Shown: piece after piece, positions 1-32,581 of the stretch
Numbering within the stretch: the first letter of the stretch is position 1
How the letters are laid out: each line of letters opens with the position of its first letter
Assembly (NCBI GenBank): GCA_913031305.1
Contig: CAJWEF010000012.1
Coordinates: 1-32,581 of the forward strand
DNA from: an uncultured Acidiferrobacteraceae bacterium
GTDB lineage: Bacteria > Pseudomonadota > Gammaproteobacteria > Arenicellales > UBA868
Reading direction: 5' to 3'
DNA: 32,581 nt
Translations under genes and position numbers: made by a program
The notes under the pieces: generated by a model
What the model saw: only the letters and a program-made list of their open reading frames with translations
The model's database searches: none
What the model was told of the DNA's origin: nothing

Positions 1-90
1 CGCGGTATCTGTCACGTGACCGGCTTCCCGCAGGCCGCGGGAAACGTAGCGCGCCGCTTCGGGGTCGTCCTCTATCAGCAGGATACGCAA
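1..90 (-). CDS. Response regulator, OmpR-type receiver domain (partial, N-terminus only)
   Basis: The last 90 bases read on the minus strand give a receiver-domain start, LRILLIEDDPEAARYVSRGL, with the first beta strand and the acidic pair (EDD) that binds Mg2+ beside the phosphoacceptor site. The rest lies beyond the window edge, so the output domain is not seen; the sequence style is that of OmpR/PhoB regulators. The start is taken as TTG because the frame has no ATG or GTG between it and an upstream TGA, and the protein would then begin exactly where family members do. It follows degP in the same direction, across a hairpin. A degP-regulator-kinase order is common in proteobacteria, so an envelope-stress two-component system is likely but unproven here. 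Confidence 0.75.
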   Translation of the reverse strand, partial: MRILLIEDDPEAARYVSRGLREAGHVTDTA

Positions 91-142
91 GATAACAATT
101 TCACGGTCTGAGGAATCGGTTCAGAAATTCTAACCGAGCAGT

Positions 143-170
143 ACTGGCCGAGGGGAATCCCTCGGCCAGT
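143..170 (-). terminator. Hairpin after degP, possible terminator
   Basis: A perfect inverted repeat, CTGGCCGAGGG and CCCTCGGCCAG around a 4-base loop, lies between the degP stop and the response-regulator start. There is no T-run after it on the minus strand, so it is either a factor-dependent terminator, a 3'-end stabiliser, or a partial barrier allowing some read-through into the regulator gene. Confidence 0.5.
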
Positions 171-186
171 GACTCAAAAGGGTAGG

Positions 187-1719
187 CTAACCCACCTTGA
201 TAGCGACGTAACGTTGGTCACCGTTGCGCTCTACCAGTAGCAGAATTGCCTTGTTTTGTTCATCGGCGCGAGCGAGATCGACCTGATTGAGGACATCTTG
301 AGGTGTGCCCACTGGCTTTTCACCTACTTTCAAAATGATATCCCCTGGGCGTAGCCCCTTATGGGCCGCGGGGCTTTGCCGTGCTACGTCCTGGATCAGA
401 ACGCCATTGCCGCCATTGCCGAGTCGTTGCCGATTGGCCTCGTCGAGCATCGATAGTTTCAGGCCCAGCTTGCGGGTAGGTTCTCGCTCTTGTTGATTGA
501 CGGCCTGGCGTGAACCCTTAAGTGGCTCCAGGGTTGCCGTTACTATCATTTCCTGGCCAGATCGCCAAACCCCGAGTGACACAGGCTGGCCCGTGGGGGT
601 TCCCGCTATCAGGCGTGGCAAGTGGCGCATCCGTTTTACCGGCTCGTTATTGAGACTCACAATAACGTCGCCGGTGTGAAGATCACTGCGGCTGGCCGGG
701 CTGTCGGGACTGATGCGCGATACCAGTGCGCCATGGGGTTCGTCAAGACCGAGGCTGTGGGCGATGTCGGGTCCCACCGTCTGTATTTCGACGCCGAGCC
801 ATGCCCGTGCAACCTGTCCGCTATCACGCAACTGACTGATAACGTTCTGTGCGAGAGATGCGGGAATCGCAAAACCGATTCCAACACTGCCGCCGTTGGG
901 TGAAAAAATCACCGTGTTGACACCAATGACCTCTCCTGCATTATTGAAAAGTGGCCCTCCCGAATTACCCCGGTTGATAGAGGCATCGATCTGAATGTAA
1001 TCAACATACGGCCCGTTGTTGATGTCGCGTCCTCGTGCGGAAACGATCCCGGAGGTCGTAGTGCCTCCGAGGCCAAAGGGATTGCCAATCGCAATCACCC
1101 AATCGCCAACACGGGCGTGGTCAGAATCGCCAAATGAAACAAAAGGCAACGGCTCGTTGGCATCGATTTCCAGCAAGGCGAGGTCGGTGCGCTTGTCGCT
1201 GCCACGAACCGTGGCGGGAAAGACACGACCATCTTCCAGTATGACCTCAATCTCGTCAGCATCGCCGATAACGTGATGATTAGTGACTACAAGGCCTGCA
1301 GCATCAATAATAAACCCGGATCCCAGTGAGCGGCTCTCCATCGGGCCACGCGGCTGATTGGGCATTGCTTCGCCGAAAAACCGTTCCATGAATTCACGCA
1401 TCTGCGGTTGCCCACCAAAGCCAAATTCCTGACCACGCCGTCGTGAAAACGAGTTCTCAGAATTGTCATTGTCTGGACGTGTCGAAATATTTTGTACCGT
1501 GCGGATTGAAATATTAACGACGGCGGGTCGCACGGACTCGACCAGGTCTGCAAAACCGGAACCCGGCCCGCCTGGGGCAGTCATTACTGCGTCGGCGCTT
1601 TGTGGCAGTGCCGTGGCGGTTCGCCCTGCGTACAGTACTGCGCTGGCGGTGGCTATGGTGGCGAGGGCCACGGCTGTGACCTGGGGTGCGAGTTGTCGCA
1701 GCGTTCGTTGTTGTAGCAT
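187..1719 (-). CDS. degP: Periplasmic serine protease/chaperone, Do (DegP/HtrA/MucD) family
   Basis: This 510-aa protein degrades or refolds misfolded envelope proteins in the periplasm. An N-terminal hydrophobic stretch (about residues 13-37) is the signal peptide. The trypsin-like domain carries the catalytic triad: His149 in TNHHVIGDA, Asp179 in KRTDLALLEI and Ser253 in GNSGGPLF. Two PDZ domains follow, at about 300-385 and 410-505, with a typical PDZ turn GLRPGDIILKVG in the second. Length and two-PDZ layout match DegP/DegQ/MucD; the sequence alone does not decide which. A strong ribosome site (AGGGAGG) lies about 8 bases before the ATG. The upstream gap holds a palindrome and a repeated ATTACCG, listed separately, which may be operator sites. 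The next gene downstream is a response regulator. Confidence 0.95.
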   Translation of the reverse strand: MLQQRTLRQLAPQVTAVALATIATASAVLYAGRTATALPQSADAVMTAPGGPGSGFADLVESVRPAVVNISIRTVQNISTRPDNDNSENSFSRRRGQEFGFGGQPQMREFMERFFGEAMPNQPRGPMESRSLGSGFIIDAAGLVVTNHHVIGDADEIEVILEDGRVFPATVRGSDKRTDLALLEIDANEPLPFVSFGDSDHARVGDWVIAIGNPFGLGGTTTSGIVSARGRDINNGPYVDYIQIDASINRGNSGGPLFNNAGEVIGVNTVIFSPNGGSVGIGFAIPASLAQNVISQLRDSGQVARAWLGVEIQTVGPDIAHSLGLDEPHGALVSRISPDSPASRSDLHTGDVIVSLNNEPVKRMRHLPRLIAGTPTGQPVSLGVWRSGQEMIVTATLEPLKGSRQAVNQQEREPTRKLGLKLSMLDEANRQRLGNGGNGVLIQDVARQSPAAHKGLRPGDIILKVGEKPVGTPQDVLNQVDLARADEQNKAILLLVERNGDQRYVAIKVG

Positions 1720-1775
1720 GAGGGTACCTCCCTGAGTGTGGTTGCTAGGTTCCAGGGCACCTTAAGCGGGCCCCC

Positions 1776-1813
1776 ATTACCGCAAGCTAAACAAAGTATT
1801 ACCGTTTGGTAAT
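1776..1813. promoter_or_regulatory. Palindrome and direct repeat upstream of degP, candidate operator
   Basis: The 16-base perfect palindrome ATTACCGTTTGGTAAT ends the dapE-degP gap, and a second copy of ATTACCG lies 22 bases (two helical turns) away from its left arm. Spacing in multiples of about 11 bases is typical of OmpR-family regulator sites, and such a regulator is encoded next to degP. Binding by that regulator is inference. Confidence 0.4.
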
Positions 1814-1837
1814 GCAGTGCCACGCGTTGGAGATCAT

Positions 1838-2965
1838 TCAGGAAAGCAGGTGTTTGAGTATCTGTTGGTAGATTTGCGAAAGGTGTTCCAGATCTTCGAT
1901 ACTTACGGCTTCATCGACTTGGTGGATAGTGCGGTTAATCGGTCCCAGCTCTATAACCTGCGCTCCGGTGGGTGCGATGAAACGTCCGTCTGAGGTGCCA
2001 CCGTCAGTCGAAAGAGTCGGCTGAATGTCGACGACTTCGGCAATGGCGTTTCGAGTCGCGTTGACTAATTCCCCCGACAGGGTCTGATAGGGTAGACCCA
2101 GGGGATCCCAGTCGATGTTGAAATCCTTCGCGTGTGCTGCGCAGATTGAGTCAATGGTTTCACGAATCGACTGGGCACTGGTGTCGGGACAGTGCCGTAG
2201 ATTGAATCGGGCCTGGGCCTCGCCGGGAATAATGTTACTGGCGCCAGTACCTCCGGCGAGGTTGGAAACCTGAAAGCTGGTCGCCGCGAAGAATTCGTTA
2301 CCCTCGTCCCAGCGATATCCCGCGAGTTGGGTAATGATGTTGACCAACCGGTGCAGGGGGTTGTCGGCCAGATGCGGATAAGCCACATGGCCCTGGATGC
2401 CGCGCACCGTCAAGGTGCCCCCCAGAGATCCCCGGCGCCCGTTTTTGATGGTATCTCCAAGATGCTGCGAACTGGTGGGTTCACCGACCAGGCACCAGTC
2501 GATTGTTTCACCTCGGGCACTCAAGGTCTCGATAACGCGGACGGTGCCGTCCACCGCTGGACCTTCCTCGTCACTGGTCAGAAGTAGCGCGATCGAGCCA
2601 CTGTGATCCGGGTTTAGCTCGGTGAACCTCTGGCAGGCAGTAACCATTGCCGCCAGGCTGCCTTTCATATCGGCAGCACCACGGCCGTGGAGTGTGCCGT
2701 CAACCACTTTGCCCTCGAAAGGTGGGTAACGCCAGCTTTCTTCTGGACCCGTGGGCACCACATCGGTATGTCCGGCAAAAACGAATAGCGGTGATGCTGA
2801 GCCGCGACGCAGCCACAGATTGCGTACCGACCCGAAGTTCATGACCTCCGGCTCAAAACCATACGGTGTAAGCGCACCCGAAATCAGATCCTGGCAGCCC
2901 CCATCAGCTGGCGTCAGTGAGGGTCGGCGGATCAGCATCTGGGCGAGTTTAAGGGTCGCTGGCAT
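1838..2965 (-). CDS. dapE: Succinyl-diaminopimelate desuccinylase
   Basis: DapE removes succinate from N-succinyl-L,L-diaminopimelate in lysine and cell-wall precursor synthesis. It is an M20-family dinuclear zinc enzyme of the cytoplasm. Visible family motifs are AGHTDVVPTG (first zinc ligand and catalytic Asp), GRGAADMKGS (bridging Asp), the TSDEEGPAVDGT block with the catalytic and ligand Glu pair, and HQVDEAVSIEDL near the end with the last His ligand. The protein is 375 aa from the chosen ATG, as in other DapE proteins. The ORF track starts five codons earlier at a TTG (2980). I prefer the ATG because the residues before LIRRPSL then match the usual family length; neither start has a good ribosome site. 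It lies 67 bases after hisM in the same direction and may share its transcript. Confidence 0.93.
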   Translation of the reverse strand: MPATLKLAQMLIRRPSLTPADGGCQDLISGALTPYGFEPEVMNFGSVRNLWLRRGSASPLFVFAGHTDVVPTGPEESWRYPPFEGKVVDGTLHGRGAADMKGSLAAMVTACQRFTELNPDHSGSIALLLTSDEEGPAVDGTVRVIETLSARGETIDWCLVGEPTSSQHLGDTIKNGRRGSLGGTLTVRGIQGHVAYPHLADNPLHRLVNIITQLAGYRWDEGNEFFAATSFQVSNLAGGTGASNIIPGEAQARFNLRHCPDTSAQSIRETIDSICAAHAKDFNIDWDPLGLPYQTLSGELVNATRNAIAEVVDIQPTLSTDGGTSDGRFIAPTGAQVIELGPINRTIHQVDEAVSIEDLEHLSQIYQQILKHLLS

Positions 2966-3032
2966 CTCGGAGTCTGGCAAGTTGACGGTAAGGTAAGGGC
3001 ATACGGTTAAGGCAATATTTTTGATTTACACC

Positions 3033-3806
3033 TCAGGCATCAGCAATATCACGGGGTCGCAAGTGACCCAGCCAGTGCTTCTCCCAGAGCCTGAATCCAG
3101 TGCTGATAAAAAATACCAGCACCATGTAAAAGACCATGGCAGTGACAAAGCCTTCATAGGCCAGGTAGTAGCGGCCGTTCAGCCAGCGCCCCACGCCGAG
3201 AATGTCCTGAAGGGTAATAGTGCTGAGCACAACCGAGCTGTGCAGCATGAAGATCACCTCGTTGGAATAGGCAGGCAGGGCCCGACGGAACGCACTGGGC
3301 AATACAATTCGCCACATCATCCGGGACTGTGACATACCGCAGGCCCGGGCGGCTTCGATCTCTCCCTTGGGCGTATTTTCAATGGCACCGCGCAAAAACT
3401 CGGTGGTGTAACCAGCGGTATTGAGACTGAAGGTGATCAGTGCACACCACCAGGCGTTGGATAGGATCGGCCCCCACAGAAAGCTCTCACGAACGAAGTC
3501 AAATTGGGCAAGGCCGTAATAGACCAGATAGGTCTGAACCAGCAGTGGTGTACCACGAAAGAAATAAGTAAAGCCCCAGATAGGACCGTTGAACCATGGA
3601 GTGCGGTAAGCCCGGGCGATGGCCAGCGGCACGGCCATAACGCCCCCGATGAACAGCGATAGGATAGTGATCTCAAGAGTCAGCAGCGTGCCAAAAAAGA
3701 ATTTGTCTATATGGTCAGCCACCAGCATGAAGTCCAGTGGTGAATGGTTCTCACTGATATAAACGAGATACTCGAAGAAAGTCCGTTCTTGCTCTGCCAT
3801 TGCCAT
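3033..3806 (-). CDS. hisM: Basic amino acid ABC importer, permease (HisM/ArtM type)
   Basis: This 257-aa inner-membrane protein is one of two permease subunits of a polar/basic amino acid importer. It has about five hydrophobic segments, starting with LTLEITILSLFIGGVMAVPL. The cytoplasmic EAA loop that docks on the ATPase is EAARACGMSQSRMMWRIVLP. The long N-terminal tail before the first membrane span and the FFRGTPLLVQ motif fit the HisM side of the family. Its ATG overlaps the TAA of hisQ by one base (TAATG), so the two are translationally coupled. An alternative ATG lies two codons in. It forms a set with hisQ, the binding protein and hisP upstream. Substrate (Arg, Lys, ornithine or His) cannot be read from the permease. 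Gene symbol is by family resemblance. Confidence 0.88.
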   Translation of the reverse strand: MAMAEQERTFFEYLVYISENHSPLDFMLVADHIDKFFFGTLLTLEITILSLFIGGVMAVPLAIARAYRTPWFNGPIWGFTYFFRGTPLLVQTYLVYYGLAQFDFVRESFLWGPILSNAWWCALITFSLNTAGYTTEFLRGAIENTPKGEIEAARACGMSQSRMMWRIVLPSAFRRALPAYSNEVIFMLHSSVVLSTITLQDILGVGRWLNGRYYLAYEGFVTAMVFYMVLVFFISTGFRLWEKHWLGHLRPRDIADA

Positions 3807-4495
3807 TAAGCCCGGTCGACTCCAACGTTGTAGCGCCGGTCCAGCCAGCGAAGGCCCACGTCCGAGCAGGCGGTAAGAATGAGGTAGATGATCAATACCG
3901 CGAACATGAAGGAGAAAGGTTCGCGCACGGAACGTCCAGCGGTAGATGCGTTCCAGACAAGATCATGCAGGCCGATCACGGAAACCAGTGCTGTGGCCTT
4001 AATCAGCACCAGCCAGTTGTTGGTAAAAGAGGGCAGGGCATGGCGTACCATCTGCGGCCAGGTGATGCGTCGGAAAATCAACAGTGGCGTCATGCCGCAG
4101 GAGATGCCGGCTTCGATCTGACCGCGGGGTATTGCGAGGATCGCGCCACGGAAGGTCTCAGTCATGTAGGCCCCGAAGACAAAGCCGATAGACCAGACGC
4201 CAGCGATAAACTGGTTGATCTCGACATAATCCCACCAGCCTGTTGCGCCGCCCAGATCATTGACAACCTGCTGTCCGCCGTAAAACAGCAGCATCATCAG
4301 CACCAGGTCCGGCACCCCACGTACCAGTGTGGTGTAAATGTTGGCGGTACGCCGGAATATTGGGTTAACAGCGAGCTTGGCCGAAGCGCCAATGAGGCCG
4401 AGAAACACAGAGAGCGTCAGCGAGGCCAGCGCCAACTGTACCGTTACGGCTGCGCCAGACAACAGCAGGTTGCGGTACTCCCAGACGGAATCCAT
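3806..4495 (-). CDS. hisQ: Basic amino acid ABC importer, permease (HisQ/ArtQ type)
   Basis: This is a 229-aa permease partner of HisM in the inner membrane. The first membrane span (LLSGAAVTVQLALASLTLSVFLG) follows a very short N-terminus, as in HisQ. The motif LVRGVPDLVLMMLLFYG and the EAA loop EAGISCGMTPLLIFRRITWP are both present. It begins a short distance after a strong terminator-like hairpin that separates it from the binding-protein gene, so its expression should be lower than that of the binding protein. I see no clear ribosome site before its ATG. The stop overlaps the hisM start. Confidence 0.88.
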   Translation of the reverse strand: MDSVWEYRNLLLSGAAVTVQLALASLTLSVFLGLIGASAKLAVNPIFRRTANIYTTLVRGVPDLVLMMLLFYGGQQVVNDLGGATGWWDYVEINQFIAGVWSIGFVFGAYMTETFRGAILAIPRGQIEAGISCGMTPLLIFRRITWPQMVRHALPSFTNNWLVLIKATALVSVIGLHDLVWNASTAGRSVREPFSFMFAVLIIYLILTACSDVGLRWLDRRYNVGVDRA

Positions 4496-4505
4496 TTTTG
4501 GATTG

Positions 4506-4537
4506 AAAAATGAACGGGCCCGCTGGGGGCCCGTTCA
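4506..4537 (-). terminator. Intra-operon intrinsic terminator between binding protein and permeases
   Basis: On the minus strand a perfect 11-bp stem (TGAACGGGCCC / GGGCCCGTTCA, 5-base loop) is followed at once by five T. This is a textbook intrinsic terminator placed right after the binding-protein stop and just before hisQ. Partial read-through would give more binding protein than permease, as known for other ABC importer operons. Confidence 0.85.
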
Positions 4538-4563
4538 GATCGGATGAGGGTTAGTAGATCAAC

Positions 4564-5340
4564 TCAACCACCGTAAATATCAACCGCGAAGTAAGCGTCG
4601 TTCATCGCTTTGTAGGTGCCATCAGCCCGTATATCCAGGATGATCTGGCTAAGCGCATCACGCAGTGCGGAGTCTTGCTTACGAACTGCAAAACCTGCCC
4701 CTACTCCTTGGCACTCAACGTCGTCAATGGCATCGCCCAGAAAATCAAAACCCTTGCCTGCATCCAGAGCCAGGAAACCCTCGTATGCCTGAAGTGAGTC
4801 AGACAACTGGGCGTCGAGTCGGCCTGATGCCAGATCCTGCCAGACTTCTTCTTGTGTTCCATATAGGACCAGCTCGGCTCCAGGATAAAGCTTTTCAGCA
4901 GAACACTGGTGAGTTGTTGCCCGCTGTACGCCCAGGCGTTTCCCTTTGAGACCGTCAGCGGTGCCTTCAAACCCTGGGTTCGCCTTGGAGACCAACTTAG
5001 CCGGGGTGTTGTAGTACTTGATGGTGAAATCGATCTTCTTTTTTCGTTCCTCGGTAATCGACATGGAGGCAATAATCGTATCGAACTTTTTTGCCAGCAG
5101 GGCGGGAATCATCCCATCCCATTCCTGCTCAACCAGTACGCACTCTCGATTAAGTCTTTTGCAGACTTCTATTGCGAAATCAATGTCAAAGCCTTTCAAC
5201 GAGCCGTCAGCCTCTTTCCAAGAGAACGGTGGGTAGGCGCCTTCAACGCCAACCCGCAACGGGTCACCGGCGCTGGCAATGCCGCTTGCCAGCGCCAGCA
5301 CGCCAGCCAGCCCCAGTGCTGTTAGTTTTTTCTTGATCAT
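4564..5340 (-). CDS. Periplasmic basic amino acid binding protein (ArgT/HisJ family)
   Basis: This 258-aa secreted protein captures a cationic amino acid for the HisQMP importer. The signal peptide covers residues 1-24, with a cleavage site after ASA. The mature start LRVGVEGAYPPFSWKEADG is the classical solute-binding family 3 opening, and GFDIDFAIEVCKRLNRECV gives the Asp that ligates the substrate amino group. MIPALLAKKFDTIIASMSIT is the second family block and the AFAVRK-like end is kept (GAGFAVRKQD). A Cys pair in ECVL and a Cys in HQCSAEKL resemble the lysine/arginine/ornithine-binding subgroup. A purine-rich ribosome site (AAGGGAGAAGAGAG) precedes the ATG. It lies 77 bases after hisP. 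Whether it prefers Lys/Arg/ornithine or His is not decided. Confidence 0.9.
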   Translation of the reverse strand: MIKKKLTALGLAGVLALASGIASAGDPLRVGVEGAYPPFSWKEADGSLKGFDIDFAIEVCKRLNRECVLVEQEWDGMIPALLAKKFDTIIASMSITEERKKKIDFTIKYYNTPAKLVSKANPGFEGTADGLKGKRLGVQRATTHQCSAEKLYPGAELVLYGTQEEVWQDLASGRLDAQLSDSLQAYEGFLALDAGKGFDFLGDAIDDVECQGVGAGFAVRKQDSALRDALSQIILDIRADGTYKAMNDAYFAVDIYGG

Positions 5341-5417
5341 CTCTCTTCTCCCTTTAGTTGTTGGAAATTCCAGTGTGGTAATGGTACACCGAGCCGCTGT
5401 TTCGTGTCTGTCTCCGG

Positions 5418-6203
5418 CTAATGTAGTGTGTTCGACAGAAATTGGCGAAAACGCGCCGATTCTGGGTTGCCAAACATATCGGCCGGGATCCCTTCAGATT
5501 CAATCGCTCCCTCATGCAGGAAAATTACCTTGTTCGATACATCGCGGGCAAAACCGATTTCATGAGTCACTACGATCATGGTTCGTCCCTCGTCCGCCAG
5601 GGCCCGCATCACTTTGAGGACTTCACCTACCAGTTCCGGGTCGAGCGCGGAGGTTGGTTCGTCAAAGAGCATTAAATCGGGCTCCATGGCTAAAGCCCGG
5701 GCGATCGCGGTGCGCTGCTGCTGACCACCAGAGATATGAGCTGGATAGTAATCCTGGCGGTCGTACATGCCTACTTTGTCCAGCGTTGCCTGGGCGCGGT
5801 CGAGGGCGTCTGGCTTTGGCATCTTTAGCACGTGTATCAGTGCCTCAGTGACGTTCTCCAGCACGGTCATGTGTGACCACAAATTGAAACTTTGAAAGAC
5901 CATGCCCAGGCGCGCACGTAACCGAATCACCTGAGCCATGTCACTAGGCATGGGTCGCCCGGATTTATCGGTAGTCATACCGATAGTCTCACCGTGTACC
6001 GTGATGTTACCGCTATCGGGCGTTTCCAGAAGATTAATGCAGCGCAAAAAAGTGCTCTTTCCAGAGCCGGATGCTCCCAGCATTGAGATCACATCACCAA
6101 TAGATGCATCAAGGTGCACCCCTTTGAGCACTTCAACAGCGCCAAAGCGCTTGTGCAGATCTTCGACCTTAAGCGCCAGGATAGGCTGCGAGGATTGGAT
6201 CAT
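5418..6203 (-). CDS. hisP: Basic amino acid ABC importer, ATPase (HisP type)
   Basis: This 261-aa cytoplasmic ATPase powers the HisQM importer. Motifs in order are Walker A GASGSGKST, Q-loop VFQSFNLWSHMTV, signature SGGQQQRTAIARAL, Walker B LMLFDEPTSALD and the switch His in VVTHEIGFA. The ORF track begins at 6374, but that extra 57-residue leader runs back through the end of the potC-like gene and has no family likeness. The ATG at 6203 gives the family start (ALKVEDLHKRFG about nine residues in). No strong ribosome site is visible at that ATG. It starts 29 bases after the potC stop, which may place both transport systems on one transcript. Confidence 0.92.
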   Translation of the reverse strand: MIQSSQPILALKVEDLHKRFGAVEVLKGVHLDASIGDVISMLGASGSGKSTFLRCINLLETPDSGNITVHGETIGMTTDKSGRPMPSDMAQVIRLRARLGMVFQSFNLWSHMTVLENVTEALIHVLKMPKPDALDRAQATLDKVGMYDRQDYYPAHISGGQQQRTAIARALAMEPDLMLFDEPTSALDPELVGEVLKVMRALADEGRTMIVVTHEIGFARDVSNKVIFLHEGAIESEGIPADMFGNPESARFRQFLSNTLH

Positions 6204-6232
6204 GTGCTTGCTGGGAGATTTTGCCGGGGAAT

Positions 6233-7117
6233 TTAAGCCGGGCGTATGCCCCGCAGTCGCTCGCTGCGACGGCGCAGCAGTTCGACTACGGTCAGTAGAC
6301 AGATTGATAGAATGACCAGTATTGTCGCCACAGAAAGGATAGTTGGGCTGATTTCCTGACGGATCCCCGACCACATCTGCCGCGGCAGCGTAATCTGATC
6401 GGGCCCACCGATAAAGAGCACGATAACGACTTCATCAAAAGAGGTGATGAAGGCGAACAGGGCCCCGGAAATGACGCCTGGCAGAATCAGGGGCATCTGC
6501 ACTTTGAAAAAATTGCGTACAGGCCCGCCGCCCAAACTTGCCGCGGCCCGGGTGAGGCTGGCATCAAATCCGACCAGGGTCGCTGTAACCGTGATTACGA
6601 CAAACGGAAGGCCCAGAATGGTATGTGCAAGTATCAACCCGGCGTATGTGGATACCAGGTTGAGCTTGGCAAAGAAAAAGAACATGCCCGACGCGGTGAT
6701 GATCAGCGGCACGATGAGTGGCGAGATCATGATGGCCATGATCAGTTTGCGAAACGGCATGATTGGCCGGCTAAGCCCAAGGGCTGCGAATATGCCCAGT
6801 GTGGTCGCCAGCGCCGTCGCGATAACACCGATAAACAGGCTGTTCTTGGCGCCTGTTTTCCAGTTATCGCTGCAGACTGTGGTGATCCCGGGGTCCGAAC
6901 AATCGCCCATCATCATCCGATACCAGCGCAGGGAGAAAGCCTCGGGGTCCAGCCGCAGCATCTCCGGAGTAAACTGGAGAAAAGGCGAGACGCTAAAAGA
7001 GATTGGAATCACGGCAATCAGCGGCATCACCAGAAAGAACAGCACCAAGGCGCAGATCGTGAGGTAAATATAGTGCCACAGGCGCTGGGCCGGGGTTGCA
7101 TAGGCAGGAAGCGCCAT
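6233..7117 (-). CDS. potC: Polyamine-type ABC importer, permease (PotC/PotI family)
   Basis: This is a 294-aa inner-membrane permease with about six hydrophobic segments, the first being IYLTICALVLFFLVMPLIAV. The family loop is present as DASLTRAAASLGGGPVRNFF followed by KVQMPLILPGV. The motif FITSFDEVVIVLFIGGP is typical of PotC/PotI proteins, which carry spermidine or putrescine. A hydrophilic insert with two Cys (about residues 72-86, GDCSDPGITTVCSD) lies between spans 1 and 2 and would face the periplasm. It begins four bases after the partner permease stop. Symbol is by family; the true substrate may be another polyamine or an amine-like compound. Confidence 0.87.
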   Translation of the reverse strand: MALPAYATPAQRLWHYIYLTICALVLFFLVMPLIAVIPISFSVSPFLQFTPEMLRLDPEAFSLRWYRMMMGDCSDPGITTVCSDNWKTGAKNSLFIGVIATALATTLGIFAALGLSRPIMPFRKLIMAIMISPLIVPLIITASGMFFFFAKLNLVSTYAGLILAHTILGLPFVVITVTATLVGFDASLTRAAASLGGGPVRNFFKVQMPLILPGVISGALFAFITSFDEVVIVLFIGGPDQITLPRQMWSGIRQEISPTILSVATILVILSICLLTVVELLRRRSERLRGIRPA

Positions 7118-7121
7118 CGTC

Positions 7122-8744
7122 TTAGCCCAGTTTCATGTTGTCGATACCCACGATCTTGTCGTAGATCCAGTACAGGAGCAGAATCCCAGCGAGTAAGATT
7201 GAGCCCATGGCGGCTGCCAGCCCCCAGTTAAGGGACTTTTGCATGTGGTAGGCCACCATGTTGCCAATCAGGCGTCCGTCTTTGCCGCCAACCAGTTCTG
7301 GGGTGATGTAGTACCCGATCGCCACGATAAAGACGAGTATTACCCCGGCGCCGACCCCGGGAAGGGTCTGCGGCATATAGACCCGTAAAAAAGCCAGCGC
7401 TGGCGGCGCGCCGAGGTTCTGCGCGGCTTTCATGTAGCTCGGCGGAATGGTTTTCATGACACTGTAGATCGGCAGGATCATAAACGGCAATAGGATCTGG
7501 ATCATCACAATCACCGTGCCGGTAAAGTTGTACATCATCGGCAGGCGGTTTTCATCGGGAAGACCCAGCATCACCAGGGTGTCGTTGATTACCCCTTCCT
7601 GTTGCAGCATGACCATCCAGGCAACAATGCGAACCAGCAGCGAAGTCCAAAACGGCATCAGCACGCAGATCATCAGGATATTCGAATATCGCAAGGGCAG
7701 TGTGGCTAGAAGGTGGGAGACCGGATAGGCCAGTATCAGGCAGCCTACAGTGACGATCAGGCTGACCAGAAAGGTTCGCCACCAAAGCATTACATAGACG
7801 CGCCGTTCCGCGGGTTGCAGCTCGATTTCGTGGTCCTTATTCCACTTGCGATCCACGGCATTAAGATAATAGCCTGTGGTTTGGGGCTCTTGCATCGTGA
7901 CCAGGGATTGCCAGAAGGCCACATCACCCCAACGTTTATCTGCCTTGATCATGGCATCCCGGTACGGCGGCTCACTGACCTTTTTGAGTTTGCGGCTGGA
8001 TTTCTTGATCAGACTCTTAAATCCGGGTTTCCCATAGTTCATGCGGGTGCTGGATTTACCCACAAGAAACTTATTCGCTGACCGAAGGTCCTTATACAGC
8101 GCCTCAAAAAGCGCCTCGTCAGGTTCGCTGGCGCCGTCCCACACCTGTAATACTTTGTATAGCTTGGTGCAGTCAGCGTTTGTGAGAGGCGTGAGGTATG
8201 CGCAGATTTTAAACTGGACTCGTCTTGCCTTGTTTTTTCTCTCTCTTTCGGTGCCCTGAGCGTTTACACCGATCATGGCTATCTCATGAATAGGGAGCCA
8301 GGTGCTTGCTGATTGCCAGCGTGGATCGATTTCGATCATGGCATCACGATACGGGCCTTTCTTAGGAATACGCACCCTCCAGGCTGGATCATTCGGATCT
8401 ACGGAATCAGCGAAATTATCACTGATCAGGTATTTGTTCAGGCTCGAAAGGTCCAGATATATCGCCTCAAAGAGATTTTCCTCAGGCAGTGTTTTTCGAT
8501 CCCACTGATCGATCATGGCGAAGGTCAGCGGCAGCTGATAGTTAATCAGTGTGTCGTCGGTACTGCGGGTCAGCAGGTTGCCGATCGGGATGATAAAAAG
8601 GCTAAGCAGGAAAATTAGCGGTGGCAGTACCAGGAAAATCGCCCGGAGTTTGCTGCGGCGCATCGAGCGCTGCAGGCTGGTTTTAAGAGGTATACCGTCG
8701 GCTGTCAGCAGAGGCTGGACCGACGCCGGGGGACTATTTGTCAT
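7122..8744 (-). CDS. potB: Polyamine-type ABC importer, permease with large duplicated extracytoplasmic insert (PotB/PotH family)
   Basis: This 540-aa permease is about 250 residues longer than E. coli PotB. The first membrane span is at about 36-56. The ordinary permease core resumes at about 320 and ends with spans up to the C-terminus; it includes the loop SYMKAAQNLGAPPALAFLRV. Between them is a hydrophilic region of about 260 residues that topology places in the periplasm. This insert contains two related units, about 75-152 and 197-284. Both share a WD...LFEA(I/L)Y.DL.S.NK(Y/F)L block and a PYRDAMI..D.RW block. The pair argues for an internal duplication, perhaps forming a docking or substrate-sensing domain. 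It follows the binding-protein gene across a terminator-like hairpin and is nearly contiguous with potC. Role of the insert is unknown to me. Confidence 0.87.
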   Translation of the reverse strand: MTNSPPASVQPLLTADGIPLKTSLQRSMRRSKLRAIFLVLPPLIFLLSLFIIPIGNLLTRSTDDTLINYQLPLTFAMIDQWDRKTLPEENLFEAIYLDLSSLNKYLISDNFADSVDPNDPAWRVRIPKKGPYRDAMIEIDPRWQSASTWLPIHEIAMIGVNAQGTERERKNKARRVQFKICAYLTPLTNADCTKLYKVLQVWDGASEPDEALFEALYKDLRSANKFLVGKSSTRMNYGKPGFKSLIKKSSRKLKKVSEPPYRDAMIKADKRWGDVAFWQSLVTMQEPQTTGYYLNAVDRKWNKDHEIELQPAERRVYVMLWWRTFLVSLIVTVGCLILAYPVSHLLATLPLRYSNILMICVLMPFWTSLLVRIVAWMVMLQQEGVINDTLVMLGLPDENRLPMMYNFTGTVIVMIQILLPFMILPIYSVMKTIPPSYMKAAQNLGAPPALAFLRVYMPQTLPGVGAGVILVFIVAIGYYITPELVGGKDGRLIGNMVAYHMQKSLNWGLAAAMGSILLAGILLLYWIYDKIVGIDNMKLG

Positions 8745-8794
8745 TCACATGGACCGGCGAGGGAGATCCGACAATCATAGCCAGGGAGTGACAG

Positions 8795-8822
8795 AAAAGG
8801 GGCCAGCCGACCGACCGGCCCC
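8795..8822 (-). terminator. Intra-operon intrinsic terminator between polyamine binding protein and permeases
   Basis: On the minus strand GGGGCCGG and CTGGCCCC form an 8-bp stem (one G-U pair) followed by TTTT. It lies just after the binding-protein stop and before the potB-like gene, the same position as the terminator in the neighbouring amino acid importer. Confidence 0.7.
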
Positions 8823-8858
8823 ACAGTCTGTAAAAACAACTACCTGTCTAAAGTGGCC

Positions 8859-9956
8859 TTACTGACCCATCCAGGCAGTGAACCGCTCGGAGATCGAGTC
8901 ACCGTTATCCGCCCACCAGTCAGGATCGGCAAACAAATGCATTTGACTCAAAGCTGCCGGTGCATTGGGCATCAGCGGCATGATGTTCACGCCGGTGTTG
9001 AACCAAGGCTCACCAGCTTCGATGAGACCGATGCCTGAGGTGCGCATCGGTGCATAGGTGATCCACTTAGCCTGGCCAGCCTGCTGTTCAGGGGCAGAGG
9101 CATGAATCAGGAATTTAAGCGCTTCGTCGGCGTTCGGTGTGCCTTTGAGCATGGCCAGCCATTCCTCTTCAAGAACCTGCCCATCCCAGTTGATTACAAA
9201 GGGCGCGCCCTCTGAAAGCATAGCAGCGCCGATGCGACCGTTGTAGGCCAGCGCCATGGATACCTCACCACTGGTGACGAGTTCAAGCGGTTTGGCGCCT
9301 GAGGACCAGAATACGGCATGATCCTTGATTGTGTCGAGTTTGGCAAAAGCACGATCCATGCCTTCAGCGGTGTCTAACACAGAGTAAACGTCACCAGGTG
9401 CTACGCCGTCGGCCATCAGTGCCATCTCGACCAGTGCGTTGCCCCAAGTGTGAATACCACGCTTGCCGGGGAAGTTCGCGACATCGAAGAAGTCGGCAAT
9501 AGTCTTTGGGTTTCCAGCAGCATTGCCATCAAAGGTGCCTTCCTGATAGAAGGGGACGTAAGACCAGAAAATCTGCGGTACCACGCAGTCATTCGGTACG
9601 GACACCATAATGTCGTCATCCATCGAGGTCCCATCGGCCGCTGGCGTGAATACGTCGCGGGGCAGTTCTTCGAAGAGGCCTTCATCACAGCCAACGCGAG
9701 CTTCGTGTGGCAGGACATCAACGATGTCCCATGTCACATTGCCCGATTCGACCTGGGTGCGTACCTCGCCAAGACCGCCGTTATAGTTGACAAAGTTGGC
9801 CGTGCCCTCGGACCAGGTATCTGCATAGGCTTTCTGTTGGCTCATGGTATAAGCGCCGCCCCACGAGGCGATTGTGACGTCGGCGTGCGCCGGTACGGCC
9901 AGGGCCGCCCCAATCACTGCCGAGGCCAGGGTGGTTGCTAAGAGATGCTTACTCAT
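8859..9956 (-). CDS. Polyamine-type periplasmic binding protein (PotD/PotF-like)
   Basis: This 365-aa secreted protein of the family 1 solute-binding fold is the receptor for the adjoining importer. The signal peptide is residues 1-25 (cleavage after AHA), followed by the typical start DVTIASWGGAYTMSQQKAY. The phrase WDIVDVLPHEARVGCDEGLFEEL and the Cys in VSVPNDCVVPQIFWSY are features I associate with the PotD-like branch that often accompanies spermidine/putrescine-type permeases of alpha- and gammaproteobacteria. Its C-terminus ends DNGDSISERFTAWMGQ. It sits between the ATPase and the permeases. Annotation as spermidine/putrescine binding is by operon company; the aromatic/acidic pocket of PotD cannot be checked without alignment. 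Confidence 0.85.
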   Translation of the reverse strand: MSKHLLATTLASAVIGAALAVPAHADVTIASWGGAYTMSQQKAYADTWSEGTANFVNYNGGLGEVRTQVESGNVTWDIVDVLPHEARVGCDEGLFEELPRDVFTPAADGTSMDDDIMVSVPNDCVVPQIFWSYVPFYQEGTFDGNAAGNPKTIADFFDVANFPGKRGIHTWGNALVEMALMADGVAPGDVYSVLDTAEGMDRAFAKLDTIKDHAVFWSSGAKPLELVTSGEVSMALAYNGRIGAAMLSEGAPFVINWDGQVLEEEWLAMLKGTPNADEALKFLIHASAPEQQAGQAKWITYAPMRTSGIGLIEAGEPWFNTGVNIMPLMPNAPAALSQMHLFADPDWWADNGDSISERFTAWMGQ

Positions 9957-10025
9957 TCTCGTTCCTCCGCTATCGGTTGGTTGTCGTCATCAAAATGACG
10001 TTAGAAAACATGTCGTCGGGGCACA

Positions 10026-11129
10026 TCAGTTAGTTACCTCGACGACATCAAGTGCCCGGCAGTCCTCCATAGACCAGCCGAACTTGACTATGTCTCCCTC
10101 ATTTAACGTCGCATGGTGCGACGCATTAGGGATTTTAACAATAAAATCGCTATGTCCGCAGACTGAAGCGCGGGTACGGATATGATCACCCAGATAGATC
10201 AATTCCTCTATCTTGGCCTCGAATAAGTTGGGAAATTTTCCAACTTCGGGATTCACTTCGACTCGCTCCGGACGCAGCGAAAGTGTGGCCCGGTCGCCTA
10301 CGGCGTCAACGTTGACTTTGAATGCCTGAACGTGCTCGCCGTTATCGAGTTCGACCTGGCAGTGATTCCCCTCGAGGCTGTGCACGAACCCCGTCAGCCG
10401 GTTATTCTCGCCGATAAACTGTGCGACAAATGCGTTCTCAGGCCGTTCATACAGGTCGTTGGGGGCTGCCAATTGTTGGATGACGCCATCATCGAAGACG
10501 GCGATACGGTTCGACATAGTCAGTGCCTCGGACTGGTCGTGGGTTACGTAGACGACTGTCACGCCGAGGCTTTCATGAATATGTTTAATTTCGTACTGCA
10601 TCTGCTCACGCAGTTGCTTGTCGAGTGCGCCCAGTGGTTCGTCCATCAGCACAAGGTCAGGATCAAACACCAGAGCCCGGGCAACGGCTACCCGTTGCTG
10701 TTGGCCGCCGGAGAGTTGGGCCGGACGACGGTTGCCAAACGCCCCGAGTTGTACCATGTCGAGTGCGCGCTTGGTTCGTGACTCAATTTCGGACTTGTTG
10801 AGTCTGCGGACCTCAAGCGGAAAGGCGAGGTTCTCATTGACCGTCATATGCGGGAAGAGGGCATAGTTCTGAAAGACCATACCGATTCCGCGTTTATGGG
10901 GTGGCACTGCGTTGATGGGCTGGTTACCCAGATAAATCTCACCATGGGTGGCCGGTTCAAAGCCCGCCAACATCATCAGGCAGGTTGTTTTGCCAGAGCC
11001 AGAGGGCCCGAGCATAGTTATGAATTCCCCCTGTTTGATATCCAGATTCAGGTTTTTAACGACAAGGGTTTCGCCGTCATAACTTTTCTGCACTTTTATG
11101 AAGCGGACAAAGAAATCCTGATCACTCAT
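10026..11129 (-). CDS. potA: Polyamine-type ABC importer, ATPase (PotA/PotG family)
   Basis: This is a 367-aa cytoplasmic ATPase and the first gene of the minus-strand transport series. Walker [10 protein letters not shown] (about residues 42-50), Q-loop [13 protein letters not shown], signature [15 protein letters not shown], Walker [13 protein letters not shown] and switch His VTHDQSEAL are all present. A C-terminal TOBE-like beta domain (from about residue 240, including [10 protein letters not shown]) is what sets PotA-like proteins apart from HisP. A good ribosome site (AGGAAGGG) precedes the ATG. The 314-base gap upstream must contain the promoter for the series. Confidence 0.9.
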
Positions 11130-11443
11130 TTGTGAGATTTTCCCTTCCTGGCTATAGTGCCGACAGATTACGTCGGTCTGGTATTATGTTTGTGGTAACC
11201 GTCGTAGATGCCTCAGTTTAGTAGGGTTTGCGGAGATTCTCAAGGTTTTAGCCCCCTTGGTTTTTGTGGTTTCTGTGGTTTCTGTGGTTTCATGCAAGTT
11301 TGCTCTAATGGAAGTGGGTAGTTTTATAAAAGGTTCTGAATAGGGCTATCAATCGTCCAGTTTTCGCGTTGCTACCAAAAGACGGATTACCAAGCTAGAT
11401 TGGTGCGACAACTTGATAACTAGGATATGGGTCGGCGAAGATC
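11130..11443. other. Intergenic region between divergent potA and ghrA-like genes
   Basis: This 314-base gap separates two divergent genes and should hold both promoters. On the minus strand a CATAAT hexamer (near 11184-11189) could be a -10 element, but no convincing -35 matches it. A short inverted repeat (CCGAC / GTCGG, 11160-11176) and a 9-base tandem repeat are the only clear structures. I see no ORF or RNA gene. Confidence 0.5.
11261..11290. repeat. Short tandem repeat, 9-base unit
   Basis: About three and a third copies of TTTCTGTGG lie in the potA-ghrA gap (first copy TTTTTGTGG, then two perfect copies and a partial one). Such a repeat may slip in length; whether it affects either promoter is unknown. 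Confidence 0.7.
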
Positions 11444-12388
11444 ATGTTGACACAAGACAACCCCGTGATACTGCTAAAAACGGATGCGCGTGATCCGGAG
11501 TGGATCAGTGCTCTTACTTGCGCGATGCCAGAGCTTGAGGTGCGTGTGTGGCCGCAGGTGGGGGATCCCAAGGAAATCAATTGCGCTTTATTGTGGAATC
11601 CACCGGTAGAACTTTTTAACGGCTTGGAGAACCTCGAGGTGATTTTCTCGATCGGAGCAGGAGTCGATTCACTGCTCGCCTGTTCAGCGTTGCCGGCCAA
11701 GGTGCCGATTGTGCGCATGGTGGAGCCAGAGCTCACGGCAGGCATGGTTGAGTTCTGCCTATTTCAGGTTTTAAGGTTTCACCGCCTGATGCACTGTTAT
11801 GAGCGCCAGAAGGCCCAATGCGTCTGGAAAGAGTTGCCTCAGTTACCGGCACGAGATACAACGGTGGGGGTGATGGGAATGGGCGTGCTTGGCTTAGCTC
11901 TCGCCAAACAACTCCAATTACTTAACTACAATGTGATTGGTTACCGTCGGCAATCAAAACCTAACGACGCGATAGAGATGTTTTATGGTGAGGCGCAGGT
12001 AGAGGCATTTCTGTGCCAGACAATGATACTGGTGATGTTGCTTCCAGCGACTGAGCAGACCCGGCATATTATTAGCCGGAAGACGCTTGCGATGTTGCCG
12101 CCCAAGGCATGCCTGGTTAACGCTGGCCGTGGCGAATCAGTCAACGAGCAGGACCTTCTTTGGGCGCTGGACAGCGGCCAACTTCAGGCTGCGGCACTGG
12201 ACGTATTTGGTCAAGAGCCGCTGCCAATCGATCATCCCTTCTGGTCACATCCGGGTATTTTTCTAACCCCACATATCGCCAGTATCACTCACCCACCAAC
12301 AGCCTGTCGCTATATCGCTGATGCGCTCCAGGCTTACCGCGCGGGAGGGGTCTGGCCTAACCTTGTCGAAACAGGATCAGGATATTAA
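11444..12388 (+). CDS. ghrA: D-2-hydroxyacid dehydrogenase, GhrA-like glyoxylate/hydroxypyruvate reductase
   Basis: This 314-aa cytoplasmic NAD(P)-dependent oxidoreductase reduces a 2-oxoacid such as glyoxylate or hydroxypyruvate. The Rossmann nucleotide-binding motif is GVMGMGVLGLALAKQL. Substrate and catalytic residues of the family are visible as the Arg in VNAGRGESV, the acidic residue region ALDVFGQEPLP, and the catalytic His in LTPHIASITHP. The N-terminal half (PELEVRVWPQVGDP, EVIFSIGAGVDSLL) matches the GhrA subgroup closely. Its ATG has only a weak purine stretch (GCGAAGA) as ribosome site. It stands alone on the plus strand between two minus-strand groups, so it is probably monocistronic. 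The symbol is by subgroup resemblance; the natural substrate is not certain. Confidence 0.85.
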   Translation: MLTQDNPVILLKTDARDPEWISALTCAMPELEVRVWPQVGDPKEINCALLWNPPVELFNGLENLEVIFSIGAGVDSLLACSALPAKVPIVRMVEPELTAGMVEFCLFQVLRFHRLMHCYERQKAQCVWKELPQLPARDTTVGVMGMGVLGLALAKQLQLLNYNVIGYRRQSKPNDAIEMFYGEAQVEAFLCQTMILVMLLPATEQTRHIISRKTLAMLPPKACLVNAGRGESVNEQDLLWALDSGQLQAAALDVFGQEPLPIDHPFWSHPGIFLTPHIASITHPPTACRYIADALQAYRAGGVWPNLVETGSGY

Positions 12389-12484
12389 AGGCTATTCAGG
12401 CAACTGCTGCGAGTACGTTCTGGCCTGGGCACAAAAAGATGGGAGTGACAACAGATTGTTGAAATAGTTGTCGATAAGACGCGG

Positions 12485-13708
12485 TCAGGCGCCTGATTCC
12501 TGTTTGGCCGATGTGGGCTCAGGTTCGGAGGCGATTTTTCGTTGGGTCATGACAGGGATCTGCTGTTGCAGGGCGATTCGCCATTGCCCGTTATCTTCCT
12601 TGACCCAGTACTGCTCCACGATATCAGTTTTTCCTGACCCCTTGAACTTTGTCGCCCGGGTGACTAGTTGTGTCTTGGGTCCGGGGTAGATAAAGATTTC
12701 GGTGAATTCGAGGCCACCGGCCTTGGCGCGCGCCTCTGGCAGATCGTGGCGGGAGATTTTGGTGAGATCCACAGTAATAGCTGCAGAGGAAGGTTCGACC
12801 TGCTGTTGTGAAGTTAATTGAGGGCCACCGTGAACGATGGCGAGGAGGTTTGCACGCAGGCGTTGCAGCTCTGCCGGAAAAATCCAGTCCGGGGTATCGT
12901 CGATGATAATCGGCAACTCATCGGCGGTTCCAAGCAGGCGATAAAGATTCCCAAAATCAGCATTACTTAATGTAATGCATCCTTCGCTCGCACGCGGCGC
13001 GCGGTTAATCCAGCCAGGCTCAGTCCCGTGGAGCCAGATCCCGTAACCGGTTCTGCGCAGTTGCTGATCGAGTGGGTTGGGATAATTGGTGGTCAGTGCG
13101 CCAGATCCGTAACGGGCATCGAGTTGACTTCCGGGAATATAGCCATTGATCCGGTAGACGCCTACCGGCGTCTTTAGGTCTCCCTCACGTTCTTTGCCGT
13201 AACCTTGCCGGCCAACTGTGACGTAAAAATCAGCCAGTCGTTGTAGCTCACCATGAATCTGTCGAAAAACATGGAGTCGCGCTGCGGGAAGATCGACATA
13301 AAGCACTGCCGTGTTTTCCAAAGAGACTTTGACCAGTTTCGCTGGGACCCGGTTGGCCTTGATCTCACGACTGCCAATGGCATGTTGCCATCGGAGACGT
13401 AGTTGCTCGCGCAGCTCTTGAGCACGAGCCTCTGATGAACGATCACTCAGATCAGGCAGTGAGCCTACTCGCCCGGCAAGGGCAAGTAGCAGGTCAGAAC
13501 GCAACAGGTGCCCAATGCGACTATCGGGGTAATCCTGAGTCAGAGCGTTTAATACCTTAAGTCCGACAGACCATTGTCCGGCGACAATATTCGCAGTGGC
13601 GCGAAGCAGGCGGGATTCATACTCATCCGAGGTTGCCCCGGCCAGTGCCATGCCGGGCGGCATCGTTATAACAAGCGCAAGCAGCAGGCGACGGGAAAAG
13701 CGCTTCAT
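12485..13708 (-). CDS. L,D-transpeptidase (YkuD domain) with C-terminal NTF2-like domain
   Basis: This is a 407-aa exported protein that makes or uses L,D-cross-links in peptidoglycan, or attaches proteins to it. It has a signal peptide (residues 1-23), a helical N-terminal part resembling TPR (about 30-110), the YkuD catalytic domain (about 132-275) and an NTF2-like C-terminal domain (about 305-390, TRATKFKGSGKTDI then VEQYWVKEDNGQWRI). The catalytic motif is IWLHGTEP (His227) ... RASEGCITLSN (Cys244), the HxG...SxGC pattern of the family. The NTF2-like tail is seen in a subgroup of Gram-negative L,D-transpeptidases related to YafK. It follows the TPR gene and the Sel1/SH3 gene on the same strand; all three are exported or envelope-facing, so a joint role at the cell wall is likely. 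Confidence 0.9.
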   Translation of the reverse strand: MKRFSRRLLLALVITMPPGMALAGATSDEYESRLLRATANIVAGQWSVGLKVLNALTQDYPDSRIGHLLRSDLLLALAGRVGSLPDLSDRSSEARAQELREQLRLRWQHAIGSREIKANRVPAKLVKVSLENTAVLYVDLPAARLHVFRQIHGELQRLADFYVTVGRQGYGKEREGDLKTPVGVYRINGYIPGSQLDARYGSGALTTNYPNPLDQQLRRTGYGIWLHGTEPGWINRAPRASEGCITLSNADFGNLYRLLGTADELPIIIDDTPDWIFPAELQRLRANLLAIVHGGPQLTSQQQVEPSSAAITVDLTKISRHDLPEARAKAGGLEFTEIFIYPGPKTQLVTRATKFKGSGKTDIVEQYWVKEDNGQWRIALQQQIPVMTQRKIASEPEPTSAKQESGA

Positions 13709-13778
13709 AAGTGTCCTTCGCGTCGGGTTTCGGGGATCCGGCAGGGCGCAAGTGTACCCGTTGGCTCCCGGCTTTCCA

Positions 13779-13800
13779 AACAGGGGCCAGTTCCCCTGTT
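13779..13800 (-). terminator. Hairpin after the TPR gene
   Basis: A perfect 8-bp inverted repeat (AACAGGGG / CCCCTGTT, 6-base loop) lies three bases past the stop of the TPR gene. No T-run follows on the minus strand, so it may be a weak terminator or an RNA-stability element before the L,D-transpeptidase gene. Confidence 0.45.
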
Positions 13801-13802
13801 AA

Positions 13803-14390
13803 CTAAGGGGTTACGGGCGGTAATCGCACACTGGAAAGCTCGCCCAGCGTAGTCAAGGGCTCTTTCTTGTCCGCTTGCGAATCGTCTGGGTTCATCGCAT
13901 GACGATAGGCGCGTGCGGCCTGTTCGGCGTAGACCTGAGAAAGGTTATCAAACAGAATACGATAAGAGGGGTCAGTATATAAACCAGCACGCAACAATGC
14001 TGCGGCCTGTTCCAGCTTGCCCTGCAGGCCATAAAGTCTTGCAAGATTATTGTAGGGTTCTGGACGCCCTGGATAACGGGTGATTAGCTCGCGGTAAGCC
14101 TGTTCGGCCTCATCGTGTCGTCCGCTAGCGGCAAACACATCAGCTCGTGCAAACAGTAGCTCGGTTGATTCACTGGTTCCTTTGTCAATAGTGGTTTCGA
14201 TCAATATCAACGCTTCGTTGTAGCGCTGTGACTTAAGCAGGGCTTGTATTTGTTCAAGTTCCGAAGCGGGTATTGTTGAGCTCAGCAGCATGCCAGCGCT
14301 GATGGCGAGCAGTGCGAGAAGACGGTGTCCCGGTTGTTGCCAACGATTCTTTGAAGAATCTGGTGTTCGTGTTTTAACGGGTCGCTTCAG
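13803..14390 (-). CDS. Exported TPR-repeat protein; start uncertain
   Basis: The ORF track gives 162 aa from an ATG at 14291. It contains about three TPR units, for example SAELLFARADVFAASGRHDE-like and EPYNNLARLYGLQGKLEQAA, with TPR signature Ala/Gly/Pro positions. The frame stays open upstream, and the residues there read RLLALLAISAGMLLSSTIPAS, a convincing signal peptide that the ATG start would cut in half. No ATG, GTG or TTG lies in this extension. The only usual-type alternative is a CTG at 14390, which gives a 195-aa protein starting (M)KRPVKTRTP and overlaps the end of the Sel1/SH3 gene by 17 bases, with GGGA 11 bases upstream. I give the longer form but the start is open. Partner of the L,D-transpeptidase gene that follows. 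Function unknown beyond protein-protein contact. Confidence 0.7.
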   Translation of the reverse strand: MKRPVKTRTPDSSKNRWQQPGHRLLALLAISAGMLLSSTIPASELEQIQALLKSQRYNEALILIETTIDKGTSESTELLFARADVFAASGRHDEAEQAYRELITRYPGRPEPYNNLARLYGLQGKLEQAAALLRAGLYTDPSYRILFDNLSQVYAEQAARAYRHAMNPDDSQADKKEPLTTLGELSSVRLPPVTP

Positions 14391-15990
14391 AACGAATCAC
14401 ATCCCAGCGCTTTTGCCAGTCGGGAGTGATAGCTCCCGGGGTCGTCAGTTGATCTTGTTTGATCCATCCCGCAACTGAGTTCAGTACCCGTAGACGGCTC
14501 CAGTCGCCCTTGCGACTGATAACTTCGACTTCAGTCCCCTTGTCAAGCAGTCCGAGCACGTCTGAGTCCGGTCCGGTTGATGGCAGAGAGCGAATTCGAA
14601 CCCGGTTATCGTTAATGTGAGCCCGCCCGCCGCTTTCCTTGACGAATTTGCCATAGACCCACACGTCCAGTCCCATAGGGCTCTTTATCATTATCCAGCC
14701 GTTCTTGCTGCCTATCACTTTGACTGTTATGCCCTTGTCCAAAAGACTGACTACCGGAGCGCCTGCATCCGGTCGCCCAACAACCGGGGCATTGTCAGTA
14801 GTGACCCAGGCGGTTTTGAATGGTGCAACCACGACTTCAGTAGGTGTCGATACGGGATTCGACCGGCTAGTCTGGCCTGGGTTTGCCAAGGCATTAAAGG
14901 TATCCAACCAGTCCTGGGTAGCCGGTTTTTGTAGCGCAAGGCCGGATTGCTGTGCCCAGTTCTGTAGTAGGTGCCCCGCGCTAATTTGTTTCCAATCGCC
15001 AGATTGGGCATGCACCGTAACCGCTGCACCTTTGTCGAGATGTAGAACTACTGATGAGTCGGCACCGGTTGTGGGATGCGTGCGTACCCGGACACGGTTT
15101 GCAGTAATGCGCCCATTGGGCGCACCCGCGACATATTTTCCAAAAACCCAAACCCTGGTTGGCGAAGGCAGTTCCAGTTGAGCCCAAGAGCCGCCGTACC
15201 GGATGATCTTGACCGGGCTTCCTTGTCTTAGTTTGCGGGTGGCAGGGGCTGACAGATTTGGCTGGGCACGGACGGTCAGGTGGCCACTTTGAACATGCGC
15301 TGCTGTGAAACTGGTATTGACGGTTTCCCCAGAAGCGGTGGGCACTGCTGTTTTCTCAGAGGACGAAGGCTCGGGTTGCGCAGTTTCGGAGCGAGTATCG
15401 ACAGAAGCTTTTGGTTTTGCCGGGGTGGCGGGTTGATCGTTTTTCACAGCGAGGTTGTTCTTGTCGATAATACCCAGTACGCGCTTGGCGTCGGCGTGCT
15501 GCTGTTCGGCAGATCTGCTCAGCCAGTCACGCGCTTTGCTGATATCGCGCTCAGCGCCTTTACCGAGGTAATACGCTAACCCGAGGTTGTACTGCGAGGT
15601 GATATCCCCAAGCTCAGCTGCACGTTCCCACCAGTCGACTGCCCGGGAGAAATTCTGCTTAACCCCTCGACCTTCCCAGTAGGCGACCCCCAGATTAAAC
15701 ATTGCTGTTGGATGCCCGGAATCTGCTGCTTTGCCAAACCACTCGATCGCCTGGTCCAGATCCTGGCTGACGCCTTTACCTTCATAGAAAGCAACGCCCA
15801 TGGCGTATTGAGCTTCCCGGTTGCCTTGTCGGGCGTGCGGTTCCCACAACGATACTGCCTTGGCATAGTCACCCGAGTTGTATGCGGCCACTGCCCGTTC
15901 CAGGTCTTCTTTTTGAGCCTGCACCATCGGGCTGGCTGCGAGCAGAAGGGCCAAAAAGGCAATTAATTTGATGTACCGGGAAGATTTCAT
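14374..15990 (-). CDS. Exported Sel1-repeat protein with duplicated bacterial SH3 modules
   Basis: This 538-aa protein has a signal peptide (1-25, cleaved after VQA) and four Sel1-type repeats (about 30-175; motifs YAMGVAFYEGKGV, FNLGVAYWEGRGV, YNLGLAYYLGKGA). A Pro/Ser/Thr-rich linker follows (about 183-230), then four SH3-like modules in two matching pairs (about 232-350 and 390-515). The pairs share VWV(F/Y)GK(Y/F)V, NRVR(V/I)R and LDKG..V.V, and each is followed by a DW-containing tail. Sel1 repeats bind proteins and bacterial SH3 domains often bind peptidoglycan peptides, so this is likely a periplasmic scaffold for cell-wall enzymes; that role is inferred. It is the first gene of a three-gene set with the TPR protein and the L,D-transpeptidase. 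Confidence 0.85.
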   Translation of the reverse strand: MKSSRYIKLIAFLALLLAASPMVQAQKEDLERAVAAYNSGDYAKAVSLWEPHARQGNREAQYAMGVAFYEGKGVSQDLDQAIEWFGKAADSGHPTAMFNLGVAYWEGRGVKQNFSRAVDWWERAAELGDITSQYNLGLAYYLGKGAERDISKARDWLSRSAEQQHADAKRVLGIIDKNNLAVKNDQPATPAKPKASVDTRSETAQPEPSSSEKTAVPTASGETVNTSFTAAHVQSGHLTVRAQPNLSAPATRKLRQGSPVKIIRYGGSWAQLELPSPTRVWVFGKYVAGAPNGRITANRVRVRTHPTTGADSSVVLHLDKGAAVTVHAQSGDWKQISAGHLLQNWAQQSGLALQKPATQDWLDTFNALANPGQTSRSNPVSTPTEVVVAPFKTAWVTTDNAPVVGRPDAGAPVVSLLDKGITVKVIGSKNGWIMIKSPMGLDVWVYGKFVKESGGRAHINDNRVRIRSLPSTGPDSDVLGLLDKGTEVEVISRKGDWSRLRVLNSVAGWIKQDQLTTPGAITPDWQKRWDVIRSEATR

Positions 15991-16014
15991 TTGCCTGTAG
16001 CTGCTTTCAATATC

Positions 16015-16617
16015 TTAGACCTGCGTGACTTGAATGATCTCGTGTGACCCATGCCAGATCATAGTGACGGCCACATAGAGTATTACGGCAAGCCCAATGT
16101 ACGCAATCCAGCGGTGGCGCTCAAGTAGGTGAGCCACCATGGTTGCGGCAAAAGCCATCAGACCAACCGACAGAACAAGGCCAATGACTAATATCAGCGT
16201 ATGATCGCGAGCGATCCCGGCAACTGCCAGGACGTTGTCCAAAGACATGGAGATATCTGCTAGGATGATCTGGAAGACCGCATGTTTCATTGATTTGGGA
16301 GCGGGCCTTGAAGCGGGGTTCGTGTCGGATTCAGATTGTTGAACGATCTGGAGTTCTCGCCACAGCTTCCAGCAAACCCACAGCAATAACAGCCCACCTG
16401 CCAGTACCAAACCAATAATTTGCAGCAGTTGTACGGTAACCAGGGCGAAGCCGATTCTGAGGATGGCTGCCGCTGCGATACCGATCAGGATTACCCGGGG
16501 CCGAAGTGGCGCTGGAACGGTGGCAGCGACCAGGCCGACAACAATTGCATTGTCGCCGGCCAGGACTAAGTCAACCAGGATAACCTGTAACAATGGCCAC
16601 AGTTGTTCTACTGTCAT
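16015..16617 (-). CDS. TerC-family integral membrane protein (YjbE type)
   Basis: This 200-aa inner-membrane protein has about six or seven hydrophobic spans. The two TerC acidic signatures are present: DLVLAGDNAIVVG in the first span and DISMSLDNVLAVAG in the second half. These Asp/Asn residues are thought to form a metal site, and relatives in Bacillus and other bacteria export Mn2+ or load it onto secreted proteins. The length and the hydrophilic middle loop (about residues 92-110) fit the YjbE subgroup. It is divergent from gcdH. No clear ribosome site is visible. The leader has a TATAAT and a hairpin with a T-run (separate entries). Confidence 0.85.
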   Translation of the reverse strand: MTVEQLWPLLQVILVDLVLAGDNAIVVGLVAATVPAPLRPRVILIGIAAAAILRIGFALVTVQLLQIIGLVLAGGLLLLWVCWKLWRELQIVQQSESDTNPASRPAPKSMKHAVFQIILADISMSLDNVLAVAGIARDHTLILVIGLVLSVGLMAFAATMVAHLLERHRWIAYIGLAVILYVAVTMIWHGSHEIIQVTQV

Positions 16618-16640
16618 GCGATCTTAAGGAGTGTTGGTTG

Positions 16641-16687
16641 AAAAAAGCGCATCTGTTTATGCGTTGGGATGGGATAGGGCTATTATA
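16641..16687 (-). promoter_or_regulatory. Candidate promoter -10 and leader hairpin for the TerC gene
   Basis: On the minus strand a perfect TATAAT (16687-16682) lies about 65 bases before the ATG, though no good -35 is seen. Downstream, inside the predicted leader, CGCAT / ATGCG form a 5-bp stem followed one base later by six T, a small terminator-like shape. It could attenuate the gene, but the stem is short. Confidence 0.35.
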
Positions 16688-16769
16688 CGTTTGTCCGGGT
16701 AGCTCCAGGATGGCCTATGGGCTGGCCGACACGGATTAACCATCAGAAAAAGGAAATAGCACAGTAGCA

Positions 16770-17957
16770 ATGAAAAAACCTCAGACTGTAAATTTCGACT
16801 GGGCTGATCCGTTAGCCCTGGAAGATGCGCTCAGCGACGAAGAACGTCTGGTGCAAGATTCCATTCGACGGTTCTGTCAGGATGAATTGCAACCCCGGGT
16901 GCTCCTGGCGCATCGTGAGGAGCGGATTGATCGGGATATTTTTCCGCGTATGGGTGAATTGGGTCTTTTGGGATCAACCATCGACGGCTACGGCTGCGCT
17001 GGCCTGAGTTACGTCTGCTACGGGCTAGCCGCCCGTGAAGTCGAGCGCGTTGATTCCGGATACCGCTCCATGATGAGCGTGCAATCCAGCCTGGTCATGC
17101 ATCCAATTCATGCCTACGGTTCACAGGCGCAGCGTGAAAAATACCTGCCAAAACTGGCCTCAGGGGAATGGGTGGGCTGCTTTGGGCTTACAGAGCCTGA
17201 CCATGGCTCTGATCCGGGAGGTATGAAGACCCGGGCGCGAACGGTCGACGGGGGTTTTCGCCTTAACGGTGCCAAGATGTGGATTACCAATTCGCCGATC
17301 GCGGATGTATTTGTTATCTGGGCCAAGGATGATGACGGAGTTATCCGAGGCTTTGTGCTCGAACGTGATATGTCTGGCCTCAGCACACCCAAGATTGAGG
17401 GTAAATTCTCACTACGTACCTCGGTGACCGGGGAGATCGTTATGGAGGATATATTTGTTCCGGCTGAAAATGCCCTCGATGGGGTCAGCGGACTTGCAGG
17501 ACCTTTTGGGTGCCTCAATCGGGCCCGTTATGGTATTGCCTGGGGATCCATGGGTGCCGCGGAGTTTTGCTGGCATGCTGCGCGCAATTACACCCTTGAG
17601 CGAGAACAGTTCGGTCGACCGTTGGCCGCCAACCAGTTGGTGCAGAAAAAACTCGCCGACATGCAGACCGAGATCACTCTGGGCACACATGCCTGCTTGC
17701 GGCTAGGGCGTCTTTTCGATGAGGGGCGTGTTGCACCCGAGGCGATATCGCTGTTGAAGCGTAATAACTGCGGCAAGGCGCTGGAGATCGCCCGAACGGC
17801 AAGGGATATGCACGGAGGCAACGGTGTTGCCGACGAATATCATGTTATCCGCCACATGATGAATCTCGAGGCGGTGAATACCTATGAGGGCACACATGAC
17901 GTTCATGCGCTGATCCTGGGCCGTGCCCAGACCGGGATACAGGCTTTCACCGGCTGA
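16770..17957 (+). CDS. gcdH: Glutaryl-CoA dehydrogenase
   Basis: This 395-aa FAD enzyme of the acyl-CoA dehydrogenase family oxidises and decarboxylates glutaryl-CoA to crotonyl-CoA, passing electrons to ETF. Blocks matching GcdH include [38 protein letters not shown], the FAD/substrate segment [34 protein letters not shown] and the C-terminal catalytic Glu block [20 protein letters not shown]. The YEGTHD Glu is the catalytic base in GcdH. The gene follows an AAGGAAAT ribosome site. A CoA-transferase gene starts three bases after its stop, so the pair can activate and then oxidise glutarate, an intermediate of lysine, cadaverine and 5-aminovalerate breakdown. Confidence 0.95.
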
Positions 17958-17960
17958 AAC

Positions 17961-19181
17961 GTGGGCGTCCTGTCCCATTTCAGAGTACTTGATCTCAGCC
18001 GGGTCCTGGCGGGCCCGTGGTGCACTCAGATGCTGGCGGATCTTGGCGCCGATGTCATCAAGATCGAGCGCCCGGAGCAAGGCGATGACACCCGTCGCTG
18101 GGGGCCGCCGTTTATCAGTCACACGCCTGGCGAAGATCAAGGGGAATCGGCATATTTCCTGGGCACCAATCGGGGCAAGCGTTCGGTAACCCTGAATATT
18201 GCTGATATTCAAGGTCAGAAAATTATTCGGGAACTGGTATCGGGTTGTGATGTACTGATCGAGAACTTTAAGGTAGGTGCACTAGCACGGTATGGCCTGG
18301 ATTACGAATCGCTCAGGCCTTTGAACTCTCGATTGGTGTACTGCTCAATTACCGGTTTCGGCCAGGATGGTCCTTATGCGCATAAGGCCGGGTATGACTT
18401 CATGATCCAGGGATTGGGGGGATTGATGAGTATCACCGGAGAGGCAGAGGATACTCCCGGTGCCGGCCCGCAAAAAGTGGGGGTGGCAATGGCGGATATG
18501 GTGACCGGTCTGTATGCCACCTCTGCGATTCAGGCAGCACTGATTGGGCGCGAACGTACCGGCGAAGGGCAGTACATCGACATGGCTTTGTTCGACTGCC
18601 AGGTTGCGGTACTCGCCAACCAGGCAATGGCTTATCTTGTGGGCAACGATGTACCCATCCGCATGGGGAATGCGCACCCCAATATCGTGCCGTACCAGGT
18701 TTTTGCGACAGGCGATAGTCACGTTATTCTTGCAGTTGGTAATGATATCCAGTTCACGCGTTTTTGTGCTCTAGCGAATTGCACAGAGCTCGCGGACGAT
18801 GCACGGTTTGCGCACAACCAGGATCGGGTTCGCAACCGAGTCGAGTTGGTCGCAAAACTGACTCAGATCATGGCTGGCCAGAGCACAGCGCAATGGCTCG
18901 AAAAACTTGAACCTGAAGGAATACCGTGTGGACGGATCAACCGGATAGATGAGGCCCTGAATGATCCCCAGGTTGCCCACCGGCAAATGCGGGTCAGCGC
19001 ACAACACGCATCACTAGGCGAAATTGAATTGCTCAGCAGTCCGATGAAACTGAGCGGTACGCCACCACAGGTTAGCCGTGCCCCCCCTCTGCTCGGAGAG
19101 CATACCGATGAGGTGCTCTCCCAACTTCTGAACTACTCCCAAGAGCAAATCGGGCAGTTGCGTTCTGATCGGGTGATCTGA
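17961..19181 (+). CDS. Class III CoA-transferase (CaiB/BaiF), likely succinyl-CoA:glutarate CoA-transferase
   Basis: This 406-aa cytoplasmic enzyme moves CoA between carboxylic acids. Family features are the opening FRVLDLSRVLAGPWCTQMLA, DLGADVIKIERP, NRGKRSVTLNI, and the catalytic Asp in VGVAMADMVTGLYATSAIQ. The start is a GTG three bases after the gcdH stop; no ribosome site is separate from the gcdH end, so translation is probably coupled. Pairing with gcdH points to glutarate as acceptor, as known for the human SUGCT protein and bacterial relatives beside gcdH; this substrate is inference from context. The 12-base gap to the convergent TonB-like gene leaves no obvious terminator. Confidence 0.88.
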   Translation: MGVLSHFRVLDLSRVLAGPWCTQMLADLGADVIKIERPEQGDDTRRWGPPFISHTPGEDQGESAYFLGTNRGKRSVTLNIADIQGQKIIRELVSGCDVLIENFKVGALARYGLDYESLRPLNSRLVYCSITGFGQDGPYAHKAGYDFMIQGLGGLMSITGEAEDTPGAGPQKVGVAMADMVTGLYATSAIQAALIGRERTGEGQYIDMALFDCQVAVLANQAMAYLVGNDVPIRMGNAHPNIVPYQVFATGDSHVILAVGNDIQFTRFCALANCTELADDARFAHNQDRVRNRVELVAKLTQIMAGQSTAQWLEKLEPEGIPCGRINRIDEALNDPQVAHRQMRVSAQHASLGEIELLSSPMKLSGTPPQVSRAPPLLGEHTDEVLSQLLNYSQEQIGQLRSDRVI

Positions 19182-19195
19182 GCTTATCGTTCGGC

Positions 19196-20650
19196 CTAGC
19201 TGTTGACCCTGTTAAGCAGGCGGAACTGTACCGGGATCGTAGTAGTCGCCGGCGAGGCCGTGCCGTCCCTAATGGCAGGTGTAAATTGCCACTGCCGCAC
19301 AGCCTTTAAAGCTGCCTGGTCCAGGAGTTTTGATCCACTGGGCTTGCTGATCGATATCTCAGAGACTTTTCCTGACGCTGAAACGCTTACGGCAAGGGAT
19401 ACCTCGCCCTCCAGGCCCCGCCGGATCGCCAGGCGTGGGTACACCGGTTTGGGGTTACCTGCCACTGGGCGTGGGTCAGATTCGCGTAATGCGTTTCCCG
19501 TATCCAGGGCTGCAGCCGAGGGTTGAGCGCTCTGGATGGTTTGTTCGCTCTGAGCCCGAAGCGCTGTAGCCTCCTCGTCACTGATTTCAAGACGGGTTAC
19601 CAGTTCGATGTTTTCGTCTATCAGTCGATCACGCGACTGGGTTAGTTGAGTGATCGCAGCCTTAAGTACGGCTCTTTGGCGTCTATCGTCATTGTCGCTC
19701 TGGCGTAGGGCTGCAATCTGCCCCTGAAGAGATGTATTGGCGTTCGTTAATTCGACTTTCTTGGCAACCAGTCGATCGCGCTGTTCTTGGCTTTTGATAA
19801 AGCGATCATCGACAGCAGCCTTCTCCTTGGCCAGCCGATCTTTTCCCTGGCGCTCTGTGGCAAGATCTGCCGCAAGGCTTTTCGCGGCTTGCGCAGTTCT
19901 GGCGTTCTTTTCGGCCAGGCTGTCGCGCGTTGTAGTCAGCTTGACGATCGTCGTATTCAAAGCTACTACCTCATCCCTAAGCTCGCTGTCGTTTCGTTGC
20001 AAAGAGGCTGTCTGGTTTTTGAGATCCGCCTGTGCGGCTAGTAGTGAGGTGTACTTGGTTTTTAGCTGGTCATGGTGCTCGCGGACTGTGGTTAAATCGT
20101 CCTGGATAGCGGTTTTTTCTTCTACTAGCTGATCTTTTTCCTGTTTGGTCAAGACAAGGTTGGCTGCAATCCTGTAATTGTCCTGCGCCAGAGCCGTTTT
20201 TTCTTCGACGAGGTGCTCGTAGCTTTCGGCCATTGTCGCAACCTGTTGTTGCAACTGTGTTCTGTCAGATTCCAGATCAGAATGATTTTGCTCAAGGGCA
20301 ACTACGGCGGCCTTGAACTCTTCATTTTCTGATTGCACTTGGGTCAGGTCATTCTGGTTCTGCACCAGCCGTGTTTGCAATGACTCAGTGAGCGTCTTAA
20401 GTTGATCGTTCTCTTTTTTCAAAAGGTCGATCTGGTTTGAAAGGGCGGGGGAGTCAGGCGCTGCCACGGATGGCAAAGGAGTGTCACCCAGGTCCTGAGC
20501 TTCATCAATAAGTACCGCTTCGATCTGCGTGCGAAATGGCATTGCCGGGTCGAGTGACGGAACGGGAGCTACAGAACTCCAAAGGGCCGCTAAACCGGCG
20601 TGTAGCGCGGTTGACGCCAGTACCGCAGGGAGTAGTGCGCGGGCCCTCAC
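19196..20650 (-). CDS. TonB-like energy transducer with long coiled-coil spacer, under cobalamin riboswitch
   Basis: This is a 484-aa protein. A short basic N-terminus and one hydrophobic helix (about 6-26) anchor it in the inner membrane. Residues about 70-372 are almost unbroken coiled coil rich in Glu, Gln, Leu, Asp and Lys. Within it a phrase of the form RDRL..(E/K)K.. recurs at least five times (for example EKDQLVEEKTA, GKDRLAKEKAA, QRDRLVAKKVE, SRDRLIDENIE). Residues about 398-480 form a TonB C-terminal domain (PVYPRLAIRRGLEGEVSLAV, QAALKAVRQWQFTPA). The usual Pro-rich TonB spacer is missing; the layout recalls TolA, whose spacer is helical. A cobalamin riboswitch upstream on the same strand and the neighbouring btu genes suggest it energises BtuB. 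The start is GTG, overlapping the stop of a mini-ORF. No exbB/exbD is in the window. Confidence 0.85.
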   Translation of the reverse strand: MRARALLPAVLASTALHAGLAALWSSVAPVPSLDPAMPFRTQIEAVLIDEAQDLGDTPLPSVAAPDSPALSNQIDLLKKENDQLKTLTESLQTRLVQNQNDLTQVQSENEEFKAAVVALEQNHSDLESDRTQLQQQVATMAESYEHLVEEKTALAQDNYRIAANLVLTKQEKDQLVEEKTAIQDDLTTVREHHDQLKTKYTSLLAAQADLKNQTASLQRNDSELRDEVVALNTTIVKLTTTRDSLAEKNARTAQAAKSLAADLATERQGKDRLAKEKAAVDDRFIKSQEQRDRLVAKKVELTNANTSLQGQIAALRQSDNDDRRQRAVLKAAITQLTQSRDRLIDENIELVTRLEISDEEATALRAQSEQTIQSAQPSAAALDTGNALRESDPRPVAGNPKPVYPRLAIRRGLEGEVSLAVSVSASGKVSEISISKPSGSKLLDQAALKAVRQWQFTPAIRDGTASPATTTIPVQFRLLNRVNS

Positions 20651-20724
20651 TAGTTGACCACGTTTGTGCCTGTGCCCGGGTCAATTGGCCGCTTATCGAT
20701 ACTGGAAATCACTTCTCGTCTCAT
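20650..20724 (-). CDS. 24-residue mini-ORF overlapping the start of the TonB-like gene
   Basis: An ATG preceded by AGAGGA at good spacing opens a 24-codon frame starting MRREVISSIDKRP and ending GTGTNVVN. Its TAG shares its G with the GTG of the TonB-like gene (TAGTG), the classical shape of translational coupling. It lies between the cobalamin riboswitch and the gene, so the riboswitch could act on this start and pass the effect on. Alternatively, a frameshift at the overlap would give the transducer a longer cytoplasmic N-terminus. I do not recognise the peptide. It is too short to judge coding bias. Confidence 0.5.
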   Translation of the reverse strand: MRREVISSIDKRPIDPGTGTNVVN

Positions 20725-20814
20725 GGCGAATCCTCTGCTCTGGAACGACGTTTCGCGTCGCCCACCGCGGTGGTTCCGCACCTCAGACTTTTCCCGATCC
20801 GAGATAAACGACGC

Positions 20815-20970
20815 CGGTGCGGGCAGGTCTCCTGGCTTGCGGATCAATACAGAGAGTCGGCCTTCCCGGCGTTTTGCCAGTGGCACATTTGACTCTCTGC
20901 TGGCCGCCTACAGTTGCGGGTACAGCCTAGGTTTGCACATGTTACTGTGCACCTTAGTTCCCTTTTAACC
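20815..20970 (-). promoter_or_regulatory. Cobalamin (B12) riboswitch upstream of the TonB-like gene
   Basis: The minus strand shows the conserved blocks in order: AAGGGAACTAAGGTGC, then CCCGCAACTGTA, then TGCCACTG, then GGGAAGGC, then the B12 box AAGCCAGGAGACCTGCC (20838-20822). This is the standard cobalamin aptamer order. It ends about 100 bases before the mini-ORF and 170 before the TonB-like GTG. Adenosylcobalamin binding would be expected to lower expression. The outer ends are approximate. Confidence 0.92.
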
Positions 20971-20995
20971 CCGATTGGGGCCGGCACCGTAGTGA

Positions 20996-21024
20996 ATAGT
21001 CGCTTAATCCCCTAATTTTTTCAA
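20996..21024 (-). promoter_or_regulatory. Possible promoter for the riboswitch/TonB transcript
   Basis: On the minus strand TTGAAA (21024-21019) is followed after 17 bases by GACTAT (21001-20996), just ahead of the riboswitch. The -35 is good, the -10 weak, but the position is right. Confidence 0.3.
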
Positions 21025-21082
21025 GCATGAATACGTCCCACAGGCGCCAGGGCCCCAGGCACAGCTAATCTTTGTGACTCAC

Positions 21083-21088
21083 TATAAT
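21083..21088 (+). promoter_or_regulatory. Candidate -10 element for btuC
   Basis: A perfect TATAAT lies 37 bases before the btuC ATG on the plus strand. No matching -35 is visible. No riboswitch blocks were found between this element and btuC, so btuCD may not be directly under B12 control. Confidence 0.35.
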
Positions 21089-21125
21089 CACAGCATAGCA
21101 CCACGCCAACGAGCGACTCCTCGCT

Positions 21126-22121
21126 ATGCCAAAAACTGCCACAACCTTCCTTTTGAAAATTTCAATTTTGGGTTTTATCGCCCTTGCAGCTTTCGTTCTC
21201 GCCTTGACTATGGGTAGTGTTTCCATCGAGTGGGCCCAAGTGCTCGCTGGAGTTCGTGGCGAGCATCTATCGGTGGATTACGCTGTCGTAGTCCAACTGC
21301 GTCTGCCACGCGCATTGAATGCGTTTGTGGTAGGCGGGCTTTTGGGTCTTGCTGGGACACTGATGCAGGTGCTGTTGCGCAACCCGCTCGCGGATCCCTA
21401 TGTGCTGGGGGTTTCCGGAGGCGCCGCCGTCGCCGCCTTGTTGGCGATGATGCTTGGCTGGCACCAGGGCTGGGTTTCATTGGCAGCCGCAGGCGGTGCG
21501 CTTGGCTCTATGGCGTTGGTTTTTATACTCTCTCGTGGACAAGGCGACTGGTCGACCACCCGTTTATTGTTGACCGGAGTGGTGTTGGCCGCAGGGTGGG
21601 GGGCGGCCGTGAGTTTTATTCTTGTTGTCAGCCCGGACACCCATCTTCGTGGGATGCTGTTCTGGCTCATGGGAGATGTGCATGAATCATATCCTGGCGG
21701 GCTTCGAAGTGGAATACTGGCTGGCGCCCTGATCATTGCGCTCATTTCTGCCCGAATTCTCAATGTGTTGACCTTAGGTGAGTTACGCGCACAGTCATTA
21801 GGCGTCGATACTGGACTCGTTCGGCTGGGTTTGTTTCTGGTGGCTGGTATCCTGACCGCATCGGCCGTGACCCTCGCCGGCGCGATTGGCTTTGTTGGGC
21901 TGGTGGTGCCTCACCTGGTGCGTATATGGGGCGGGTCCGATCACCGTTTCGTGATACCAGCCTCGGTACTGGGAGGCGGCAGCCTGCTGGTGCTGGCAGA
22001 AATGTTTTCCAGAACCCTGCTTGCTCCAATCCAGTTACCTGTTGGCGTGATTACCGCGTTTGTCGGGGTACCATTGTTTCTCCTATTACTGCGCCGCAGT
22101 ACGGCTCCGGTGGTTCGCTGA
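21126..22121 (+). CDS. btuC: Cobalamin ABC importer, permease (BtuC, FecCD family)
   Basis: This 331-aa inner-membrane protein has about ten hydrophobic spans. FecCD landmarks are QLRLPRALNAFVVGGLLGLAG, MQVLLRNPLADPYVLGVSGG, FWLMGDVHESYPGGL and GFVGLVVPHLVRIWGGSDHR. It forms a dimer that carries vitamin B12 from the periplasm with BtuD and BtuF. Iron-siderophore permeases share this fold; B12 is chosen because two cobalamin riboswitches, btuB and a BtuF-like protein surround it. Its TGA overlaps the btuD ATG by one base. Confidence 0.88.
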   Translation: MPKTATTFLLKISILGFIALAAFVLALTMGSVSIEWAQVLAGVRGEHLSVDYAVVVQLRLPRALNAFVVGGLLGLAGTLMQVLLRNPLADPYVLGVSGGAAVAALLAMMLGWHQGWVSLAAAGGALGSMALVFILSRGQGDWSTTRLLLTGVVLAAGWGAAVSFILVVSPDTHLRGMLFWLMGDVHESYPGGLRSGILAGALIIALISARILNVLTLGELRAQSLGVDTGLVRLGLFLVAGILTASAVTLAGAIGFVGLVVPHLVRIWGGSDHRFVIPASVLGGGSLLVLAEMFSRTLLAPIQLPVGVITAFVGVPLFLLLLRRSTAPVVR

Positions 22122-22885
22122 TGTCGATCGCGTTGCAAAATCTCAGTATTGAGATCAGCGGTACCCGGATCTGCCAGGGCCTCGATCTTGAATTCTCGAC
22201 CGGTCAGGTCTGGTGTGTGCTGGGGTGTAATGGGGTTGGCAAAACTACCCTGCTTAAAACTCTGGCGGGACTCCGGCCTCCGAACTCAGGCAACGTTCGA
22301 CTCAATGGGCGGCCGGTTCAAAGGGTCGCGCGGCGACAGCGGGCACAGCAACTCAGCATATTGTTTCAGGACAGCGAAACACTGTTTCCGACTACAGTGC
22401 TTGAGACCGTGCTGACTGGCCGTCATCCGTGGATCAACCCCCTGCGAGGGGAGAGCGCGCACGACCGTGACAAGGCGATGGCCGCACTGGAACGCGTAGG
22501 CATGGCGCACCTGGCGGAACGCAGTATGTCTTCTTTATCGGGCGGTGAACGGCGCCGGGTGGATCTCGCTGCAGTCTTCGTCCAGGAGTCCGAGTGTGTT
22601 CTGCTGGATGAGCCTGGCAACCATCTGGATATGCACCATCAGGTCGCGGTGCTTGGCGGGATGGTGCAGCAGTGGAAAAGCCAGGGTGGACTGGTAATTC
22701 TGGTGATGCATGATGTGAACCTTGCGCTGCGCTTTAGCGATCATCTGCTGTTGCTGTTTGGCGATGGTGAGGTGGAGCATGGACCAGCCCAGGCCATAGC
22801 CACTGAGACGACATTGACCCGGTTATACCGTCACCGGATGATGTCTTTGGATGCCCCCCAGGGGCGTTGGTACCTCCCGGCCTGA
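22121..22885 (+). CDS. btuD: Cobalamin ABC importer, ATPase (BtuD)
   Basis: This 254-aa cytoplasmic ATPase is the partner of BtuC. Motifs are Walker A GCNGVGKTT, Q-loop LFQDSETLFPTTV, signature SSLSGGERRRVDLA, Walker B CVLLDEPGNHLD and switch His VMHDVNLALRF. The ORF track starts at 21926, but that part overlaps the end of btuC in another frame and is not family-like. The ATG at 22121 overlaps the btuC stop (TGATG), giving coupling and the correct family length. A GGxGxG-like variation is seen in Walker A, where Cys and Asn replace the more usual Pro and Asn, still functional in appearance. Confidence 0.9.
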   Translation: MSIALQNLSIEISGTRICQGLDLEFSTGQVWCVLGCNGVGKTTLLKTLAGLRPPNSGNVRLNGRPVQRVARRQRAQQLSILFQDSETLFPTTVLETVLTGRHPWINPLRGESAHDRDKAMAALERVGMAHLAERSMSSLSGGERRRVDLAAVFVQESECVLLDEPGNHLDMHHQVAVLGGMVQQWKSQGGLVILVMHDVNLALRFSDHLLLLFGDGEVEHGPAQAIATETTLTRLYRHRMMSLDAPQGRWYLPA

Positions 22886-22891
22886 AAGCGC

Positions 22892-22920
22892 TTGACACTC
22901 CTTTAGTTCGTCATTAGGGT
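22892..22920 (+). promoter_or_regulatory. Promoter of the btuB transcript
   Basis: A perfect TTGACA is followed after exactly 17 bases by TAGGGT, seven bases past the btuD stop and just before the riboswitch. This would give btuB its own B12-controlled transcript apart from btuCD. Confidence 0.6.
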
Positions 22921-22938
22921 TGCGCGGTTATCCCTGCT

Positions 22939-23125
22939 GGTTACCTGTTTCTACGTGAGGCAGGTAAACGGGAAGCCGGTGCGCACGATCTGTGCAATTC
23001 CGGCACTGCCCCCGCAACGGTAGGTGAGGACAGGATGTAGCACCAAGCCACTGCGGCGTAGGCCGTGGGAAGGCGCGCCATCCCGCACTCAGGTGCCCTC
23101 ACAAGTCCGGAGACCGACCAGTAGT
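22939..23125 (+). promoter_or_regulatory. Cobalamin (B12) riboswitch upstream of btuB
   Basis: The conserved blocks appear in order on the plus strand: ACGGGAAGCCGGTGCG, CCGGCACTGCCCCCGCAAC, AAGCCACTG, GTGGGAAGGCG and the B12 box AAGTCCGGAGACCGACC (23103-23119). It covers most of the 344-base btuD-btuB gap. The remaining 100 bases before the GTG start form the expression platform. Ends are approximate. Confidence 0.95.
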
Positions 23126-23229
23126 GGACCCAATGAAACCGCGTGGGGTGGTGACGGGTTGTGGTTATGCGCAACACCGCTGGTCCCTTCCTCGCATTAA
23201 GTGCACGGGTGGCGCGCAAGGAGTAGTCA

Positions 23230-25032
23230 GTGAAAAACTTTTCGATTAGTGGGATCCCCGCTGTTGTTGTAATTCTTTTTTTAACGGTTCTGTCAGTCCA
23301 GGCCGCTGACCCGGTCATCGTGACTGCAACACGCACTGCGCAGACGGCTGACGAGGTGCTGGCCCCGGTTACCGTAATCTCGCGTGAGGATATCGAGACC
23401 AGTGCGGCTCGAGACCTTGGAGAGTTGCTGTCGTCCCAGGTTGGCCTGGAGGTTACCCGTAACGGCGGCTACGGAAAAAATACCAGCGTTTTCATGCGCG
23501 GCACCAATGCCGGTCATGTGTTGACACTCGTTGATGGTATCAAATTGTTTTCCGCCACTGTAGGTGCGACTGCTTTTCAGTTTCTTCCTCTTGATCAGAT
23601 TGAGCGCATTGAGATTGTCCGCGGGCCCAGATCAAGTCTTTACGGTTCCGAGGCGCTAGGCGGCGTAATCCAGATCTTCACTCGCAAAGGGGGTGATAGG
23701 CGCGAAGCGCATGCCGAAGCGGGTTATGGTACCTACAACACGGCGAACGCCGGGGTTGGTATCTCGGGCCCGGCTGGCGATAGTCGCTTCAGTGTCCAGG
23801 TCGATGTGATCGATACTGATGGGATCGACAGCACTGTAGGCGCTCAGAGCGATAAAGACGGATATGACAATACCTCGCTCAGCGCCCGATGGAATGGGCC
23901 CACATCTGATGGGGCTGGCGAGCTGGATCTTTCGTTGCTGTACGCATCCGGAAATACCGGTTTTGATAATCCCTGGGCAGGTCCGCTGGTGGTTAACGAC
24001 TCGAGCTACGCGCAGCAGGTGCTGAATCTGAAGTGGCGCACCGATGGAGACGGTGGATGGAGTCATACGATACAGACCGGGCAGAGCCGTGATGATTCCA
24101 AGACCTTTGCAGATAACGTCTCAGACGGAGAATTTAACACCACTCGCAATCAGGCCAGTTGGCAACTGGATTGGCCCGTCGCCGAGGTTCATTTACTGAC
24201 AGGTGGAATTGATTACGCGGATGATTCGGTTGATGGATCGGTCAGTTACGATCTGAGCTCACGGTCGAACCTTGGCCTGTTCGGACAATGGCAGGGTGGT
24301 TACGGCAACCAGGATATGGTGGCAGGTTTGCGGTTTGATGACAACGAACAGTTTGGCAGCCATTTCACCGGCAATCTGGATTATGCGCTGTCAACCGAAA
24401 GTGGGCTGCGCTTTAACGCGGGTTTAGGCACTGCGTTCAAGGCGCCCAGTTTCAACGACCTGTATTACCCGGGTTTTGGCAACCCGACCCTTGAGGTGGA
24501 GTCATCTACCTCTTATGAAGTCGGAGTAAGTGGTGACGCAGGACCAGGCTCATGGGCGCTTCGTTGGTTTAATACCGATATTGAAGATCTGGTAGCTTAT
24601 GATCCGCTCACCTATGCCCCAGTGAATCTGGATCGCGCGGCAATTGATGGCTTGGAATTGGACTGGTCTGGGAAACTATCGGGCTGGCAGGCCGCAGTAG
24701 GTATCGCTCTAATGGACCCAAAGGATAAGGCGACTGGCCATCAGCTGGCGCGCCGTGCCAAGCAATCCGGCAAAGTACGGGTTGATCGACGTAGCGGCGA
24801 GTGGCAGTACGGATTGAGCGCCGCCTATCACGGTAAGCGCTACGATGATAAAGCCAACACGGTTGCTTTGGAGAGTTATACCCTGATTGACGGCGGAATT
24901 ACCTACGCCCTGGGTAAAAAGTGGCGGCTTCGGATCGAGGCGAACAACCTACTAGACGAGTCTTACCAGACGGCTGCGGGTTTTCGCGAGCCCGGACGGA
25001 ATTTTCTCGCCAGGGTGGTATTTCGCGACTAG
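23230..25032 (+). CDS. btuB: TonB-dependent outer-membrane cobalamin receptor
   Basis: This 600-aa outer-membrane beta-barrel takes up vitamin B12. The signal peptide covers residues 1-25 (cleaved after VQA). The TonB box DPVIVTATRT follows at once, resembling the BtuB type. The plug domain has VTVISREDIETS, VFMRGTNAGHVLTLVDGIKL and RIEIVRGPRSSLYGSEALGG. The barrel then runs to the last strand, which ends RNFLARVVFRD, with an aromatic near the C-terminus for outer-membrane insertion. Length equals that of E. coli BtuB. The start is GTG with AAGGAG six bases upstream. A cobalamin riboswitch in the leader fixes the substrate with confidence. The gene ends two bases before the convergent btuF stop. 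Confidence 0.95.
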   Translation: MKNFSISGIPAVVVILFLTVLSVQAADPVIVTATRTAQTADEVLAPVTVISREDIETSAARDLGELLSSQVGLEVTRNGGYGKNTSVFMRGTNAGHVLTLVDGIKLFSATVGATAFQFLPLDQIERIEIVRGPRSSLYGSEALGGVIQIFTRKGGDRREAHAEAGYGTYNTANAGVGISGPAGDSRFSVQVDVIDTDGIDSTVGAQSDKDGYDNTSLSARWNGPTSDGAGELDLSLLYASGNTGFDNPWAGPLVVNDSSYAQQVLNLKWRTDGDGGWSHTIQTGQSRDDSKTFADNVSDGEFNTTRNQASWQLDWPVAEVHLLTGGIDYADDSVDGSVSYDLSSRSNLGLFGQWQGGYGNQDMVAGLRFDDNEQFGSHFTGNLDYALSTESGLRFNAGLGTAFKAPSFNDLYYPGFGNPTLEVESSTSYEVGVSGDAGPGSWALRWFNTDIEDLVAYDPLTYAPVNLDRAAIDGLELDWSGKLSGWQAAVGIALMDPKDKATGHQLARRAKQSGKVRVDRRSGEWQYGLSAAYHGKRYDDKANTVALESYTLIDGGITYALGKKWRLRIEANNLLDESYQTAAGFREPGRNFLARVVFRD

Positions 25033-25034
25033 GC

Positions 25035-25928
25035 CTAGCCTGACCCACGGGCCCGATCAATGATTTGGCAAAGTTCGCGCATCCCTTCGAGGATTCTAGG
25101 GGAGTGTCGGTGCAGGTGGTCCGAATTGACGATATAAAGGCGCTCATTCGCAACGGCATCGACCTGGTCCCAATTTGCCCAGTGATCGAGCGCTCGGTGT
25201 GACCCTCCGGTGCCGTCTCCGGCAATTATTACCGCGGGGTTACGGCTGATAACTGACTCTCGGGATACCGTGGGGGCGATGTCCGACAGGTTCGCGAATA
25301 CATTGCGCGCCCCACAATCTTCAAGCAGACGGCTAACGAGGTGATTGCCATTCAGGGTTATCAGAGGGTCATGCCAGACCTGGTAGAAGACTTCTATGAG
25401 CTTCTTGCGATAAAAGGTTTTACGGATTGACCCGGCTTCTTCAAGAAACTGACCCGCCAGGCGATTAGCTGTTTTGTCATTGCCGGTCAACTTGCCGATT
25501 CGGACCAAGGTACTGGCGATAAGGGCCAGGGTCGCCGGCTCAGCTCGGTAGACGGTGAGCCCGAGTTGTTCGAGGCGTGCCACCAGTGCCGTGGGATTAC
25601 CACTCTCCCAGGCCAGTATCAGATCGGGTTGTAGCCGGAGGATTGTTTCAAAGTCGAAACGACTATGGGATCCGACGCGTGGCACCTGCAGTGCCGCTGG
25701 CGGGTAATCGCTATGATCTACCGTGCCGACCACCCGGTCTCCCGCGCCGATAAAGAACAGGATCTCAGTCAGGTTTGGAGCCAGGCTGATGATACGCTGG
25801 GCCGGCGTGCTCAGTTGAATTTGTGCGTGAGTATCATCTAACACCTGCACGGGCTCGGCATCGGCCTGGATGAACCATCCTGATAACAGGACACTCAGCA
25901 GCGCACAGATAGACAGATGGGCTTTCAA
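25035..25928 (-). CDS. btuF: Periplasmic cobalamin-binding protein (BtuF)
   Basis: This 297-aa protein of the helical-backbone (family 8) binding proteins should deliver B12 to BtuCD. The signal peptide is about 1-24. The opening RIISLAPNLTEILFFIGAGD and the segment VDHSDYPPAALQVPRVGS with FETILRLQPDLILAW are the BtuF/FhuD-like N-lobe. The C-lobe has ARNVFANLSDIAPTVSRESV. The start is a TTG, the only usable one giving the full signal peptide; ribosome site is weak. It faces btuB tail to tail and follows coq7 by 34 bases in the same direction, so it is probably transcribed with coq7 rather than with the riboswitch genes. Confidence 0.85.
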   Translation of the reverse strand: MKAHLSICALLSVLLSGWFIQADAEPVQVLDDTHAQIQLSTPAQRIISLAPNLTEILFFIGAGDRVVGTVDHSDYPPAALQVPRVGSHSRFDFETILRLQPDLILAWESGNPTALVARLEQLGLTVYRAEPATLALIASTLVRIGKLTGNDKTANRLAGQFLEEAGSIRKTFYRKKLIEVFYQVWHDPLITLNGNHLVSRLLEDCGARNVFANLSDIAPTVSRESVISRNPAVIIAGDGTGGSHRALDHWANWDQVDAVANERLYIVNSDHLHRHSPRILEGMRELCQIIDRARGSG

Positions 25929-25962
25929 GCCAGGTTCAACCAGGCAAAGAGGGTGAGTGTGG

Positions 25963-26625
25963 CTAGATCCAGTACGCGGCGCCGGTCATTACTCGGCTTG
26001 CACCGCGCATCAGGCTTTTGATCGGCGTAGGCAGATCGGCAGCGCCCGAGCGGTTTGCTCTCTCAGCGTGTCGGCGTTCATCTTCTTTCATTTGTTGAAC
26101 CACGACTCGGCTGCAGGTATCTTTTGCTGGGAGTCGACCCAGATGGCTGTCGAGGTGGCCCTCGACCTGCTCCTCTGTTTCTTTTAGAAAACCAAGGCTC
26201 CAGCGGTCCCCGGCCAGGCCGGCTACAGCGCCGATGACGAACGCTCCGGTGTACCAAAGCGGATTCAATAGGCTTTTCCTTCCACCCAGGGCTTGCAGGC
26301 GTGTATCACACCAGGTTAAGTGGTCATTTTCCTCAGCGGCTGTGTGTACCAGCGTTTGCTGTAATTGCAAATCGCGGGTGGCAGCGGCTTGACTCTGATA
26401 CAGGGCTTGGGCGCAGACTTCGCCCACGTGGTTTACCCGCATCAGACGGGCCGATTGGTCACGCTCAGCTTCATCCAACTCTGGCTCGTCAAGACCTTCA
26501 CTCGGATCTGATCGGCCGGTTCCATTGGCCTGACCAAAAATGGTGGTCAGGCCGTTCTGGGCTGCGATCAGCCAGTGGTCAGTCTCGCTGTAACTGCGTT
26601 GACCTGGCGTTTGGCGGGCTGTCAT
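25963..26625 (-). CDS. coq7: Demethoxyubiquinone hydroxylase (ubiquinone biosynthesis)
   Basis: Coq7 adds the C6 hydroxyl in the next-to-last steps of ubiquinone synthesis. It is a membrane-associated di-iron protein. This 220-aa version carries the di-iron ligands in RMRVNHVGEVCAQALYQSQ-like (RLMRVNHVGEV), AAEENDHLTWC, the Glu of KETEEQVEGHLDSHL and MKEDERRHAE, in the expected order. The membrane-binding hydrophobic segment is YTGAFVIGAVAGLAG. The N-terminal extension (residues 1-50) before the first ligand is as in gammaproteobacterial Coq7. Presence shows aerobic respiration with ubiquinone. Confidence 0.93.
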   Translation of the reverse strand: MTARQTPGQRSYSETDHWLIAAQNGLTTIFGQANGTGRSDPSEGLDEPELDEAERDQSARLMRVNHVGEVCAQALYQSQAAATRDLQLQQTLVHTAAEENDHLTWCDTRLQALGGRKSLLNPLWYTGAFVIGAVAGLAGDRWSLGFLKETEEQVEGHLDSHLGRLPAKDTCSRVVVQQMKEDERRHAERANRSGAADLPTPIKSLMRGASRVMTGAAYWI

Positions 26626-26710
26626 TGGAGTGATGAGTTCAAGAGGTGTTGGCGATATTCTAAGACTCAGGCGGGTTGCCTATCAACGATGACGCGAGCT
26701 AACCCAGTTC

Positions 26711-27490
26711 CTATTGGATCAGCCGGCGGCGAATCAGGATTGTTGCGATCCAAGAAGTCACCAGGCCAAATAATCCCAATGTGCCTAGGTGTAGGCCAAG
26801 GTTGGTGACGGGTTCGCCCACCACGATCGGGCGGATGATCTGAACTGCGTGAGTCAGGGGTAGAAACTGAACCACAGACTGCATTGGCGCCGGTAGCGTA
26901 TTGATGGGATAGAAGACCCCGCAGAGGATAAACATTGGCGTCATTGCCAGGGTCATATAAAAATTGAAGTACTCATAGCCCCGGGCAAGCGCGGTAATAA
27001 TCAGTCCCGGCGCTGCAAAGCATAACCCGGTGAGGAATATCACTGGCAGCGCAAATACTGCGGTCCAGTCGTTCACCGCCCCGAGTAGTGCGGCAACTGC
27101 GAGGATGGCACTGCCACTGAAGAGGCTTTTGGTAGCACACCAGAGTAATTCGCCAATGACAATATCATCCACTTCTGCTGGGGTTGCGAGAATGGCTTCA
27201 TAGGTCTGCTGCGGCACCATTCTTGTATATACCGACCACATGGATTCCATACTCGCAACATTCATTGCCGACCAGGCGATAAAGCCCGATGCCAAGAAAG
27301 TAAAGTACGGCATGCCGGCCATCTCGCCGACGAAGCGACCCAATCCATAACCCAGGCCTAGCAGATAGATTAGGGGTTCACCAAAATGCAGCAGCACGCT
27401 CGCACCCATCAATCGACGCCACACCAATGCATTGCGTCGCCAGATGGTGAACGCCTCGATTCGCAGTATAGGTAGGCTGTTGGGTTTCAC
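26711..27490 (-). CDS. ABC-2 type exporter permease (NodJ family)
   Basis: This 259-aa inner-membrane protein has about six spans and is the partner of the NodI-like ATPase. NodJ-like blocks are YLLGLGYGLGRFVGEMAG, YFTFLASGFIAWSAMNVASM, the ABC-2 signature around PMFILCGVFYPINTLP and FLPLTHAVQIIRPIV. The GTG start overlaps the NodI-like stop by four bases (GTGA). NodIJ of rhizobia exports lipo-chito-oligosaccharides, but close homologues occur widely in free-living proteobacteria with unknown cargo, so no substrate is claimed. Confidence 0.85.
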   Translation of the reverse strand: MKPNSLPILRIEAFTIWRRNALVWRRLMGASVLLHFGEPLIYLLGLGYGLGRFVGEMAGMPYFTFLASGFIAWSAMNVASMESMWSVYTRMVPQQTYEAILATPAEVDDIVIGELLWCATKSLFSGSAILAVAALLGAVNDWTAVFALPVIFLTGLCFAAPGLIITALARGYEYFNFYMTLAMTPMFILCGVFYPINTLPAPMQSVVQFLPLTHAVQIIRPIVVGEPVTNLGLHLGTLGLFGLVTSWIATILIRRRLIQ

Positions 27491-28437
27491 CCGCGAAGTT
27501 CTCGGCCTGTCAGGCGTAAAAATACATCTTCAAGGTCCGAATGTCGGTGTAAGCAGGCAGTATCAGGTAGCCCCTGGGCCAACTCCAGCAGTGGTTTGGC
27601 GTGGTTGGAATAGATATAGAGGCTTTCGCCGGCATGCTCGGTACGACATGAAGTTGGTAGCCGACCCACTGCTTCCTTTGGGATGCCTCCCCGGATCTCT
27701 AACACATCACTCTCGCAGTACTTGCGGATCAGGCCTGTAGGGCTATCTTGCGCCAGCAGTGTGCCGTTATCGATAATCATTAACTGGTCGCAGAGTCTTT
27801 CAGCCTCCTCCATGTAGTGCGTGGTCAGGAGGATGGTTTTGCCGTTTCGTTTCATCCGGTGCACTAAAGACCAAATCATATGCCGTGCCTGAGGATCAAG
27901 CCCGGTTGTCGGCTCATCCAGGACCAGGAACTCAGGCTCGTTTACCAGCGCTCGCGCCAGGGTCAGGCGTCGTTTCAGGCCTCCCGAGAGGGTATCAATA
28001 CGATCTGTGGCGCGCGCAGATAATTCAACCATATCCAGTAGTTGAGGTATCCGTCGATCCATCTCATGAGTAGGCAGTCGGAAATAGCTCCCGTATATGC
28101 GTAGATTCTCTTCAACCGTGAAATCCGGATCAAGGTTATCTGCCTGTGGAACAATGCCGGTTCGCTGGCGGATCTGCCGGCGGTTAAGTTCAATATCTTC
28201 GCCGAAAATTTCCAGCGTTCCACCGCTGCGAGGTGACTGCCCCAGCAGCATTCGAAGCGTAGTTGTTTTGCCGGCTCCATTGGGCCCCAGCAATCCAAAG
28301 CAAATTCGGGGTGGGATATCAAGGTCCAGTCCGGCAACTGCTGGTTTACCGTTAAAGTTTTTACTCAGATTCTGGCAATGCACCAGCAGCGGTGCAGATA
28401 TTGGCACCGTTTCTCCAGCCGGTGGACTTAAAGGCAT
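27487..28437 (-). CDS. ABC exporter ATPase (NodI family)
   Basis: This is a 316-aa cytoplasmic ATPase. Walker A GPNGAGKTTTLRML, Q-loop IVPQADNLDPDFTV, signature LSGGLKRRLTLARALV, Walker B FLVLDEPTTGLDPQAR and switch His LLTTHYMEEAE are present. The VPQADNLDPDFTVEENL segment and the terminal HRHSDLEDVFLRLTGRELRG mark the NodI branch. It lies 12 bases after the HAD phosphatase stop and overlaps the permease, so the three form an operon. Cargo is unknown. Confidence 0.88.
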   Translation of the reverse strand: MPLSPPAGETVPISAPLLVHCQNLSKNFNGKPAVAGLDLDIPPRICFGLLGPNGAGKTTTLRMLLGQSPRSGGTLEIFGEDIELNRRQIRQRTGIVPQADNLDPDFTVEENLRIYGSYFRLPTHEMDRRIPQLLDMVELSARATDRIDTLSGGLKRRLTLARALVNEPEFLVLDEPTTGLDPQARHMIWSLVHRMKRNGKTILLTTHYMEEAERLCDQLMIIDNGTLLAQDSPTGLIRKYCESDVLEIRGGIPKEAVGRLPTSCRTEHAGESLYIYSNHAKPLLELAQGLPDTACLHRHSDLEDVFLRLTGRELRG

Positions 28438-28449
28438 TGGTGAGTGTGA

Positions 28450-29232
28450 TCAGCAATCAAGTTGCGCATCACACCACTGAGGTAAATCGGCAATCGATGG
28501 CAGTTCGCCGTCGCAACCCGGTGGGATTGGCTCAGAGATACTGTTGCCGGTACGAACCAGTAAGCTTTTTAGCCCGGCGTTAATGCCGCCAGCGATATCG
28601 GAGGATAGGCTGTCGCCAATCATCACAGTCTGGCTGCGTTCAAAACCCGTTCTGGCAAGTGCAGCATCGAAAAAAGCCCGCTCGGGTTTTCCGATCAGCG
28701 TGACGGGTTGTGAGATTACCAATTCTAAAGCGGCCACCATGGGTCCAAGGCCTATACGCGTGACGTTGCCATCTGGCCAGGTCGGATCGCGGTGCAGGGC
28801 GATTGGCTCGGCTCCATCGTTGATTAGACGCCGCGCGATGTCTATTTCGCCAAAGTCAGGCCACATGCACTGTCCCATGACGACGGCATCAACTGGCGTC
28901 TCATGGCGAACTACGCTATGGCCGGAATCTGTCAGCAACATCTCAAGACTGGGGTCACCAATCAGAAAGCAACGGGCGTGACCAAAACGACTACTGAGAT
29001 ATTCGACAGCCGCCAACGACACCGGAAAAATCTCTTCGAGGTCTATCTGGTAGCCGAGATCCGTCAATTTGTCTCGGATCTGGCTCTGGGACATCCGCGA
29101 GGTATTAGTGACCAGTAGAAACCCAAAACCGCGCTTGCGCAGATAGTTGAGCACACCAGGCCCTTTGGCTACGGGCGCGCTACCGCCGTAAAGGACACCG
29201 TCGATATCGATAAAGAACGATGGCTTGGGCAA
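28450..29232 (-). CDS. HAD-family (IIA, NagD-like) phosphatase
   Basis: This 260-aa cytoplasmic HAD hydrolase acts on a small phosphorylated compound. Motif I is FFIDIDGVLYGG (nucleophile Asp), motif II is LLVTNTSRMS, the Lys of motif III is in LIGKPERAFFDAA and motif IV is VMIGDSLSSDIAGG. The order with a C2-type cap between motifs II and III is the NagD/HAD-IIA pattern. The start is TTG and places the nucleophile at residue 9-11, as usual. It opens the operon with the NodIJ-like exporter. Confidence 0.87.
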   Translation of the reverse strand: MPKPSFFIDIDGVLYGGSAPVAKGPGVLNYLRKRGFGFLLVTNTSRMSQSQIRDKLTDLGYQIDLEEIFPVSLAAVEYLSSRFGHARCFLIGDPSLEMLLTDSGHSVVRHETPVDAVVMGQCMWPDFGEIDIARRLINDGAEPIALHRDPTWPDGNVTRIGLGPMVAALELVISQPVTLIGKPERAFFDAALARTGFERSQTVMIGDSLSSDIAGGINAGLKSLLVRTGNSISEPIPPGCDGELPSIADLPQWCDAQLDC

Positions 29233-29365
29233 GCTAATAGAATCGGTTCGAAGAAAAGGCGTAGTCTAACGGGCAGCCGGCCTATAGGGGAGATCAAAAT
29301 ATTTGGCAGTTAACGGGGGCACCGGCTTGCAGGACAAAGGCTCGATTGGCACACTGGATAGTAAT

Positions 29366-29935
29366 ATGAATACCCAAGCTGACGACTTGAGAAAGAAATT
29401 TCTGGCATGGCAGTGCCTACTGCGCCAGCGGGCAATGCGGGTTGGCGGCGGTAAGCCGACGCCCGGTATGCGGCCGCACCTGTCGTTTGCGGACGACGCT
29501 CATGACTCGGGCCCAGTCACAGTCTTATTGTTGCACGCGGATGCTGTGACCGATGCGGCGGAGTTCCGGCACATGGCTGTCAAGACCTACGACCCAGCTG
29601 ATCGTTATAGCGCTGCGGTCAAGTTCCTGTCTGCGACCTACTACCAGAAGCCACAAGAATTTTCCGATGAAATGACAGCGCTATTCGGCGCTGGGGGGCT
29701 GCTGGCGAAAGCGTTGCGTGCCCGCAAGTCTTGCATGCTGGATTTTCAGCAGTTTGGGTCCCGCTTCAAGATGGAATGTTCGGTCAGGGAAATTGATAGG
29801 GATAGTGTCCTGTATCAAGCAACATACTGGCACAACAAGCTGTTTAATCCACAGTTACCCCCTGAAATTACAATCCTTGGCTTCAAGCCTCAATGGGATC
29901 AAGCGCAGTTCGAGGAAACTCTGTCGCGAGCCTAG
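29366..29935 (+). CDS. Uncharacterised protein
   Basis: This 189-aa protein from the ATG at 29366 is not one I recognise. The ORF track begins at a TTG (29303) that has a possible ribosome site (GGGGAG), so a 210-aa form cannot be ruled out. The sequence looks globular and soluble, with no signal peptide or membrane span. Notable stretches are KFLAWQCLLRQRAMRVGGG, KPTPGMRPHLSF, AEFRHMAVKTYDPADRYSAA and a Gly-rich LFGAGGLLAKALRA; the C-terminal part (YQATYWHNKLFNPQLPP) is rich in aromatics. It is divergent from the HAD gene. Its stop overlaps that of the convergent GntR regulator by four bases. Its nearness to the amine-type genes may be chance. Confidence 0.75.
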   Translation: MNTQADDLRKKFLAWQCLLRQRAMRVGGGKPTPGMRPHLSFADDAHDSGPVTVLLLHADAVTDAAEFRHMAVKTYDPADRYSAAVKFLSATYYQKPQEFSDEMTALFGAGGLLAKALRARKSCMLDFQQFGSRFKMECSVREIDRDSVLYQATYWHNKLFNPQLPPEITILGFKPQWDQAQFEETLSRA

Positions 29936-30681
29936 TTTGATCTGCCACGGTTATGGACGCCGACCAGGTCATGGCGGGCTTTGTCCAGGTGCTCATAGAT
30001 CGTATCGATAGCGGCGTCGAGATTACGGTTTGCAATCATGTTGTAAAGATGTCGGTGATGTGCGTTGTACTGCGCGATCCTTTCGGGAACCAGGATGGAC
30101 TCTTTCATTGCGGCCCACTGGGCATGGCTGCGGGTTTCGTTGACCAGTTGGTAAAGCCATATGATGAGTCGGTTTCGCGAGCATTCAGCGAGCGCGAGGT
30201 GAAACTCGGCATCAGCTCGGGAGAAAGCCTCAGAATCGCCCGCGGCTGATTCAGCGCGGACCAGTGCTTTGCGCATATGTTCGAGGTCCATTGCTGTCGC
30301 GTTTGCTACCGCAAGCCGAACCATCTGCGGCTCAATCCCTAAGCGTACGTCGATTAACTCCAAAGGGCTGGTGACGTCGGCAATTTCCGTGTGCTCAGAA
30401 AACTCCCGGTAGGTGACAAATGTGCCACTGCCGATCTGGCGATCAACCATTCCCAGTTCCTGCAGGCGCCGCAAAGCCTCGCGCACCGTTCCTCTTGAAG
30501 TGTGGAACAGTTCAGCGAGTTCGCGTTCGGCCGGGAGACGTTCGTTGAACCCATATTCCCCAGCGGTTATCGCACGACGCAATTTAGCGGCAATACCGGC
30601 CGAGCCGCCAACCGAAACGGCTTCCGGTAATGGTGGCAGGTCGTCGTGTACCTCCTTGCCCAGTTGTGTCTGTTCGCTCAT
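29932..30681 (-). CDS. GntR-family transcriptional regulator, FadR/FCD subfamily
   Basis: This 249-aa DNA-binding protein has a winged helix-turn-helix at about 25-95 (RLPAERELAELFHTSRGTVR is the recognition region) and an all-helical FCD ligand domain at about 105-235. FCD residues that often bind a metal and a carboxylate ligand are visible in ADAEFHLALAE and HHRHLYNMI. Such regulators usually respond to organic acids and repress a neighbouring catabolic operon. It is divergent from the FAD oxidoreductase gene, and the shared 311-base gap contains several inverted repeats, so it probably regulates that operon and itself. Ligand unknown. Confidence 0.9.
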   Translation of the reverse strand: MSEQTQLGKEVHDDLPPLPEAVSVGGSAGIAAKLRRAITAGEYGFNERLPAERELAELFHTSRGTVREALRRLQELGMVDRQIGSGTFVTYREFSEHTEIADVTSPLELIDVRLGIEPQMVRLAVANATAMDLEHMRKALVRAESAAGDSEAFSRADAEFHLALAECSRNRLIIWLYQLVNETRSHAQWAAMKESILVPERIAQYNAHHRHLYNMIANRNLDAAIDTIYEHLDKARHDLVGVHNRGRSN

Positions 30682-30717
30682 TGGGTTTTGCCCCCTGTGG
30701 TTGGACAGCGATATAGA

Positions 30718-30748
30718 ACCAAATATTTCCTAAAGGTACTTATTTGGT
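30718..30748. promoter_or_regulatory. Inverted repeat, candidate operator near the regulator gene
   Basis: ACCAAATA and TATTTGGT form a perfect 8-base inverted repeat with 15 bases between. The half-sites resemble the TTGGT/ACCAA halves bound by PdhR-like FCD regulators. It lies 37 bases upstream of the GntR-type gene. Confidence 0.4.
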
Positions 30749-30802
30749 GAGAACTATGACAGCCATTGGTTAGAAATGCAAACAACAGTTCACTAGAACA
30801 AC

Positions 30803-30832
30803 TTGACTTCGTGATACCAATCGAATTAATGT
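30803..30832 (+). promoter_or_regulatory. Candidate promoter for the FAD oxidoreductase operon
   Basis: TTGACT (30803-30808) is followed after 18 bases by TAATGT (30827-30832). The -35 is good and the -10 is weak. A palindrome lies just past the expected start of transcription. Confidence 0.35.
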
Positions 30833-30840
30833 TCGGACAC

Positions 30841-30855
30841 TAAACTGTTAGTTTA
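30841..30855. promoter_or_regulatory. 15-base palindrome, candidate operator of the FAD oxidoreductase operon
   Basis: TAAACTGTTAGTTTA is a perfect inverted repeat with a 3-base centre, of the size bound by GntR-family dimers. It lies just downstream of the candidate promoter, where binding would block transcription. A wider inverted pair, ATACCAAT (30814) and ATTGGTAT (30869), frames it. Confidence 0.45.
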
Positions 30856-30992
30856 AAAACGGTCCAGTATTGGTATAAAAGGATAGAGGTAAGGGGATAG
30901 AAGATCGCCGCAATCCGCCCAAGTCGGCTGTAACAGGCGCTGACAATTATGTGCCTGCGCTAAAGGTCGATAAGGTAAGGAGAAATCTGTTG

Positions 30993-32336
30993 ATGGCATT
31001 TCCACAGAGCACAAAGTACGTCATTGTCGGTGCCGGCATTCATGGCTTAAGCACGGCGTATCATCTTGCGCTGGAGTTGCGGCGTAAAGGCAAAGGCAGC
31101 GGTGCGGACATTCTTGTCCTAGACAAGACATCGATTGCAGCCGGAGCCTCCGGGATTGCCTGTGGCGTGGTGCGGAATAACTACTTCCAACCCGCCATGC
31201 GCGAGCTGATGGCCCATAGCGTCAGCGTCTGGGAAAGCGACACCGAGGCATACAGTTACCACCCCGTGGGTTATATGCAGATCAGTCCAGAGGCGATGCG
31301 CGAAGACGTCGCCAGTATTGCAGAACAACAAGAAGCAATCGGTTACGAGTCCGTTTTTGTAGATGGCGCCAAAGAGTCGGCCGAGTACATGAAAGGGTTG
31401 TTTGATGATTGGCAGGCCCAGGGGATTACCTCGGTGCTGCATGAGAAACCCGGTGGCTATTCCAATAACACCAAGGCGATGTATGGTTTGGCCGGCAAGG
31501 CCGAGAGCGAAGGCGTAAGAATTCTGACCGGGGTCAGCGTGACAGGATTTGAACGCGCGAGTGGCAGTGGGGCAGTCAGCGCCGTTATCACAGACCGTGG
31601 CCGTATTGAAATTGACTATGTGGTTATTGCCGCTGGGCCCTGGGTAAAGAGTTTTTGGGAAATGCTTGATTTGCCGCGAGAGGTCAGCATCAAAGACGCC
31701 GACGGTGCAATGCATGATCACATTCCAATGTGGGTTTACTGGTCGCTGCAAGAGGGCACCTTGGGGGTGGACCCGAAGATGCAGCGAACCAACGATGGTG
31801 AGATGCCACCAGTTATCCACGTAGACTCTGACGCACCACTGATCTCTGATGTTGACGGCTCATTGATTACCGCCGAGATGTGGGGTATCTACTACAAGCC
31901 AGATTTTCACTTCAACGGCATCCAGGGCGGTGCCGCGCCATTTAAGGTGCCGACAGATCCGGATAAGGTCGCGGTTGATCCCTATGGGCCGGAGTCTCCA
32001 GATTTCGTGGTTGGGCCCGAGTTCGCTCATATGTGGTGCTCAGCGCTGGCCCATTGCCAAAAACGCTTCGAGGATCAAACGCCGAAGTACAAGGATGAGC
32101 CCTCGGGCGGAATCGGCGCCTTTACCCCAGACAGTTTCCCAGTCTTTGATGTGTACCGCGAGAACTGCTATGTCATTGCCGATTCCAACCATGGTTACAA
32201 AATGCTGGGCGTTGGCAAGTTGGTGGCGGAAGAAATCACTGGGGACCCCAGTGTGTTGATGACACCGTTTCGATTCTCGCGGTATGAGGAAGGAAAATTG
32301 CATCCGGTATCAAACAGCCCTTTCCCGTGGAGTTGA
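30993..32336 (+). CDS. FAD-dependent amine/amino acid oxidoreductase (DAO family)
   Basis: This 447-aa flavoprotein has the N-terminal FAD-binding Rossmann motif KYVIVGAGIHGLSTAYHLA, the second DAO block KTSIAAGASGIACGVVRNN, and the C-terminal FAD segment NCYVIADSNHGYKMLGVGKL. Relatives include the sarcosine oxidase beta subunit, dimethylglycine dehydrogenase and gamma-glutamylputrescine oxidase, so it likely oxidises a C-N bond of an amine or N-substituted amino acid. The ORF track starts at 30951, but the ATG at 30993 has AAGGAG ten bases before it and puts the Rossmann motif at the usual place. The next gene, 81 bases on, encodes a glutamine-synthetase-like ligase. Substrate not known. Confidence 0.87.
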   Translation: MAFPQSTKYVIVGAGIHGLSTAYHLALELRRKGKGSGADILVLDKTSIAAGASGIACGVVRNNYFQPAMRELMAHSVSVWESDTEAYSYHPVGYMQISPEAMREDVASIAEQQEAIGYESVFVDGAKESAEYMKGLFDDWQAQGITSVLHEKPGGYSNNTKAMYGLAGKAESEGVRILTGVSVTGFERASGSGAVSAVITDRGRIEIDYVVIAAGPWVKSFWEMLDLPREVSIKDADGAMHDHIPMWVYWSLQEGTLGVDPKMQRTNDGEMPPVIHVDSDAPLISDVDGSLITAEMWGIYYKPDFHFNGIQGGAAPFKVPTDPDKVAVDPYGPESPDFVVGPEFAHMWCSALAHCQKRFEDQTPKYKDEPSGGIGAFTPDSFPVFDVYRENCYVIADSNHGYKMLGVGKLVAEEITGDPSVLMTPFRFSRYEEGKLHPVSNSPFPWS

Positions 32337-32354
32337 GCCGCCGATCATGAATTA

Positions 32355-32372
32355 GCGCAGGATAGCCTGCGC
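32355..32372 (+). other. Hairpin between the FAD oxidoreductase and ligase genes
   Basis: GCGCAGG and CCTGCGC form a perfect 7-bp stem with a 4-base loop, without a T-run. It may stabilise or process the transcript rather than end it. Confidence 0.4.
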
Positions 32373-32417
32373 CCTTAAATAGAAACCCTGAAAAGCTGAA
32401 ACAAGAGGAGAGCACAA

Positions 32418-32581
32418 ATGACCGACTTAGAAGCCCATGTAGCGCAGTCAGGACGCGACGATCTCGTCAAACAGGTCAGCGAAAAAATTAAGGAAACCGG
32501 TGTCGACTATATCTATTACCAGTTTATTTCGGTCACTGGACGCATCGTCGGCAAGGGTATTCCGTCCGCGCATTGGGAGCG
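32418..32581 (+). CDS. Glutamine-synthetase-like ligase (partial, N-terminus only)
   Basis: An ATG with AGAGGAG seven bases upstream opens a frame to the window edge (54 complete codons). It begins MTDLEAHVAQSGRDDLVKQ and continues VDYIYYQFISVTGRIVGKG then IPSAHWE. The pattern of an opening helix, a beta strand ending in (S/D).TG(R/K)..GK..P and an aromatic is that of the N-terminal domain of glutamine synthetase homologues, especially the gamma-glutamyl-amine ligase and FluG-like groups rather than GlnA. The ATP and ammonia sites are outside the window, so the class is provisional. Beside a DAO-family oxidase, a gamma-glutamylation route for amines is possible. Confidence 0.7.
   Translation, partial: MTDLEAHVAQSGRDDLVKQVSEKIKETGVDYIYYQFISVTGRIVGKGIPSAHWE

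Follow-up and report, generated by a model that had tools for sequence, protein, structure and literature searches.

A TonB probably dedicated to vitamin B12, with a coiled-coil domain II of exceptional length, in a family of uncultured marine bacteria

We describe a probable B12-dedicated TonB, a protein of an already known kind, which carries an exceptionally long coiled-coil domain II and belongs to a family of uncultured marine bacteria. The gene (19196..20650, minus strand) is located in the window, that is, the whole stretch of 32,581 nucleotides that was analyzed, and encodes a protein of 484 amino acids from a GTG start. The identity of its domains, its linkage to genes of B12 transport, and its association with cobalamin riboswitches are well supported. 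We consider it likely that the explanation as a whole is correct, namely that this protein works as a dedicated energy transducer in a Ton system which serves one receptor for one vitamin.

Domain Organization of the TonB Protein

The tonB ORF is real, its frame being open for 484 amino acids from the GTG start; a relative (L034) has an in-frame stop two codons 5' of the equivalent GTG. A TonB_C domain was detected at residues 400–478 (19217..19453, minus strand), where the last 80 residues of the protein matched PF03544 over 79 of its 79 model positions with a score of 88.2 bits (cut-off 24.6 bits). TIGR01352 agrees with this assignment (79.5 bits). The closest solved structures to the C-terminus are also TonB C-terminal domains. 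The predicted fold reached a TM-score by target of 0.86 against the FoxA–TonB structure 6i97 and a TM-score of 0.86 against the BtuB:TonB complex of E. coli (2gsk), whereas domain III of TolA was far behind as a fold match (E 0.2 or worse). Thus, both sequence and fold identify the C-terminal domain as that of TonB and not of TolA, in agreement with the first-pass annotation of this DNA.

The N-terminal membrane helix proposed in the same annotation was found at residues 7–22 of the AlphaFold2 model (20585..20632, minus strand). It contains Ser13 and His17, both of which are invariant in 18/18 aligned homologues. Such an S-x3-H pair forms the core of the SHLS motif by which TonB and TolA dock on their motors (PMC12204202, PMC10907165). 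On the basis of position and conservation, a candidate D-box or motor box, FRTQIEAVLIDE (residues 39–50; 20501..20536, minus strand), was assigned as the presumed ExbD-binding strand (the D-box is described in PMC10907165). Homologues have a conserved EAVLID-type segment at the expected place, and this region is disordered in the AlphaFold2 model.

The Coiled-Coil Domain II

The spacer of this protein had been proposed to be a coiled coil some 300 residues long, and several lines of evidence bear this out. Residues 70–369 (19544..20443, minus strand) form about 43 heptads in one dominant register. No proline is present across residues 69–376, and the Pro-rich periplasmic spacer which is typical of TonB, but not universal, is absent from the window TonB. 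Within residues 70–369, heptad position d is occupied by Leu in 67% of cases and by one of ILMVFYW in 84%. When compared with 2000 shuffles of the spacer, the hydrophobic excess at positions a and d over these 300 residues was 2.65 versus 0.57 +/- 0.23 (maximum 1.60), which corresponds to z = 8.9. In sliding windows, the phase stayed nearly the same throughout the coil and was left only briefly past approximately residue 266. The same heptad pattern, shifted in phase one to three times, was found in most homologues (z 4.6–9.3), the weakest being L053 (z 2.3) and L056 (z 3.2). AlphaFold2 predicted two helices in the window TonB (residues 70–216 and 228–369, mostly with pLDDT of ~76–87) and two in the homologue L058 (72–244 and 251–442). 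By its appearance, the window spacer resembles coiled coils that self-associate, and it is probably a stiff, dimeric element that does not depend on having an exact length.

A straight helix of 300 residues measures approximately 45 nm, which is roughly twice the width of the E. coli periplasm. A straight coil of this size would therefore have to tilt, bend, or fold. One way of folding is a monomeric antiparallel hairpin, in which two helices of ~145 residues form a thick strut about 20 nm long. The kinks in the AlphaFold2 models, at residues 217–227 of the window TonB and 245–250 of L058, divide each coil into nearly equal arms whose length would suit an ordinary periplasm. A monomer would also be compatible with the observation that an ExbD dimer binds just one D-box (PMC10907165), with which a dimeric TonB sits awkwardly. 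However, the breaks fall at positions that do not correspond between the two proteins, and a strong heptad register crosses both of them, with neither proline nor a glycine loop there. Furthermore, a hairpin would return the C-terminal domain toward the inner membrane, and the models that contain the breaks have a total pTM of only 0.25 (window TonB) and 0.33 (L058). We therefore did not accept the hairpin as demonstrated, and regard it as an unlikely arrangement of the spacer.

Spacer Length among Relatives and across the Class

Domain II, which comprises ~370 residues in the window TonB, ranges from 168 to 456 residues among homologues (2.7-fold), and the coiled-coil spacer of relatives measures between about 100 and 390 residues. 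The coil itself is retained in nearly all members of the family. One locus, L052 (9823–10665, minus strand), lacks most of it and has a domain II of 168 residues versus 456 in its genus-mate L054; both a true deletion and an assembly collapse could account for this. In the tonB of L055, residues 5–160 of the partial ORF contain an internal duplication of 77 residues (11 heptads) within the coil. We also considered whether the spacer grows or shrinks by whole heptads. This idea was rejected since the length differences between members are generally not multiples of seven, and no such rule is claimed despite the repeat in L055.

In a published survey of proteobacterial TonB proteins, domain II had a median of 113 residues and a maximum of 245, and was mostly Pro-rich and sometimes helical (PMC12204202). 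Our own survey of the class sampled 232 genomes, and 20 long-frame TonB_C proteins were examined among the approximately 165 best-scoring matches listed. None of these 20 proteins, among the matches listed, has a Pro-free stretch of more than 121 residues before its C-terminal region, and an Rfam scan of 12 of these long-frame loci detected no cobalamin riboswitch (0/12).

Other TonB_C proteins were also noticed and are described here by eye. In L143 and L145, the domain ends proteins which resemble membrane peptidases of the BlaR1/M56 type. In L067 and L068 (family f10), it is present in proteins with a long N-terminal domain that looks cytoplasmic and receiver-like (response-regulator), followed by a membrane helix near residue 180–200 and then by TPR-like helices.

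Cobalamin Riboswitches and the btu Locus

A cobalamin riboswitch (RF00174; 20805..21000, minus strand) was identified by cmscan upstream of tonB, with a score of 105.8 bits (E 9e-26; gathering score 31.5 bits) over the full model (positions 1–189). It is on the same strand as tonB and lies 154 nt 5' of the start codon, which substantiates the riboswitch originally proposed from the letters of the window. The second one (22921..23136, plus strand; 106.0 bits) lies upstream of btuB. Between the two riboswitches are btuC (21126..22121, plus strand), encoding a B12 ABC permease (PF01032) whose best NCBIfam match is BtuC, under the equivalog cut-off, and btuD (22127..22885, plus strand), encoding an ABC ATPase (PF00005) and assigned by its position after btuC. 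The btuB gene (23230..25032, plus strand) matches TIGR01779 (TonB-B12) with 525 bits, below the equivalog cut-off of 599.7. It is followed by btuF (25035..25928, minus strand) for a periplasmic B12-binding protein (PF01497), the best NCBIfam match of which is BtuF with 152.7 bits, again under the cut-off. A candidate TonB box, DPVIVTA (23308..23328, plus strand), could be read at the N-terminus of mature BtuB; we take it to resemble the DTLVVTA of E. coli BtuB.

This arrangement is conserved. A cobalamin riboswitch is present directly 5' of tonB, on the tonB strand, in all 23 family loci that have upstream DNA (23/23). Exactly two such riboswitches were found in the window genome, before tonB and before btuB, and every family genome with any cobalamin riboswitch has exactly two (27/27). 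In the family loci read, one riboswitch of each pair precedes tonB and the other precedes btuB. Six family genomes gave no match; in two of these (G021 and G022), a TonB of the window kind is located at a contig end and its upstream DNA is missing. Wherever family contigs reach, tonB is flanked by btuB and by genes for a CoA-transferase and an acyl-CoA dehydrogenase, and btuC, btuD, and btuF either adjoin tonB or are only a few genes away. Two gene orders occur in the family. One is that of the window; in the other (e.g., L038), tonB and btuB are divergent genes, whose riboswitches lie side by side and point in opposite directions. Linkage of the homologues to btuB and to riboswitches, which the first-pass annotation had proposed as a check of its reading, is thus a general feature of the testable family loci.

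The region of the tonB expression platform showed no excess of RNA fold stability over shuffles (z = -0.03). Our search of the open-access literature found no description of a tonB controlled by a cobalamin riboswitch or of a coiled-coil B12 TonB.

A Leader ORF between the Riboswitch and tonB

An addition to what was first noticed in this DNA is a short leader ORF, MRREVISSIDKRPIDPGTGTNVVN (20650..20724, minus strand), whose stop codon TAG overlaps the GTG start of tonB. A purine-rich, Shine-Dalgarno-like sequence, GCAGAGGA, is located 5' of it. Among the 23 family loci, 20 others also have an upstream ORF whose end overlaps the start of tonB as ATGA, GTGA, or TTGA. In L040 and L044, the frame opened by this leader start continues into that of tonB. 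The leader has 23–27 codons and a good Shine-Dalgarno sequence in most members of the genus, and as few as 7 codons in some relatives within the family. Its place and overlap are kept across the family (window, L034–L059), whereas the peptide sequence differs between subgroups. Considering this conservation, and that no obvious ribosome-binding site was found at tonB itself, the arrangement suggests that translation of tonB is coupled to the leader ORF.

Receptors, Transducers, and Motors of the Genome

The window genome, which is 91% complete, has a single Plug domain match, and this is BtuB, the sole TonB-dependent receptor found. Within the genus, 14 of the 18 genomes having any Plug match have only one, and the other four have 2–4. 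Because of the 91% completeness, absences in the window genome are provisional, and a receptor or transducer may have been missed. Three TonB_C proteins were found in this genome: the B12 TonB, TolA, and a protein of 268 residues (L078:1128-1934, minus strand). The gene for the last adjoins YqgE- and YqgF-like genes, a position which we take to recall that of PA0406/TonB3 in P. aeruginosa. ExbD was detected twice, once as TolR and once in an ExbB–ExbD pair that is separate from TolQR and adjoins an MsbA-like ABC gene. CbiC was not found in this 91%-complete genome, and seven B12-binding domains were detected, which together are consistent with B12 scavenging. With conserved synteny and riboswitch, BtuB as the sole receptor found, and only two riboswitches, the proposal that the protein is a transducer dedicated to B12 and BtuB has gained in strength.

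A different interpretation is that this is a general-purpose TonB which is long and helical by chance and happens to lie near btu genes, its helix being selectively neutral. It is known that domain II is structurally variable and that E. coli can cope with exchanged domains, even with a disordered linker (PMC10666116), and helix-dominant domains II have already been reported (PMC12204202). Homologue length also varies widely, and L052 is without most of the coil. However, the riboswitch and btu linkage is present in all testable family loci, BtuB as the sole receptor in most genomes of the genus leaves no general clientele, and almost every member retains the coil. We therefore consider a general-purpose TonB improbable. 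That the protein is instead of the TolA type, acting in envelope stability with B12 control being secondary, is largely refuted and highly improbable, since its long helical spacer, its weak match to TolA_full (25.1 bits), and an IxAVxxD motor-box sequence that presumably resembles TolA stand against a TolA cut-off of 59.45, a separate TolA in the tolQ-tolR-tolA-tolB cluster of the same genome, and a C-terminal fold far nearer to TonB; membership in TolA was rejected.

The TolA of this genome also bears on the suggestion that the long spacer serves a wider periplasm. Its spacer comprises only 108 residues of Lys/Ala/Glu repeats. If 108 helical residues are enough for TolA to contact its outer-membrane partner, 300 are not needed to span the periplasm; in view of this and of the range of domain II in the homologues (168–456), we rejected the idea of a wider periplasm. 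The accompanying idea of a TolA-like rigid spacer was right in that both proteins have long helices, but TolA has no hydrophobic heptad (z = 0.7), whereas the TonB coil has z = 8.9.

A Proposed Model of the B12 Ton System

Returning to a dedicated B12 transducer as the most likely interpretation, we propose the following model. When B12 is scarce, the two cobalamin riboswitches would permit expression of BtuB and TonB. TonB would be translated by coupling from the leader ORF, which bears the ribosome-binding site, with re-initiation at tonB, such that the riboswitch may control the site of the leader. The membrane helix could then dock via Ser13 and His17 on the only non-Tol ExbB/ExbD pair of the genome, and the strand just past this helix could be captured by ExbD. 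The C-terminal domain would grip the TonB box of BtuB and pull the plug open, after which BtuF and BtuCD would carry B12 onward. The coiled coil of ~300 residues probably makes TonB a parallel dimer, in which rigidity rather than exact length would matter. When B12 is plentiful, BtuB and TonB would be shut off together, which could be afforded because the window TonB has no other client.

Experiments in E. coli have shown that deletion of domain II abolishes the function of TonB, that swapped or disordered spacers are partly functional, and that structure improves force transmission (PMC10666116). A stiff coil that tolerates changes in length fits these exchange and rigidity experiments. We are more tentative, at somewhat below even odds in our own estimate, about the fullest version of the model, in which TonB works only as a parallel coiled-coil dimer that exceeds the periplasm in length and its expression is tied to that of its sole receptor by paired riboswitches and a coupled leader peptide. 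If true, each transducer would possess its membrane anchor, ExbD-binding strand, and receptor-binding domain in duplicate, and the dimer might bridge a pair of ExbBD motors or a pair of BtuB receptors, or use half of its domains.

How force is transferred across the periplasm, how many copies of TonB act on each motor, and whether the length or the rigidity of the spacer matters are unsettled in the TonB field. Here, nature offers a Ton system that has a single receptor for a single substrate, apparently only one ExbBD pair, and a coil which varies in length among relatives. Length could therefore be separated from rigidity in this system, and the function of a dimer could be tested directly.

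Comparison with Other B12-Linked TonBs and Known Systems

Another family of this order, f11 (L064, L065, L066, and L069), likewise has tonB genes linked to cobalamin riboswitches. The tonB of L065 (8151–10232) has a cobalamin riboswitch approximately 245 nt upstream, and that of L064 (8050–10365) is located behind one riboswitch, after btuB, a btuF-like gene, btuC, and btuD. In family f13 (L063), a riboswitch is followed by btuB, btuC, btuD, and then a TonB of normal length. A TonB linked to B12 is thus broader than the window family, whose own trait is the coiled coil. These loci add an energy transducer to the cobalamin riboswitch regulon in at least two families, that of the window and one more. 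L065 has two further cobalamin riboswitches in the region 10318–16086, one before genes which by eye are CobN-type cobaltochelatase-like and one before btuB, and a piece of a group II intron nearby (2726–2940).

The f11 TonBs share with the window TonB the riboswitch link and a very long domain II. However, their spacers of 660–790 residues are acidic, contain proline, lack heptads, and are disordered. In the tree of C-terminal domains, family f1 forms one supported clade (95/82), which includes one long-branch outsider and is apart from f11. A common origin of the two was not accepted, as f1 and f11 are in separate supported clades whose deeper order is open.

Among well-known systems, the TonBs of E. 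coli and Pseudomonas have in common with the window TonB the S-x3-H helix, the strand region following it, and a C-terminal fold that binds the TonB box. They differ in having a Pro-rich spacer and being general genes, whereas the window TonB has a coil of ~300 residues, riboswitch control, and one receptor client. TolA domain II of gammaproteobacteria is likewise a long alpha-helical periplasmic spacer, but its Lys/Ala/Glu helix has no hydrophobic heptad, and it occurs with a different C-terminal domain in the tol-pal context. Dedication to a single receptor is also seen in HasB of Serratia, a TonB paralogue (PMC3602595, PMC9008036). HasB is devoted to haem and exists beside a general TonB, whereas the window TonB, under its cobalamin riboswitch, has BtuB as its receptor, and we found no clientele for a general TonB. 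The helix-dominant TonBs (Williams-Jones et al. 2025; e.g., A. avenae) also have an alpha-helical domain II; theirs comprises at most 245 residues and has no reported link to a riboswitch (PMC12204202), whereas the domain II of the window TonB comprises ~370.
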